NCBI GenBank assembly: GCA_002167845.2
Contig: NHBO02000052.1
Location: forward strand, 14,989-67,111
Reading direction: 5' to 3'
Length of the DNA: 52,123 nt
Source of the DNA: Phycisphaera sp. TMED9
GTDB lineage: Bacteria; Planctomycetota; Phycisphaerae; Phycisphaerales; SM1A02
Position 1 is the stretch's first letter; every line of letters begins with the position of its first letter. The notes under the pieces were generated by a model. It saw only the letters and a list, made by a program, of their open reading frames with translations. It searched no databases and had not been told where the DNA came from. The translations under genes and the position numbers were made by a program. Shown piece by piece: positions 1 to 52,123 of the stretch.

Positions 1-100
1 TGACGATCCTGACGATCTCAGGATTTGCCGGGGCCCGACAGGTCTACCAGGTTCTCAAGTGGTCGGTGCCTCCGCAGCCCTCGAGGGGGGCGGGAGGGAA

Positions 101-173
101 TGGCGACTCCCGGACTTGAACCGGGGACACCGGCATTTTCAATGCCGTGCTCTACCAACTGAGCTAAGCCGCC
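101..173 (-). tRNA. tRNA-Phe (GAA)
   Basis: The reverse complement folds as a complete cloverleaf. The 7-bp acceptor stem pairs GGCGGCT with AGTCGCC, with one G-T pair. The anticodon loop TTGAAAA sits on a 5-bp stem CGGCA/TGCCG, and the T-loop is GGTTCAAGTCC. The anticodon GAA reads Phe codons. The 3' CCA is not encoded, because A73 is followed by TTC, so it must be added post-transcriptionally. Confidence 0.96.
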
Positions 174-303
174 TGCGTCTCGCCCGAACCGCGCGAGGAC
201 GTGAAGCCTACAGCCAACCGGGCTGAAGTCAAGCAAGGGCGTTTTGGGGCGGGCCGTTCTGCCGCAGCGGCGATGATCGGGGACACGGCCTTCGCACGTC
301 CGA

Positions 304-948
304 TCAATCGGCGAGCCGGAGATTCCGGGTGGCGGCCCGGGCGGAAGTGCTGGGACGGGTCGCGACGGCCATGCCATCCTTGATCAGATCCTGAAGGATC
401 GCGAAGAGGGGACCGCCGAGGTAGGAGCGAAGCGGCTGGATTCCCGCAAACTCCTGAAGTCGGGGGATTCCGTCGTCGAATTCGCCGTCTCTTCCGAAGG
501 TTCGATTTCGGACCTCCATGATGAAGCGAGAGGCGTGGAGGATGGCGTCGGCTTCGTCCACGCGGAGCTCGCACATCCGGATGAGCACCGGTCGAAGCGG
601 CTCGATGCCCTCGGCCCAGGCGTTCTCATCGCCTCGAATGCATGCGATCGCGATCACCAGTTCTTCGATGTTCTGGGCGATTCGCTCGATCGCGACCCTC
701 CGAAGCGCGTCGGTGCGAAGCAGGCTGAGGTCGAATGCGAATCGAAGATGATCCAGAATGTCGTCAAGCGACACATTGAATCGGAGCGCCGACTGGCCGG
801 CTTCACGGAAGAACGCCCGGCGAAGTTCGTTGATGGAGATTTCGTCGAGCCGGAGTCTGGAGGCCTCGAGTTCGAATCCTTGAGCGGTCTTCAGTTCGAC
901 GACGGCTCGTCGTGCTCGTCGGGATTCGATTGTTTTCGAGGATGTCAT
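304..948 (-). CDS. ECF sigma-like protein lacking region 4 (hypothetical)
   Basis: This 214-residue protein has no confident family assignment. Residues about 95-190 resemble sigma-70 region 2 of ECF factors: an RGDENAW motif, then RPVLIRMCELRVDEADA, then F.G..PLRSYLGG near residue 170. No recognisable region 4 helix-turn-helix follows, and the protein ends about 25 residues after the match. The start is well supported by GGAGG eight nt before the ATG. It may be a degenerate sigma-like regulator, an anti-sigma partner or an unrelated helical protein. The resemblance is my reading of the sequence pattern, not a search result. It lies downstream of a nitrilase gene on the same strand, 191 bp away. 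Confidence 0.6.
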   Translation of the reverse strand: MTSSKTIESRRARRAVVELKTAQGFELEASRLRLDEISINELRRAFFREAGQSALRFNVSLDDILDHLRFAFDLSLLRTDALRRVAIERIAQNIEELVIAIACIRGDENAWAEGIEPLRPVLIRMCELRVDEADAILHASRFIMEVRNRTFGRDGEFDDGIPRLQEFAGIQPLRSYLGGPLFAILQDLIKDGMAVATRPSTSARAATRNLRLAD

Positions 949-1139
949 TCGGTCCGCCTCCAGCGGCTAGGTCGAGCGTGTGGGGGATCTCTCTCGAATC
1001 CGTCGAACGGTGCGAACTCACTTCGCTCTGAACGAACTCTTTCACGATTCTCTGGGAGATCTTGACTCACGACGGTCGATCCGGCTCGAACGGACGCCCG
1101 ATCACCTGCGGATCCATCCTACGAAGCAGATCGGGCGCG

Positions 1140-2009
1140 TCAATCGTCCTCGGTCGACGCCTTCCCTTTTTTCGACTCGCGCTCGTCCGAAAACTCTTCT
1201 GAAAGTTCGCGCTCAACGCTGAACTCCGTTTCCGGGATCGGGGCCAGCAGATCACACCGATGATCGGCGAGTGCCGGGAACGTCGTCCGCCAGATCGATG
1301 CGGACGAAGGCTCGATCTCGGCGGAGACCACCGCGGTGTCCGCCCCCGCCCCCGCAAGGATCTCGCCCTGGGGAGAGATGACCATCGATTCGCCGCCGTA
1401 TTCGTGCTCGGGATCGCATCCGACCCGGTTCACTCCGATGACGAACGCCTGGTTCTCGATGGCGCGGGCGATCAACATCGCCCGCCAGTGGGCGATTCGG
1501 GGTGCGGGCCAGCTGGCGATGACCGTGAGCAGATCCGCGCCGGCCAGCGCGGCATGACGATACAACTCCGGAAATCGGAGGTCGTAGCAGATCGATGGAG
1601 CGGTTTTGAACGAGCCGACGCGATCGAGCACGAGTCGCTCGCCCGCCGCGTAGTGTCGAGGCTCCTCGGTGAAGCCGAAGGGGTGCATCTTTTCGTACAC
1701 GGGTCCGAGGCGACCGTCGGGATGGGCGATCACCGTGGCGTTGGTGGCCCCCGGTGCGCGAGCGACCCGGCGACCGAATCCGATCTGCAGGTGGATCTGA
1801 AACTTCGCGGCGATCCGGGCGGCCCAACCCGGCGAGTCGCCTTCGGTGGCGGCGTCGACATCGAACGTCCAGCTCGAGTCGAACATCTCGGGAAGGACCA
1901 CGAAGGAACCGGGAGGTGGTTCCGCCTTCGCGAGCATCGCCTCGATGGTCGCCTGGTTCTCCGGCTTCCGGTGGCGGGTCGGCGCGAATTGGAAACCGAA
2001 TACCTTCAA
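1140..2009 (-). CDS. Carbon-nitrogen hydrolase (nitrilase superfamily, omega-amidase-like)
   Basis: A nitrilase-superfamily amidohydrolase, probably cytosolic, that hydrolyses an amide or carbamoyl bond through a Glu-Lys-Cys triad. All three elements are visible: Glu in VVLPEMF (residue 41), Lys in YEKMHPFG (108) and Cys in ICYDLRFPEL (142), numbered from the start chosen here. The EKMHPF and CYDLRFPE forms resemble omega-amidases (YafV/Nit2 type), which deamidate alpha-ketoglutaramate-like compounds; the substrate is inferred. I chose a TTG start with GGGAG eight nt upstream, which gives the usual MKVFGFQ-type N-terminus. An ATG at 2039 would add ten residues and has no ribosome site. The C-terminal 30 residues are acidic and charged and look like an unstructured tail. 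Confidence 0.88.
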   Translation of the reverse strand: MKVFGFQFAPTRHRKPENQATIEAMLAKAEPPPGSFVVLPEMFDSSWTFDVDAATEGDSPGWAARIAAKFQIHLQIGFGRRVARAPGATNATVIAHPDGRLGPVYEKMHPFGFTEEPRHYAAGERLVLDRVGSFKTAPSICYDLRFPELYRHAALAGADLLTVIASWPAPRIAHWRAMLIARAIENQAFVIGVNRVGCDPEHEYGGESMVISPQGEILAGAGADTAVVSAEIEPSSASIWRTTFPALADHRCDLLAPIPETEFSVERELSEEFSDERESKKGKASTEDD

Positions 2010-2174
2010 GGAAGAGGCTCCCTGCCCGTGCTGAAGCATCCCGCGGCACGAGCCGGCAGGGATGCTGGTCGCAGGATCATGCCATGAATCGGCGTCTTGG
2101 GAGTGGAGCCGGGGCTCGCGAGTGCCGCTTCGATCATGGTCTCGCCGGGGACCGACGCGGGGTCCATGATGGAG

Positions 2175-2210
2175 AACGCCGCCGGACCCGGGAGGGTTCG
2201 GCGGCGTTTT
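2175..2210. terminator. GC-rich hairpin next to tRNA-His
   Basis: A perfect-to-wobble 14-bp inverted repeat (aacgccgccggacc / ggttcggcggcgtt) is followed by TTTT on the plus strand. It lies just downstream of the minus-strand tRNA-His, where it could end that transcript, although the T-run is on the plus side. Confidence 0.55.
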
Positions 2211-2220
2211 GGCCTTGAAG

Positions 2221-2293
2221 GGCGACTGACGGGATTTGAACCCGCGACGTCCTGGATCACAACCAGGTGCTCTACCCCTGAGCTACAGCCGCC
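2221..2293 (-). tRNA. tRNA-His (GTG)
   Basis: The reverse complement gives a complete cloverleaf. The anticodon loop is TTGTGAT on a CCTGG/CCAGG stem. An extra G at -1 faces C73, the hallmark of tRNA-His. The acceptor stem is GCGGCTG/CAGTCGC. No CCA is encoded. Confidence 0.96.
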
Positions 2294-2420
2294 ATCGAAT
2301 CGCAGAGCGTATCGCGGTCCCGGCTTGGGCTCAAGCCCGACACTCGAAACGGGACCGGAAAACCGGGGGGGGCGGCGAGCCATCCCATGGTTTTTTCAGC
2401 CCGTTCGATGCTTTCGCGCG

Positions 2421-2449
2421 TGATTGGCCGATGTGGGTTGTGTTATCAT
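2421..2449 (+). promoter_or_regulatory. Possible pckA promoter
   Basis: A TATCAT -10-like hexamer at 2444-2449 lies 42 nt before the pckA ATG. The matching -35 region (TGATTG, 17-nt spacer) is weak. It is the best candidate between tRNA-His and pckA. Confidence 0.35.
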
Positions 2450-2491
2450 CCGGAATTCGTTCCGGGGAACCAAAATAGGGCTGTTTCGACC

Positions 2492-4075
2492 ATGAGCACG
2501 ACCGTATCCGTCGACCGCATCGCCAACCTCGGCGAGGCCACATTGCATCGAAATCTTCCTTCCGCCCGCCTGGTCGAACATGCGATCAGACGCGGAGAGG
2601 GTGTCCTCGCCGCCAACGGCGCGTTGATGTGCGACACGGGCGAACGTACCGGCCGCAGTCCGGGGGACAAGTTCCTCGAGGACACGCCGGGAATCCATGA
2701 TTCGATCGACTGGGGAAAGGTCAACCAGCCGATCAGTCCCGAGAATTTCGCCGCCCTCGAGCAGCTGGCCATCGAGCATCTTCGCGGATGCGACGACCTC
2801 TATCGATTCGACGGATTCGCCGGTGCCGATGCCAACTATCAGTTGAAGGTCTCGGTCGTCACCGAGGAAGCCTGGCACTCTCTGTTCGCCGCCACGCTCT
2901 TCATCAACGCCGCCGAGAGCGATCGTGCCGGATTCGAACCGGACTGGGTCATCTACAACGCGTGCAACCTGAAGATCGATGATCCCGAGAAGTACGGAGT
3001 CAAGAACGGCCTCGCGGTCATTCAGAGCCTCGAGCAGCGAAAGGTCATCATCATCGGAACCCGGTACGCCGGTGAGATGAAGAAGTCGATCTTCTATGCG
3101 ATGAATCACGATCTTCCGGACATGAACGTCTTCCCGATGCACTGTTCGGCGAACGTCGATCGTGAAGACCCCGAGAACGTCGCGGTGTTCTTCGGTCTCT
3201 CCGGAACGGGAAAGACCACCCTTTCCGCGGATCCCGCCAGAGATCTGGTCGGAGACGACGAGCACGGTTGGAGCAACGACGGCGTCTTCAACATCGAAGG
3301 GGGCTGCTACGCGAAGTGCATCAACCTCTCGAAGGAGGGGGAGCCGGAGATCTGGAACGCGATCCGATTCGGAAGCGTGCTGGAAAACGTGGTGCTCGAC
3401 GGCGATCGGGTCCCGGACTACGACGACGGTTCGAAGACCGAGAACACCCGGGTGACCTATCCGGTGGACTTCATCGACCATGCCCGCCGTCCGTCCATGG
3501 CGGGTCATCCGAAGAACGTGGTCTTCCTGACCGCCGACGCGTTCGGCGTGCTGCCGCCCGTCTCCCGGCTGACCCCGGAGCAGGCGATGTACTACTTCAT
3601 CAACGGGTACACCTCGAAACTGGCGGGCACCGAAGCCGGTGTCACCGAGCCGCAGCCCGGATTCAGTCCGTGCTTCGGTGGGCCGTTCCTCCCCCGGCCG
3701 CCCATGGTCTATGCCGAGTGGCTCCAGAAGAGGATCGCGGAGCAGAACGCCAATGTCTGGCTCCTGAACACCGGTTGGACCGGCGGTCCGTACGGGACCG
3801 GACAGCGATTCAGCCTCAAATGGACCCGGACCTTCGTGGATCGCATCCTCGACGGTAGTCTGTCCGGCGCCGAGACCGCCACGCATCCGATCTTCGGGCT
3901 CCACATGCCGACCGCGGTCGAAGGGGTGCCGAGCGAGGTGCTTGATCCCCGAAACACCTGGGCCGACCAGGACGCCTACGACACAATGGCTCGGAAGCTC
4001 GCCGGGAGTTTCCGGGAGAACGACGCCAAGTTCACGATCTCGGACGCCGTTCGCCAGGCCGGACCCACCGGCTGA
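2492..4075 (+). CDS. pckA: Phosphoenolpyruvate carboxykinase (ATP)
   Basis: ATP-dependent PEP carboxykinase, which converts oxaloacetate and ATP to PEP, CO2 and ADP in gluconeogenesis. At 527 residues it matches the family's usual 530-540. Diagnostic motifs are GERTGRSPGDKF near the N-terminus, the P-loop GLSGTGKTTL, the metal site DDEHGW, EGGCYAK and ENTRVTYP. These mark the ATP type, not the GTP type. I chose the ATG giving MSTTVSVDRIANLG; the frame is open 35 codons further upstream, but that part reads through the promoter area. It is monocistronic, with tRNA-His behind and a strong terminator right after the stop. Confidence 0.97.
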   Translation: MSTTVSVDRIANLGEATLHRNLPSARLVEHAIRRGEGVLAANGALMCDTGERTGRSPGDKFLEDTPGIHDSIDWGKVNQPISPENFAALEQLAIEHLRGCDDLYRFDGFAGADANYQLKVSVVTEEAWHSLFAATLFINAAESDRAGFEPDWVIYNACNLKIDDPEKYGVKNGLAVIQSLEQRKVIIIGTRYAGEMKKSIFYAMNHDLPDMNVFPMHCSANVDREDPENVAVFFGLSGTGKTTLSADPARDLVGDDEHGWSNDGVFNIEGGCYAKCINLSKEGEPEIWNAIRFGSVLENVVLDGDRVPDYDDGSKTENTRVTYPVDFIDHARRPSMAGHPKNVVFLTADAFGVLPPVSRLTPEQAMYYFINGYTSKLAGTEAGVTEPQPGFSPCFGGPFLPRPPMVYAEWLQKRIAEQNANVWLLNTGWTGGPYGTGQRFSLKWTRTFVDRILDGSLSGAETATHPIFGLHMPTAVEGVPSEVLDPRNTWADQDAYDTMARKLAGSFRENDAKFTISDAVRQAGPTG

Positions 4076-4103
4076 GTCCGTCCATCAACCAGACGAGCCC
4101 GCG

Positions 4104-4142
4104 GGCCGGCCCTCTTTCGAGAGGTGCCGGCCTGTTCTTTTT
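4104..4142 (+). terminator. Rho-independent terminator of pckA
   Basis: The stem ggccggc-cctc / gagg-t-gccggcc closes a short loop and is followed by tgttcttttt. It begins about 30 nt after the pckA stop. Confidence 0.88.
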
Positions 4143-4486
4143 CAGGGGCGTTTTCATCGCCGCTCGATCGGGATGAAGACCCCTGAAGAGGGGTTGAGCC
4201 GCTCCAGCTCCATCTGGTCTCCAACAAAATCCGGCATTGACTGCGCGATGCCGCAAACGACGTTCTCGGGCCTCTCGCCGAGTAATCGACGCCCTTGGCC
4301 GATCGAACCGCTCTTTATCGGCGATTCCGTGAGGGGGCGAGAAATCCGGTCCATCGCCTCCGACATTTGCGCGTGAACCTTGCCCTCGGGGCTGAATTCG
4401 CGCGATGGTCCGGCCGATGTCTTGAACAGCGACGCCTCGCAGGAAGCGGGAACGATCGCGAGTCAGGGAACTTGGGACGCAACACC
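4143..4486. other. Gene-free stretch before the HTH-REC gene
   Basis: No credible coding region. It holds one small hairpin (acccct-gaag-aggggt, 4179-4194) and presumably the promoter of the downstream regulator, but I see no convincing -35/-10 pair. Confidence 0.4.
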
Positions 4487-5083
4487 ATGAGCAACGAACA
4501 GTTCAATCTTCTCGACAAGGATGTCCTCACCACCGGCGAGGTGGCGAAGATCTGCAACGTCGCCAGCCGCACGGTGAGCAAGTGGTTCGACTCCGGACAG
4601 CTCAAGGGATATCGCATCCCGGGCTCGAAGGACCGTCGGATTCCGGTCGGCAATCTGCTGACGTTCATGCGAGAGCATGACATCCCGATGGACGGTCTGA
4701 TGAGTGGTCGGCCGCGAGTTCTGATCTGCGATCAGGACGAAGGGGTCATCGACACGCTCACCTCCGTGCTTGCCGAGCAGACCAATTTCGACATTCACAC
4801 CTGTGACAGCCTCTTCGCCGCCGGCATGGAGTGCGAACGATTCCGACCTCACGTCATGCTCTACGAGCTGGGCGTCTCCGAGGACGACGGTCGTCAGCTC
4901 TGCAGCATGATTCGCGGCAACGAGGAGCTTCAAGTCACTCGGATCATCGCGATGAGCAGTCGCATCACCGACGGTCAGACCACGCAGCTGATGCAGTGTG
5001 GTTTCGACGGCGTCCTCCGGAAGCCGTTCACGGTCCGGCAGGTCATCGAGGCCGTCGAGACGGCCCATGCCGTCGTCTATTGA
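4487..5083 (+). CDS. HTH (excisionase/MerR-like) plus receiver-domain regulator
   Basis: This 198-residue regulator has a DNA-binding domain first. Residues 13-61 match the excisionase-type winged helix (LTTGEVAKICNVASRTVSKW, then GQLKGYRIPGSKDRRIP). Residues 75-190 form a CheY-like receiver with the acidic cluster CDQDE (81-85), the beta-4 Ser in AMSSR and the conserved Lys in LRKPF (179). The phospho-acceptor position reads LYEL instead of LLDL, so Glu127 replaces the usual Asp. This may lock the receiver in one state, or regulation may not use phosphorylation. No kinase gene is adjacent. The ATG giving MSNEQFNLLD fits the domain start; the 64 codons open upstream do not look coding. Confidence 0.85.
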   Translation: MSNEQFNLLDKDVLTTGEVAKICNVASRTVSKWFDSGQLKGYRIPGSKDRRIPVGNLLTFMREHDIPMDGLMSGRPRVLICDQDEGVIDTLTSVLAEQTNFDIHTCDSLFAAGMECERFRPHVMLYELGVSEDDGRQLCSMIRGNEELQVTRIIAMSSRITDGQTTQLMQCGFDGVLRKPFTVRQVIEAVETAHAVVY

Positions 5084-5137
5084 GTCATGACGGAACCGCG
5101 CTCCCGCCCGCCGGGAGCGCCTCGCATGGACGCGAGT

Positions 5138-5173
5138 ACGCCCCGTCGGAGCCCTTGGGCTCTGACGGGGCGT
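5138..5173 (+). terminator. Terminator-like hairpin after the HTH-REC gene
   Basis: An inverted repeat (acgccccgtcggagccc / gctctgacggggcgt) lies 55 nt after the stop and is followed by a moderately T-rich gttccattt. Confidence 0.75.
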
Positions 5174-5209
5174 GTTCCATTTCAGGGAGAGGTCCCTCGC
5201 CGAGGCTGC

Positions 5210-5215
5210 TACGCT
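5210..5215 (+). promoter_or_regulatory. -10-like hexamer for nadE
   Basis: TACGCT ends 8 nt before the nadE ATG. There is no Shine-Dalgarno sequence, so transcription would start at or near the start codon. Confidence 0.45.
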
Positions 5216-5223
5216 GATGACTC

Positions 5224-6930
5224 ATGCGCATCGCACTCGCACAGTTCGACGCGGTGGTCGGCGACCTCGAGGGGAATGCCGCCGCCATCCGGTCCTCGGC
5301 CGCAGAAGCCTCGGACCGGGGTGCCGATCTCCTCGTGCTTCCCGAACTCTGTCTGCTGGGCTACCCGCCGCGGGATCTTCTCCTTCGAGAGGAGGTCGTT
5401 CCTGCGTGCGAGAGACTGGTCGCGGAGCTTGCGGGCGATCTGACGATTCCAACCCTGATCGGCACGCCGCGGCGGATCGATGTGGAGTCACGACGGCTCT
5501 ACAACAGCATGGCGCTCTGTCGAGGCGGCCGGATCGAGGCCTGGCACGACAAGATGCTGCTTCCCACCTACGACGTCTTCGATGAGGCCCGGTGGTTCCA
5601 ACCCGGTGATCGACCGCTGGTCTTCGAACTGGAGGCCGACGGCCGCACGCAGAGAGTCGGGGTCTTGATCTGCGAGGATCTCTGGAGAGCGGAGGATGTC
5701 CGACACCATCGCCCCTACGACCTCGACCCGGTGAAGATGCTCGCCGATGCCGAGTGTGATCTCATCGTCAGCCCGAGTGCCAGTCCGTTCGTCGCCGGCA
5801 AGAGCGTTCGGCATCGCACGATTCTCTCGGACGTCGCGCGGCAGTGCGGATCCGCGGTGGCGATGGTCAATCAGTTCGGTGCCAATGATGATCTGATCTT
5901 CGACGGCGGTTCGTCGGTCATCTCTTCGACGGGACGGATGGTGGGCGGTCGGGATCGCTTCGACCCGGGCGTCTCCACGGTGGATGTCGACGCGGACTCA
6001 CTTCGGCGCGATGGTCCCGATGACGTCGACGATCTGTCTCCGGAAGCGGAACGATTCGAAGCGATTCGACTTGCGATCTCGGGCTACTGTCGGCGGACCG
6101 GTCATCAGTCGGTCCTGCTGGGTCTGTCCGGAGGGATCGACTCCGCATTGGTGGCGGCCCTCGCGGTCGCGGCCCTGGGGCCCGAGGCCGTTCTGGGCGT
6201 GCTTCTGCCGAGCCGGTACTCCTCGGAAGGGTCACGGGTGGATGCCCTTGAACTCGGTGAAAGACTGGGGATCCGGACCGAGGAGATCGCCATCGAGTCG
6301 ATGCATGCCACGGTTTCGGATCTCCTCGATCCGGTGCTTCGGAAGGATGGAGTCGGGCTCGAAGGCCTCGCCGACGAGAACGTGCAGGCTCGTTCCAGAG
6401 GACTCTTGCTGATGGCGATTTCCAACGGTCGCGGTCACATGCTTCTCTCCACCAGCAACAAGAGCGAACTGGCCGTCGGCTATTCGACGCTCTACGGCGA
6501 CATGTGCGGGGGCTACGCGCCGATCGGTGACCTGTACAAGACCGAGGCTTTCGAGTTGGCCCGCTGGATGAATCGGGAACATGCGTCGATCGGCTTCGCA
6601 CGTCCGCCGATACCGGTGTCGAGCATCGAGAAGCCTCCTTCGGCCGAACTGCGCCCGGATCAGCGGGACGACGATTCGCTTCCGCCGTACGAGACGCTCG
6701 ACGCGTACCTCCGTTCGAGACTCGACGGACTGCGGTCGCCCGCGCACATCGGATCCGTGCTGGGCCTCGAACCGGAACTCGTCGCCCGCATCGAACGACT
6801 CCTCGCGGTCAGCGAGTTCAAGAGATATCAGGCGTCCATCATTCCCAAGCTCTCTCCGCGGACCTTCGGGCGGGGGCGTGAGATGCCGGTGGCCGCGAGA
6901 TGGAACGACGGGACGGGGCGCCAAGGTTGA
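5224..6930 (+). CDS. nadE: Glutamine-dependent NAD+ synthetase
   Basis: It makes NAD+ from deamido-NAD+, ATP and glutamine, the last step of NAD synthesis. The 568-residue protein is a fusion of two domains. An N-terminal nitrilase-type glutaminase carries the Glu41 (LPELCLLG), Lys110 (DKMLLPTYDVF) and Cys150 (LICEDLW) triad. A C-terminal synthetase carries the PP-loop LSGGIDSAL (residues 301-309), STSNKSELAVGY and GGYAPIGDLYKTE. Length and order match the bacterial two-domain enzymes. The ATG follows a TACGCT hexamer with an 8-nt gap. It is convergent with the phosphatase gene downstream. Confidence 0.96.
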   Translation: MRIALAQFDAVVGDLEGNAAAIRSSAAEASDRGADLLVLPELCLLGYPPRDLLLREEVVPACERLVAELAGDLTIPTLIGTPRRIDVESRRLYNSMALCRGGRIEAWHDKMLLPTYDVFDEARWFQPGDRPLVFELEADGRTQRVGVLICEDLWRAEDVRHHRPYDLDPVKMLADAECDLIVSPSASPFVAGKSVRHRTILSDVARQCGSAVAMVNQFGANDDLIFDGGSSVISSTGRMVGGRDRFDPGVSTVDVDADSLRRDGPDDVDDLSPEAERFEAIRLAISGYCRRTGHQSVLLGLSGGIDSALVAALAVAALGPEAVLGVLLPSRYSSEGSRVDALELGERLGIRTEEIAIESMHATVSDLLDPVLRKDGVGLEGLADENVQARSRGLLLMAISNGRGHMLLSTSNKSELAVGYSTLYGDMCGGYAPIGDLYKTEAFELARWMNREHASIGFARPPIPVSSIEKPPSAELRPDQRDDDSLPPYETLDAYLRSRLDGLRSPAHIGSVLGLEPELVARIERLLAVSEFKRYQASIIPKLSPRTFGRGREMPVAARWNDGTGRQG

Positions 6931-6957
6931 CGCTCGACGGCGTCCCGCGGTGTGGAA

Positions 6958-7725
6958 TCAACTCGCGAGATCGGCCGTCCGGCTCCGGACGTCGACCAGA
7001 TTCGGAAGAATCCGACGGTCGCCGCGGCGCCGCGAGCGGATCTGGCGTGATTCGACCGAGAGAAAATCATCCGCTTCGAGCAGGTAGGCGGTGAGGTGTC
7101 CGCCGCCCGCGCAACCCGTGTCCACGTTGACCGCGAAGGGCTGATCGTCCCGGCCGGTTCGAACGGGGGCGGCGACCGGTCGGTGGCCACAGATGATCAG
7201 GCCGTCGCGTCCATCGTAATTCGTCCACCACGGGCATTCTCCGTCCGCGGGCTTGAGGTGGATCTTGTCGTGCGTGGTGGTGCCGGCGAGGCCCGCGTCG
7301 AGTCGAATCCCTGCGTGGAGCACGGTGGCGGCTCCGGCTGAGGTCTGGACGCGATCGACGGTCTCGCCGAGCAGATCGAGGGCGGCGGGGATCAGATCCT
7401 GGTCTTCCAACCTTTCGATCAGGGTGCGATCGGACTTCGACAGGCGGAGCGTTTCGAAGCCGAGGGAGCGGCGGACCAGCATCGCGAAGGTTCGAAGGTC
7501 CTGGTTTCCGCAGACCGAGACAAGATCGACGCCTTGTCGTCGGAAGTCGCCGATCGACCGAATCACGCCGCAGGGATCCGGGCCTTTGGTGAGGAGATCC
7601 CCGGTCAGAATCACGCGGAGCCCGGGCCGGGTCTCGAGCAGCACCTCGACCAGTTCGCGGAGTTCCTCGGAACATCCGTGGACGTCCCCGATGACCGCAT
7701 GTTCGATGTCCGGAAGGTGTTTCAC
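6958..7725 (-). CDS. Metallophosphoesterase (PPP/ApaH-like), variant motif
   Basis: This 255-residue calcineurin-type phosphatase resembles ApaH or PrpA-type serine/threonine phosphatases. Visible motifs are GDVHGC (13-18), GDLLTKGPD (42-50), CGHRP near residue 180 and VDTGCAGGG near 200, all on a single domain with no signal peptide. The third motif is GNQD (73-76) where the family has GNH[D/E], so the usual catalytic His is Gln75. Activity may be altered; the metal-ligand Asn is kept. The start is GTG (VKHLPDIEH). An AAGGAGG sequence lies about 20 nt upstream, too far to be a clear ribosome site. It is divergent from mutL with about 110 bp between the starts. Confidence 0.85.
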   Translation of the reverse strand: MKHLPDIEHAVIGDVHGCSEELRELVEVLLETRPGLRVILTGDLLTKGPDPCGVIRSIGDFRRQGVDLVSVCGNQDLRTFAMLVRRSLGFETLRLSKSDRTLIERLEDQDLIPAALDLLGETVDRVQTSAGAATVLHAGIRLDAGLAGTTTHDKIHLKPADGECPWWTNYDGRDGLIICGHRPVAAPVRTGRDDQPFAVNVDTGCAGGGHLTAYLLEADDFLSVESRQIRSRRRGDRRILPNLVDVRSRTADLAS

Positions 7726-7822
7726 AGAAGGTTCTTCGGTTCGAACCTCCTTGGCGGTTCGATGAAATGGTGCGAATCATGTCGGAAGACGCCCCGAAAC
7801 ACGTGCCCGGGCCGTTCTCTCC

Positions 7823-7828
7823 TAGGAT
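7823..7828 (+). promoter_or_regulatory. -10-like hexamer for mutL
   Basis: TAGGAT ends 7 nt before the chosen mutL ATG, favouring that start over an earlier in-frame ATG at 7767 and suggesting a leaderless message. Confidence 0.45.
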
Positions 7829-7835
7829 TCCATCC

Positions 7836-9755
7836 ATGCCCATTCGACGCCTTGCACCCGCAGTCGTGAATCAGATCGCCGCCGGCGAAGTCGTCGAGCG
7901 ACCGGCGAGTGTCGTCAAGGAAGTTCTTGAGAACGCCTTCGATGCGGGTGCCCGGCGGGTCGACATCGAGATCGCCGGAGGTGGGCGTGATCTCATTCGC
8001 ATCGCGGATGATGGCGAGGGCATTCCCGCGGACCAGCTGGCCCTGGCCGTCGAGGCTCACGCCACCAGCAAGATCGAGTCGGCCACCGATCTCGAGGGCG
8101 TGTCCACGATGGGTTTCCGCGGTGAGGCCCTCGCGTCAATCGCCTCCGTGTCTCGATTCATGCTGGAGAGTCGGACGAAGGGGGATGACGAGGCATGGCG
8201 GATCGAAGTCAACGACGGGGTGATCGGATCACCCGCACCGACCGCCGGACCACCGGGAACGCGAGTCGAAGTCCGCAATCTGTTTCATACGGTTCCGGCG
8301 CGTCGGCGTTTTCTCAAGAGTGAGACCGCCGAGTCGGCGCGAATCGCCGAAGTCGTCCGTCTCCTGGCGCTGGCTCGTCCCACGATCGGGTTCCGGCTCG
8401 TCTCGAACGGAAGATGTCTGCTCGATCTCCCCGCGACCGATGATCCCCGGCGTCGGATCGTCGGCGTGCTGGGCGAAGAACTCGACGGCCGCTTGATCGA
8501 AGTCCGTGGAGAAATCGGGTCACCGGCCGACGGTACGCTCACGAGCGTCTGGGGGCTCGTCGGTCTTCCGGAGACCGCCCGGCCGACGGCGAAGAATCAA
8601 CGGTTCATCCTCAACGGCCGGGCCATCGTCGATCGGTCGCTCTCGCATGCGTTGAAGGAGGGCTTCCGCGGACTGGTCGAACCGGGGCGTCATCCGGTCG
8701 GCGTCTGCTATCTCGAGATGAATCCGGCGCGGGTGGATGTGAACGTCCATCCCGCCAAGACCGAAGTTCGATTTCGAGAAGCCCGACCGCTGCACGGACT
8801 GGTTCGTCGAGCGATTCAGGAAGCCTTGCAGGAGGCGGACCTGGTCAGAAATCTGGCGATTGAAACGTCGGCCGAAGCTCCCGCGGGTGAACCTTCCGCA
8901 AGGGAAGGAACGGCGCCGGAGCGTCCCACGATCGTGACCCGTTCGTCCTGGTCCGGGCCTGGCTCCGGGGCCGGAGGTCCGTCCCGATCGACATCGCACC
9001 CGTCTTCCCCTCGAGCGGGCTCGGACCGGTCTTCGGCGGGAAGATCACGAACGTCTTCAGGCGTGGATCTGGCCCGCGCTCGCGAGGCCGTGGGCGACGT
9101 TCCGATGCCCACCGCAACGCCCGCCTCGCCGGCCACGCCGGCGGTGGAGGTTCTTCCGACTCTGGTGGGCGCCGATGCCGTGCTCCAGGTTCATCAGTCG
9201 TTTCTGGTGACGCAGGATTCGGAAGGGCTGGTCATCATCGATCAGCATGCGCTTCACGAACGCGTGATGTTCGAGAAATTGCACGATCGATATGCGGCGG
9301 GACCGCTCGAATCGCAGCGGCAACTCGTTCCGATCGTGTTCGACGCGGATCCCGCCTCGATCGCGGCCCTCGAATCGCTGGCGCCCTTGTTGGAACGGTT
9401 GGGAATCGAAGCGACCGCCGCAGGGCCCCGGGGCGTCGCGATCCACGGATTCCCCACGTTGCTGGTTTCACGCCGCGTGGATCCGGGGCCGTTCCTCTCG
9501 GAACTTCTGGAACGCGCCGCACAAGGCGAGATCGATCGAGACGATCATGAAGCGGCGCTGGCGGACGTCCTGGACGTGATGAGTTGCAAGGCGGCGGTGA
9601 AGGCCGGGGATCGACTCGGTGAACGAGAGATCGCGGAGTTGCTGGCCATGCGGGATCGCATCGATCGGGAGGGGAGTTGTCCCCATGGGCGACCCACCCA
9701 TCTGCGGATTCCGATCGCGGAGTTGGAGCGTCGGTTCGGCCGTTCGCCCGGATGA
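7836..9755 (+). CDS. mutL: DNA mismatch repair protein MutL (endonuclease type)
   Basis: MutL couples MutS mismatch recognition to strand nicking. The N-terminal GHKL ATPase is complete: LENAFDAGA (31-39), ADDGEGIP and GFRGEALASIASV (93-105). A proline/serine-rich linker of about 110 residues follows. The C-terminal dimerisation domain carries DQHALHERVMFE (469-480), which matches the DQHA(X)2E(X)4E metal site of nicking MutL proteins, plus SCKAAVKAG and CPHGRP (615-620). It should therefore be an intrinsic endonuclease, unlike E. coli MutL, which fits organisms without MutH. The start giving MPIRRLAPAV fits the family N-terminus. At 639 residues it is of normal length. No mutS is in the window. 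Confidence 0.96.
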   Translation: MPIRRLAPAVVNQIAAGEVVERPASVVKEVLENAFDAGARRVDIEIAGGGRDLIRIADDGEGIPADQLALAVEAHATSKIESATDLEGVSTMGFRGEALASIASVSRFMLESRTKGDDEAWRIEVNDGVIGSPAPTAGPPGTRVEVRNLFHTVPARRRFLKSETAESARIAEVVRLLALARPTIGFRLVSNGRCLLDLPATDDPRRRIVGVLGEELDGRLIEVRGEIGSPADGTLTSVWGLVGLPETARPTAKNQRFILNGRAIVDRSLSHALKEGFRGLVEPGRHPVGVCYLEMNPARVDVNVHPAKTEVRFREARPLHGLVRRAIQEALQEADLVRNLAIETSAEAPAGEPSAREGTAPERPTIVTRSSWSGPGSGAGGPSRSTSHPSSPRAGSDRSSAGRSRTSSGVDLARAREAVGDVPMPTATPASPATPAVEVLPTLVGADAVLQVHQSFLVTQDSEGLVIIDQHALHERVMFEKLHDRYAAGPLESQRQLVPIVFDADPASIAALESLAPLLERLGIEATAAGPRGVAIHGFPTLLVSRRVDPGPFLSELLERAAQGEIDRDDHEAALADVLDVMSCKAAVKAGDRLGEREIAELLAMRDRIDREGSCPHGRPTHLRIPIAELERRFGRSPG

Positions 9756-9765
9756 TTCGCGAGCC

Positions 9766-10041
9766 TCAGCCGCCGGAGACCGGGGGAAGCAGATCAAGCT
9801 GGTCACCGGAGGTGAGCGTGACGCTGGCGGTCACGAGGCGATCGTTGCAGGCAAAGGCGATGACATCGCGGAAACTCGCGAGTCCGGGGTGGATCGTGCT
9901 CGCATGATCGAAGACTTCCGCGACCGTCGAATCCGCAGGAACGCGAAGGGGCATCGAGTCGTCACCGACGATCTCGCGGAGTTGCGCATGAAGACGCAAG
10001 GTGACTTCGATGTCGGGCGTCACGGCACGGGGATCACTCAT
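9766..10041 (-). CDS. moaD: MoaD/ThiS-family sulfur carrier (molybdopterin synthase small subunit)
   Basis: This 91-residue beta-grasp protein ends in VSGG, the double-glycine tail that is thiocarboxylated to donate sulfur during molybdopterin synthesis. The pattern VTLRLHAQLREIVG at the front and LTSGDQLDLLPPVSGG at the end matches MoaD. ThiS is the alternative, but its ATG overlaps the moeA stop by 4 nt (ATGA), which ties it to molybdenum cofactor synthesis. No moaE is visible here. Confidence 0.88.
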   Translation of the reverse strand: MSDPRAVTPDIEVTLRLHAQLREIVGDDSMPLRVPADSTVAEVFDHASTIHPGLASFRDVIAFACNDRLVTASVTLTSGDQLDLLPPVSGG

Positions 10042-11339
10042 CGGACGGTCTCGTTCCCGGGATCGCCCATGTCATGATGAGGAAGAAAGTCGATCAACGT
10101 CCCGGCGGGAAGTTCCTGGTCGCCCGGGTCGAGTCTGGCGAGTCCGTCGGTTCCCGCGAGGTGAGGCAGGTCTCCCGAACCCTGCCAGGTCGGGATGCGG
10201 ACCCCCGGGCGTCCGGCTTGATCCATGGCGATCGCCGCCGGCCGGAAGGCGGGTCTCTTCGGATTGGGGCGAACCGGATCGATGAGGGGGAGCCGCCAGC
10301 GCCCGCGCCTGGGATCAAGACCGAGTGCCCCGCGAATCCACGCTCGAATGAAGATGTGGGTGCAGGCGAAGGCGGAGACCGGGTTTCCCGGTAGTCCCAC
10401 GGCGATCGTCGTCCGATCGGGTGATTGCCAGAGCGAGAAGGGGCGGCCGGGCTGCATTCGAACGCCTCGGATCAACGCCGACCAACCTCGGTGCTGCCAA
10501 TGGGCGGGGACGAGGTCGAGCACGCCCGCGCTCACGCCTCCGACCGTGACCACGAGGTCGCTCGACGCGGCGGCCGCATCGAGCGCCGCCGCGGTGACGT
10601 GCGGATCGTCGTCGGCGTGCATCGGAGGGGAGAGGATGGCGCCGAAGGTCGATCGGTCGGTCAGGAGCGACGCGAGGAGCGAACCGTTCGAGTTTCGAAT
10701 TCGAACCGCGTCTTCCGGACCGTCGAGCGGGTCATCGATCGGCCGGACCTCGTCGCCCGTGGTGACGAGGGAGATCCGGGGACGCGAGCGGACCATGACC
10801 GAGCCCTCGCCGATGGCGGCGCCCGCCGCGACCGCGATGCCTCGGGCGATGTGGTCGATGCGGGTGCCGGCGGGGAGAAGAACGTCGCCGGCCCGGGCGT
10901 CCGCGGACTTCGGGTGAATGTTCCGACCGGGGCGCACCTCGTCCAGGCGGATGGTCAACGGGTCGCTTCGGTCGGTCGTTTCGTGTTCGACCACGGCGTC
11001 GAGGTCGTGCGGAACCGCGGCGCCGGTCGCGATCGCGACACAAGACGCCTCGGGGACCATGGCCGGCGGGGGGCTTCCGGCGGGAACGGAGCCGACCACC
11101 GGCAGCGTGAGTTTCGACTCCCGGGCGCGGATCGCGTATCCGTCCATCGTCGCCCGATCGAACGGGGGATGGTCGCGATCCGCGAGGACCGGCGTCGCCA
11201 GAATCGCACCAAGGATCGAATCGTCTCGAATGTCCGCCTTCACTGGTGGACGGTCGGCCACCACATCAGCGGTGGCGATGAGTCGGTCGAGTGCGGCCTC
11301 GACTTCGAGGGGCGGTTGCGAGGATGGGTCGACGGTCAC
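10038..11339 (-). CDS. moeA: Molybdopterin molybdenumtransferase MoeA
   Basis: MoeA inserts molybdate into adenylylated molybdopterin. The 433-residue protein shows the family signatures: HPPFDRATMDGYAI near residue 57, RPRISLVTTGDEV and RNSNG in the MogA-like domain, VTVGGVSAG, and GLPGNPVSAFACTHIF near 330. The C-terminal domain IV is present. The start is GTG (MTVDPSS), overlapping the stop of the upstream hydrolase as GTGA, and its own stop overlaps moaD as ATGA. Translation of the three genes is likely coupled. The rest of the cofactor pathway (moaA, moaC, moaE) is not in this window. Confidence 0.95.
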   Translation of the reverse strand: MTVDPSSQPPLEVEAALDRLIATADVVADRPPVKADIRDDSILGAILATPVLADRDHPPFDRATMDGYAIRARESKLTLPVVGSVPAGSPPPAMVPEASCVAIATGAAVPHDLDAVVEHETTDRSDPLTIRLDEVRPGRNIHPKSADARAGDVLLPAGTRIDHIARGIAVAAGAAIGEGSVMVRSRPRISLVTTGDEVRPIDDPLDGPEDAVRIRNSNGSLLASLLTDRSTFGAILSPPMHADDDPHVTAAALDAAAASSDLVVTVGGVSAGVLDLVPAHWQHRGWSALIRGVRMQPGRPFSLWQSPDRTTIAVGLPGNPVSAFACTHIFIRAWIRGALGLDPRRGRWRLPLIDPVRPNPKRPAFRPAAIAMDQAGRPGVRIPTWQGSGDLPHLAGTDGLARLDPGDQELPAGTLIDFLPHHDMGDPGNETVR

Positions 11340-12082
11340 CGGCGTTCATCCTCGAGGAAGGAGAGGATTCCGTCGATGGCGGTCTCGCGGCAGGGATCGA
11401 GATCGTGCCCGGCGAACGCGACTTCGAGTCGAGCCGTCCGCAGGCCACCGGCCGCGAGCGAAGCCCTCCAACCGATGGCGTCGGCGGGCGGAACCACGGT
11501 GTCGGCTGCGCCGTTGACCACCAATGCTCGATCGGCGACCGCGGCGCCGAGTTGCATGGGATTCTTCGTCCCGAGCTCCGCGGCGATCATCGGCGAAACC
11601 CCGAGCGAATCGGCGAGCGTCAGTTCGAGACGTTCCGGTCGATTGCCGTAGGTCTCGAGGATCGGAGGCGACACGAGCACGAAGGCCGCGGCGCCGATTC
11701 CGGAGCCGGCCACCGCCAGCAGTGGCGCGGTGGCGGAGAGGCCGATCACCACCAGCGGCATGCCCGGAAAATGCTCGTTCGTTCTGGCCAGCAGTTCGCG
11801 GGTCGCGTCGATGCAGCCATTCGCATCTCGCGCGGCATCGAATCGTTCGGGTCTGACCACCGGTCGACCGGACTCCACCAGCGCATCGCCCAGTTCATCA
11901 CCGAAATCAAGGAGTTGGCGAGCGGCGGGAAGTTCGACTTCGATTCCGAAGACGGCATCGCCAGCCAGAATCACCACCACCTGTCCATCGAGTCGGGACG
12001 GCGTTCGGATCTTGGCCGATCGGAGCGAACCGAAGGCTGGATACTCGATCTGTTCGACCCGAGGTGTGACGGCGGAGCCCAT
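11336..12082 (-). CDS. Alpha/beta-hydrolase-like protein leading the moeA-moaD operon
   Basis: This 248-residue predicted alpha/beta hydrolase has three elements in the right order: a nucleophile-elbow-like VVIGLSATAP near residue 112, an acid turn VVNGAADTVVPP near 195, and a C-terminal His in AFAGHD near 230. The elbow reads G-L-S-A-T, not G-x-S-x-G, so catalysis is uncertain. No signal peptide is seen. It is translationally coupled to moeA, but no link to molybdenum metabolism is evident from its sequence. A TATCAT hexamer 6 nt before the ATG suggests that the operon promoter lies here. Confidence 0.75.
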   Translation of the reverse strand: MGSAVTPRVEQIEYPAFGSLRSAKIRTPSRLDGQVVVILAGDAVFGIEVELPAARQLLDFGDELGDALVESGRPVVRPERFDAARDANGCIDATRELLARTNEHFPGMPLVVIGLSATAPLLAVAGSGIGAAAFVLVSPPILETYGNRPERLELTLADSLGVSPMIAAELGTKNPMQLGAAVADRALVVNGAADTVVPPADAIGWRASLAAGGLRTARLEVAFAGHDLDPCRETAIDGILSFLEDERR

Positions 12083-12088
12083 GCGTCC

Positions 12089-12094
12089 ATGATA
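12089..12094 (-). promoter_or_regulatory. -10-like hexamer for the hydrolase-moeA-moaD operon
   Basis: TATCAT on the minus strand, 6 nt before the ATG at 12082. Confidence 0.4.
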
Positions 12095-12145
12095 GAGCCG
12101 TGCGGATGGCGACGGAACGACCTCGGTGGCGTCTGCTCGTCCGGT

Positions 12146-12991
12146 TCAGCGGGGGTCGTAGCTCGAGTCGTCGTCGCTGAGGAAGCCGTTCCTCGGGAAG
12201 TCCGTGATCGTCTCGAGCAATCCCTGGGCCTCGTTCACGCCCTCGCAGGCGGTATCACAGCACTCGACGTGTCCGTCGAGGCAGACGAGATTGGTGCAGG
12301 AGCCGTGGCGGAAGGCCTGGGTTCCTCCGTGCACGAGGCCGAGATCGACTTCGACCGCGTTGGATGGCGCCCGCATGAACTTGTTCGCACCCGCGATCCA
12401 TCCGCCATCGCCGAACAGTGCCGTGGTGGATGGTCGTCGATGGGCGGCCGCCGGCACGCCGCGACGACAGTGATCCCATCCTTCGAGAAGACGGCCTTCG
12501 GAATCCAGCGTGGGGAATCTTCCTTCGGCGCCCACGTAGGTCGTGTTGTAGTTGTACCCCGTCGCGGGGTCGTCGCCGAAGTTGCTGGCCCCTCGGAAGT
12601 CCGGGCACTGGAAGACCCGGTCCTGATCGTCGAGATAGGTCCAGATCGGGCCCTTGTCGATCGTGCCATCCGCGCGATGATCGAAATCCCAGGAGGTGGT
12701 GCGGACGTCACCATCTTCCATCCGGTAGAGCACCGCCGCGGGATAGCCGCCTTGAGTCGCGAGGTATGCCTCGGCGGCAAGATGCAGTTGGCGAAGATTC
12801 GCTCGGCAGGCGGTGCTTCTGGACAGCATCGAAGCCGACACCAGACCGCGCGAGACCATGGCGAGCAGGGCGGCCGTGATGCCGACGACCACGATCGCTT
12901 CGGTCAGCGTGAATCCACGCGATCCACGCGATCCACGCGATCGAGCCGCTCGGCTTCGTGCGGTGGGAATGGAATTCGGTTCGATGATCAC
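12146..12991 (-). CDS. Prepilin-type H-X9-DG protein (type II pseudopilin-like)
   Basis: This 281-residue pseudopilin-like protein has a prepilin leader rich in Arg/Ser (RGSRGSRG) that ends at the cleavage motif G-FTLTEAIVVVG. A hydrophobic helix of about 20 residues follows, then a globular domain. Near the end, HGSCTNLVCLDGHV matches the planctomycete H-X9-DG motif: His, nine residues, then Asp-Gly. The C-terminus is Cys-rich. The start is a GTG that overlaps the upstream gene's TGA (GGGGTGATC), so the two are translationally coupled and share the cobalamin riboswitch. The frame is open further upstream but runs inside the neighbour. Three perfect 9-bp repeats encode the RGS units before the cleavage site. 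Role unknown; surface assembly or secretion is inferred. Confidence 0.88.
   Translation of the reverse strand: MIIEPNSIPTARSRAARSRGSRGSRGFTLTEAIVVVGITAALLAMVSRGLVSASMLSRSTACRANLRQLHLAAEAYLATQGGYPAAVLYRMEDGDVRTTSWDFDHRADGTIDKGPIWTYLDDQDRVFQCPDFRGASNFGDDPATGYNYNTTYVGAEGRFPTLDSEGRLLEGWDHCRRGVPAAAHRRPSTTALFGDGGWIAGANKFMRAPSNAVEVDLGLVHGGTQAFRHGSCTNLVCLDGHVECCDTACEGVNEAQGLLETITDFPRNGFLSDDDSSYDPR
12913..12939. repeat. Three tandem copies of a 9-bp unit in the pseudopilin leader
   Basis: The unit atccacgcg occurs three times without mismatch and encodes the RGS repeats directly before the prepilin cleavage site. Slippage would change leader length by three residues without a frameshift. Confidence 0.9.
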
Positions 12992-13926
12992 CCCGTCCAG
13001 TCCGCCAGAAGCAGGCCGAGATCGGGCCCGTTGACGATGAGGTCGCCGTCGAGATCCGCGGTGGCGTCGGTCGTGCCCCATGCGGCGAGCAGGAGTCCGA
13101 GGTCGATCCCGTTCACCAATCCGTCACCGTTGAGATCTCCGGGGAGCGACGTGTCGTCTGCCGCTGCGACGTCGGCGATCGCATCGATTTCGGGCGTGTA
13201 GTCGCTGCCGGTGTTGGTGATTCGGACGTGTCGGATCGCGCTGAGGCCGACGCTGGCGAGATCGACGCCGACGCCACCACCCGAGCCGTCGTACGTCTGG
13301 AGGAGTCCGTCGTAGTCGAGCCCGATGAGGCCGTTGGGGTGGCGGGAAGGATTCACCGGTTTCGTGAAGTCGGTGGGGAGTCGGCCGGGTTCCTCGGCGT
13401 AGGGTCCGGTGTCCTGCCACCCGAAGGTCGGGAAGCCGCCGTCCGCCATCACGTCTGGAATCACGACCCAGTCGCGTCCGTTCAGACTCACTTCGATCTG
13501 GCCGCCTTCTTCGTAGATGCCGCCGACCCTGCCCCAGGGAGCGTTGGTATCGACGCAGAACGAGTTGCCGAAGATCAGGAGATCGATTCCGAACGGATTG
13601 GCGGGGTCGTCGAGCACGAGATGATCAAAGGCCAGTTCGATGGAACCACCGATGCCCAGCGACACGACTTCCGATGCCAACCAGGCCGGTTGGAACGGGG
13701 TCACGGCGGCGGGGAAGAGGCTGCCGCCCGTGGTCCGGGTGGGCTCACCCAGCGCGGACTCGGGGGAGTCATAGCCGGGAACACCGCCGATGCCGGGATC
13801 GAAGTGGATGACTTCGACGGCAAAGGGGGAATCCGCGACGGTGGACGGCGTCAGCAGGATGAGCGAGGCGACGGCACCCCGGAGGAGGATCGTGCGGCGA
13901 GGGGGCTGGACGGAACGGGACGGCAT
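12988..13926 (-). CDS. Secreted dockerin-tailed protein under a cobalamin riboswitch
   Basis: This 312-residue secreted protein has a basic N-terminus and hydrophobic signal segment (MPSRSVQPPRR, then LLRGAVASLILL). The main domain (about 30-255) is beta-rich, with patterns such as GSIELAFDHLVLDDPANPFG, DLLIFGNSFCVD, QIEVSLNGRDWVVI and VGLSAIRHVRITN. I do not know a named family; it resembles bacterial cell-surface proteins. The C-terminus has two EF-hand-like dockerin repeats (GDLNGDGLVNGIDLGLLLAAW and DLDGDLIVNGPDLGLLLADW). GGAG eight nt before the ATG supports the start; the open frame upstream reads through the riboswitch. Regulation by B12 suggests a part in corrinoid capture, or replacement of a B12-dependent function; this is inference. 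Confidence 0.85.
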   Translation of the reverse strand: MPSRSVQPPRRTILLRGAVASLILLTPSTVADSPFAVEVIHFDPGIGGVPGYDSPESALGEPTRTTGGSLFPAAVTPFQPAWLASEVVSLGIGGSIELAFDHLVLDDPANPFGIDLLIFGNSFCVDTNAPWGRVGGIYEEGGQIEVSLNGRDWVVIPDVMADGGFPTFGWQDTGPYAEEPGRLPTDFTKPVNPSRHPNGLIGLDYDGLLQTYDGSGGGVGVDLASVGLSAIRHVRITNTGSDYTPEIDAIADVAAADDTSLPGDLNGDGLVNGIDLGLLLAAWGTTDATADLDGDLIVNGPDLGLLLADWTG

Positions 13927-13941
13927 CACGGAGACTCCGGA

Positions 13942-13988
13942 GGCCGGATTCGCGCCGGCCAGACGGAAGAGGGCCCGATCGCGTCGGG
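13942..13988 (-). promoter_or_regulatory. Candidate riboswitch expression platform (two hairpins)
   Basis: Between the B12 aptamer and the gene lie two small hairpins: gcccga/tcgggc (13972-13988) and ggccgg/ccggcc (13942-13960). The second abuts the CTCCGGAG that holds the ribosome site, so control of translation initiation is plausible. No T-run is seen, which argues against a terminator mechanism. Confidence 0.5.
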
Positions 13989-13998
13989 CACCAGTTCG

Positions 13999-14195
13999 AT
14001 CAGGCAGGTCTTCCGGCTCCGGGCGTATCACGAGTCTGCCTTCCCACAACGCCCTCAGGGGGCCTGCAGTGGCTCTCGACTCGCGAGATTCGGCTTCTTG
14101 CCCGAATCAAGCCCGTTACGGCGGCGCGTCCGCGGCGGCTTTGAACCGCCTTCCCTTCGAAGAAGCCTTGTGGCCAGTGGTATCCGGCCTGCTTC
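13999..14195 (-). ncRNA. Cobalamin (B12) riboswitch
   Basis: On the minus strand the conserved aptamer elements appear in order. A GCAGG strand (14188-14192) begins P1. Next come AAGGGAAGGCGGTTCAAAG and GCCGCCGTAACGGG, then AGAGCCACTG, GTGGGAAGGC, and finally the B12 box AGCCGGAAGACCTGCC (14003-14018), whose CCTGC closes P1. The spacing and element order match the AdoCbl/MeCbl riboswitch family. The first downstream gene on the same strand starts about 75 nt further on, at 13926, so the switch controls the secreted dockerin-tailed protein and the coupled pseudopilin. By family precedent cobalamin binding should reduce expression. Confidence 0.92.
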
Positions 14196-14234
14196 CTCGC
14201 CCGCGAAACGCCGCGGGGCCCGAAGTGCACGAGG

Positions 14235-14240
14235 AGTATA
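14235..14240 (-). promoter_or_regulatory. -10-like hexamer upstream of the B12 riboswitch
   Basis: TATACT on the minus strand lies about 40 nt before the aptamer begins, in the right place for the leader promoter. No good -35 is seen. Confidence 0.4.
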
Positions 14241-14642
14241 TCGGGCAATCGCCTCCGGGTTCCGTCCCACCCCGGAAGCCGGGGTCGCGTTGACACCCTT
14301 TCCTGCGGCCCGGTACCCTGCCCTCTCTACATTCGCTCCGGCGGAGGTGGAACGGTTCCCGGCTCGGCCGGGAAGACCACCCGATGCTTCCGCGTCGGCT
14401 CAGGATCGGTCGTCCGAAACGGGCGTCCGCTGCTCCAGTCCCTTCATCGGGACAGACTCGAGGGTTCGGCTTTCCCCGTTCGGGGATGGTCCGGCCTTCC
14501 GTCCCGTTCTTCGGTCGTCTTTTCACGACCGTATTCATGCACGGTCCATAGATGGACCACACGCCGCCGCGATCGGATCTCTTGATCCGTGAAACGGCAG
14601 ACCCCGCCCGCCGACTTCGGCGGACGATGGAGGATCGATTCG
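14241..14642. other. Intergenic region between the riboswitch and the HEAT-repeat gene
   Basis: No coding region is supported. On the plus strand TTGACA (14290-14295) and TACCCT (14314-14319) with an 18-nt spacer are a possible promoter for the downstream gene, which would then have a leader of about 320 nt. I recognise no known RNA fold in that leader. GGAGG at 14629-14633 is the ribosome site of the next gene. Confidence 0.4.
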
Positions 14643-16847
14643 ATGGACCGCACGTTCCGTACCTCGACCACCGGCTTCATCCGCGCTTTCGCGATTGGCA
14701 GCCTGTTGATCTCCGGGCTCGACGCCGCCAACCGAGTCGGACCCGCGTTCGCCTCCTCCCCCGTGTTGCAGGACGGGACCGATGCGGATCAATCGCGTCT
14801 GGTCGGCGACTTCCTCCACTACGTTCTCATCGCGAAGCCGGACCTCGCCGAAGCGGCGGGTCGGAAGCTCTTCGACAGCGGCATCACCGATGCGCAGTTG
14901 GCGGAACTCGTCTCCGAGAATGATCTCGGCGACAAGGTCGAACGCTCACTGAGCCGTGGCCGCGGCATGGCCGGCGTCGGCCCCATGGTCATGGAGTTCG
15001 AGAAGCGGCTTGAAGAAGGCCGGCTCGGGCTCGCTCGCGATCAGGATCGGATCAAGGAAGCGATCGGAATGCTCGACGGCTCGCTGCGAGCCCAGATGAT
15101 CGGAAAGCGTCGTCTCATCGAGGCGGGCGAGTACGCGGTTCCGCAGCTGCTTGACGTGTTGGTCTCCGCGAAGAACGCCGAAGTCGAACTTCGCGTCACC
15201 GAAGTCATCGAGAAGATCAAGCGGCAGGCGGTTCTTCCGCTCTGTGCCGCACTTCCCGAGCTCTCCGCGACGGTCCAGACCAAGGTCTGCCGAATCCTCT
15301 CCACGATCGGCTGGCCCACCGCCATCCCGTATCTCCTTGAGGTCGCAACCTCCCGACAGAGCACCCCGGAGGTCCGGGATGCGGCGATGACCGCGTTCCG
15401 TCGTCTCGGAGGAACCTCCACGGACGTCTCCGCGGCATTCACCGCACTGGGTCGCAAGTTCTTCTCCCAGGAGCAGTCGTTGGTCGCCTACCCCTCGGAT
15501 CCGGCCAACATGGTCTGGAGCTACGGGCCGCATTCCGGTCTGGTGCAGACGCCGGTTCCCACCTCGATCTTCTGTCAGGTGATGGCGATGCGAAATGCCC
15601 GGACCGCATTGGCTGCGGATCCTTCGAACCGAATGGCGCTCGCCGTCTTCGTCGCCGCCGACCTCCGTCGCGAGAATCAGATCGGTGAGGGTGAGACGGA
15701 TCCCTTCGCGGCTGACTCGAAGTACTCACCCCAGTTCTTCGCGACCGCGGCGGGAAGCTCCATCGCCCGCGACGTTCTCGCGATGGCCATCGACGGCAAG
15801 GACACCGCGTTGGTTCGCGATGCGATCGCCGCCCTCGGCATGACCGTCGAACGCGGCCGCATGGTCGGTTCCGGTGGTCGACAGCCCTTGCTCGAATGCC
15901 TTCGGTATCCCGATCGTCGAGTCCAGTACGACACGGCACTGGTTCTCGGTGCGGCGATGCCTGAGAAGGCGTTCGCCGGCGACAGCCAGGTGGTGCCGCT
16001 GCTGGCCAACGCCATCCGATCCAACAATGACAGTTACGCCGTGGTGGTGGCATCCACCGACGAAGATCGAAATCGTCTTTCCTCCATGCTCGGCAAGGCC
16101 GGATTCTCCGTGGTGGCGAGCGGTCCCGGCTTCTACGACCTCGAGGCCGAGATCAACCGGGCCAACGGGATCGATCTGGTCGTGATTCAGGCAGGAGCCG
16201 CCGATGCGGTCACCGCGGTCGGTCAGGTCCGGAACTTCGTCGGAACCGGCGCCACGCCGGTCATGTTGATGAGCAGTGGTACCGACAAGATCGCGATGGA
16301 TCGGGAATTCGCCGATGATCGTGCCACGGGAGCCTTCATCAACGGTGGCACTGAAGCCCAGTTCCAGTCGGCGGTCGATTCGCTGATGAACGTCGCTTCG
16401 GGAGGTCGTCTGACGGCGACCGATTCGATGACCTACACGCGGAACGCCCTTCAGACGCTGTCGAACATCGCGCGTCACGGAAAGGGTCCGTATGACATCA
16501 AGTCTGCAGAGCCTTCTCTCCTCGCGGCGATGACCAGCATCTCCGGCGGCATGCGGATGCTGGTCGCGGAAGTCGTGTCCCTCATCGATTCCGATGCCAG
16601 CCAGCAGGCGTTGATCGACGCCGCTCTGGCCGCATCCGGGAACGAGCAGGTCTCGTTGCTGGACTATGCCGCTTCGAGTGCCCGGTCCTTCGGAAACAAG
16701 TCGGCCTCCCGGCAGGTCGACTCGCTTCGCCGACTCATCGCGTCGAGCACGGGCGAGGGGAACAGTTCGACGGCGGATGCCGCAGGACGTCTCTACGGGT
16801 CCCTTGACCTCTCCTCCGACGAAGCAGTGCGGCTCATCTCGGAATGA
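14643..16847 (+). CDS. Secreted HEAT-repeat protein with degenerate receiver domain
   Basis: This 734-residue exported protein has a signal peptide in the first 35 residues (FIRAFAIGSLLISGLDAAN). Residues about 140-300 and 370-460 read as HEAT-like alpha repeats (VPQLLDVLVSAKNAEVELRV, AIPYLLEVATSRQS, PLLECLRYPDRRVQYDTALV). Residues about 475-600 look like a CheY-like receiver: VVVASTDEDRNRLSSMLGKA, then DLVVIQAGAAD, then PVMLMSSG. The phospho-Asp position is Gln, so it cannot be phosphorylated in the normal way. More helical repeats follow. GGAGG nine nt before the ATG fixes the start. It has no operon partner: a terminator and tRNA-Thr follow. Function unknown; a receiver fold after a signal peptide is unusual. 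Confidence 0.85.
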   Translation: MDRTFRTSTTGFIRAFAIGSLLISGLDAANRVGPAFASSPVLQDGTDADQSRLVGDFLHYVLIAKPDLAEAAGRKLFDSGITDAQLAELVSENDLGDKVERSLSRGRGMAGVGPMVMEFEKRLEEGRLGLARDQDRIKEAIGMLDGSLRAQMIGKRRLIEAGEYAVPQLLDVLVSAKNAEVELRVTEVIEKIKRQAVLPLCAALPELSATVQTKVCRILSTIGWPTAIPYLLEVATSRQSTPEVRDAAMTAFRRLGGTSTDVSAAFTALGRKFFSQEQSLVAYPSDPANMVWSYGPHSGLVQTPVPTSIFCQVMAMRNARTALAADPSNRMALAVFVAADLRRENQIGEGETDPFAADSKYSPQFFATAAGSSIARDVLAMAIDGKDTALVRDAIAALGMTVERGRMVGSGGRQPLLECLRYPDRRVQYDTALVLGAAMPEKAFAGDSQVVPLLANAIRSNNDSYAVVVASTDEDRNRLSSMLGKAGFSVVASGPGFYDLEAEINRANGIDLVVIQAGAADAVTAVGQVRNFVGTGATPVMLMSSGTDKIAMDREFADDRATGAFINGGTEAQFQSAVDSLMNVASGGRLTATDSMTYTRNALQTLSNIARHGKGPYDIKSAEPSLLAAMTSISGGMRMLVAEVVSLIDSDASQQALIDAALAASGNEQVSLLDYAASSARSFGNKSASRQVDSLRRLIASSTGEGNSSTADAAGRLYGSLDLSSDEAVRLISE

Positions 16848-16913
16848 GTCACCGAGCCTCGCCGCCCTGGTCCATCAGGGTCTGAGAATGCTCGAAATCA
16901 GGTTCGATCGACC

Positions 16914-16950
16914 GCACGCCCCGGAGCATCTTGGATGCTCCGGGGCGTGC
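16914..16950 (+). terminator. Strong hairpin terminator after the HEAT-repeat gene
   Basis: A perfect 17-bp inverted repeat (gcacgccccggagcatc / gatgctccggggcgtgc) closes a 3-nt loop and is followed by ttcattt. Confidence 0.82.
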
Positions 16951-16962
16951 TTCATTTCGGCG

Positions 16963-16991
16963 TTTTCATTCCCGGCGACGTCTGCTACCAT
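16963..16991 (+). promoter_or_regulatory. Candidate promoter of tRNA-Thr
   Basis: TTTTCA (16963-16968) and TACCAT (16986-16991) are separated by 17 nt and lie about 50 nt before the tRNA. Confidence 0.45.
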
Positions 16992-17042
16992 TCTCGACCC
17001 CGAGTGAAGACCCGCGGATGGGCTGGTTCGAGTTCGGAACAT

Positions 17043-17115
17043 GCCGCCATAGCTCAGTTGGTAGAGCGAAGCTTTCGTAAAGCTTAGGTCGCCGGTTCGA
17101 GTCCGGCTGGTGGCT
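17043..17115 (+). tRNA. tRNA-Thr (CGT)
   Basis: Complete cloverleaf: acceptor GCCGCCA/TGGTGGC, anticodon loop TTCGTAA on an AAGCT/AGCTT stem, T-loop GGTTCGAGTCC. T73 is followed by TCA, so CCA is not encoded. Confidence 0.96.
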
Positions 17116-17120
17116 TCAGA

Positions 17121-17160
17121 CGCACGCCCGCGATCCGATCGCGGGCGTGCGTCGTGCTTT
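17121..17160 (+). terminator. Terminator of tRNA-Thr
   Basis: The inverted repeat cgcacgcccgcga / tcgcgggcgtgcg starts five nt after the tRNA and is followed by tcgtgcttt. Confidence 0.85.
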
Positions 17161-17240
17161 CCGGGGCCGTTCTGATTCGCCGGGCCGGCCGGCATGGGGC
17201 CAGGTGGGGTCATCCGGGGGCCCGGTCTTCGGTGAATCAC

Positions 17241-17246
17241 TACCAT
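17241..17246 (+). promoter_or_regulatory. -10-like hexamer for the FAD/Fe-S dehydrogenase
   Basis: TACCAT ends 6 nt before the ATG at 17253. This favours that start over an earlier in-frame ATG lying in the tRNA terminator. Confidence 0.45.
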
Positions 17247-17252
17247 CGCGAC

Positions 17253-20204
17253 ATGCGGTTGCCCGTGATTGAATCATCGCTTGGACCGGACCGTGAAGAC
17301 TCCGTCCGGGTCACCCGGGTGATCGCCGAACTTCAATCGAATCTCCGAGGCACGGTCCGCGGAGATGTTCTGGAACGCGGGCTGTATGCGACCGATGCCT
17401 CGCCGTATGACGTGATGCCGATCGCGGTGGTCGCGCCGCGTGATACGTCGGACGTGACGACCGCGATGGAGATCTGTTCTTCGCATGCCCTGCCGGTCCT
17501 GCCTCGAGGTGCAGGGACCAGCCTCGGTGGCCAGACGGTCAATGCCGCGGTCGTGATGGACTTCTCGCCGTTCATGAACCGCGTGGTCTCCATCGATGCG
17601 GATGGGCGGACGGCCAGGGTCCAACCCGGGCTGGTTCTGGACGATTTCAACCGGACGCTGAAGCCGCTCGGGCTCGGTTTCGGTCCCGATGTCTCGACGT
17701 CCACTCACGCCACGCTCGGTGGGATGATCGGCAATGCATCGGCGGGGGCGTTCTCCCTCATTCACGGAATGACCGACGAGCACGTTCTTTCCATCGATGG
17801 CGTCCTGGCGGACGGAACGGGTCATCACTTCGGAACCGGATGTTCCGGCGACGATCCGGTGATCGGACGGATCCTTCAGGAACTCCGATCGGTGGTGGAG
17901 CCGCTCCGGGAGGAGATCGACGCCCGATTCCCGAAGGTTCGTCGCAACGTCGGGGGATATCGCTTCGATGATCTGCTCGAGATGTTCGACCGAAGCGGGC
18001 CCGGGAACTTCGATCAGGTGAATCTCGGTCGGTTCCTGTCGGGATCCGAGGGTTCGCTGGCGATCACGTCCGAGGCGACGGTCCGACTCGTCGAGCCATC
18101 GCGGGGGCGAGCGTTGATGGTCGCCGCATTCGCCACCGTGACCGACGCCTGCCGGCGAGTCGAGGCGTTGGTGGGGGCCGGGCCGGCCGCGGTTGAATTG
18201 ATGGATGCATTCATCATCGACGCAGCTTCGAAACAAGCGGTCTATGCATCCGATGTCGCGCTGCTTCCGACGGTTGGAGGAATGCGGGCGGGGGCGATCC
18301 TGTTCGTGGAGTTTCATGCAGAGGATCATTCGGTCGCCGAGGCAGCGGCCCACGCAGCGCAGGCACAGGCGGGTCTCGACGACGAGTCGACACGGATCTT
18401 CCTCGATCCGAAGGAGCAGCGCCGGCTCTGGGCGATTCGAACCACCGGTCTCGGTTTGATTTCCAAGGTCGTCGGATCGGTGCAACCGATGGCCGGGCTC
18501 GAGGATTGCGGCGTTCCCATCGATCGTCTGGCCGAATTCCAGCCGGCCTTCGAGTCGCTGATTCGGGATCGCGGATGGTCGGGTGTCTTCTACGCTCACG
18601 CATCCGTGGGGCTTCTGCATGTTCGTCCTCGAATCGACTTGTCGAGCGATGCCGACCGGGCGTCCTTCCGGGCGCTGCGTGATGAGACGCTGGAACTCGT
18701 CAGGGCTCATGGCGGGTCGATTTCCGGGGAGCACGGAGACGGGCGAATTCGAACGGATCTGGTCCATCGCATGTACGGATCGCGGATCGTCGAGGGATTC
18801 AAGGACGTCAAGGCGATCTTCGATCCTCGAGGGCTCCTGAATCCCGGGAGCAAGGTCGTTCCTCGTGATCCTCTGTCGGATCTTCGAGTGGATCGTGATC
18901 GCCCCGGAATCGCGTCCGGTCCCTTCTTCTTTCGGTGGGCGGAGGGGGGGCCATTGGCGGAGGCCCGAGCGTGCAACGGGAATGCGTTGTGTCGTCGGAT
19001 CGAGGGGGGTGCGATGTGTCCGAGCTACCGGGCCCTCCGCGATGAACGGCATTCCACGCGCGGCCGTGCCAATGCGCTCCGTCTGGCCCTGGACGGCCGG
19101 CTCGCAGACGAGACGGGCGAGGAACCGGGAGGGAATCCCTGGAGTCGACCGGACGTCGAGGAGACCTTGTCGCTCTGCCTCTCCTGCAAGGCGTGTCGGC
19201 ACGAGTGCCCCAGCAACGTCGATCTGGCGAAGTTGAAAGCGGAGTATCTGGCTCAGTCCTACGCCGGCGGACGTCGTAAATCGGTGCGAACCAGAGTGCT
19301 GGGACGAGCCGGCCTGCTCTTGAAGCGAGCCGCCCGGGTGCCACGACTCTCCAGAGCACTGACATCGATTCCCGGCATCGATGCGATCATCGCCCGGGTG
19401 CTCGGTCTCGACCCCATGCGACGGCTGCCCCGTCCATCCGCTCCGGTCGCCGGGACCTTCGCCGCGACGGTCGGAGCCGACGCGCCGGTGGTGGTTCTGC
19501 TGGGCGATTGCTTCTCGACCTCGATCGAGCCAGGTCTTCAAGACGACGCGGAACGAGTGCTCGACGCATTCGGCTATCGAGTGCGACGGGTGTCGTTGGT
19601 CGGATGTTGCGGCCGGCCGCAGATCTCGGCCGGGCTGCTGGACGAGGCGCGATCGCTCGTCGAACGATCCGCTGGTCCGCTCGCCGCCGAGCTCGACTCC
19701 AGTGGTGCGGTGGCGATGATCGCGCTCGAACCTTCCTGCCTCTCGGCGCTGCGAGAGGAATGGCGGGAACTGGAGAGCGACGTTCCTGCCACGACGACGG
19801 ATCGGCTCGCCAGAGCGTCCGTCTCGATCGAGTCCTTCCTTGAAGAACGATGGGATGTGCATCCTCGTCGCCCTCGCGTGTCGCTTCCGGATTCGATCAC
19901 GGTGCACCCGCACTGCCACGCCAAGGTGGATCGGGATCACTTCCGAAAACTTCTTGACCACGTCGGGGCGGTCGATGCGAAGGTGCTGGATTCCGGGTGC
20001 TGCGGGCTCGCGGGGTCGTTCGGATACGTCGCCGAGCACGCAGACCTGTCGAAGCGAATCTTCGAACAATCCCTCGGGGCGACGGTGGATGATGCGGATG
20101 GGGGGCCACTCGTCGCTTCCGGCACCAGTTGCCGACATCAATGTGACGATCTGGCGAACCTCGCGGCGTTGCACCCCGCCACGTTGATCGCCCGAGGATT
20201 GTGA
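17253..20204 (+). CDS. FAD-linked 2-hydroxyacid dehydrogenase with Fe-S domains (YdiJ/D-LDH type)
   Basis: A 983-residue fusion that oxidises a D-2-hydroxyacid (D-lactate or D-2-hydroxyglutarate are the family's usual substrates) and passes electrons through Fe-S clusters. The domains run in this order. An FAD-binding PCMH domain (about 60-290) holds PRGAGTSLGGQTVN and GGMIGNASAG. A GlcD-type C-terminal domain (about 300-550) holds SGEHGDGRIRTDL. A ferredoxin-like part has C.R.IEGGAMCPSYR and CLSCKACRHECP (642-653). Last comes a CCG-type cysteine-rich region with VGCCGRPQ and DSGCCGLAGSFGY. Length and order match YdiJ-like enzymes. The active-site substrate residues cannot be assigned by eye. 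It is monocistronic. Confidence 0.93.
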   Translation: MRLPVIESSLGPDREDSVRVTRVIAELQSNLRGTVRGDVLERGLYATDASPYDVMPIAVVAPRDTSDVTTAMEICSSHALPVLPRGAGTSLGGQTVNAAVVMDFSPFMNRVVSIDADGRTARVQPGLVLDDFNRTLKPLGLGFGPDVSTSTHATLGGMIGNASAGAFSLIHGMTDEHVLSIDGVLADGTGHHFGTGCSGDDPVIGRILQELRSVVEPLREEIDARFPKVRRNVGGYRFDDLLEMFDRSGPGNFDQVNLGRFLSGSEGSLAITSEATVRLVEPSRGRALMVAAFATVTDACRRVEALVGAGPAAVELMDAFIIDAASKQAVYASDVALLPTVGGMRAGAILFVEFHAEDHSVAEAAAHAAQAQAGLDDESTRIFLDPKEQRRLWAIRTTGLGLISKVVGSVQPMAGLEDCGVPIDRLAEFQPAFESLIRDRGWSGVFYAHASVGLLHVRPRIDLSSDADRASFRALRDETLELVRAHGGSISGEHGDGRIRTDLVHRMYGSRIVEGFKDVKAIFDPRGLLNPGSKVVPRDPLSDLRVDRDRPGIASGPFFFRWAEGGPLAEARACNGNALCRRIEGGAMCPSYRALRDERHSTRGRANALRLALDGRLADETGEEPGGNPWSRPDVEETLSLCLSCKACRHECPSNVDLAKLKAEYLAQSYAGGRRKSVRTRVLGRAGLLLKRAARVPRLSRALTSIPGIDAIIARVLGLDPMRRLPRPSAPVAGTFAATVGADAPVVVLLGDCFSTSIEPGLQDDAERVLDAFGYRVRRVSLVGCCGRPQISAGLLDEARSLVERSAGPLAAELDSSGAVAMIALEPSCLSALREEWRELESDVPATTTDRLARASVSIESFLEERWDVHPRRPRVSLPDSITVHPHCHAKVDRDHFRKLLDHVGAVDAKVLDSGCCGLAGSFGYVAEHADLSKRIFEQSLGATVDDADGGPLVASGTSCRHQCDDLANLAALHPATLIARGL

Positions 20205-20219
20205 TCGCCGACGGGCGGT

Positions 20220-20948
20220 TCAGGAACTCGGGGCGGCGACGCTCACGCCGGCCTGCATCGCCGCGAGGGCCGCGGCGGTTCGACGTTCCATCCAGACGCT
20301 GATTCCTCCCAGCAGTCCGAGGAACAAGGCGCCTCCGCCGCTGCAAAGGAAACCCAGCAGCGGTGCGAACGCCGACTCCAGTGCGGCCACTTCGGCGTCA
20401 TTGATCACGAACACGTCCGCGACCGCCCGGCTCGACTCGCGAGGGCCGAGAATGAGCTCGAAGGTGTACGTGCCGTCCGACGGGAGCACCGCCGAACCGA
20501 CCAGGACCGCGGATGAGGGCTTGCCCGGCCGGGAGGACTGCAGGTTCGCCCGCTGTGTCGGTTCCACTTCAACGTCCACGAGGGTTCCGTCGGCGTCGGT
20601 GATGACGAGTTCGAAGACCAGCTCCGTCGGCGCGAGGTATCTCGTCTCCTCGAACTCCGTGTCGGTGAGGTAGGAGACGAAGACCCGCCCGGCGGGGAAC
20701 TCGAAGGCGGCCTTTCCAGGAACCAGGAAACGATGGGGCGTTTCGGTTTCCATTCGTTGTCGCATCGCGGTGCGCGCCTCGCTCAGTTCCGACCAGGAGA
20801 CCTGCGTCGCCATGATGATCGTGGAGAGCGCCAGGAGTGCGGCCAGAAGCAGGAGGGCCTTGCCCAGGAAGGGCTTGCGCCGGCGTGCGACGGCGCGGGC
20901 GGAGATGAGAACTTCGGGGCCCGCTTGTTTCGACGTCGGATCGCTCAT
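20220..20948 (-). CDS. Uncharacterised two-helix membrane protein
   Basis: This 242-residue protein is not one I recognise. A membrane segment lies at about 27-50 (FLGKALLLLAALLALSTIIM). A soluble beta-rich domain of about 150 residues follows, with repeated strand patterns ending near FELILGPRESS. A second hydrophobic segment lies at about 198-220 (LLGFLCSGGGALFLGLLGGI). The middle part is probably periplasmic. Its ATG overlaps the stop of the mutarotase-like gene as ATGA, so the two are coupled and follow the secreted esterase gene. The longer open frame upstream is a shadow of that gene. Confidence 0.75.
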   Translation of the reverse strand: MSDPTSKQAGPEVLISARAVARRRKPFLGKALLLLAALLALSTIIMATQVSWSELSEARTAMRQRMETETPHRFLVPGKAAFEFPAGRVFVSYLTDTEFEETRYLAPTELVFELVITDADGTLVDVEVEPTQRANLQSSRPGKPSSAVLVGSAVLPSDGTYTFELILGPRESSRAVADVFVINDAEVAALESAFAPLLGFLCSGGGALFLGLLGGISVWMERRTAAALAAMQAGVSVAAPSS

Positions 20949-21295
20949 GAGGGCTGTGCCTCCAGATCGAAGACCAGATCCATGGGCGTCCACCAGGCGC
21001 CGTCCGGGCCGGAGGCGTTGGGAATTCGCTGCTGATAGGACTTCATGAGCTCGTCCCATTCCCGACATCGTGGGTCTTCGGCATATGTCTGGTAATCGGA
21101 AACGGGATCGAAGTCTTCCGGAGCGTCGAAGGTCATGAACAACCGCCGCCCGGTTCTCCAGAGGAGCATTCGCTGGATGCCGAGTGATCTCAGGCCGCGG
21201 ACCACTTCCGGCCAGGCCTCGACGTGATAGCGGTCGTATTCCGCGATGCGATCGGGATCGTCGATGAGGTCGAGGGCCTGCGCGAAGGTCTTCAA
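20945..21295 (-). CDS. L-rhamnose mutarotase-like protein (RhaM/DUF718)
   Basis: RhaM-type proteins interconvert sugar anomers, aiding rhamnose or fucose use. The 116-residue protein covers the whole family: ALDLIDDPDRIAEYDRYH with the conserved His, AWPEV, GIQRMLLWRTGRRLFMTF, CREWDELM and WWTPMDLVFDL at the end. I chose a TTG start because AGGAG lies six nt upstream and it gives the family-typical N-terminus (MKTFAQALDL). An ATG at 21445 would add 50 residues with no homology pattern. It sits downstream of a secreted esterase, and its stop overlaps the start of a membrane protein gene by 4 nt. The exact sugar is not known. Confidence 0.85.
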   Translation of the reverse strand: MKTFAQALDLIDDPDRIAEYDRYHVEAWPEVVRGLRSLGIQRMLLWRTGRRLFMTFDAPEDFDPVSDYQTYAEDPRCREWDELMKSYQQRIPNASGPDGAWWTPMDLVFDLEAQPS

Positions 21296-21453
21296 GTGGT
21301 GCTCCTGGGTTCCGATCCGGGCAGGATACGGCCAACCGGTGGTGAGCACCGTCGTTGAAGGGGCGGAAGGATCAGATGGCGCGTCGCGCGAAGAGCGGAT
21401 CGACGGAATGGGATCCTGCGTCGGTCCGGGTGGCTGGCCCGACATCCCCCGAA

Positions 21454-22461
21454 TCAGGACCAGTTGGTGAGGAGCACGCCGACATCCGAGGAAGACGTGG
21501 TGCCGTCGCCGTCAAGGTCGGCGTCGGGGGTCGACCAGGCCACGAAGAGCAATCCCAGATCGGCCGCATTGACGACGCCGTCCAGGTTGAGGTCGCCGAG
21601 GATGGGATCGTCGCCGCAATCGATCAGACCGTCGGCATCGAACTGCGAGGCGTAGTCCCAGATCGTCGACGTCGCGAAGGCGGGCACGTCGTGTCCGCCG
21701 CCCTGTCGCCGATAGTGGACGACCGAGTGACAGCCGTCACCTTGCGGAAAGAGGATCTCGGTGACGCCGCCGCCGATCGGTGTATCGATCGAGCTGGTCT
21801 CGGAGCCGTTCGCGGAGACCAGATAGGCGTTTTGTTCGCTGACCGAGATCGAGTACTTGTTTCCGTTGTACGGCGCATAGAAGTCGTTGGTCCCGAGGAT
21901 GTGGATGAAGCCGGTCGGTGCGGCCGGATCGCACGCGTCATAGGTCCACTGCCACATGTTCGCGGCGACCGCTCCGAGCGCGGCGAACCGATCGCCGAGA
22001 TAGCAGAACAGGTCATAGACCATGCTTCCCCCGAGGGAGAATCCGCTGGCGTACAGCCGGTTCGGATCGGCGTTGAACTCCGCGATCACCGCGTCGAGCA
22101 TCGCCGAGGTGAAACCAAGCTCGTCGATCCCATTGCTGTACGGGCCTTCGCCATTCCAGCATCTGCATCCGTCGGGATCCACCGATGCGGCGGGATACAC
22201 GGCGATGAAGCCATGCTGATTCGCAAGTGGCCGATAGTCCACGTATTGAATCTCCTCCTCGGGAGATGAATCGCCGCCGTGGTAGTGGAACATCACCGGC
22301 AGGCTCTCCGCCGGGTCGAATCCGGTCGGGAGGTAGACGAGGTACCGGCGGTTCACGCCGTCGACGACGATGGTCCGGTTGAACTGCTGCTGTCCGTGGG
22401 CCTGGGTGGTCGGGATCAGGCAGGCGACGAATACGATGAGAAGGGAGAAATACCGGGGCAT
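21454..22461 (-). CDS. Secreted PHB-depolymerase/feruloyl-esterase-like hydrolase with dockerin-like tail
   Basis: This 335-residue exported esterase has a signal peptide (1-22, FSLLIVFVACLIPTTQAHG). The catalytic domain resembles the poly(3-hydroxybutyrate) depolymerase/CE1 family: RRYLVYLPTGFDP, an oxyanion-type FHYHGGDSS, the nucleophile elbow GFSLGGS with Ser142, and a C-terminal His in GGGHDVPAF. Residues about 287-335 are a dockerin-like pair (GDLNLDGVVNAADLGLLFVAW, then DLDGDGTTSSSDVGVLLTNW), the same tail type as the riboswitch-controlled protein at 12988-13926. Substrate is inferred: a plant or algal polysaccharide ester is as likely as PHB. The longer open frame upstream has no signal peptide and is not used. 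Confidence 0.88.
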   Translation of the reverse strand: MPRYFSLLIVFVACLIPTTQAHGQQQFNRTIVVDGVNRRYLVYLPTGFDPAESLPVMFHYHGGDSSPEEEIQYVDYRPLANQHGFIAVYPAASVDPDGCRCWNGEGPYSNGIDELGFTSAMLDAVIAEFNADPNRLYASGFSLGGSMVYDLFCYLGDRFAALGAVAANMWQWTYDACDPAAPTGFIHILGTNDFYAPYNGNKYSISVSEQNAYLVSANGSETSSIDTPIGGGVTEILFPQGDGCHSVVHYRRQGGGHDVPAFATSTIWDYASQFDADGLIDCGDDPILGDLNLDGVVNAADLGLLFVAWSTPDADLDGDGTTSSSDVGVLLTNWS

Positions 22462-22753
22462 GGTGGGTCGCCGTCCAAGAGGAGTCGCGAGGCAGGAGTG
22501 AAATTCAAATCTAGACGGCAATGATGCTTCGATCCACCGTTTACCCCCAACGTCGACCAGATTCCCTTCGAGTGGTCCGATGGGAGCGCCCCGCCCATGA
22601 TGCTGGGACCCGCCTGCGGTGATCGGTCTCCGGCGGCCACCAATCGCCCCCCGAGGCCTCTGCTCGGCGATCGGGGGGAATTGTGCGGGGGCGACCGCCT
22701 CGGTACGGTGGTGACCAACCGGCCGGTCGCCGGCCTCTCGGAGAACTTCAGAC

Positions 22754-23737
22754 ATGTCCCAACCCGCTGATCCCCGTCGCCGCACCTTCTTCGGAGGTCT
22801 CGCCGGCCTCGCCGCGGCGTCGACGCTTTCTCGGACCTCATTCGCGATGCCGACCGCCGACTCGCCGCTTTCTCCGAACCCCATCTCGCTGGCCCAGTGG
22901 TCGCTTCATCGAGAGATCTACGGTGGCAAACTCGACCCGCTTCGTTTCGCCGAGGTCACCATGACCCGGTACGGGCTGGCGGGTTGCGAGTACGTCAACA
23001 GTTTCTACAAGGACAAGGTCGGAACGCCGGGTTACCTGGCGAGCATGAAGAAGGTCGCGGGCGACCACGGTGTGACCTCGGTCCTGATCATGTGTGATGG
23101 TGAAGGCGCCCTCGGTGATCCCGACGAGAAGAAGCGGCTGCAAGCGGTCGACAATCATCAGCGGTGGTTGGAGGCGGCGAAGTTCCTCGGCTGTCATTCC
23201 ATCCGAGTGAATGCCCAATCCAGTGGTACCTGGGAGGAGCAACTCGACCGAGCGGCCGATGGTCTCCGCCAGCTTTCCGAGAAGGCAGCCCCGTTCGGAC
23301 TCAACGTCATCGTCGAGAATCACGGGGGGCTTTCCTCGAACGGCGAGTGGCTGGCGAGCGTCATGACGAAGGTCGCCATGACGAACTGCGGCACGCTCCC
23401 CGATTTCGGCAACTTCAGTCTCGGTGGTGGCAAGTGGTACGACCGGTACAAGGGCGTGACGCAGTTGATGCCGTTCGCGAAGGCGGTGAGCGCCAAGAGT
23501 CGGAAGTTCGACGAGGCGGGGACGGAATCCGAGACGGACTTCGTCCGCATGATGAAGATCGTGCGGGCCGCCGGATACGGAGGCTGGGTCGGCATCGAGT
23601 GGGAGGGCGGTTCGCCCTCCGAGAGCGAGGGCATCATGCTCACCAAGCGAATGCTCGAAGGATGCGATTGCGTCGCCGCTCGAACCGGCGATGGCCCCTT
23701 CGACGTGAAGAAGACCATCAGGAAGTCGGATGATTGA
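22754..23737 (+). CDS. Tat-exported sugar phosphate isomerase/epimerase-like TIM-barrel protein
   Basis: This 327-residue xylose-isomerase-like TIM-barrel protein begins with a twin-arginine signal ([19 protein letters not shown]). Family patterns include the acidic barrel residues in [21 protein letters not shown] and WVGIEWEGG, which supply the metal-binding Glu/Asp/His set. Such planctomycete proteins act on sugars or sugar derivatives outside the cytoplasm. GGAG ten nt before the ATG supports the start. Its last 8 nt overlap the DUF4212 gene, so it is probably co-translated with the symporter pair, which may import its product. The exact reaction is unknown. Confidence 0.87.
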
Positions 23738-24032
23738 GAAATCTTCCAAACGCGATTCGGCCTCTCGCGCCGGCAATCGACGCGACTACTTCCGGGCGAA
23801 TCTCCGGCTCATCGGGGGATTGCTCGCGATCTGGGCCTTCGTCTCGTTCGGTTGTGGAATCCTCCTCGCGCCCTGGCTCAACGGTTGCAATCTCCCGTTC
23901 ACCGAGTATCCCCTCGGGTTCTGGTTTGCGCAGCAGGGATCGATCTACATCTTCGTACTGATCATCCTGGTCTATGTCGTGGCCATGAATCGACTCGATC
24001 GCCGATTCGGCGTCGACGAGGGGAGTGATTGA
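23730..24032 (+). CDS. DUF4212 small membrane subunit of a sodium/solute symporter
   Basis: This 100-residue protein has two membrane helices (about 27-48 and 68-88). It matches the DUF4212 family: [19 protein letters not shown], then [18 protein letters not shown], then the cytoplasmic MNRLDRRFG. Members are always found next to one SSS-family transporter, as here. The start overlaps the isomerase stop and the stop lies one nt from the symporter ATG. GAGGGGAG inside its last codons serves the symporter. It is inferred to be a partner subunit. Confidence 0.92.
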
Positions 24033-24033
24033 C

Positions 24034-25875
24034 ATGGACGTCCAGGCCTGGACCTTCGTCATCGTGGGATTGACGTTCGCGCTCTACATCGGGATCGCCA
24101 TCCGATCGCGAGCGGGATCGACCGGCGAGTTCTACGTCGCGGGCAAGGGGGTCTCCCCCCTCGCCAATGGAATGGCGACCGCCGCCGACTGGATGAGCGC
24201 GGCCTCCTTCATCTCGATGGCGGGAATCATCGCCTTCGCGGGGATGGACGGTTCCGTGTATCTGATGGGTTGGACCGGTGGATACGTCCTGCTGGCGCTG
24301 CTGCTCGCGCCGTACCTGCGAAAATTCGGCAAGTTCACGGTCCCCGACTTCATGGGCGATCGATACGCATCGCAGTTTGCGCGGCTGGTCGCGATCATCT
24401 GCGCGATCTTCATCTCTTTCACCTACGTCGCAGGACAGATGCGAGGGGTGGGCGTGGTGTTCAGCCGTTTCCTCGAGGTCGACATCACGCTCGGGGTGAT
24501 CATCGGAATGGGGCTCGTGTTCTTCTACGCGGTGCTCGGCGGGATGAAGGGGATCACCTACACCCAGGTCGCCCAGTACTGCATTCTGATCTTCGCCTAC
24601 ACCGTGCCTGCGGTGTTTCTGGCCTTCATGGTCACGGGGAACCCCGTCCCCCAGACGGCGCTGGGCGGAACGGACTCCGAGGGCCTGGGACTTCTGGCCA
24701 AGCTCAATGGAATGCTGGTCGATCTGGGATTCGACCAATACACCGAGTACACCAAGAATCCGCTCGATGTGGTCTGCATCACGGCCGCACTGATGCTGGG
24801 GACGGCGGGGCTTCCGCACGTCATCATTCGCTTCTACACCGTGAAGACCGTCCGGGGCGCGCGATCCTCGGCGGGATGGGCGTTGCTCTTCATCGCGATC
24901 CTCTACACCACGGCGCCGGCCATCGCGGTGTTCGCACGAACCAATCTCCTGGCCACCGTCCCCAACGTGCCATATGCGGAATCCCCGAGTTGGCTCGGAA
25001 CCTGGGAAGACACCGGTCTGGTCGCGTGGTACGACAAGAACGGTGACGGAGTGATCCAGCACGCACCAGGCGGTGTGTTCGCGTCGTCGCCCCCGAGTGA
25101 CGATCCAGTGCCGACCGGTGCGGTCTATTCCAAGAAGCCCGTCTTCCTGCTCGACGATGCCGGCGAGAGTGTCCGAGGACCGCACGGCGAGCGATCGGTC
25201 AGGAACGTCCCCAACCTCTCGAGCACCAACGAACTGCACGTCGATCGGGACATCATGGTGCTGGCGAATCCGGAGATCTCGGGTCTCCCCGACTGGGTGG
25301 TGGCGCTGGTGGCGGCCGGCGGTCTCGCCGCCGCCTTGTCCACCGCGGCAGGCCTGCTCATGGTCATTTCATCGGCGGTGAGCCACGATCTCTTCAAGCG
25401 GATGATCAGCCCCGGAATCACGGAGAAGGGCGAGCTTCGCCTGGCCAGAATCGCCGCGGCGATCGCCGTGGTCTTCGCCGGCTACCTCGGAGTCAATCCA
25501 CCGGACTACGTCGCCGCGGTGGTCGCGTTCGCGTTCGGTCTGGCGGCGAGCAGTTTCTTCCCCGCCATTCTTCTCGGCATCTTCTGGAAGCGGATGAACG
25601 CCGCGGGGGCGGTGTCGGGCATGCTGGTGGGAATCTCCTTCACCACCGCCTACATCGTCTGGTTCAAGTTCATGCATGTCGAATTGAACTCGCCGCAGAA
25701 CTGGTGGTTCGAGATCTCTCCCGAGGGCATCGGGACGATCGGCATGTTGTTGAACTTCGCCGTCGCCATTCCGGTCGCATTGGCGACCCGGCCACCGTCC
25801 CGGGAAGTGCAGGAACTGGTGGACTCGATTCGAATTCCCGCAGGTGCCGGCGACGCGCACGAACTCTCCGGATGA
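24034..25875 (+). CDS. Sodium:solute symporter (SSS family, DUF4212-associated)
   Basis: A 613-residue inner-membrane secondary transporter with about 13 hydrophobic segments. Typical SSS sequence includes FYVAGKGVSPLANGMATAADWMSAASF near residue 30, MKGITYTQVAQY near 170 and LAAALSTAAGLLMVISSAVSHD near 435. A soluble insert of about 100 residues (310-415) between helices is characteristic of the large DUF4212-linked subfamily. I chose the ATG eight nt after GAGGGGAG; a GTG three codons earlier is possible. Substrate unknown: acetate or another small carboxylate is usual for relatives, but the operon with a sugar-isomerase-like enzyme could point to a sugar acid. Confidence 0.93.
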   Translation: MDVQAWTFVIVGLTFALYIGIAIRSRAGSTGEFYVAGKGVSPLANGMATAADWMSAASFISMAGIIAFAGMDGSVYLMGWTGGYVLLALLLAPYLRKFGKFTVPDFMGDRYASQFARLVAIICAIFISFTYVAGQMRGVGVVFSRFLEVDITLGVIIGMGLVFFYAVLGGMKGITYTQVAQYCILIFAYTVPAVFLAFMVTGNPVPQTALGGTDSEGLGLLAKLNGMLVDLGFDQYTEYTKNPLDVVCITAALMLGTAGLPHVIIRFYTVKTVRGARSSAGWALLFIAILYTTAPAIAVFARTNLLATVPNVPYAESPSWLGTWEDTGLVAWYDKNGDGVIQHAPGGVFASSPPSDDPVPTGAVYSKKPVFLLDDAGESVRGPHGERSVRNVPNLSSTNELHVDRDIMVLANPEISGLPDWVVALVAAGGLAAALSTAAGLLMVISSAVSHDLFKRMISPGITEKGELRLARIAAAIAVVFAGYLGVNPPDYVAAVVAFAFGLAASSFFPAILLGIFWKRMNAAGAVSGMLVGISFTTAYIVWFKFMHVELNSPQNWWFEISPEGIGTIGMLLNFAVAIPVALATRPPSREVQELVDSIRIPAGAGDAHELSG

Positions 25876-25891
25876 TTCGGAGCGCTCCAGG

Positions 25892-26326
25892 TCAGTCTTC
25901 GAGCAGTTCGAAGCCTTCGAACTCGAACGCGGGGGACACCGTGCAACCGACCAGCGTCCACTCGCCCAGGCTTCGTGCGGACTGCCATTCCTTCGGTTGC
26001 ACGATCGCCTGAGGTCGTTCGCCCTGGAGAATGTCCGGCCCCAGTCGGATTGCTCTTTCCACGGTGGGTGGCGACGCGGAGAGGCTCAGTTCCAGCGAGG
26101 CGCCCCCGTAGTGGTGCCAGATCTCCGCCGCATCGACTCGATGCCATCGGCTCGTCACCCCGCCCGGGAGGAGGAAGTAGATCGCGGTTCCGTGGCCACG
26201 TTCTCCCGTGGTGGGGTCGTGTCGCCAGGTCTCCTTGTAGAAGCCGCCTTCAGGATGCGGAGCAAGGCCGAGCCGTTCGATCAGCGCCTCCGCGGATGTG
26301 GATTCAGTCGGATCGGGTGACGTCAT
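25892..26326 (-). CDS. Cupin-like DUF985 protein
   Basis: This 144-residue cytosolic cupin of the DUF985 family contains LIERLGLAPHPEGGFYKETW, GTAIYFLLPGG, SRWHRVDAAEIWHHYGG and GEWTLVGCTVSPAFEFEGFELL, which together cover the whole small-barrel fold. The conserved His residues in WHRVDAAEIWHHY are probable metal ligands. The biochemical role of the family is not firmly known. A TACCGT hexamer seven nt upstream favours this ATG over a GTG three codons earlier. It is convergent with the symporter. Confidence 0.9.
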   Translation of the reverse strand: MTSPDPTESTSAEALIERLGLAPHPEGGFYKETWRHDPTTGERGHGTAIYFLLPGGVTSRWHRVDAAEIWHHYGGASLELSLSASPPTVERAIRLGPDILQGERPQAIVQPKEWQSARSLGEWTLVGCTVSPAFEFEGFELLED

Positions 26327-26333
26327 GGCGTAC

Positions 26334-26339
26334 ACGGTA
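26334..26339 (-). promoter_or_regulatory. -10-like hexamer for the cupin gene
   Basis: TACCGT on the minus strand, 7 nt before the ATG at 26326. Confidence 0.35.
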
Positions 26340-26539
26340 CGCGACGAGCGACGGGAGGGCCGTCCGTCCTCACGGCATGATCGCCCCGCCCCGAGATCTG
26401 AGATCCTCGGGTCGTCACGCTCGTGGTCGATGCGACGCCGGTCGTCCGCGCCGTCGACGCCGGGATGATCCGAGGGCTCTCTCGGGGGATCGGCTCGCCG
26501 GAGACCGCTTCAGGCCGACGAGAAACACCGGGTTCCCGC

Positions 26540-26545
26540 TAGAAT
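26540..26545 (+). promoter_or_regulatory. -10-like hexamer for the threonine-degradation pair
   Basis: TAGAAT ends 6 nt before the ATG of the SDR dehydrogenase, and no Shine-Dalgarno sequence is seen. Confidence 0.45.
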
Positions 26546-26551
26546 CCGGAA

Positions 26552-27685
26552 ATGACCTCCTTCCCCTCTTTGAGCTCGATACGTCGTGGTCCCGACCCGT
26601 CGCACGGTGGTGGGCCGGGTTCGACCCTGGGTGGCGCCCGCCGCGACGCGGCGATCCTCATCACCGGCGCCGGCGGTGAGATGGGACATGGCCTGCTGAA
26701 GTCACTCGACGCGGAACGCCGAGAACGCGCAGGCTCGGGCAGTCCCTTTCCAGCCGTGATCGCCATCGACCTCCGCGAACTGCCCGCCGAGCATCGTGCG
26801 CTCTGTGATGAATCGTTCACGGGCGATGTCTGCGATGAGAAGATGCTCGAGCGGTTGCTGGCCTCGTATCAGATCGGATCGATCTATCACCTGGCTGCGT
26901 TGCTTTCGACCCGCAGCGAGTTCGTGCCGGAGATCGCGCATGGTGTGAACGTCGGAGGAACGCTGAATCTGCTTCGCATCGCGGCGGAGGAGGCGGTGAA
27001 CAACGGACGGCCGGTGCAGTTCTTCTTTCCAAGTTCGATCGCGTCGTACGGCCTGCCGGATCTGGCGGTCAAGACCGCGGCCGGTGAAGTCGAAGAGGAC
27101 CAGTACCTTCAGCCGCACACGATGTACGGTTGCAACAAGGTCACCGGTGAGAACCTTGGAAACTACTACGCCCACCATTATCGAAAGCTGGCATCCGATC
27201 GGATGGAGTTCCCGGTCGATTTTCGATCGATCCGTTTCCCGGGAATCATTTCGGCCGATACGGTTCCGAGTGGGGGAACGAGCGATTACGGGCCGGAGAT
27301 GCTGCATGCCGCCGCTCGAGGTGACGCCTACTCGTGCTTCGTTCGGACCGACGCTCGGATTCCCTTCATGACCATGCCGGAGGCGATCGAGGCGATCCGT
27401 CTTCTGATGGCGGCGCCGAAGAGTGCGCTTTCCCGAACCGTCTACAACGTCCAGTCCTTCAATCCCTCGGCGTCGGAGTTCCTTGACGAGGTCCGGAAGC
27501 ACTTCGCGGATGCGGAGACCGACTTCGAGCCCGATCTCGCGAGGCAGTCGATCATCGACAGCTGGCCCGCCGCATGTGCGGATGGCGCGGCGAGGGAAGA
27601 CTGGGGATGGGCGCCGACCTACGATCTGTCCACGGCCTTCAGCGACTATCTTGTTCCTCGCATACGAACGCGTTACGCCGATTGA
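26552..27685 (+). CDS. NAD-dependent epimerase-type dehydrogenase, probable L-threonine 3-dehydrogenase
   Basis: An extended SDR enzyme of 377 residues. The NAD site is ITGAGGEMGHGL (38-49), the acidic cofactor residue is in AIDLRELP, and the catalytic pair is Tyr192/Lys196 in MYGCNK with Ser in FFPSSIASYG. SRFPGII-type sequence (RSIRFPGIIS) and YNVQSF follow, as in epimerase-like threonine dehydrogenases. The next gene is 2-amino-3-ketobutyrate ligase, which uses this enzyme's product, so threonine to 2-amino-3-ketobutyrate is the likely reaction. The N-terminal 30 residues are low complexity. A UDP-sugar epimerase is the alternative on motif grounds alone. Confidence 0.88.
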   Translation: MTSFPSLSSIRRGPDPSHGGGPGSTLGGARRDAAILITGAGGEMGHGLLKSLDAERRERAGSGSPFPAVIAIDLRELPAEHRALCDESFTGDVCDEKMLERLLASYQIGSIYHLAALLSTRSEFVPEIAHGVNVGGTLNLLRIAAEEAVNNGRPVQFFFPSSIASYGLPDLAVKTAAGEVEEDQYLQPHTMYGCNKVTGENLGNYYAHHYRKLASDRMEFPVDFRSIRFPGIISADTVPSGGTSDYGPEMLHAAARGDAYSCFVRTDARIPFMTMPEAIEAIRLLMAAPKSALSRTVYNVQSFNPSASEFLDEVRKHFADAETDFEPDLARQSIIDSWPAACADGAAREDWGWAPTYDLSTAFSDYLVPRIRTRYAD

Positions 27686-27718
27686 AGGCGCAGCGTTCGA
27701 ATCGGGAATCCACCTTTC

Positions 27719-28957
27719 ATGATCGAGACCAACATGAGCAGCATCGACACCAACGACCCGTTCGCCACCCGCACCCGAGCCGTCCTCTCGGAATTGGAAG
27801 CGGGCGGGCAACTCAAGCAGTTTCAGACCATCGAAGGACCGATGGGGGCGACGGTGCGTCTGCGGGATCACGGTGAGGTCGTCTGCCTCTGCTCGAACAA
27901 CTACCTCGGGCTTGCCAATCATCCCGACGTCGTCGAGTCGGGGATCGAGGGCTTGCGACGATATGGCGCCGGCACGGCCAGCGTCCGGTTCATCTGTGGA
28001 ACCTTCGACTGTCACGAGAAGATCGAACGTCGGATCGCGGATCTGCATGGAGTCGAGGCGTCGTACACCTTCAGCAGCTGCTGGAACGCGAACGAAGCGA
28101 TTTTCGCGACGCTCTGCGAACCCGGAGACATCATCATCTCCGACGAATTGAACCATGCGTCGATCATCGACGGCATCCGACTGGCGTCGGTGATCAAGAA
28201 GGGCGTGCACAAGAAGGTCTTTCGTCACAGTGATCTTGATTCGCTTCGGGAACGACTGGAGGACGCTCAGGCGAATCCCGATGTGACCGGCCAGGCGTGG
28301 GTGGTCACCGACGGCGTCTTCAGCATGGAGGGGGATATCGGCGATCTTCCCGGCCTTCGGAGCCTCTGCGACGAATTCGGGGCCAAACTCGTGGTGGATG
28401 ACAGTCATGGGACCGGAGTCATGGGCCCGACCGGTCGTGGGACCCACGAACACTGGGGCATGCCGGGTGATCGAATCGATCTCTTCACCAGCACCCTGGG
28501 CAAGGCGCTCGGAGGTGGGGCAGGCGGGTACATGGCGGGCTCGAAGGAGATGATCGACCTCATGATCCAGCGAGGCCGCCCGACCCTCTTTTCAAATGCG
28601 CTTCCCGCCACCGTGGCCTGCAGCGCGGACAAGGCGATCGAGACCTTGATGAACGAGCCGGATCGAGTCGCGAAACTCCGCGACAACGTCGCATACGCCC
28701 GTGATGGAATCCGCGACGCTGGATTCGAGGTGCTCGACAGTCCCACCGCCATCCTTCCGATCATCGTGCATGACACCGCGAAGGCCATTGCGATGAGCAA
28801 ACGACTCCTGGAGCTTGGCGTCTTCGTGATCGGGTTCGGATATCCGGTGGTGCCCGAGGGGGAGGCGAGACTGCGTTGCCAGATCTCCGCGGCCCACGAG
28901 AAGACGCACCTCGACAAGTTCCTCCAGCAACTGAAGGTGCTCAAGGCCGAGTTCTGA
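27719..28957 (+). CDS. kbl: 2-amino-3-ketobutyrate CoA ligase (glycine C-acetyltransferase)
   Basis: This PLP enzyme cleaves 2-amino-3-ketobutyrate with CoA to glycine and acetyl-CoA. The 412-residue alpha-oxoamine synthase has all key patterns: LCSNNYLGLANHP, GAGTASVRFICGTFDCHEKI, DELNHASIIDGIRL, VVDDSHGTGVMGPTGRG, and the PLP lysine Lys262 in STLGKALGG. The VRFICGT form is typical of Kbl rather than KbaS/BioF relatives. It follows the dehydrogenase by 33 nt and likely shares its transcript. ATG at 27734 is an alternative start five codons later. Confidence 0.95.
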   Translation: MIETNMSSIDTNDPFATRTRAVLSELEAGGQLKQFQTIEGPMGATVRLRDHGEVVCLCSNNYLGLANHPDVVESGIEGLRRYGAGTASVRFICGTFDCHEKIERRIADLHGVEASYTFSSCWNANEAIFATLCEPGDIIISDELNHASIIDGIRLASVIKKGVHKKVFRHSDLDSLRERLEDAQANPDVTGQAWVVTDGVFSMEGDIGDLPGLRSLCDEFGAKLVVDDSHGTGVMGPTGRGTHEHWGMPGDRIDLFTSTLGKALGGGAGGYMAGSKEMIDLMIQRGRPTLFSNALPATVACSADKAIETLMNEPDRVAKLRDNVAYARDGIRDAGFEVLDSPTAILPIIVHDTAKAIAMSKRLLELGVFVIGFGYPVVPEGEARLRCQISAAHEKTHLDKFLQQLKVLKAEF

Positions 28958-28974
28958 ACCGCAGCTCCACCCGG

Positions 28975-29021
28975 AATGAAATCGCGGCCCCGATCCATCT
29001 GATCGGGGCCGCGATTTCATT
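28975..29021. terminator. Bidirectional terminator between kbl and the PDZ gene
   Basis: A perfect 21-bp inverted repeat (28975-28995 with 29001-29021) closes a 5-nt loop, catct. Both arms begin with A/T-rich bases (aatgaaat / atttcatt), so it can act from either side of these convergent genes. Confidence 0.9.
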
Positions 29022-29038
29022 CAGTTCATCCGGGATGT

Positions 29039-30583
29039 TCAGTCACGGTCACCGCCTTGGCGGCGAGGGCGTTCCGGGGCCTCGCGGCGGTCTTCTTCGG
29101 CCTCTCGCGCTCGTTGCGACCGCTCCTCCGTCTGGCGTCTGCGTTCGGCTCGGCGTTGCCCCTCGTTCATCCGCTCCTGGTCGCGAGGCGTCGCATCGGA
29201 ATTCCGGTCGTCTCCCATCATGCGGCGAAGGGCCTGTTCGAGCCGTTCGACACGCTCGGTGAGCATCCTGTTCTGAGCGGCCAGTCGCTGGTGTCCCTCC
29301 GCGAATTTCTTCAGGGTCTCCTGCAGTTTCTGGCCCGACTCCCCGAGCTTCTGCTGGAGGATCATGCCGCGTTCCTTGAACTGCAGGTCTCGTTCGCGAA
29401 ACCTCATTTCGGTTTCTCGATGGCCGTGGTCCTGCCGTTCCATGATGCGATGGAGTTCCTGCTCGAACCCTGCCGCCATCTCGCCCATGCGAGCATCGAA
29501 CATCTCGGCGAAGTCGTGCATCTGGTGCTCGGCGTCCCGCGCCCAGTGGCTCGCCTCTTCGGACATCTCGTGCATCCAGGCTTCGACCTGGTGTCGCCCC
29601 TCCCGCATCATCTCTTCCATCGCATGTTCGTCACCCCGGTCGTCTTCGTCTCGGAAGTGGAAGACGTTTTCGCGTTCGTCGTGGTGATCGCCGTTCGCCA
29701 TCATCATGACGCGTTCGACCATGGCCTCGATCATCGCCATGCCCGACTCGTCGTCGTCGTTCCATTCCCGATGGATGTCGCGTTCGTCGTGGATGTCGCG
29801 TTCATCGTGGACGTCGCGTTCGTCGTGGTGATCGCCGTTCTGATTCCGGACGTCGTTCACCATCATCATGAGGCGTTCGATCATGGCCTCGATCCCCGCC
29901 ATGCCCGGATCGTCGTCGTCGTTCCATTCTCGATGGATGTCGCGTTCGTCGTGGTGATCGCCGTTCTGATTCCGGGCGTCGTTCATCAGATCCGGATCCC
30001 AGCGGCCGAGCACGATCTCTCCTCTGAAGTTCTGGCCATCACGGAACCCGGTGAGATCGATCGGTTGGCCTGGCCGGGTGCCGGCGACGAGCATCGAGAG
30101 AGTCTCGGTGTCGACGGGTCGGCCGTTGGCCTCGACGATGAGGTCGCCCTCTCGAAGTCCCGCCTCCGCGGCAGGTGTTCCGGGGATCACTCCCTGGACG
30201 AGGACGCCGCGGTCGTTCTCCGCCATCATGACGCCGAGCATGCTGCCAGGCATCTCCGTGGGGTCACCATGAACTTCGCCGAAATGGATCCGTTCCAGTT
30301 CGGTTCCGTCTTCATCCACGATCAGAATGGCACCGTCGATCTCGCGGAGTTGTTCGGCGGGAAGAGGCCGGCCGTTCATCATCACCTGGATATCTTCGCC
30401 GTCGACCGTCACCTCGATCGTCCGCTCGATGCGGGTGTTCGAATCCTGAACGGCGGTCTCCGAGGGGGCCTTTTCGGTTCCAGCGGTGACGCAGGCGGCC
30501 TGCGTGATGGATCCGGCGAAGATCGTCCCGAGGACTCCGGTGCTGATGATGAACGGGCGAATGGTGGAAAATCGGGGATGCAT
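29039..30583 (-). CDS. Exported PDZ-domain protein with Asp/His/Glu-rich repeats and coiled coil
   Basis: This 514-residue protein has a signal-like N-terminus (about 1-30). A PDZ domain spans about 112-195 (SMLGVMMAENDRGVLVQGVI, GTPAAEAGLREGDLIVEANG). No protease domain is present. Residues about 200-310 hold near-duplicate segments: NQNGDHHDERDIHREWNDDD occurs twice with variation, and DERDIH or DERDVH repeats inside. They are rich in His and Asp and might bind metal. The C-terminal 200 residues are a charged coiled coil ending in an Arg-rich tail. GGAG eight nt before the ATG supports the start. Adaptor or scaffold function in the periplasm is inferred. A same-length open frame on the other strand is a shadow. 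Confidence 0.85.
   Translation of the reverse strand: MHPRFSTIRPFIISTGVLGTIFAGSITQAACVTAGTEKAPSETAVQDSNTRIERTIEVTVDGEDIQVMMNGRPLPAEQLREIDGAILIVDEDGTELERIHFGEVHGDPTEMPGSMLGVMMAENDRGVLVQGVIPGTPAAEAGLREGDLIVEANGRPVDTETLSMLVAGTRPGQPIDLTGFRDGQNFRGEIVLGRWDPDLMNDARNQNGDHHDERDIHREWNDDDDPGMAGIEAMIERLMMMVNDVRNQNGDHHDERDVHDERDIHDERDIHREWNDDDESGMAMIEAMVERVMMMANGDHHDERENVFHFRDEDDRGDEHAMEEMMREGRHQVEAWMHEMSEEASHWARDAEHQMHDFAEMFDARMGEMAAGFEQELHRIMERQDHGHRETEMRFRERDLQFKERGMILQQKLGESGQKLQETLKKFAEGHQRLAAQNRMLTERVERLEQALRRMMGDDRNSDATPRDQERMNEGQRRAERRRQTEERSQRAREAEEDRREAPERPRRQGGDRD
29688..29985. repeat. Diverged tandem duplication inside the PDZ gene
   Basis: Segments of roughly 110-150 bp around 29688-29797 and 29834-29985 share long stretches (gatggatgtcgcgttcgtcg, gtcgtcgtcgttccatt, accatggcctcgatc or close variants). 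Between them an 18-bp unit beginning gatgtcgcgttc occurs about three times (29772-29832). The duplication encodes the DERD-rich region. Confidence 0.85.
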
Positions 30584-30731
30584 GGTTGGAACTCCAGTTC
30601 TTGACGTTGGGGACGTGCTGGTCGAGGGGCCCTTGTGGTGGGAGCCGCCATCGATTTCTTGGGACCACGGTCATCGGTCTTTCAGGTTGCCGTCGAGGGC
30701 CGGATTCGGCCTCCGAGCACCTTTCTGAGTT

Positions 30732-31829
30732 TCAGGAGACGCTGATCGTCGGCATCTGGAACTTGCCCTGCATGGATGCCACGGAGATTCTGGCGGCGGT
30801 CTGAGTGACCATCGCATCGAAGGCGACCGCGAGTTCCGGATCGTCCCAGTTGGCGATCGGCGTCCCGCGATCCGAGTTGATTCGAAGATTCTGGGTGATG
30901 GGGATTCCGCCGAGGAAGGGGAGATCCATCGACTGGGCGAGGAGCTCGGCGCCACCGCGTCCGAAGAGGTCGTACTCCTTGCCGTCATCGCTGACGAAGA
31001 AGCTCATGTTCTCGACGATGCCGAGGATCTCGACGCCGAGGCTTTCGAACATCCGCACCGCGCGGCGGGCATCGTCCTGGGCCACTCGCTGCGGTGTGCA
31101 GACGACGACCGCTCCGGTCAGCGGAAGAAGCTGGGCGAGGGTCAGCGGGACGTCGCCGGTGCCGGGCGGCAGGTCGACGATGAGATAATCGAGTTCATCC
31201 CACTCGGTCTGGACCGCAAGCTGCTTGAAGGCGCCGTGCGCCATGGGGCCACGCCAGATCAGCGCCTTGTCGGGTTCGACGAGCTTTCCGATCGACATCG
31301 CTTTGATTCCGTGCACTTCAAATGGAAGCAGCATGGATCCGCGTGCGACGACCTGGACGTCCTCGAGGCCGAGCATCGTGGGAAGCGAGGGTCCGTAGAT
31401 GTCTCCATCGAGCAAACCGACTCGGGCTCCGTGACGGGCAAGTCCGATCGCGAGGTTCGTGGAGATGGTGCTCTTGCCCACGCCGCCTTTGCCCGCGCCC
31501 ACCGCGATGATCTGTCGGACACCGGGAAGAGGGCTCTCGCCTTCCTGAGTCTTCTCGTTCGGTCGCCGGACGTCCGCGGTGAATTCGACTTCGATGGTGT
31601 CGACCGCATGATCCGTCGCCGTCGCCGCATCCTGAACCGCCTGCTCGATGTCATTTCGAATGCGATCCTTCATCGGGCACGCGGGGGTCGTGAGTTCAAC
31701 GGTGATGAGGACCTTCGGGCCTTCGACATCGTGCCGCTTGACCATGCCGAGCGTCACCAGATCCTTCCCGAGATCCGGGTCGCGGACGGTTCGAAGAGCT
31801 TCAAGGACGCGTTCTGAAGTGAGGGGCAT
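30732..31829 (-). CDS. Mrp/ApbC-family P-loop ATPase without CxxC
   Basis: This 365-residue Mrp-type protein resembles Fe-S cluster carrier or assembly ATPases. Residues 1-90 are a MIP18/DUF59 domain (RTVRDPDLGKDLVTLGMV, TTPACPMKD). The ParA-like ATPase has deviant Walker A GAGKGGVGKST near 107-117, LLDGDIYGPSLP and VDLPPGTGDVPLTL. Mrp proteins normally carry CxxC shortly after VENMS to hold the cluster between two subunits. Here the sequence is VENMSFFVSDDGKEYDLFGRGG with no Cys. The cluster-carrier role is therefore doubtful, and the symbol mrp/apbC is used only as a family label. The ATG giving MPLTSERVLEAL starts the DUF59 domain. A TACTCT hexamer lies 12 nt upstream. Confidence 0.9.
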   Translation of the reverse strand: MPLTSERVLEALRTVRDPDLGKDLVTLGMVKRHDVEGPKVLITVELTTPACPMKDRIRNDIEQAVQDAATATDHAVDTIEVEFTADVRRPNEKTQEGESPLPGVRQIIAVGAGKGGVGKSTISTNLAIGLARHGARVGLLDGDIYGPSLPTMLGLEDVQVVARGSMLLPFEVHGIKAMSIGKLVEPDKALIWRGPMAHGAFKQLAVQTEWDELDYLIVDLPPGTGDVPLTLAQLLPLTGAVVVCTPQRVAQDDARRAVRMFESLGVEILGIVENMSFFVSDDGKEYDLFGRGGAELLAQSMDLPFLGGIPITQNLRINSDRGTPIANWDDPELAVAFDAMVTQTAARISVASMQGKFQMPTISVS

Positions 31830-32177
31830 TGATTCGCCTGGAGAGTAGGAGCGGAAAAAGGGGAGGACGACGCTCGCGAGGACGGAGCCTTGAGGTCCAT
31901 GGCGGACAGGGAGGTCCGGGAACCTCGGATCCGCCCCGGTCTGATCGGGAAACTGGCCTCGCTGGGGAGGTCGGCCGATCATGATACTTCCCCGAAGGCG
32001 GTATTCCCATGGTTTCGAGGGGATCTTCTGTTCGGTGCAACCTGCCCGAAGGCAGGCCGTTCTTCCTTTCGGGGCTGCAGATCGGCACCCATCCTTGGTT
32101 TCGGGGGCTCTTCGGGTGTCCGCCGCCGCCGATCCGGGCAATTCATCGTTCTCAAGAACCTTCAGGACTCCACGCAC
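31830..32177. other. Divergent intergenic region with partly repeated sequence
   Basis: It separates the minus-strand Mrp gene from a plus-strand secreted protein gene and should hold both promoters. Two loosely similar blocks occur: cccgaaggc near 31992 and 32047, each followed by a tggtttcg-ggg-tcttc type sequence near 32010 and 32097. A short hairpin cctgcccgaaggcagg lies near 32041. I cannot match this to a known RNA family. Confidence 0.4.
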
Positions 32178-32897
32178 ATGAAGCATCGCCAGACCTCGGT
32201 CCTCACCGCCCTCGTCGCCACGGTCGGCATCTCCGCCATCGGGGTGATGACCGGTTCGGCCATCGCCACCAGCACGCCACCAAAGGACGGATCGGGTGGG
32301 AAGTCGCAGTCGCCGGTCGAAGGACAGCCGAAGACGGCGGAGAGTCGTGAACGGACCACGCGGCCTGGAAGCAGTGAATCGATGTGGTTTGATGCATTGA
32401 GTCGGGTTCAAGTCACCGCCGAGCAGCGGGCCGCCATCACGCCGATCGTCCGGGACTACCTCGCCAAGTCGAAGGCGTGGCGGGAGACGAAAGGGGTCGA
32501 GTTGAAAGCGATCACTCAGGAGATCAAGCGGATCCGAGACGAAGGCGGAACGGTCTCGCCGGAGGTGATGGCCAAGGTCAGAGCTCTCCGATCCAGTCTT
32601 CCCCGACTTCTCGTGGTTCAGGACGTCGTTTCGGCGCGGATGACCCCGAATCAAATGAATTCGCTGTTTGAGACGATCGAGCAGCTGAAGCAGGCGGCGC
32701 GTGCGCGACTTCGAGCGGAACGTGCCGCGAAGGCGAAATCACCCAAGGGGACGTCCGAATCCGAGGGAGATCCTCGGAGTGCGCCGCAGAAGCAGGAGAC
32801 CAGCCCCTCGGCCGAGGGTTCCGACAAGGATGATGCCGGGAAGCCCTCTGAGAACTCCGACGCGAAGAAGGAGCTCCCCTGGAGTTTCATCGAGTGA
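32178..32897 (+). CDS. Exported small helical protein (Spy/CpxP-like layout, hypothetical)
   Basis: This 239-residue protein has a signal peptide in about the first 30 residues (VLTALVATVGISAIGVMTGSAIA). A low-complexity linker precedes a helical core (about 70-180) with VTAEQRAAITPIVRDYL, EIKRIRDEGG and MTPNQMNSLFETIEQLKQ. The T..Q repeats spaced about 90 residues apart recall periplasmic Spy/CpxP chaperone-like proteins, but this is weak. The C-terminal 60 residues are charged and disordered. The ribosome site is weak (AGGA 12 nt upstream). A terminator follows. Confidence 0.72.
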   Translation: MKHRQTSVLTALVATVGISAIGVMTGSAIATSTPPKDGSGGKSQSPVEGQPKTAESRERTTRPGSSESMWFDALSRVQVTAEQRAAITPIVRDYLAKSKAWRETKGVELKAITQEIKRIRDEGGTVSPEVMAKVRALRSSLPRLLVVQDVVSARMTPNQMNSLFETIEQLKQAARARLRAERAAKAKSPKGTSESEGDPRSAPQKQETSPSAEGSDKDDAGKPSENSDAKKELPWSFIE

Positions 32898-32959
32898 ACG
32901 GAGTGGCCCCTCGGGGCGTTCCGCACGCAGTTGAGCGGGCCATCATGCAGAGAACGACC

Positions 32960-32988
32960 GACGCCCTGGAAGCGAGTTCCAGGGCGTC
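32960..32988 (+). terminator. Hairpin terminator after the exported helical protein
   Basis: A perfect 12-bp inverted repeat (gacgccctggaa / ttccagggcgtc) with a 5-nt loop, followed by gttgatt, between two convergent genes. Confidence 0.75.
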
Positions 32989-33052
32989 GTTGATTCGATC
33001 GGACGAATGATGTTCTGCGACGAGTCGTCGTCGGCTTCGCGGTCGAGCGTGA

Positions 33053-34105
33053 TCAGCCTCCGCCCGCCACGATGATGTCGTCATATTCGCGAATCACCGT
33101 CGGGGTGCCGTTCTGGCTGCTGTTGACGATGTCGGTGACGAGGCTGCCGGGGCCGCCGGGACCGTCTGCGATGCTGAAGAAGACCCCGTCGTTTCCTGCG
33201 GAGAAGACGATGTACTCGCCGCGAGGTGCTCCGGACTGCGGCTGTCTTGCGGCACCGATCGCCGGGGTGCGGAGAATCTGTGCGAAGGTGTCCTCGCGGG
33301 GCGTCGGACTGCTGGTGTCGGTCAGATTGATGATGCTTCCGCGGAAGTCATCCGTCTGATCCTGAGCCAGATCACCCAGAGCGGTGGCGTTCAGCGTGCG
33401 AGCCTGCGACGCCAGCGAGAACTGCGTCGAATAGATGTCGGTTCCGACCATCGGTCCGTTGGATCGAAGTCGGCGGACGTACATGAGCGGATTGCCCCAG
33501 GCGTCGAGAACCGTCGGGATGTAGCGGATCTCTTCCAGCACGCCGGAGTCATCCAGGTCGTACTTCGCCGGCGCGAACTGCGAGCCCTTCGGGCTGAAGA
33601 ACGGGGCGTAGCGCTTGCCTTGAATGAATGGGCCGTCGCCCACCGCGCCGGCGTAGACCGCGATGTCGAAGGGGCCGTCGGGTCCTGCGAAGGTGATCAC
33701 TTCGCCCTGTTGGCCGGGTTCTTCGGGATCGAAGTCGATGTCTCCCAGACTCTGGAAGATCTGGCCGTTGATGTAGATCGGAAGTTCGTCTTCGCGGACG
33801 GCGCCACCGGAGAGATGAAGAACCGCGTTCTCCATCGGTGAGATCAGCGGGTCGTTCGCGAGCACTTCCTCGGGCACGATGCCCGGGTAGTACCCGAACT
33901 GCTGTGCGAACGCGTCGCAGGCCTTGGCGAACTCCTCCATCACGGACGTGGTCTCGGTGACTCTCGCCTTTTCGCGGACCTTGCCGAGGGCCGGAAGGAG
34001 GATCCCGATCAGAAGTGTGATGATGCCGATCACCACGAGCAGTTCGGTGATGGTGAACGCTCGAAGGCGACGGGGAGTGGAGTTGGTGCGGATCATGCAG
34101 GTCAT
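33053..34105 (-). CDS. Prepilin-type pseudopilin (GspG-like)
   Basis: This 350-residue protein begins with a short basic leader and the prepilin site A-FTITELLVVIGIITLLIGILLPAL. A long helix (VREKARVTETTSVMEEFAKACDAF) and a large beta-rich domain follow. DAWGNPLMYVRR near residue 215 recalls the conserved region of GspG-type pseudopilins. The domain is longer than a classical GspG (about 140 residues), as is common in planctomycetes. GAGGA five nt before the ATG supports MTCMIRTNS; a second ATG lies three codons later. The extended open frame upstream overlaps trmL and is not used. No other secretion genes adjoin it. Confidence 0.87.
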   Translation of the reverse strand: MTCMIRTNSTPRRLRAFTITELLVVIGIITLLIGILLPALGKVREKARVTETTSVMEEFAKACDAFAQQFGYYPGIVPEEVLANDPLISPMENAVLHLSGGAVREDELPIYINGQIFQSLGDIDFDPEEPGQQGEVITFAGPDGPFDIAVYAGAVGDGPFIQGKRYAPFFSPKGSQFAPAKYDLDDSGVLEEIRYIPTVLDAWGNPLMYVRRLRSNGPMVGTDIYSTQFSLASQARTLNATALGDLAQDQTDDFRGSIINLTDTSSPTPREDTFAQILRTPAIGAARQPQSGAPRGEYIVFSAGNDGVFFSIADGPGGPGSLVTDIVNSSQNGTPTVIREYDDIIVAGGG

Positions 34106-34392
34106 GCGAATCCTCGACGGGTACCGGTCGGGAACGGACGGGCGGCCTTCGATCGACCGTCGATCGAAGTCTTCCGGCAACTGAGGCCGGATCGGATTCA
34201 ACTCGTTTCGAGTGGCAGGGTGACCGGCCAGCTCGGTGGCCCGCGCAGCGATCCCCAAGGAGGCGGGATCACGATCCTCGCCACGCTCGTCCGGGAAGAG
34301 CATACGAGGTCCATGGGGGCTGGAGTTGCCCGATCCTCGCGGATTCCGCGGATTCCCTCCTCCAAGGGCGTCTGAAACGCCCTTCCGGGGGA

Positions 34393-34896
34393 TCACGGTC
34401 TCTGTTTCTCGAGCTGGCGGAGCCCTTCGTACACCACCACGGCGACGGTGGTGGCGAGATTGAGGCTTCTGATTCCCGGTGCTTCGACCATCGGAAGACG
34501 GAGAATCCGGTCTGCCCCATGCTCGGCTTCGAACGCGGCGGTGAACTCGGGGCCGACGCCGCAGCTCTCCCGGCCGAAGATCAGTCGGTCGCCGGCCTGG
34601 AATTCGGCATCCCAGACGGGCTTCCCGCGGCGAGCGGTCAACAACCACGGCGGCGTGGAGACGACCTCCTCGCACTCGGACCAGGACGCATGCTCCTGGC
34701 AGTCGACGTGCTTCCAATAGTCCAATCCCGCTCTCCGAAGTGCCTTCTCGTCCATCTCGAACCCGATGGGATGGACCACGTGCAGTCGGCAACCGGTGGC
34801 GGCTGCGGTTCGGCCGATGTTTCCAGTGTTGTTCGGAATCTCCGGCTGAAGAAGGACGATTTCAAAGTTTGGAGATCTGGTGGGTGCTTGAGCCAT
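34393..34896 (-). CDS. trmL: tRNA (cytidine/uridine-2'-O-)-methyltransferase TrmL
   Basis: This SpoU-family knotted methyltransferase modifies the wobble nucleotide of certain tRNA-Leu species. The 167-residue single-domain protein matches TrmL closely: VLLQPEIPNNTGNIGRTAAA at the N-terminus, GFEMDEKALRRAGLDYW, IFGRESCGVGPE and the knot motif IRSLNLATTVAVVVYEGLRQ. It lacks the N-terminal RNA-binding extension of TrmH-type enzymes. It starts about 235 bp from a divergent gene. Confidence 0.95.
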   Translation of the reverse strand: MAQAPTRSPNFEIVLLQPEIPNNTGNIGRTAAATGCRLHVVHPIGFEMDEKALRRAGLDYWKHVDCQEHASWSECEEVVSTPPWLLTARRGKPVWDAEFQAGDRLIFGRESCGVGPEFTAAFEAEHGADRILRLPMVEAPGIRSLNLATTVAVVVYEGLRQLEKQRP

Positions 34897-35118
34897 GATG
34901 GGCGCCGACTTCGGTGGTGTCTGAGGCTTGATCTGGAGTCATCGAACTTGGTTCTTCCATCGGCTGGATCTCTCTTGCCACGCGATCATCCAACCGGCCC
35001 CCGGGTGCTCGAGCCCGGCATGACGCGGAATGACCGAAGTTGGAGGCGGTTTGGGCCAAACCGGGCGGATTTCGAACCCGGACGGCGATGGGTGTTTCCG
35101 ATCGGTCTCTCGAATCGC

Positions 35119-35124
35119 TACGCT
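35119..35124 (+). promoter_or_regulatory. -10-like hexamer for the transglutaminase-like gene
   Basis: TACGCT ends 6 nt before the ATG at 35131. This favours that start, although the frame is open for 204 further codons. Confidence 0.45.
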
Positions 35125-35130
35125 CGAGGC

Positions 35131-37470
35131 ATGAATCGCTCCCCGTTGGTCCAGCTTCTGGCGTTGGTCCTCGTGGCGGGCCTCCGAGCGGAGGTCGCGA
35201 CGGGGCAGGGGCCCGTTCGCCCGAACTCGGAGTATCTGGTCGTCGCGAGCGAGCGATGTCGAGCCACGGATGGTTGGCGGCAGGTCGTCGGGGCGTTGGC
35301 GGCGAAACATGATGCGGAGATGATCTTCTTCGCGGAGTCTCCGCTCGAGATCCTCCCGGAACTCCGACGACGATCACCTCGGATCATCGGGGTGGTGGCG
35401 ATGCCGGACGAGGCCGGTCGAGATCGAGTCGGTTCGTTGAACAGGCTCTTTCGCCGAATCAACGATGATCCATGGCTGGATGTTCGCTGGGGTCTGGTGA
35501 CCGGAGCCGAGTGGGCGGATGCGATGGAAGTCGTTCGAACCGCCTCACCGCTGGTCATCTCGAGACTGCTCTCGAACACGCCCGTACCGTTTCAAGACGT
35601 CGCCGACGGAGTCTGGTTCGACGAGGGCGTCGCGGGTCGCAGGATGGAACGTTCGGGGGGAGGCGATCCTCGCGAGATTCTGGGTGATCGGGAGATCGCC
35701 GACGACTTCGCGGCGGCGTTCAACGATGCGCCGCCCGATCTTCTGGTGACCAGTGGGCGCACCAATGAAGAACGCTGGATGCTCGGGTATCTCTTCGACG
35801 GCGGTCGGGTGGTCGTGGGCGCGGAGGGTGATCTTCGAGCCCGCCGACTCGATGGGACGGAGATCCCCCTTCGAAATCCGGGTCCGATGGCGATGCTCGG
35901 TGCGGGAAGCTGCCTGCTCGGATTCGTGCCGAATGACGGCGTGCTTCCGCTCGCCTTCATCCACGACGCCGGCGCGAGACAGATCGTCGGATACGCATCC
36001 ACGACCTGGCACGGCGCGGGAGGATGGGATGTCTTCCGCCGTTTTCTCGAGGAACCAGGCCGATGGACGTTGGCGGAGTCGACCTGGATCGCCCAGCAGG
36101 AGTTGATCAGACGATTCCGCGATGAGTTCCCGGGAGTCGAGGAGTTCAGCACCGAAGGGTTCGGCGAACGGGAGGTGCCGGAGTTCCAATTCGCGATTTC
36201 CGAGGCCACCGGGATGCCCAGGACCGACCCGCGATTCAAGGATCTCGCCGGATATCTCTGGGATCGCGATGCCATCGTTCTTCTCGGCGATCCGGAATGG
36301 TCGGTTCGGATGCCGGACGGCCCGCTTCCCTGGAGCAGCGAGGTCCGGCGGAGCGGTGATCGTCTCGTGATCGATCTCGTGGTGAACCTCGACTTGAGCG
36401 AGCGTGCGACCCCCGTGGTGATTCTTGAAGATCGCATTGCGGGGAGTGAGGTGCTCCGCGGGAAGGAACTCGATCCGGTGGTCACGCCTGATCTCGTCTT
36501 CCTCCCCGGATTGCGAGGCTCCGCGGCTGGAACGAGACATCAGATCGAATTGATCGCCCCGGTCGCGAACTTGAAGGAGGAGATCGTGCCACCGGCGCCG
36601 GAAGCTGTGAACGCGGCGCTTTCCGGACATCTCGAGTCGGATCATCCGAAGCTTCGAGTGGCGATCGAGACATCGAAGGCGAATGCGGGCGAGATCGTCG
36701 CTGCGATTCGGGGCGTTCCGGCGGAACATCGCCAGGACATGGCATTCCTGATCTCGAACATGCCGGCCGGTGACCTTCGGACGATGCCCGCAACAGTTCT
36801 CTTGGAGAACGTGGCGGCCGCGCACGCCTCATTCGCGGCCTCGCCGTGGTCGGCTGGTGTTCCACGCGATGTATTCCGCGAAGCGGTGCTTCCCTACGCC
36901 CACATCAACGAACGTCGGGATGACTGGCGTGGCGACTTCACCCGTCGATTCCGTGACATCGCGCACGAGGAGGAATCTCAGGCGGCGGCGGTGCGGTTGT
37001 TGAATCAAATGGTGTACGAGACCTTCGACGTCGTCTTTGATTCCAACAAGCGGCTGAAGAACGAACAGAGCCCGTATCAGACCATCGATCAGAACTGCGC
37101 CAGTTGCACCGGGCTTTCGATCCTCCTCGCGAACGCGTGTCGGGCCGCGGGCATTCCGGCCCGCATTGCAGGCATTCCGGAATGGCCGACGGGAGACAAT
37201 CACACCTGGGTGGAGGTGTACGATCCGATCGATCAGCAGTGGCATTGGATCGAGGCGTTCGGTGGCGGGGAATACGACGAGGGTTGGTGGGTCGAGAAGG
37301 TTCGCGGGATCGCGAGTGAGGATTCCGCCGAACCCCGGTACCGGATCTGGGCCGCATCCTGGTCACGACCGGCCGGGGTCCCGGACCGATTCCCACTCTG
37401 GTGGTTGACGGATCGGGACGACCCCGTCCCCGGGATCGATCGGACGAAGGACTACGCGCGCCGGCGTTGA
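35131..37470 (+). CDS. Exported protein with C-terminal transglutaminase-like domain
   Basis: A 779-residue protein with a signal peptide (1-26, LVQLLALVLVAGLRAEVATG). The N-terminal 200 residues (YLVVASERCRATDGWRQVV, then NDDPWLDVRWGLVTG) have the look of caspase/gingipain-fold segments; this is tentative. The middle part is unassigned and beta-rich. The C-terminal transglutaminase-like domain shows Cys659 in CASCTGLSILLANACRAAGI, His691 in NHTWVEVYDP, and a WHWIEAFGGGEYDEGWW segment where the third catalytic position appears to be Glu. This form is shared with exported Bacteroidetes and planctomycete proteins. Peptidase or cross-linking activity is possible; substrate unknown. It stands alone, with the GNAT gene convergent. 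Confidence 0.83.
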   Translation: MNRSPLVQLLALVLVAGLRAEVATGQGPVRPNSEYLVVASERCRATDGWRQVVGALAAKHDAEMIFFAESPLEILPELRRRSPRIIGVVAMPDEAGRDRVGSLNRLFRRINDDPWLDVRWGLVTGAEWADAMEVVRTASPLVISRLLSNTPVPFQDVADGVWFDEGVAGRRMERSGGGDPREILGDREIADDFAAAFNDAPPDLLVTSGRTNEERWMLGYLFDGGRVVVGAEGDLRARRLDGTEIPLRNPGPMAMLGAGSCLLGFVPNDGVLPLAFIHDAGARQIVGYASTTWHGAGGWDVFRRFLEEPGRWTLAESTWIAQQELIRRFRDEFPGVEEFSTEGFGEREVPEFQFAISEATGMPRTDPRFKDLAGYLWDRDAIVLLGDPEWSVRMPDGPLPWSSEVRRSGDRLVIDLVVNLDLSERATPVVILEDRIAGSEVLRGKELDPVVTPDLVFLPGLRGSAAGTRHQIELIAPVANLKEEIVPPAPEAVNAALSGHLESDHPKLRVAIETSKANAGEIVAAIRGVPAEHRQDMAFLISNMPAGDLRTMPATVLLENVAAAHASFAASPWSAGVPRDVFREAVLPYAHINERRDDWRGDFTRRFRDIAHEEESQAAAVRLLNQMVYETFDVVFDSNKRLKNEQSPYQTIDQNCASCTGLSILLANACRAAGIPARIAGIPEWPTGDNHTWVEVYDPIDQQWHWIEAFGGGEYDEGWWVEKVRGIASEDSAEPRYRIWAASWSRPAGVPDRFPLWWLTDRDDPVPGIDRTKDYARRR

Positions 37471-37482
37471 GCCGCCCCAGGA

Positions 37483-38055
37483 TCAATCGGTGGCGAGTCG
37501 CGCGTAGATCGCGTGGTCGACGGGCCGATCGTGAATCCACTCGACCGCCCGAAGTTCACCTTCCATTCGAAAGCCCAGGCGTTCCGGAATCGCCCGGCTG
37601 CGATGGTTGTCGCTGGCGGCATGAACTTCGACGCGATGCAGCCCGGTGGCGAAACAGTGCGCGGTCACGGCCTCCACGGCCCGGGTCACGAAACCGCGTC
37701 CTTCGAACTCGCCGGCGACCCAGTAGCCGATGGCCGTCCGGCGGTGCGGGAGGTTCGTCCCGTGAAGTCCGATGACCCCGACGATTCGGCGGGAACCGCC
37801 GCTGATGTCCGCGATCGCCCAGTCGCCGCTGCCGTCCCCTCCGGAAGCGACATCCCGGCGTTGGATCGAGCCTTCGATGAACCCCAGGGTGTCCGTGACG
37901 GTCCTGGTGAGCGGTACCCAGGGAAGTCGGGCTCCCAGCCGGGTTCGATCGCGGTCCATGAGCGGGAAGATCTCTTCAGCGTGTGCCGGTCCGAGAGGCT
38001 CCAGCCGGAGATCGTGATCGATTTCGAGGGTTATGACGGGGGAGACGATGCTCAT
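37483..38055 (-). CDS. GNAT acetyltransferase (RimJ/RimL type)
   Basis: A 190-residue N-acetyltransferase resembling ribosomal-protein acetyltransferases. Typical patterns are LRLEPLGPAHAEEIFPLMDRD at the front, AIGYWVAGEFEGRGFVTRAV (the acetyl-CoA loop) near residue 115, and HRVEVHAASDNHRSRAIPERLGF near 150. The usual N.AS..V form is changed to D..SRA. The protein substrate is unknown. A TATAGT hexamer seven nt before the ATG suggests a promoter overlapping the start region of the divergent microprotein gene. Confidence 0.9.
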   Translation of the reverse strand: MSIVSPVITLEIDHDLRLEPLGPAHAEEIFPLMDRDRTRLGARLPWVPLTRTVTDTLGFIEGSIQRRDVASGGDGSGDWAIADISGGSRRIVGVIGLHGTNLPHRRTAIGYWVAGEFEGRGFVTRAVEAVTAHCFATGLHRVEVHAASDNHRSRAIPERLGFRMEGELRAVEWIHDRPVDHAIYARLATD

Positions 38056-38062
38056 CGAGCCG

Positions 38063-38070
38063 ACTATACT
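38063..38070. promoter_or_regulatory. Overlapping divergent -10-like hexamers
   Basis: The sequence actatact contains TATAGT on the minus strand (38063-38068, 7 nt before the GNAT ATG) and TATACT on the plus strand (38065-38070, 89 nt before the microprotein ATG). One site could serve both directions. Confidence 0.45.
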
Positions 38071-38159
38071 CTCGGGCCCGACGGCGATCTGGAATCTCTT
38101 TCAGGTCTTTGAAATCCCCGTGGGGGGCTTGTGAAACCACGGACCTCTTGGAGTTCGAC

Positions 38160-38282
38160 ATGATTCCCGTTCTCATTTCGAATGCAATCTGGCTCGCCAT
38201 CTGTCTGACCTACGCCGGGCTCCTCTTCTGGCAGGCAGGTAGAGATCGAAAGAACGGCACCGGCTACCTTGAAGAGGATTGA
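38160..38282 (+). CDS. 40-residue single-pass membrane microprotein
   Basis: A short open frame encodes MIPVLISNAIWLAICLTYAG and then LLFWQAGRDRKNGTGYLEED. Residues 3-25 form one membrane helix, followed by a basic then acidic cytoplasmic tail (positive-inside). GGAG seven nt before the ATG gives it a proper ribosome site, and a TATACT hexamer lies upstream. I do not recognise the family. Size and layout recall small accessory subunits of membrane complexes, but nothing nearby identifies a partner. Coding status is inferred from the ribosome site, helix and tail. Confidence 0.65.
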   Translation: MIPVLISNAIWLAICLTYAGLLFWQAGRDRKNGTGYLEED

Positions 38283-38728
38283 TTTCGAGTTCGCTTCTTC
38301 CGGAGACGCGGCACGTTCTCAAGCGGCGTCGTGACCTCGGGTTGATCATGCAGGGGGCGCCCGTCGCATCCCGGTGAATCCCAGTGAATCATTGCATCCC
38401 TCGAACCCCTGGTTCGGGGGATGTTTCATTTGGGAATGCGGCGTCGACGAAGAGCGGCGTGCGGTGACGGTGGTGCCGGAAAACAGCCCACCCGGTCTCT
38501 CCGTTGAAAAAAAGAGAGGTACCGGGTGGGCGAGAGAGAGATCACTGGATGTTCGAGCCGTCACCTGGTCCCGGAAGGGCTCGGTATTGGGTACGCAGGA
38601 GCAGCGGTTGCGGATCAGCAAGAAGTCGGAATCCGAACGAATTTCATGGGGATTTGGAGATCTTTCGGCCTCTCCATCGCTCAGGGCCGATTCCGGATGA
38701 CGGCGGCGGCGGCGTCTTCGAGTGAAAA
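38283..38728. other. 446-bp region without a supported gene
   Basis: It lies between the microprotein gene and tRNA-Arg. I see no coding signal. It holds an imperfect hairpin with a T/A-run in the loop (38486-38531) and a small cgaacc-cct-ggttcg hairpin near 38402. A non-coding RNA cannot be excluded. Confidence 0.4.
38486..38531 (-). terminator. Hairpin, possible terminator of tRNA-Arg transcript
   Basis: The stem gcccacccggt-ctctc / gagag-gt-accgggtgggc has a 2-nt bulge and an A7 loop (T7 on the minus strand). On the minus strand TGTTTT follows the stem. It is nearly 200 nt beyond tRNA-Arg. Confidence 0.5.
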
Positions 38729-38802
38729 CACCCCCGAGAGGACTCGAACCTCTGACCTTCGCTTTAGGAAAGCGGTGCTCTATCCAGCTGAGCTACGGGG
38801 GC
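38729..38802 (-). tRNA. tRNA-Arg (CCT)
   Basis: The reverse complement folds completely: acceptor GCCCCCG/CGGGGGT with a terminal G-T pair, D-arm GCTCAGCTGGATAGAGC, anticodon loop TTCCTAA and T-loop GGTTCGAGTCC. The anticodon CCT reads AGG. No CCA is encoded. Confidence 0.95.
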
Positions 38803-38900
38803 TGATGCGTCGCATGATAATCGGGATCGCGGTGGTGTTTCGATCGTGGGAACAGGTATTCCGACGCCCTCGGGACGGTCGGTTCGGGGGCCTTCTCGGG

Positions 38901-38906
38901 TACGCT
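38901..38906 (+). promoter_or_regulatory. -10-like hexamer for the PqqB-like gene
   Basis: TACGCT ends 6 nt before the ATG at 38913. Confidence 0.45.
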
Positions 38907-38912
38907 CAACGC

Positions 38913-39899
38913 ATGAATCTTCTTTTCGCCATCGTGCTCACGGCCGTCTTCCTCCCGAGCCAGTCCGAGCAGGCCGACGGCGGAGCCACCGGTTCGGTCG
39001 CAGTGACGCCGGAATTCGAGGTGATCGTCCTGGGCCGCGCTCAGGATGGTGGGCTTCCCCATCTGGGCTGCGAGCGGTCGTGTTGCATCAACGCCCGAAA
39101 GTCTGGTCGCCTGGAGACGCCCGCGTGCCTCGGGGTGCGAAATCTCGAGACCGGTCGGATGCTCCTGCTCGAGGCGACGCCGAGAATCGAGACTCAGGTC
39201 GCCCTCCTCCATGAACTCACCGGCGCGTCGGGTCGGCCTCGAGCGCCGGTCGACGGCATCCTGCTGACCCACGCCCACATCGGACACTACGCCGGTCTGA
39301 TCCAACTCGGCCGCGAAGTCGCGTCGACGAAGTCGACGCCGGTCTGGGCGACGCCGCGGTTCTGCGGCTTCCTTCGGACCAACGGGCCGTGGTCACAACT
39401 GGTCGAACTCGACCAGATCGATCTCAACGAGATCACTCCGGGTACCACCGATGGGGTGAAGAAGCCGGTCGCCTTCGAACCACTGCCCGGACTCCGGGTT
39501 GAAGCGTTCCGGGTTCCGCATCGGGACGAGTTCAGCGACACCGTGGCCTACAAGTTGCACGGTCCGTCCAAGACGGTGCTGTTCTGCCCCGACGTCGACC
39601 GTTGGGATGCGCATGAAGGGCTGCTCGACACGCTGCTGGACGGCGTCGATGTCGCGTACGTCGATGCCACCTTCTACGACGGACGGGAGCTTCCGGGGCG
39701 GAACATTCTCGAGGTTCCACATCCGCCGATGATCCGGACCATGGAACTTTTGGAAGCAGTGGGGCGCGAGACGCCCGGCCGGGTGCGTTTCATTCATCTG
39801 AACCACACGAACCCCGCGCTCAACGATCTGGACCTGCAGGACGAGATCCGGGGGCGCGGATTCCCGGTGGCGGAAGTCGGGGAACGGATCGCGATCTGA
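38913..39899 (+). CDS. Exported PqqB-like metallo-beta-lactamase-fold protein
   Basis: This 328-residue protein has a hydrophobic N-terminus (NLLFAIVLTAVFLPSQSEQA), probably a signal peptide. The rest follows PqqB-like proteins: EVIVLGRAQDGGLPHLGC near residue 37, a two-Cys CERSCC stretch, LLLEATPRIETQ, the metal motif LTHAHIGHYAGL near 117, LFCPDVDRW and FIHLNHTNPAL near the end. The HxHxGH form fits a metal-binding MBL fold, whereas true PqqB often lacks it. No other pqq gene is near, so a PQQ role is not supported; it may be a hydrolase of an unknown metabolite. The open frame upstream runs through tRNA-Arg and is discarded. Confidence 0.87.
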   Translation: MNLLFAIVLTAVFLPSQSEQADGGATGSVAVTPEFEVIVLGRAQDGGLPHLGCERSCCINARKSGRLETPACLGVRNLETGRMLLLEATPRIETQVALLHELTGASGRPRAPVDGILLTHAHIGHYAGLIQLGREVASTKSTPVWATPRFCGFLRTNGPWSQLVELDQIDLNEITPGTTDGVKKPVAFEPLPGLRVEAFRVPHRDEFSDTVAYKLHGPSKTVLFCPDVDRWDAHEGLLDTLLDGVDVAYVDATFYDGRELPGRNILEVPHPPMIRTMELLEAVGRETPGRVRFIHLNHTNPALNDLDLQDEIRGRGFPVAEVGERIAI

Positions 39900-39941
39900 G
39901 CGGCGACCGTCCATGGAGCGTGTGATCCGGCGTGAGTCGGT

Positions 39942-42900
39942 TCAGCGGCCGGCTTCGATGCGGGAGCGGGTCGACTGCAGAAGGATCCTCGCCTCGTCGT
40001 CTCGCACGTCTTCGCCGGGAATCGGGTCGATCGTCTCGCCATCGCGGGTGAAGCGATCGCGGTCCTTGCACCAGCCGTGGTTGTCCAGAATCCAATGCAT
40101 CGAGTCGGCACCAGGCGGGGCCTCGAAGGTGATCTCGACGCCTTCGCCGGGACCGATGGTGACCACCGCGCCGTCCGCGGCCGAGACGAGATCAAGCACG
40201 TCGCCGAAGCCCGTGTAGCGGCCTCGCTGGTGACGGACGTCCCAGAGCGGGGACCGTGTCGACCAGTCGTAGTCCGGGCAGCGTTGCGGACCATCGATCC
40301 GTTTCGGGAATCCGATCGCGGAGAACTCCGCGCCGCTTGGTGGGAGGGTGACTCGTCGAGCGTCCGGCGGCGCCGATTCGCCGATCACCACCCGAAGCCG
40401 GTCCCAGTAGACCTCTTGATTTGTTCGAAGCCGCAGGGCGTCACATCCCTCCGGGAGTTCGCTCAGCGGGAAGGCCGACGTTCGCGGCATCCCGGCGGGA
40501 TAGCCGAAAGTTCGTTGCACCACGAACCACGCACCGTCCGCGCCGCGTGCTTCGAGGGTGGGGGCGTCGTAAGACGCCTTCGCCTGCCAGGCCGCGAACA
40601 TCGTTTGGGCGTAGGGGTATTCGACCCAGCCGTCCATGAGCAGCCACGGAGTGCGTGGTCCGTCGGCGGTGGGAATCGGTCGATCGAATTCGATGGTCAC
40701 CACGTGTTCGTGGTCGAGTCGGCCGATGAAGCGATGGTCGAGCCGCGGAAGCGGGGCGGCCGTCCGATCGGCATTCGTGACCGCCGGGAGGATCGAATCG
40801 CCGCGATCGTTGATCGCCGTGACGGGGTCGAGGGTGGTTCGGAAGAAGATCGGTTCGCCGGTCGCGGGCGGCCCTTCGATCGCCAGCCGTTCGTCGACGG
40901 CGAGGGACCAATCTTCCGGCAACGACCATCCGACGAGTTTCACCGCGTCGAGATAGCAGACCTCCTCCATCGGCTCGCAGAGGACGAGTCGGAGCCGGCC
41001 ATTCTGGTCGGGGGCGAGTGATCCGGCGGGCATGGGGAAGCGTTCGAATGGTCGCGGTTCGCTGTAGACCCCCGGTTCCAGCAGGTAGCCCACGCCGCCC
41101 ACCCCGAGCACGTCGCTCACAAACCGGAATTCATCACCGTCGTGGGCGAAGAGGACCGGACAGGAGGAGACCTGACGTTGAATCTCGCTGATGCGATCGA
41201 CCGAGCCCGCGGCGAGCGAGGCGCCGTCACCGCCGGCATCGCCCACGCCGGGGACCTCACCCTGGAAGAGCCCGTCGGGCCAGTCGATGAGCAGGTAGGA
41301 GAGTGACTCGGCGCCTCCGAGTCCGAAGGGGATCGGTTGCCGTGACTGGCCCGGTCCGGCATCGGGGCGGAGATTGGATTTGATCGTCCAGCGATCGTCG
41401 AGGCGGGCGGCCAGGATGGCGCCGATGCCGTCAGCGTTGCTTCGCATCGCCTGCGTGGTGTCTTCCGCGCCGGCCAACTCGATCGCCGTGAAGGCGAATC
41501 GTCCCGGGCCCGGGGCGATCATCTGCGGCACGCCGGAGTCGGTCACCGCGATGACGCCGTAGCCATTCTCGGGGTCCGCAAGCATCGGGGTCCACGCCAC
41601 GGGCGAGGACAGGCCCACGGCTGAATCGGTCACGATCTCCATTCGGCCGTCACCATTCACATCCATGACGGCGAGATTGTCGGGCGGTGCCTCGAAAGAG
41701 TGCAGGAGCCTCGGCTCGAAGACGCCGAATTCATCACGGACCCACCTCTGAACGTCGCCATCGCGATCGGCGGTGATGAGGTCCATGGTTCCGTCGCCAT
41801 CCAGATCCCCGCTCGTCGCCAGCATCAGGTCGGCGTTTCGGATCCGTTCGAATTCAAGGTCGTCGTGGCGGTAGTTCCAGAGGCGGTCGTTGAGGTGTAC
41901 GAGGTGTGGTGGGGCATCTCGAATGATCAGAAGATCGAGATCGCGGGTTCCGTCGAGGTCGGCGGCCAGAACCCGCCGAGATCCGGCGTCGCCGCCGATA
42001 CCCGTGGTCTCCGTGACGTCGGTGAAGCGTCCGTCTCGATCGTTGTTCAGAATCGCATCGGGGCCGTCGGCGTTGGCGAGCACGATGTCGAGATCGCCGT
42101 CATGGTCGGTGTCCACGATCGCGACGTCTCGGGTGTCGAAATCGCCGCCGGACGTGTTGGTCGCGGTCGTGACGTCGGTCCAGTCTCCCGGGCCGGTCTG
42201 AAAGAACAGCCGATTGGGGCCGCGTCCCGCGAGGTAGGCATCCGCGCGGCCGTCCTGATCGATGTCCGCGAAGGAGGCGAATTCAATGTCTGGAACGACG
42301 GCGAGGGGGTGCTCGGTCGCCAGTTGGTAGCCGTCTTCGACCCGAAGCAGGACGGCATTGGGGCTGGAGTCTTCGAGTGCTGACGCGATGAAGATGTCCA
42401 ATCGGCCATCGCCATCGAGGTCGGCGACCGCCGGCGTGGCGCCACGTCCGCCACTGCTCCAGTTCGGAGATCCGTCGACGATGGCGAGTGGTTCGGGAAG
42501 TGACCAGGCGCCGCCAAAGGGGCGGGCATCATCCTTCGGCGGTGACCCGCCAGGCCGGGCCATCGACTTGGGACCGAGACGGCCGTAGATCGGGCGGACG
42601 GTCGTGGCTCGCGGGTTGTTCTCGAGGCGTTCGAATGTCGCCAGGGCGGCATCGGCGGTGGCCTCGTCTCCGAGCCGGGCGGCGACTGATCCAAGCCGGT
42701 ACCAGCCACTTCGTTGGTAGGGATCGAGTTCGACGGCGGTCTGGTATGCCTCGGCCGCGGCCTCCGGGTCGTCTCGTTCGAGCGAGAGGCCGTAGTGGTA
42801 CCAGGCGAAAGGATCCGATTCGTCGCCCTCGAGCACCATGGCAAGCCGATCCCGGGCGATGGCGTCGTTTCCGGCTCGGAGATGCAGCACGGCGGAGACG

Positions 42901-43232
42901 AATCCGGCCCGCAGATCTTCGGGGTGGCGAGCATGGAGGTCATCGAGCATCGCGAGCGCCGACGGCTCGTCGTTCTCCTTCTGCCGATTCATGGTGGCGA
43001 TCGCGAGATCGATGCGGGCGTCGAGTCGCTGTGGGTCTCTTTCGACCACTGATTCGAGGATTTGAACCGCATCGTCGTAGTCGTAGCGGGCCAGCAGCCC
43101 GGCGGCCTTGCGGTGGGGACCGTCGAGATCCTCCGTCGCGCCCACCGGGGGGGCGGGCTCGCCGCAACTGGTGAGTCCCACGAGAGTCAGCCCGACCACC
43201 ACCGTCCAGATCCTTGAGATGCCCTTGGTCAT
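39942..43232 (-). CDS. CRTAC1-type lipoprotein: TPR, FG-GAP/VCBS repeats, ASPIC/UnbV
   Basis: This 1096-residue lipoprotein has the lipobox LTSC at 20-23. TPR-like repeats occupy about 35-210 (DPFAWYHYGLSLERDDPEAA, DPYQRSGWYRLGSVAARLGD). At least six FG-GAP/VCBS calcium-type repeats follow (about 265-560), such as VADLDGDGRLDIFIAS, FADIDQDGRADAYLAG and VMDVNGDGRMEIVTD. They probably form a beta-propeller. An ASPIC/UnbV-like segment follows (PFGLGGAESLSYLLIDWPDG). The last 400 residues start with SCPVLFAHDGDEFRFVSDVL, a block usual in this family. It is likely outer-membrane or surface anchored and may bind polymer. A TAGACT hexamer lies six nt before the ATG. Function unknown. Confidence 0.88.
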   Translation of the reverse strand: MTKGISRIWTVVVGLTLVGLTSCGEPAPPVGATEDLDGPHRKAAGLLARYDYDDAVQILESVVERDPQRLDARIDLAIATMNRQKENDEPSALAMLDDLHARHPEDLRAGFVSAVLHLRAGNDAIARDRLAMVLEGDESDPFAWYHYGLSLERDDPEAAAEAYQTAVELDPYQRSGWYRLGSVAARLGDEATADAALATFERLENNPRATTVRPIYGRLGPKSMARPGGSPPKDDARPFGGAWSLPEPLAIVDGSPNWSSGGRGATPAVADLDGDGRLDIFIASALEDSSPNAVLLRVEDGYQLATEHPLAVVPDIEFASFADIDQDGRADAYLAGRGPNRLFFQTGPGDWTDVTTATNTSGGDFDTRDVAIVDTDHDGDLDIVLANADGPDAILNNDRDGRFTDVTETTGIGGDAGSRRVLAADLDGTRDLDLLIIRDAPPHLVHLNDRLWNYRHDDLEFERIRNADLMLATSGDLDGDGTMDLITADRDGDVQRWVRDEFGVFEPRLLHSFEAPPDNLAVMDVNGDGRMEIVTDSAVGLSSPVAWTPMLADPENGYGVIAVTDSGVPQMIAPGPGRFAFTAIELAGAEDTTQAMRSNADGIGAILAARLDDRWTIKSNLRPDAGPGQSRQPIPFGLGGAESLSYLLIDWPDGLFQGEVPGVGDAGGDGASLAAGSVDRISEIQRQVSSCPVLFAHDGDEFRFVSDVLGVGGVGYLLEPGVYSEPRPFERFPMPAGSLAPDQNGRLRLVLCEPMEEVCYLDAVKLVGWSLPEDWSLAVDERLAIEGPPATGEPIFFRTTLDPVTAINDRGDSILPAVTNADRTAAPLPRLDHRFIGRLDHEHVVTIEFDRPIPTADGPRTPWLLMDGWVEYPYAQTMFAAWQAKASYDAPTLEARGADGAWFVVQRTFGYPAGMPRTSAFPLSELPEGCDALRLRTNQEVYWDRLRVVIGESAPPDARRVTLPPSGAEFSAIGFPKRIDGPQRCPDYDWSTRSPLWDVRHQRGRYTGFGDVLDLVSAADGAVVTIGPGEGVEITFEAPPGADSMHWILDNHGWCKDRDRFTRDGETIDPIPGEDVRDDEARILLQSTRSRIEAGR

Positions 43233-43238
43233 GAGGGA

Positions 43239-43244
43239 AGTCTA
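43239..43244 (-). promoter_or_regulatory. -10-like hexamer for the CRTAC1 lipoprotein gene
   Basis: TAGACT on the minus strand, 6 nt before the ATG at 43232. Confidence 0.4.
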
Positions 43245-43286
43245 GGGCCTTCCCGACACGAGGTCATGCTCGATCGCATCGTTGGT

Positions 43287-45116
43287 TCAATCCAGGAAGT
43301 GGATTCCAAAGGGAGCCACCCTGACGGTGGTATCTCCCACCTTGCCGCGAATGATGTACTTCACGAGTCGGTCCGTGAGCAGGCCGAGGATGGAACCGAC
43401 CTCGCCCGTGGAATCCTGAAGGGCCTCGAGCGGGCCCGCATTGGCATCAAGATGCACGCTTCCGTCGAATCCGATGGTCCCCTTCGCTCGGACGCCAATG
43501 GCTCCAGCGAGCATGTTCATCCGGCTGAAATCGACTTTTTCATCGTCGATGTTGAAGACCAGATCCGCCCGGTCCTTCTGGGTGGGATTGAGCACGACGA
43601 TTCGCATCAGAGTCGCCAGATGCTTCCAGGCGTCCGTACCGCTCAGCACGCCCTTGGTGATCTGGAGGGTTCCACCGCCCTCGAGGCTCTCGGCTGGTGA
43701 AGCGAGATTGAGATCGACTTCGATCGATGCGTCGACTTCCCCGGCATACCGATCGGGGGGGCCGCCACCGACTCGCTGGAGATCCTGGATCTTCATGTCC
43801 TCGATCCGGATGGACGCGAAGGCGTCGACGGTCTTCGCCAATGCCTCGACTTTCTGGAGGGAGGCGGCATTGATCAAATTTCCGCCGAGGTTGTCCTCCA
43901 ACTTCTTCAACGACTCCGGGGTGGCTCTCGGCAACGCTTGCGGGGAGTCGGCCGAGGTCGTGGTCTTCGCGGTCGTCGCGTTCGTCGTGACATCCACGGT
44001 GACGCCGGGTTCCCCGCGGGTGACGGCATCCGAGAGCCGCAGAGTCCCGGTCATGGTTCCGTCCAGGGCTTTGACGACGATCGGTTCCAGCAGGAGCGTC
44101 TCCTTCTCGGTCCGCCCGCTCGCGGAAGCTTCGTCGATCGAGATCAACATGGAGTCGACGGCGAAGTGGGTCGGCCCGAGCTTCATGTCGATCTTGGTCT
44201 TGCTGGAGAGGAAGTCGTCGATGTTGAACGTCCCCTTCAGTCCGGCATCGAGCCGGCCTTCGATCTTGTGCGCTTCAATGAAGGTCTGGACCTGGGGCGG
44301 AAGCATCTTTCGCGAGTCGTCGTCGAGCGTCAGGTCCAGTTTGACGAGAATCAGTTCGACGTCGAGGGTGTCGATGTTGACGCCGCCATCCACCTTGAAG
44401 TCAAGGAGTTTTCCCTGGGTCAACTGGGTGTCGACTTCATACCAGCCGGGCCCTTTGCCAAGGTCGACCTTCTTCGCGCCGTCCTTCCCCCGGTTGTTGA
44501 GGGAGAACTTGAGATCCTTCAACAGCATGGGTTTGTCGTTGCCCTCGATCAGATACTCGAAATCGAGTCCCTCGACGTTGATCTGATCGATGGCGAACAC
44601 ATCACTGATCGAGCGGTCGGCCGAACTGTCATCGCCGGTACTGGTCGAGTCGGGTTTGGAATCGGGTTTGGAATCGGGTTTGGAGCCAGAGTCCGAGTTC
44701 GAGTCGGAGTCCTTGAGAAAATCTCCCCAGCCGACGACGTCGCCTTCCTTGGTCACGAGGATCTTGCCGACCGGATTCACGAAATCGAGATCGCGGAAGA
44801 CGAGTGGTCCGTCGAAGATCGGCAATCGATCGAGGGTGATGCCGACCTCCTCGGCGGTCAGGATGTCGACGGGTTTTCCGTCCGCGCCGGTGGAGGTCAA
44901 CTTGGGATTGACCATCTTGACGTGGAGGGGGAAGGAGTATTCGAGTTTCTCGATGGTGAGTGTCGGCTTGACGTACTCGGCGGCAAGCGCGAGAAGCTGA
45001 GCCCGGATCGTCGGCTCGGCGAGGCGTGCCACGAGGCTGATCCAGGCCGGGGACGTCACCGCCAGGATGGCGATGACGATGAGGAATCGGATGAGGAACT
45101 TGCGGAGTCTTGGCAT
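43287..45116 (-). CDS. AsmA-like membrane-anchored protein
   Basis: This 609-residue protein has one N-terminal membrane helix (RKFLIRFLIVIAILAVTSPA). A long beta-rich periplasmic part follows, typical of AsmA/TamB-like bridge proteins thought to shuttle phospholipids to the outer membrane. Near the end, GGGTLQITKGVLSGTDAW, DDEKVDFSRMNMLAGAIGVR and AKGTIGFDG match the AsmA C-terminal pattern. Residues about 136-165 are a Ser/Asp/Lys linker with SKPDSKPDSKPDS encoded by tandem 12-bp repeats. TAGACT lies ten nt before the ATG. The 35 codons open upstream are not used. It precedes the CRTAC1 gene on the same strand by 54 bp. Confidence 0.85.
   Translation of the reverse strand: MPRLRKFLIRFLIVIAILAVTSPAWISLVARLAEPTIRAQLLALAAEYVKPTLTIEKLEYSFPLHVKMVNPKLTSTGADGKPVDILTAEEVGITLDRLPIFDGPLVFRDLDFVNPVGKILVTKEGDVVGWGDFLKDSDSNSDSGSKPDSKPDSKPDSTSTGDDSSADRSISDVFAIDQINVEGLDFEYLIEGNDKPMLLKDLKFSLNNRGKDGAKKVDLGKGPGWYEVDTQLTQGKLLDFKVDGGVNIDTLDVELILVKLDLTLDDDSRKMLPPQVQTFIEAHKIEGRLDAGLKGTFNIDDFLSSKTKIDMKLGPTHFAVDSMLISIDEASASGRTEKETLLLEPIVVKALDGTMTGTLRLSDAVTRGEPGVTVDVTTNATTAKTTTSADSPQALPRATPESLKKLEDNLGGNLINAASLQKVEALAKTVDAFASIRIEDMKIQDLQRVGGGPPDRYAGEVDASIEVDLNLASPAESLEGGGTLQITKGVLSGTDAWKHLATLMRIVVLNPTQKDRADLVFNIDDEKVDFSRMNMLAGAIGVRAKGTIGFDGSVHLDANAGPLEALQDSTGEVGSILGLLTDRLVKYIIRGKVGDTTVRVAPFGIHFLD
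44648..44683. repeat. 12-bp tandem repeats in the AsmA-like gene
   Basis: The unit gggtttggaatc occurs about three times in a row (the last copy diverges at its end), coding SKPD repeats in a flexible linker. Copy number could vary without frameshift. Confidence 0.85.
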
Positions 45117-45126
45117 GGTCGTTCTC

Positions 45127-45132
45127 AGTCTA
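45127..45132 (-). promoter_or_regulatory. -10-like hexamer for the AsmA-like gene
   Basis: TAGACT on the minus strand, 10 nt before the ATG at 45116. Confidence 0.35.
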
Positions 45133-45226
45133 GGTTGCTGAGGGGCTTTGAGTTGAGAAGGCCTTTTCGGTGGCCCTTGCCGCGGATATTCGAGTTCGAG
45201 GTCCCCGGGCCGCTCATGCAAGAAGA

Positions 45227-45260
45227 ACGCACGACGGAATCCTGACGGACCGTCGTGCGT
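45227..45260 (-). terminator. Terminator of the Met-type tRNA
   Basis: The inverted repeat acgcacgacgg / ccgtcgtgcgt begins five nt after the tRNA on the minus strand and is followed there by tcttcttgc. Confidence 0.8.
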
Positions 45261-45264
45261 GGAA

Positions 45265-45338
<74 letters not shown>

Positions 45339-45400
45339 GTCTGGATTTCGGATCGGTGATGGTAGCCGCGACGGACGGCGCGTCAAGGCCGCGTCGTGCT

Positions 45401-47314
45401 TCAGGCGGTCGCGGTGCACCCATTCCGCTGTCTGACCCAGCGAGTGCCGATTTCGGTCGCGGCGAAGGCCGGATCCACCCGAGCGATCGCCGCGGCGATG
45501 AGGCCCATGAACATCGGCTGGGGCTCCAGCGGGCGTCCGGTCAATTCGGGGTGGTACTGGGCTCCGATGAAGTACGGATGCGTCTCCAATGGAAGCTCGA
45601 GGACCTGCATGATCGGGAATTCAGGGTGCCGGCCGGTGAACCGGAGGCCGCCCGAATCGAGTTGATCGATGTATTCGGGCTCGACTTCGAACCGATGGCG
45701 GAAGCGCTCTCGAACCAGGGTTCGCTGCCCATGAAGGAAGCTCACGAGGGATTTGGGTTCGAGGATCACGTCCTGGGCGCCGAGTCGCATGGTGCCACCC
45801 ATGATGCCTTCGAGCTTCTTCTGATCCGGGAGCTCGGAGATCATCGGATGCTTGCAGTTCGGATTGAATTCGGTGGAATCGGCGTCGGTCAGGCCGAGCG
45901 CATTGCGGGCGAATTCGATCACCGCGACCTGGAATCCGAGGCAGATGCCCAGAAACGGGACGCCCTGGGTCCGGGCGTATTCAACGCAACGGATCTTGCC
46001 TTCGACACCGCGGACGCCGAATCCTCCCGGAACGATGATCGCATCCATGTCGCCGAGCGTCGCGGCCGCATCGTCCGCCGTCGCGATTTCAGTGGTATCG
46101 ATCCATTCGGTCTCGATTCGACAGTTGAGGTGGATTCCGGCGTGCTCGACCGCCTTGTCGATCGAGGCGTAGGCATCTCGAAGTGCCGCGTACTTTCCGG
46201 CGATTCCAAGCTTGATCGAACGGGAGCGGGGGGCCGACAGATTGGTCGAGAAGTCGGTCCACTTCACGCGAGCGGCATCCTCATGAACCGGATCCACTCG
46301 GTCGTGCAGGGAGAGCATCGAGAGGATCTCGCGATCGAGGCTGGCCTTCCGCATCTCCTCGGGGATCGAATAGACCGAATCCCGATCGTGCATCGAGAAG
46401 ATGCGGCTCATCGGGACGTTGGAGAACATTCCGATCTTCTCCATGACCGTTTCAGTGACCGGATTCTTGGCCCGGCACGCGACGATGTTGGGCTGAATGC
46501 CCGCTTCCATGAGCCGCTTGATTCCGAGCTGGGCCGCCTTGGACTTCTGTTCGCCGAGGATCTGTGGTTCGAGGATGTAGGCGAGGGCGACGAAGCATGC
46601 TGATCCCGGCCCCTCCTCGAAGGCGAGTTCACGGAGGGCCTCGATGTAGAAGCCGTTCTCGTAGTCGCCGGCCGTGCCGCCGACTTCGACGAAGACGACG
46701 TCGGCCGGTCCGCCGTCCTTGCCGCCACGCATCGCAAGCTCCCGGAGCTTGTATTTCACGGCGCCGGTGACATGGGGAATCATCTGGACGTCGCGGCCGA
46801 GATACCCGCCACGGCGTTCCCGATCGAGCACCTCGGTGTAGACCTGTCCGGCGGTGACGTAGTTGCGCCGGGTGAGATTCTGATGAAGCATCCGCTCGTA
46901 CGTGCCGAGGTCCATGTCGGTCTCGAGCCCGTCGTCGAGGACGAACACTTCACCATGCCGGTATGGGTTCAGGGTGCCGCTGTCGATGTTCAGATAGCCC
47001 TCCATCTTGATGGGGGCCACCGAGAGTCCCTTGTCCTGGAGGAGCTTTGCGAGAGAGCTTGAGAAGATTCCCTTGCCCAGCCCGCTCATCACGGTTCCGA
47101 TGACCGCGACATATCGAGTTCGACCTCGGACGTACCCGGTCGGCTCCGGGCTGTACCACTCCGTGGACTCGCCGGATTTGCCGAAACTGGCAAGGAAGTC
47201 CGCCTCCACCGGGTCGGCTGAATCGCCGGAACCAGAGGGCTTGGAGCTCGAATTGGAGGAGCCGCCGCCCTTGTCGGAGGCGGCGGAATCGAAGTGGCGC
47301 GGCTTTTGGGGCAT
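45401..47314 (-). CDS. pyrG: CTP synthase with N-terminal extension
   Basis: It converts UTP, ATP and glutamine to CTP. The 637-residue protein is about 90 longer than usual. A Ser/Gly-rich extension of about 66 residues precedes RYVAVIGTVMSGLGKGIFSS. The synthetase domain runs to about 335 (IKMEGYLNIDSGTLNPYRHGE, VEVGGTAGDYE). The glutaminase domain (about 365-620) has Cys458 in GICLGFQ and His/Glu in YHPEL. The N-terminal motif differs from the common VTGGVVSSLGKG form, suggesting a divergent subfamily. No alternative start codon is evident nearer the domain, and a TACACT hexamer five nt before the ATG supports the long form. It lies downstream of kdsB, whose enzyme uses CTP. Confidence 0.95.
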   Translation of the reverse strand: MPQKPRHFDSAASDKGGGSSNSSSKPSGSGDSADPVEADFLASFGKSGESTEWYSPEPTGYVRGRTRYVAVIGTVMSGLGKGIFSSSLAKLLQDKGLSVAPIKMEGYLNIDSGTLNPYRHGEVFVLDDGLETDMDLGTYERMLHQNLTRRNYVTAGQVYTEVLDRERRGGYLGRDVQMIPHVTGAVKYKLRELAMRGGKDGGPADVVFVEVGGTAGDYENGFYIEALRELAFEEGPGSACFVALAYILEPQILGEQKSKAAQLGIKRLMEAGIQPNIVACRAKNPVTETVMEKIGMFSNVPMSRIFSMHDRDSVYSIPEEMRKASLDREILSMLSLHDRVDPVHEDAARVKWTDFSTNLSAPRSRSIKLGIAGKYAALRDAYASIDKAVEHAGIHLNCRIETEWIDTTEIATADDAAATLGDMDAIIVPGGFGVRGVEGKIRCVEYARTQGVPFLGICLGFQVAVIEFARNALGLTDADSTEFNPNCKHPMISELPDQKKLEGIMGGTMRLGAQDVILEPKSLVSFLHGQRTLVRERFRHRFEVEPEYIDQLDSGGLRFTGRHPEFPIMQVLELPLETHPYFIGAQYHPELTGRPLEPQPMFMGLIAAAIARVDPAFAATEIGTRWVRQRNGCTATA

Positions 47315-47319
47315 AGACG

Positions 47320-47325
47320 AGTGTA
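47320..47325 (-). promoter_or_regulatory. -10-like hexamer for pyrG
   Basis: TACACT on the minus strand, 5 nt before the ATG at 47314. Confidence 0.4.
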
Positions 47326-47389
47326 CCGCGCGACGGGGCTCGGACTCAAGGGGCGTGGTCGGAGATCCGGGTTCGTGGATGAAGCGCCG

Positions 47390-48163
47390 TCAACCGCGGT
47401 GGCTCGCCTGCCAGCGAGCGACGAAGGCGGCGTATTGCTCAGGGGTGTCGATCCCGCCGCCGTCCGATTGATGGATCGCCACGGCGATTCGGCCGCCGTG
47501 TTCGAGGACTCGCAGCTGTTCGAGCCGTTCCGATCGTTCCAGAGGCGACTCGGGCCACCCGGCGAACTTCGGGAGAAACTCCCGCCGGTAGGCATAAAGC
47601 CCGACGTGTCGCAACGGGGTGATCCCAGCGTCGTCGCGATCGAAGGGGATCGGACTCCGGCTGAAGTAGATGGCGCGACCATCCAGGCCGGTCACCACTT
47701 TCACCTGATTCGGGTCGGTGGGATCGCCATCGGGCCCGAATGGGACGGCGATGGTGGCCATGTCGGCCTCGGAATCATCGCTCAGGGCCAGCACCACCGC
47801 ATCGATGGCGGTGGGGTCCAGTTCCGGTTCGTCACCCTGGACGTTGACAAGGATCGCCTCGGCCGGCATTTCGCCGGAAAGCCGTTCGGCGACTTCGGCG
47901 AGGCGGCTGGTCCCGTTCGGATGGTCAAAGGACGTCTTGATCGCCTCGACCCCGGCCTCTTCGGCGACCCGGATGATCTCGGGATCCGGCGCGGTGACGA
48001 TGACCCGGTCCACGCTCGAGGCGGCGCGAGCGCGATCAACGACGTGAAGGATCATGGGTCGCCCGGTTTCGGCGGCGAGGGCCTTCCCGGGGAATCTCGT
48101 CGAATCCAGCCGAGTGGGGATCACGGCGGTGACCGACGGCGGGACTGAGGAGGAAGCGCTCAG
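47390..48163 (-). CDS. kdsB: 3-deoxy-manno-octulosonate cytidylyltransferase (start uncertain)
   Basis: CMP-KDO synthetase activates KDO with CTP for lipopolysaccharide core synthesis, which implies an LPS-type outer membrane. Family patterns are VIPTRLDSTRFPGKAL, PMILHVVDRA, HPNGTSRLAEV, VNVQGDEPEL and IYFSRSPIPFDRD, with HVGLYAYRREFL and IDTPEQ near the end. The start is unclear. The only standard start codon near the domain is a GTG at 48124, which would begin inside the first beta strand and lacks a ribosome site. A CTG at 48163 overlaps the upstream TPR gene's TGA (CTGA) and has AAGGA nine nt upstream, giving 257 residues; I use it with reservation. Confidence 0.9.
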   Translation of the reverse strand: MSASSSVPPSVTAVIPTRLDSTRFPGKALAAETGRPMILHVVDRARAASSVDRVIVTAPDPEIIRVAEEAGVEAIKTSFDHPNGTSRLAEVAERLSGEMPAEAILVNVQGDEPELDPTAIDAVVLALSDDSEADMATIAVPFGPDGDPTDPNQVKVVTGLDGRAIYFSRSPIPFDRDDAGITPLRHVGLYAYRREFLPKFAGWPESPLERSERLEQLRVLEHGGRIAVAIHQSDGGGIDTPEQYAAFVARWQASHRG

Positions 48164-49620
48164 CCTTCGAGTTCCTTGATCAGAGTGTCGACTTCCTTGC
48201 GTTTCTTGCGGATGTCGCGGTAGCTGATGTCCTTGCGGACGATCGCCGAGCAGATCTCCGCGGCTTCCCGAGCGTCCTCGGCGGACTTCTCGTGTCGCGC
48301 GAGATCGATCAGGGAGAGCATGAGGTCGTAGCGGATCGTGAGCTCGCGGTCCTTCTCGGTTCCGTCGAGTTTTTCGATCGCTTCGCGGAATTCGCCGACG
48401 GCTTCCTGATGCCAGCCTTCCTGAGCGAAGCACTTCCCGAGCATGTGAGTGGCACGGGTCCGGTACTTGGCCTCGTCCTTGCACTGCTGGAACATCGCCA
48501 TCGCGTCTTCGAAGTTGCCGCGGTCGTACTCGATGGCGCCGAGCTCGAACTTGATGCCACGGTCGGTCGGATACTTCGCGACTCGCTCGTTGAATTCCGC
48601 GGACCTGAGCTCGAGGAGTTCGGCTCGGAGGGTGGAGGCCTCTTCCGTGCCTGCTTCCGCCTCGTCGAGCTTGCGAATCCGCTTGTTCAGGCGATTCATC
48701 TTCACATCGCCGGCCGCCATCTTGAACCGATACTGCTTGGTCGCCTCGAAACCCTTGAGATACGTGGCGATCGCGGTCTCATCGTCTTCGGGGGTGTCCA
48801 GGCGGCGGAGCAACTGGGCATACTTGTTGACGGCTTCAGCGCTCTCGGGAGCCTCTTCGAACTCCTGCTTCGCCCGGTCGATCGCCCGTTCGGAGCCCGC
48901 ACCACCGGAGAGTGATTCCTCGTCCTGAAGCGCGGCCTGCTTGTCGGCGTCCTTGATGTGGCGTCGGAAGTCTCCGGACTCTTCGGTCTGGCCTTGATTG
49001 AATCCGCCCTCGGAGATCGTCCGCTGCGCGGAGAGCTCGTTCAATTCGGAGATCAGACTTGAATCCGTGGGATCGATCTGGATCGCTCGTTCCGCCGCGG
49101 CGAACGCTTCCTTCCACGCGTCGACTTCGCCGAAGAGGTCCTTCCCCTGGGCGTAGAGTTGCTTGGTCTGCTTCTTGGCCTTGAGCATCATCGCGAACAT
49201 TCGCGGCGCAAGCCACTGGCCGAACTCCTTCTCGTCGGCCTTGCCGATCGCGGCCATGAGCTTCATCGCCAGAGCCAGGTTGTTGATGTCCTTGGCCCAC
49301 GCGAATTCGGCGACGGCCATCTTGTCGGCGGGATTCGGGCCGTCGATCGCCCGGATCTCCTTGCCCGATGCCGGCTTGCCGTTCGAGTTGAAGTAGCGGA
49401 CCGCGGTCTCGTACAACGCGATGTGCGATTCCATGTTGTCGGGCTCGAAACGAAGTCCCCGGGCATACATGTCGATGGCGTAGGAGTAGTTGCCGGTCTG
49501 GGCCACGGTCCGAGCGTGTTCGAAGAACTTCGCAGCCTTGTCGGGCTGAGGTCTCCATCCGCCATCGGTGATTCCGCTCGGAACCTCCTCGGTGCTCTTT
49601 TTCTTGCCGAACAACGCCAC
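48160..49620 (-). CDS. TPR-repeat protein upstream of kdsB
   Basis: A 486-residue cytosolic protein with TPR-like helix pairs at about 30-75 (KFFEHARTVAQTGNYSYAID), about 170-200 (AFAAAERAIQIDPTDSS), and about 355-420 (IKFELGAIEYDRGNFEDAMA, MLGKCFAQEGWHQEAVGEFR). A charged, helical centre contains DKQAALQDEESLSG. The start is GTG (MALFGKKK) with AAGGAG seven nt upstream. It has no enzyme domain, so a scaffold or adaptor role is likely. Its stop overlaps the probable kdsB start, suggesting co-expression. Function unknown. Confidence 0.87.
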   Translation of the reverse strand: MALFGKKKSTEEVPSGITDGGWRPQPDKAAKFFEHARTVAQTGNYSYAIDMYARGLRFEPDNMESHIALYETAVRYFNSNGKPASGKEIRAIDGPNPADKMAVAEFAWAKDINNLALAMKLMAAIGKADEKEFGQWLAPRMFAMMLKAKKQTKQLYAQGKDLFGEVDAWKEAFAAAERAIQIDPTDSSLISELNELSAQRTISEGGFNQGQTEESGDFRRHIKDADKQAALQDEESLSGGAGSERAIDRAKQEFEEAPESAEAVNKYAQLLRRLDTPEDDETAIATYLKGFEATKQYRFKMAAGDVKMNRLNKRIRKLDEAEAGTEEASTLRAELLELRSAEFNERVAKYPTDRGIKFELGAIEYDRGNFEDAMAMFQQCKDEAKYRTRATHMLGKCFAQEGWHQEAVGEFREAIEKLDGTEKDRELTIRYDLMLSLIDLARHEKSAEDAREAAEICSAIVRKDISYRDIRKKRKEVDTLIKELEG

Positions 49621-49836
49621 TCTGGGCTCCTTCGCGATCTTGCGGCTGGTCGTGCCACATGGTGGAATCGAGGACGATCTCCTCGCTCGAACGTCTCAAG
49701 GTACCCGCCATCGGCCGAGGAGGTCAATGCACCGCCGAGTCGATCTTGGTTCGTCCGGAGGGGTTTCTTGTTCTTCGGATCGATCCGGGGACCCGATGCA
49801 GATGGATCCTGAGATCCCGGATTCATCGCGGTTCAT

Positions 49837-49842
49837 TACCAT
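49837..49842 (+). promoter_or_regulatory. -10-like hexamer for the def-fmt operon
   Basis: TACCAT ends 8 nt before the GTG start of def. Confidence 0.45.
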
Positions 49843-49850
49843 TCCGGACA

Positions 49851-50393
49851 GTGAACAGCATTCCCGAACAACCAGAGAAGATCGTTCTGTATCCGGACCC
49901 CGTTCTCGCCCGCCCCGCCGAGCCGGTCGAGGTCTTCGATGAGGGGCTCCAGGCCCTCGTCGAGCGGATGATCGAGCTGATGCGGGATGCTCAGGGAGCG
50001 GGCCTCGCAGCGCCGCAGGTGGGCGTCTCGCGGCGTCTCTTCATCGTCGAGGACGACTCCGAGGCGGAAGGCCCTCCCATCCCGTCGGTCTTCATCAATC
50101 CGGAGTTGGAACTCGGTGGAGACCTGGTTCCATTCGAGGAGGGATGTCTGAGCATTCCGGACGTCCGCATCACCGTCCGTCGACCGGAGGCGGTCCGGAT
50201 CAAGGCCTTCGATCTTCAGGGCCAAGCCTTCGAGTTGGAGGATGCGGGCTTCCTGGCTCGCGTCTGGCAGCATGAGTTCGACCACCTCGAGGGGGTCCTG
50301 ATCACCGATCGAATGAACCCGCGCGACCGTCTGGCGAATCGGAAGACGCTCAAGGAAATGCGTCTGGACTTCGAAGAGGATTCCGAGCGATGA
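49851..50393 (+). CDS. def: Peptide deformylase
   Basis: This enzyme removes the formyl group from the N-terminal Met of new proteins. At 180 residues it has the three active-site motifs: GAGLAAPQVG near residue 44, EEGCLSIP near 100 (Cys is a metal ligand) and QHEFDHLEG near 142 (two His ligands and the catalytic Glu). The start is a GTG (MNSIPEQPEK) 8 nt after a TACCAT hexamer; earlier open codons have no family pattern. The stop overlaps fmt by 4 nt (ATGA), the classic def-fmt pair. Confidence 0.96.
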   Translation: MNSIPEQPEKIVLYPDPVLARPAEPVEVFDEGLQALVERMIELMRDAQGAGLAAPQVGVSRRLFIVEDDSEAEGPPIPSVFINPELELGGDLVPFEEGCLSIPDVRITVRRPEAVRIKAFDLQGQAFELEDAGFLARVWQHEFDHLEGVLITDRMNPRDRLANRKTLKEMRLDFEEDSER

Positions 50394-51382
50394 GTGCGAC
50401 CGCCCGGCTGCGAGTGGCGTTTCTCGGTTCCGGCGCGTTCGGACTTCCCACCCTCGAAGCGATCGCCGAGGTTCACGATGTGGTGTTGGTCATCTCCCAG
50501 CCGGATCGTCCGGCCGGGCGAGGAAGGCAATCGACGGGCACGCCGATCTCGGCTCGCGTGCTCGAAGACCACGAGCGATCTGAAGGGCGCTTCGCGCGCA
50601 CCGAACTCCTTCGGACCGACGACGTGAATGCGCCCGAGGTGCTGGCTCGCCTCGCCGAGCTCCAGACCGAGGCGATGGTGGTGATCGCATTCGGCCAGAA
50701 ACTGGGTGCCGCGCTGCTCGACGATCGGTTCGCGGTCAATCTCCATGCGTCATTGCTTCCGCGATGGCGCGGCGCAGCGCCGATCAATCGGGCGATGATG
50801 GCCGGAGACCGCGAGACCGGGGTGAGCGTGATATCCCTGGCTGATCGCATGGATGCGGGTGCGGTGCATGCCACGCGATCGACGGTGATCGACCCGGCGG
50901 AGACCGCCGGCGAACTCCACGATCGGCTTGCCCGGCTGGGAATCGATCCCGTGCTGGAAGTGCTCGACCGGTGGCGGGCCGGCGAAATCGAGGCCGTGGC
51001 GCAGGACGAGTCGGCTGCGACGCCGGCGGCGAAACTCTCGAAGGCCGAGGCGACCGTCGATTTTTCGGAATCATCCTCGCTGGTTCGAGGACGGATTCAC
51101 GGCCTGATCCCCTGGCCTGGTTGCCAGGTCGAGGCGGTGTCACCGGATGGTGAGTCGCGGCTCCTCCGCATCCATCGCGTGCAAGAGGTCTCAGAGCGAA
51201 TGGATGGTCCTCCGGGAACGATCGGTGATGCGGGGCTGGTTGGATGCGGATCCGGTTCGATCAGACTGCTCGAGGTGCAGATTCCGGGAGGTCGGGCGAT
51301 GGCGTGGGAGGATCTCCAGCGTGGCCGCCCGTTCCCCGCTGGGACGATCCTGCGGCCGCGATCGGCGGGAACACCGACATGA
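50390..51382 (+). CDS. fmt: Methionyl-tRNA formyltransferase
   Basis: It formylates initiator Met-tRNA with 10-formyl-THF. At 330 residues it is of normal length. Motifs are VAFLGSGAFGLPTLEAI, SQPDRPAGRGR, AFGQKL, and the catalytic segment VNLHASLLPRWRGAAPI with His and the later Asp in MDAGAV. The C-terminal OB-like domain includes KLSKAEATVDFSES and GLIPWPG. Both ends overlap neighbours by 4 nt: ATGA with def and ATGA with the next gene. The three genes are therefore probably co-translated. Confidence 0.96.
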   Translation: MSATARLRVAFLGSGAFGLPTLEAIAEVHDVVLVISQPDRPAGRGRQSTGTPISARVLEDHERSEGRFARTELLRTDDVNAPEVLARLAELQTEAMVVIAFGQKLGAALLDDRFAVNLHASLLPRWRGAAPINRAMMAGDRETGVSVISLADRMDAGAVHATRSTVIDPAETAGELHDRLARLGIDPVLEVLDRWRAGEIEAVAQDESAATPAAKLSKAEATVDFSESSSLVRGRIHGLIPWPGCQVEAVSPDGESRLLRIHRVQEVSERMDGPPGTIGDAGLVGCGSGSIRLLEVQIPGGRAMAWEDLQRGRPFPAGTILRPRSAGTPT

Positions 51383-52123
51383 AGCCGACCCGCGGATCCC
51401 GAAGCATCGTGGCGGAATTCGCCTCCAACCTCTGGGATCTCCTTCAGGGTTCGCTGGAGTCGCCACCTCGGGGACCGTCGGGATCGTCGAAGATCAGGTC
51501 GAAGGCGGGATCGGCGCGGAAGCCTCGGAGATCTCGGGGATCCATCCCTCCGGCGGCACCGACTCCGCCCGCGCGGGGCCGGGGATCGCGGCAACAAGAC
51601 CGGTATGACCAACTGGTGAAGTCGATGAAGGCCGAGTTCGGGTTGCGGGTGGTTCGATGGCGATCCAGTACCAGTGGCTGTGCGTGGCAGGTGTTCTACA
51701 AGGACGGCTCCGTCGCCCGGCTGATCGAATCGCCGTACCCTCGTGGCCCGATGAGTTGCGCCGTGTTCCTGCACGAGGTCGGGCACCATGCCATCGGATT
51801 CAAGACCTACCGCCCGCGATGCCGGGAGGAGTACCACGCCTGGCGTTGGTCCTTCGAGAAGATGCTCGAACTGGACTTCAACCTCACTGAGGCGGTCCGG
51901 CGGCGTCGGGATGAGGCCTTGCACTATGCCGTGGCGAAAGCGGCTCGGCGAGGTCTGAAACGGCTTCCCGTGGAGTTGGTGCCATTCGTGGAACCACGTT
52001 CCCGCGATCTGGAGCCCTTGCCCGCCTTGCTCGAGCCGCCCTGCAACCCGGTGCTTGCCGCCACGATGAAGGCGGACCATGCATCATCGGGGAGCGGTGG
52101 GGGATCACCGGAGGACGGGCTCG
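51379..52123 (+). CDS. Partial gene: HExxH protein coupled to fmt
   Basis: The frame opens with an ATG overlapping the fmt stop (ATGA) and stays open to the window edge, so at least 248 residues are coded and the C-terminus is missing. Residues 1-75 are basic and low complexity (Arg/Ser/Pro-rich). A folded part follows with WQVFYKDGSVARLIESPYPRG and FLHEVGHHAIGF. HEVGH (His132, Glu133, His136) is the zinc-peptidase HExxH signature. A Cys/His/Trp-rich stretch YRPRCREEYHAWRW comes next. Similar short HExxH proteins exist in several mobile and host families, but I cannot name one. Position after def-fmt hints at a role on nascent proteins; this is inference. Confidence 0.75.
   Translation, partial: MKPTRGSRSIVAEFASNLWDLLQGSLESPPRGPSGSSKIRSKAGSARKPRRSRGSIPPAAPTPPARGRGSRQQDRYDQLVKSMKAEFGLRVVRWRSSTSGCAWQVFYKDGSVARLIESPYPRGPMSCAVFLHEVGHHAIGFKTYRPRCREEYHAWRWSFEKMLELDFNLTEAVRRRRDEALHYAVAKAARRGLKRLPVELVPFVEPRSRDLEPLPALLEPPCNPVLAATMKADHASSGSGGGSPEDGL

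Follow-up and report, generated by a model that had tools for sequence, protein, structure and literature searches.

A cobalamin riboswitch, a BtuH-like secreted protein and a pseudopilin: a probable operon for extracellular vitamin B12 capture in Planctomycetota

The riboswitch-led operon

The window, by which we mean the whole stretch of DNA analysed here, comprises 52,123 nt from Phycisphaera sp. TMED9 (Planctomycetota; Phycisphaerae; Phycisphaerales; SM1A02; assembly GCA_002167845.2, contig NHBO02000052.1, positions 14,989-67,111 of the forward strand). At 13986-14207 of its minus strand, on which the entire operon with its leader is encoded, lies a cobalamin riboswitch aptamer (RF00174) that cmscan scores at 61.3 bits (gathering threshold 31.5) and aligns to the full model (1-189), with E-values of 8e-13 for the whole window and 6e-15 when the search is confined to 13900-14300. 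The B12 box within it, AGCCGGAAGACCTGCC, occupies 14003-14018 (minus strand) as judged by sequence reading and by alignment to the Rfam consensus. RNA folding of the stretch that separates the aptamer from the start codon (13927-13985, minus strand) predicts a putative expression platform made up of a hairpin, GCCCGA-N5-TCGGGC, and a GGAG Shine-Dalgarno-like site. This region folds better than its shuffled versions (z -2.2) and the GGAG site is paired in the predicted fold, which would be in keeping with translational control; on the reading favoured here, AdoCbl would repress the operon.

The first gene (12988-13926, minus strand) opens with an ATG at 13926 (alternatively a GTG at 13929), about 60 nt 3' of the aptamer, and ends at 12988. 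Its product, a secreted protein of 312 aa with a hydrophobic N-terminal signal, carries a BtuH-like domain predicted by homology to bind B12 (residues 30-256; 13159-13839, minus strand), followed by a dockerin type I-like calcium-repeat tail (residues 262-306; 13009-13143, minus strand). With 22.8 bits the tail falls just below the Pfam cut-off for Dockerin_1 (PF00404; 22.9 bits), and a match to it is found in 36 of 41 orthologues. In the orthologue of a single-contig genome (L064, 8835-9728, plus strand), a PAP-type, PEP-CTERM-like sorting tail replaces the dockerin repeats, which suggests that these surface-retention tails are exchangeable. Single-sequence searches of Pfam, NCBIfam and the PDB with the window protein return dockerin/EF-hand repeats and nothing else, and the core domain matches no Pfam family when the window protein and 41 orthologues are searched. 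Since the dockerin repeats mask the real relation of the protein, trimming of the tail is needed.

The second gene (12146-12991, minus strand) codes for a type IV pilin-like protein, or pseudopilin, whose GTG start (12991-12989) overlaps the TGA stop of the BtuH-like gene, an overlap that four further species in the genus retain. Its prepilin motif (N_methyl, PF07963) scores 21.5 bits with a cut-off of 21.2, and its DUF1559 score of 16.7 bits stays below the cut-off of that family. Sequence reading places an H-X9-DG motif (H-GSCTNLVCL-DG) at 12272-12307 (minus strand), and alignment A2 reveals a conserved C-terminal signature, NGFLSDDDSSYDPR, at 12149-12190 (minus strand), in which N268, G269, F270, L271, P280 and R281 are invariant. 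Pseudopilin orthologues occur at 75 of the 82 loci that hold a BtuH-like gene. The source genome and 13 of 15 sampled family relatives each have a single full-length match (E 1e-88 to 1e-129), adjoining the BtuH-like gene, and the other pilins of these genomes match at about 1e-15 over the N-terminus only; the two relatives without a match (G128 and G129) have assemblies that contain no BtuH-like gene either. One full-length match per genome, set against weak N-terminal paralogues, argues for a dedicated partner rather than just any pilin, and this dedicated, conserved partner may play a part in B12 handling.

An earlier sequence-only reading of this DNA had anticipated much of the above. Its B12 riboswitch is confirmed by the covariance search, its B12 box is correct to the nucleotide, and both the exported first gene with dockerin-like repeats and the H-X9-DG pseudopilin translated from a GTG on the stop of that gene are as described. 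While the aptamer itself thus stood, its proposed limits (13999-14195) did not, the element being slightly longer.

Conservation of the linkage and its surroundings

The riboswitch-gene pair, which the sequence-only reading had singled out for a comparative search in relatives, is conserved both family-wide and across the phylum. A match to the secreted protein at E <= 0.001, in some cases to the dockerin tail only, is present in all 181 family genomes, with a best match of E < 1e-60 in most of them, and 155 of the 181 possess a cobalamin riboswitch above the cut-off. Among the best 150 RF00174 hits from these genomes, 129 lie before a BtuH-like orthologue and 17 before a second secreted family (see below); three sit at contig ends and one (L087) is an exception. 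Coordinates placed 115 of the 129 directly upstream of the BtuH-like gene (gap 40-883 nt, median 127), and inspection of the remaining 35 hits added 14 more, along with the 17 companion cases, the contig ends and the exception. Hence 146 of the 147 decidable riboswitches among the best 150 precede one of two exported proteins. Of 27 distant loci drawn from further families and from other classes in the phylum, 26 have RF00174 upstream on the same strand, the sole locus without it (L216) being located at a contig end. As for the exception (L087, 11152-11319, minus strand; 90 bits), it is flanked on one side by a DUF4430 gene and on the other by an operon for a VWA protein and ExbB/ExbD-like proteins, which may form a B12-controlled energy system of the TonB type.

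Several neighbours of the operon recur. Upstream of the riboswitch and divergent from it, the window encodes a secreted HEAT-repeat protein (PF13646; 14643-16847, plus strand) that occupies the same place throughout the family and also in L224 and L235, which represent two genomes from a different family in the order; it may belong to the B12 system. After the operon and on the same strand (9766-12082, minus strand) follow an uncharacterised gene of 248 aa and then MoeA-like and MoaD-like genes, a molybdopterin pair found at the same place in many of the family's genera. Loci in another family of the order that combine a propeller, a BtuH-like domain and a pilin have a small BFD-like [2Fe-2S] protein after the pilin (L223, 4509-4778; L233, 6716-6943; L247, 6242-6502). 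In other classes of the phylum, riboswitch-led BtuH-like genes are followed by putative beta-propeller proteins (L225 and L228, the latter with no Pfam match), possibly counterparts of BtuG. Identification as BtuG was rejected for the beta-propeller-like protein that lies beside BtuH in some relatives, its profile matching hydrazine synthase beta and S-layer YVTN propellers instead.

The second riboswitch-controlled family consists of small exported proteins, some 190 aa long and bearing a PEP-CTERM-like tail, and its genes also occur inside the BtuH-type operons of relatives (L213, L215, L217, L218, L231). The source genome has an orthologue on contig C49 (G000, 34970-35476; corresponding to L276, 7971-8477, and to L002 from about 1877), preceded by an AdoCbl riboswitch (RF01482) that is sub-threshold at 43.6 bits (gathering score 50; E 2.5e-6) and probably controls this gene as in many relatives. 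In a family model (pLDDT 88) the 16 best PDB matches are confined to transcobalamin, intrinsic factor and two chains of 3U7Z, presumably a DUF4430 protein, with probabilities of 0.96-1.00 and a TM-score on target of 0.70-0.76 for single-domain entries; the E-values are weak, at 0.013 and up. At the level of sequence no similarity to transcobalamin is detected, so the predicted likeness to the transcobalamin beta domain is one of fold only.

Relationship to the BtuH family

To reach known structures we relied on a profile (A6) of 23 diverse planctomycete domains including that of the window. When searched against the PDB with hmmsearch, it matches residues 392-660 of BtuG1 (8blw_B; E 7.4e-17) and residues 222-491 of BtuH2 (7biz_A; E 4.1e-9); the BtuH domain of BtuG1 and BtuH2 are its sole above-chance PDB matches, the next having an E-value of 0.36. 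That BtuG1 has a C-terminal BtuH domain was reported previously (PMC10404256). A trimmed profile of close orthologues alone (A4) fails to reach BtuH in the PDB, and the homology is demonstrable only when phylum intermediates are added to the profile. Across the phylum, homologues of graded similarity were found in 69 of 392 genomes. They include a protein of 715 aa from the same order (L247), in which a propeller-like N-terminus is joined to a BtuH-like domain and whose sequence on its own matches BtuG1 (1.3e-14) and BtuH2 (7.1e-8), as well as a relative (L236) that combines PKD and BtuH, which is the architecture of BtuH2. In an AlphaFold2 model of the secreted protein (pLDDT 91), the best PDB neighbour by Foldseek is again BtuG1 (8blw_B; E 1.2e-6, probability 1.00), with a poor superposition (TM 0.32, rmsd 15), and the matches ranked below it are CBM32/discoidin-like folds.

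Residues through which BtuH2 contacts B12 (Gln333, Asn399, His476, Tyr510, Trp511, Trp577) were compared among the planctomycete domains. All 23 aligned domains keep the equivalent of Asn399, the residue with which BtuH2 touches the phosphate of B12 (PMC8941943). Gln333 is retained solely in the group nearest BtuH and not in the subgroup of the window, from which the BtuH2 loop with His476, Tyr510 and Trp511 is absent, too. In our view, the profile matches, the PKD and propeller architectures and the invariant Asn make homology to BtuH well supported, so that the secreted protein is a divergent member of this family and likely binds cobalamin; since neither Gln333 nor the loop is kept, its affinity for cobalamin, and even the identity of its ligand, are presumptive. 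Hence the view of the sequence-only reading, that the genes behind the riboswitch are not known cobalamin proteins, no longer holds for the secreted protein, which the profile with intermediates assigns to the BtuH family. Membership in DUF4465/BtuJ was considered and rejected, there being no Pfam DUF4465 match in 41 orthologues at E <= 10.

Probable B12 capture, rival readings and known systems

CbiC and CobS were each detected in 0 of 26 genomes (the source genome and 25 relatives), in which positive controls were found, and MetE-type domains in none of eight genus members including the source organism, whose genome does encode MetH and a B12-binding/MeaB protein. Lack of CbiC, CobS and MetE in the presence of MetH points to cobalamin auxotrophy and hence a need for import, and the lineage seems to consist of B12 auxotrophs. 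Sister species have BtuF/BtuC-type genes (Peripla_BP_2 beside FecCD and an ATPase) that lie outside the riboswitch regulon; a search of the source genome, which is 94.5 percent complete, revealed no BtuFCD. TonB-dependent receptors are marked by Plug domains. Such domains are absent from the source genome and from six of the seven other genus members, the sole match in the genus being a large protein with carboxypeptidase repeats that is encoded in an ExbB-like cluster. Plug receptors do occur in certain genomes of the wider order, and in two of these (G247, G456) none is on the contig of the BtuH-like gene. So B12 import is needed, yet most sampled family genomes are without Plug, which makes the crossing of the outer membrane a testable matter with a two-gene candidate at hand.

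Since this arrangement is kept throughout a lineage of apparent auxotrophs, most of them without the customary transporters for B12 in the outer membrane, the operon probably catches B12, and we put the probability that it is an AdoCbl-repressed system for extracellular vitamin B12 capture at roughly 0.83. In this model, low intracellular cobalamin would permit expression through the riboswitch, and the BtuH-like protein would be secreted, held at the surface and bind cobamides outside the cell, where the dedicated pilin-like subunit most likely anchors, displays or moves it. After a presumed step across the outer membrane, captured B12 may be handed to a cytoplasmic-membrane transporter of the BtuFCD type, as encoded by sister species, and would eventually supply MetH and a B12-dependent acyl-CoA mutase. 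The corrinoid-scavenging surface system proposed by the sequence-only reading thus gains strong support from the phylum-wide linkage, BtuH homology and MetH without CbiC, CobS or MetE; its other option, an alternative to a B12-dependent surface process, found none.

How capture might proceed beyond the surface invites a bolder scenario, modelled on DNA-uptake pili, in which B12 import across the outer membrane is TonB-independent: a dedicated pseudopilus would carry or thread the B12-loaded BtuH-like binder, assisted by the transcobalamin-beta-like second binder, and so bring cobalamin across or to the outer membrane. The scarcity of Plug in the genus, where the one hit is a carboxypeptidase-repeat receptor, the 1:1 partnership of pilin and BtuH-like gene and the fact that no riboswitch-controlled transporter is seen in the family would all fit. 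However, uncharacterised pilin-like DUF1559 proteins are numerous in planctomycetes, no secretin, ATPase or importer is tied to the operon, and other routes through the outer membrane are conceivable, so to our minds this scenario is tentative and on balance doubtful. Still less probable is that the secreted protein binds no B12 at all and is a carbohydrate- or surface-binding beta-sandwich that B12 tunes for, say, attachment to B12-producing algae or bacteria. The CBM32/discoidin-like folds among the lower Foldseek matches, dockerin and PEP-CTERM tails typical of planctomycete surface proteins and the missing aromatic B12 loop of BtuH2 would suit such a role, but the sequence-profile matches are specific to BtuH with none to CBMs, Asn399 is invariant and the riboswitch linkage reaches as far as the PKD-BtuH and propeller plus BtuH arrangements. 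Finally, one might suppose that the aptamer is real and its downstream genes are chance neighbours, with the regulated gene elsewhere. Lack of Pfam annotation is all that speaks for this, and we consider it refuted, with hardly any residual likelihood, by conservation of the linkage: 129 plus 17 of 147 decidable riboswitches precede two secreted families and the BtuH-type linkage is phylum-wide.

The capture system that we favour appears to be new in several respects. Searchable literature holds no earlier description of a planctomycete BtuH or of a cobalamin riboswitch with dockerin, and in the parts of the literature accessible to us on cobalamin riboswitches with PEP-CTERM or with Planctomycetes transporters we found no description of the system. 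As far as searchable papers show, no one has described the planctomycete BtuH subgroup with its pilin partner and tails, its near-monopoly among B12-regulated genes or the companion of transcobalamin-like fold. Previous descriptions of BtuH come from gut Bacteroidetes, supplemented by a few homologues in Firmicutes. In the widespread planctomycete lineage studied here, whose sampled members are without CbiC and CobS, almost all of the B12 riboswitch regulon centres on a divergent branch of this family.

The closest known counterparts are BtuH2 (BT_1956; PDB 7BIZ) and BtuG1, or BtuGH (BT_1490; PDB 8BLW), of Bacteroides thetaiotaomicron (PMC8941943, PMC10404256, PMC12751083). Like these, the window protein is an exported surface protein behind a cobalamin riboswitch and, by profile, their homologue; the planctomycete domains share with BtuH2 the invariant Asn at the B12 phosphate position, and their PKD-fused and propeller-fused relatives recall the BtuH architectures of Bacteroides. 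In contrast to BtuH2 and BtuG1, the subgroup of the window is very divergent and without the His476/Tyr510/Trp511 loop, and the window protein is dockerin-tailed (PEP-CTERM-tailed in some orthologues) and no lipoprotein. Unlike most BtuH operons of gut Bacteroidetes, that of the window has no BtuB, BtuG or BtuFCD and instead a pseudopilin partner and, often, MoeA/MoaD neighbours, in genomes that, different again from those with Bacteroides BtuH, are mostly without a TonB-dependent Plug domain. BtuJ1 and BtuJ2 (DUF4465), secreted beta-rich B12 scavengers from riboswitch-controlled loci that have been reported from the PVC group as well (PMC13398666, PMC12751083), would follow the same working principle but belong to a different family. 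The pseudopilin resembles type IV pilins and DUF1559 (SBP_bac_10) pseudopilins in its prepilin N-terminus and H-X9-DG motif, and differs from them as a distinct orthologous group of B12 operons with the C-terminal signature NGFLSDDD-x2-YDPR. The companion, lastly, would have a fold in common with the beta domain of transcobalamin and intrinsic factor and with DUF4430 (5NO0, 2BB6, 2PMV, 3U7Z), from which it differs in being secreted by bacteria and in lacking the alpha domain; under the same control as the BtuH-like gene, it may represent a bacterial parallel to the B12 carriers of animals.
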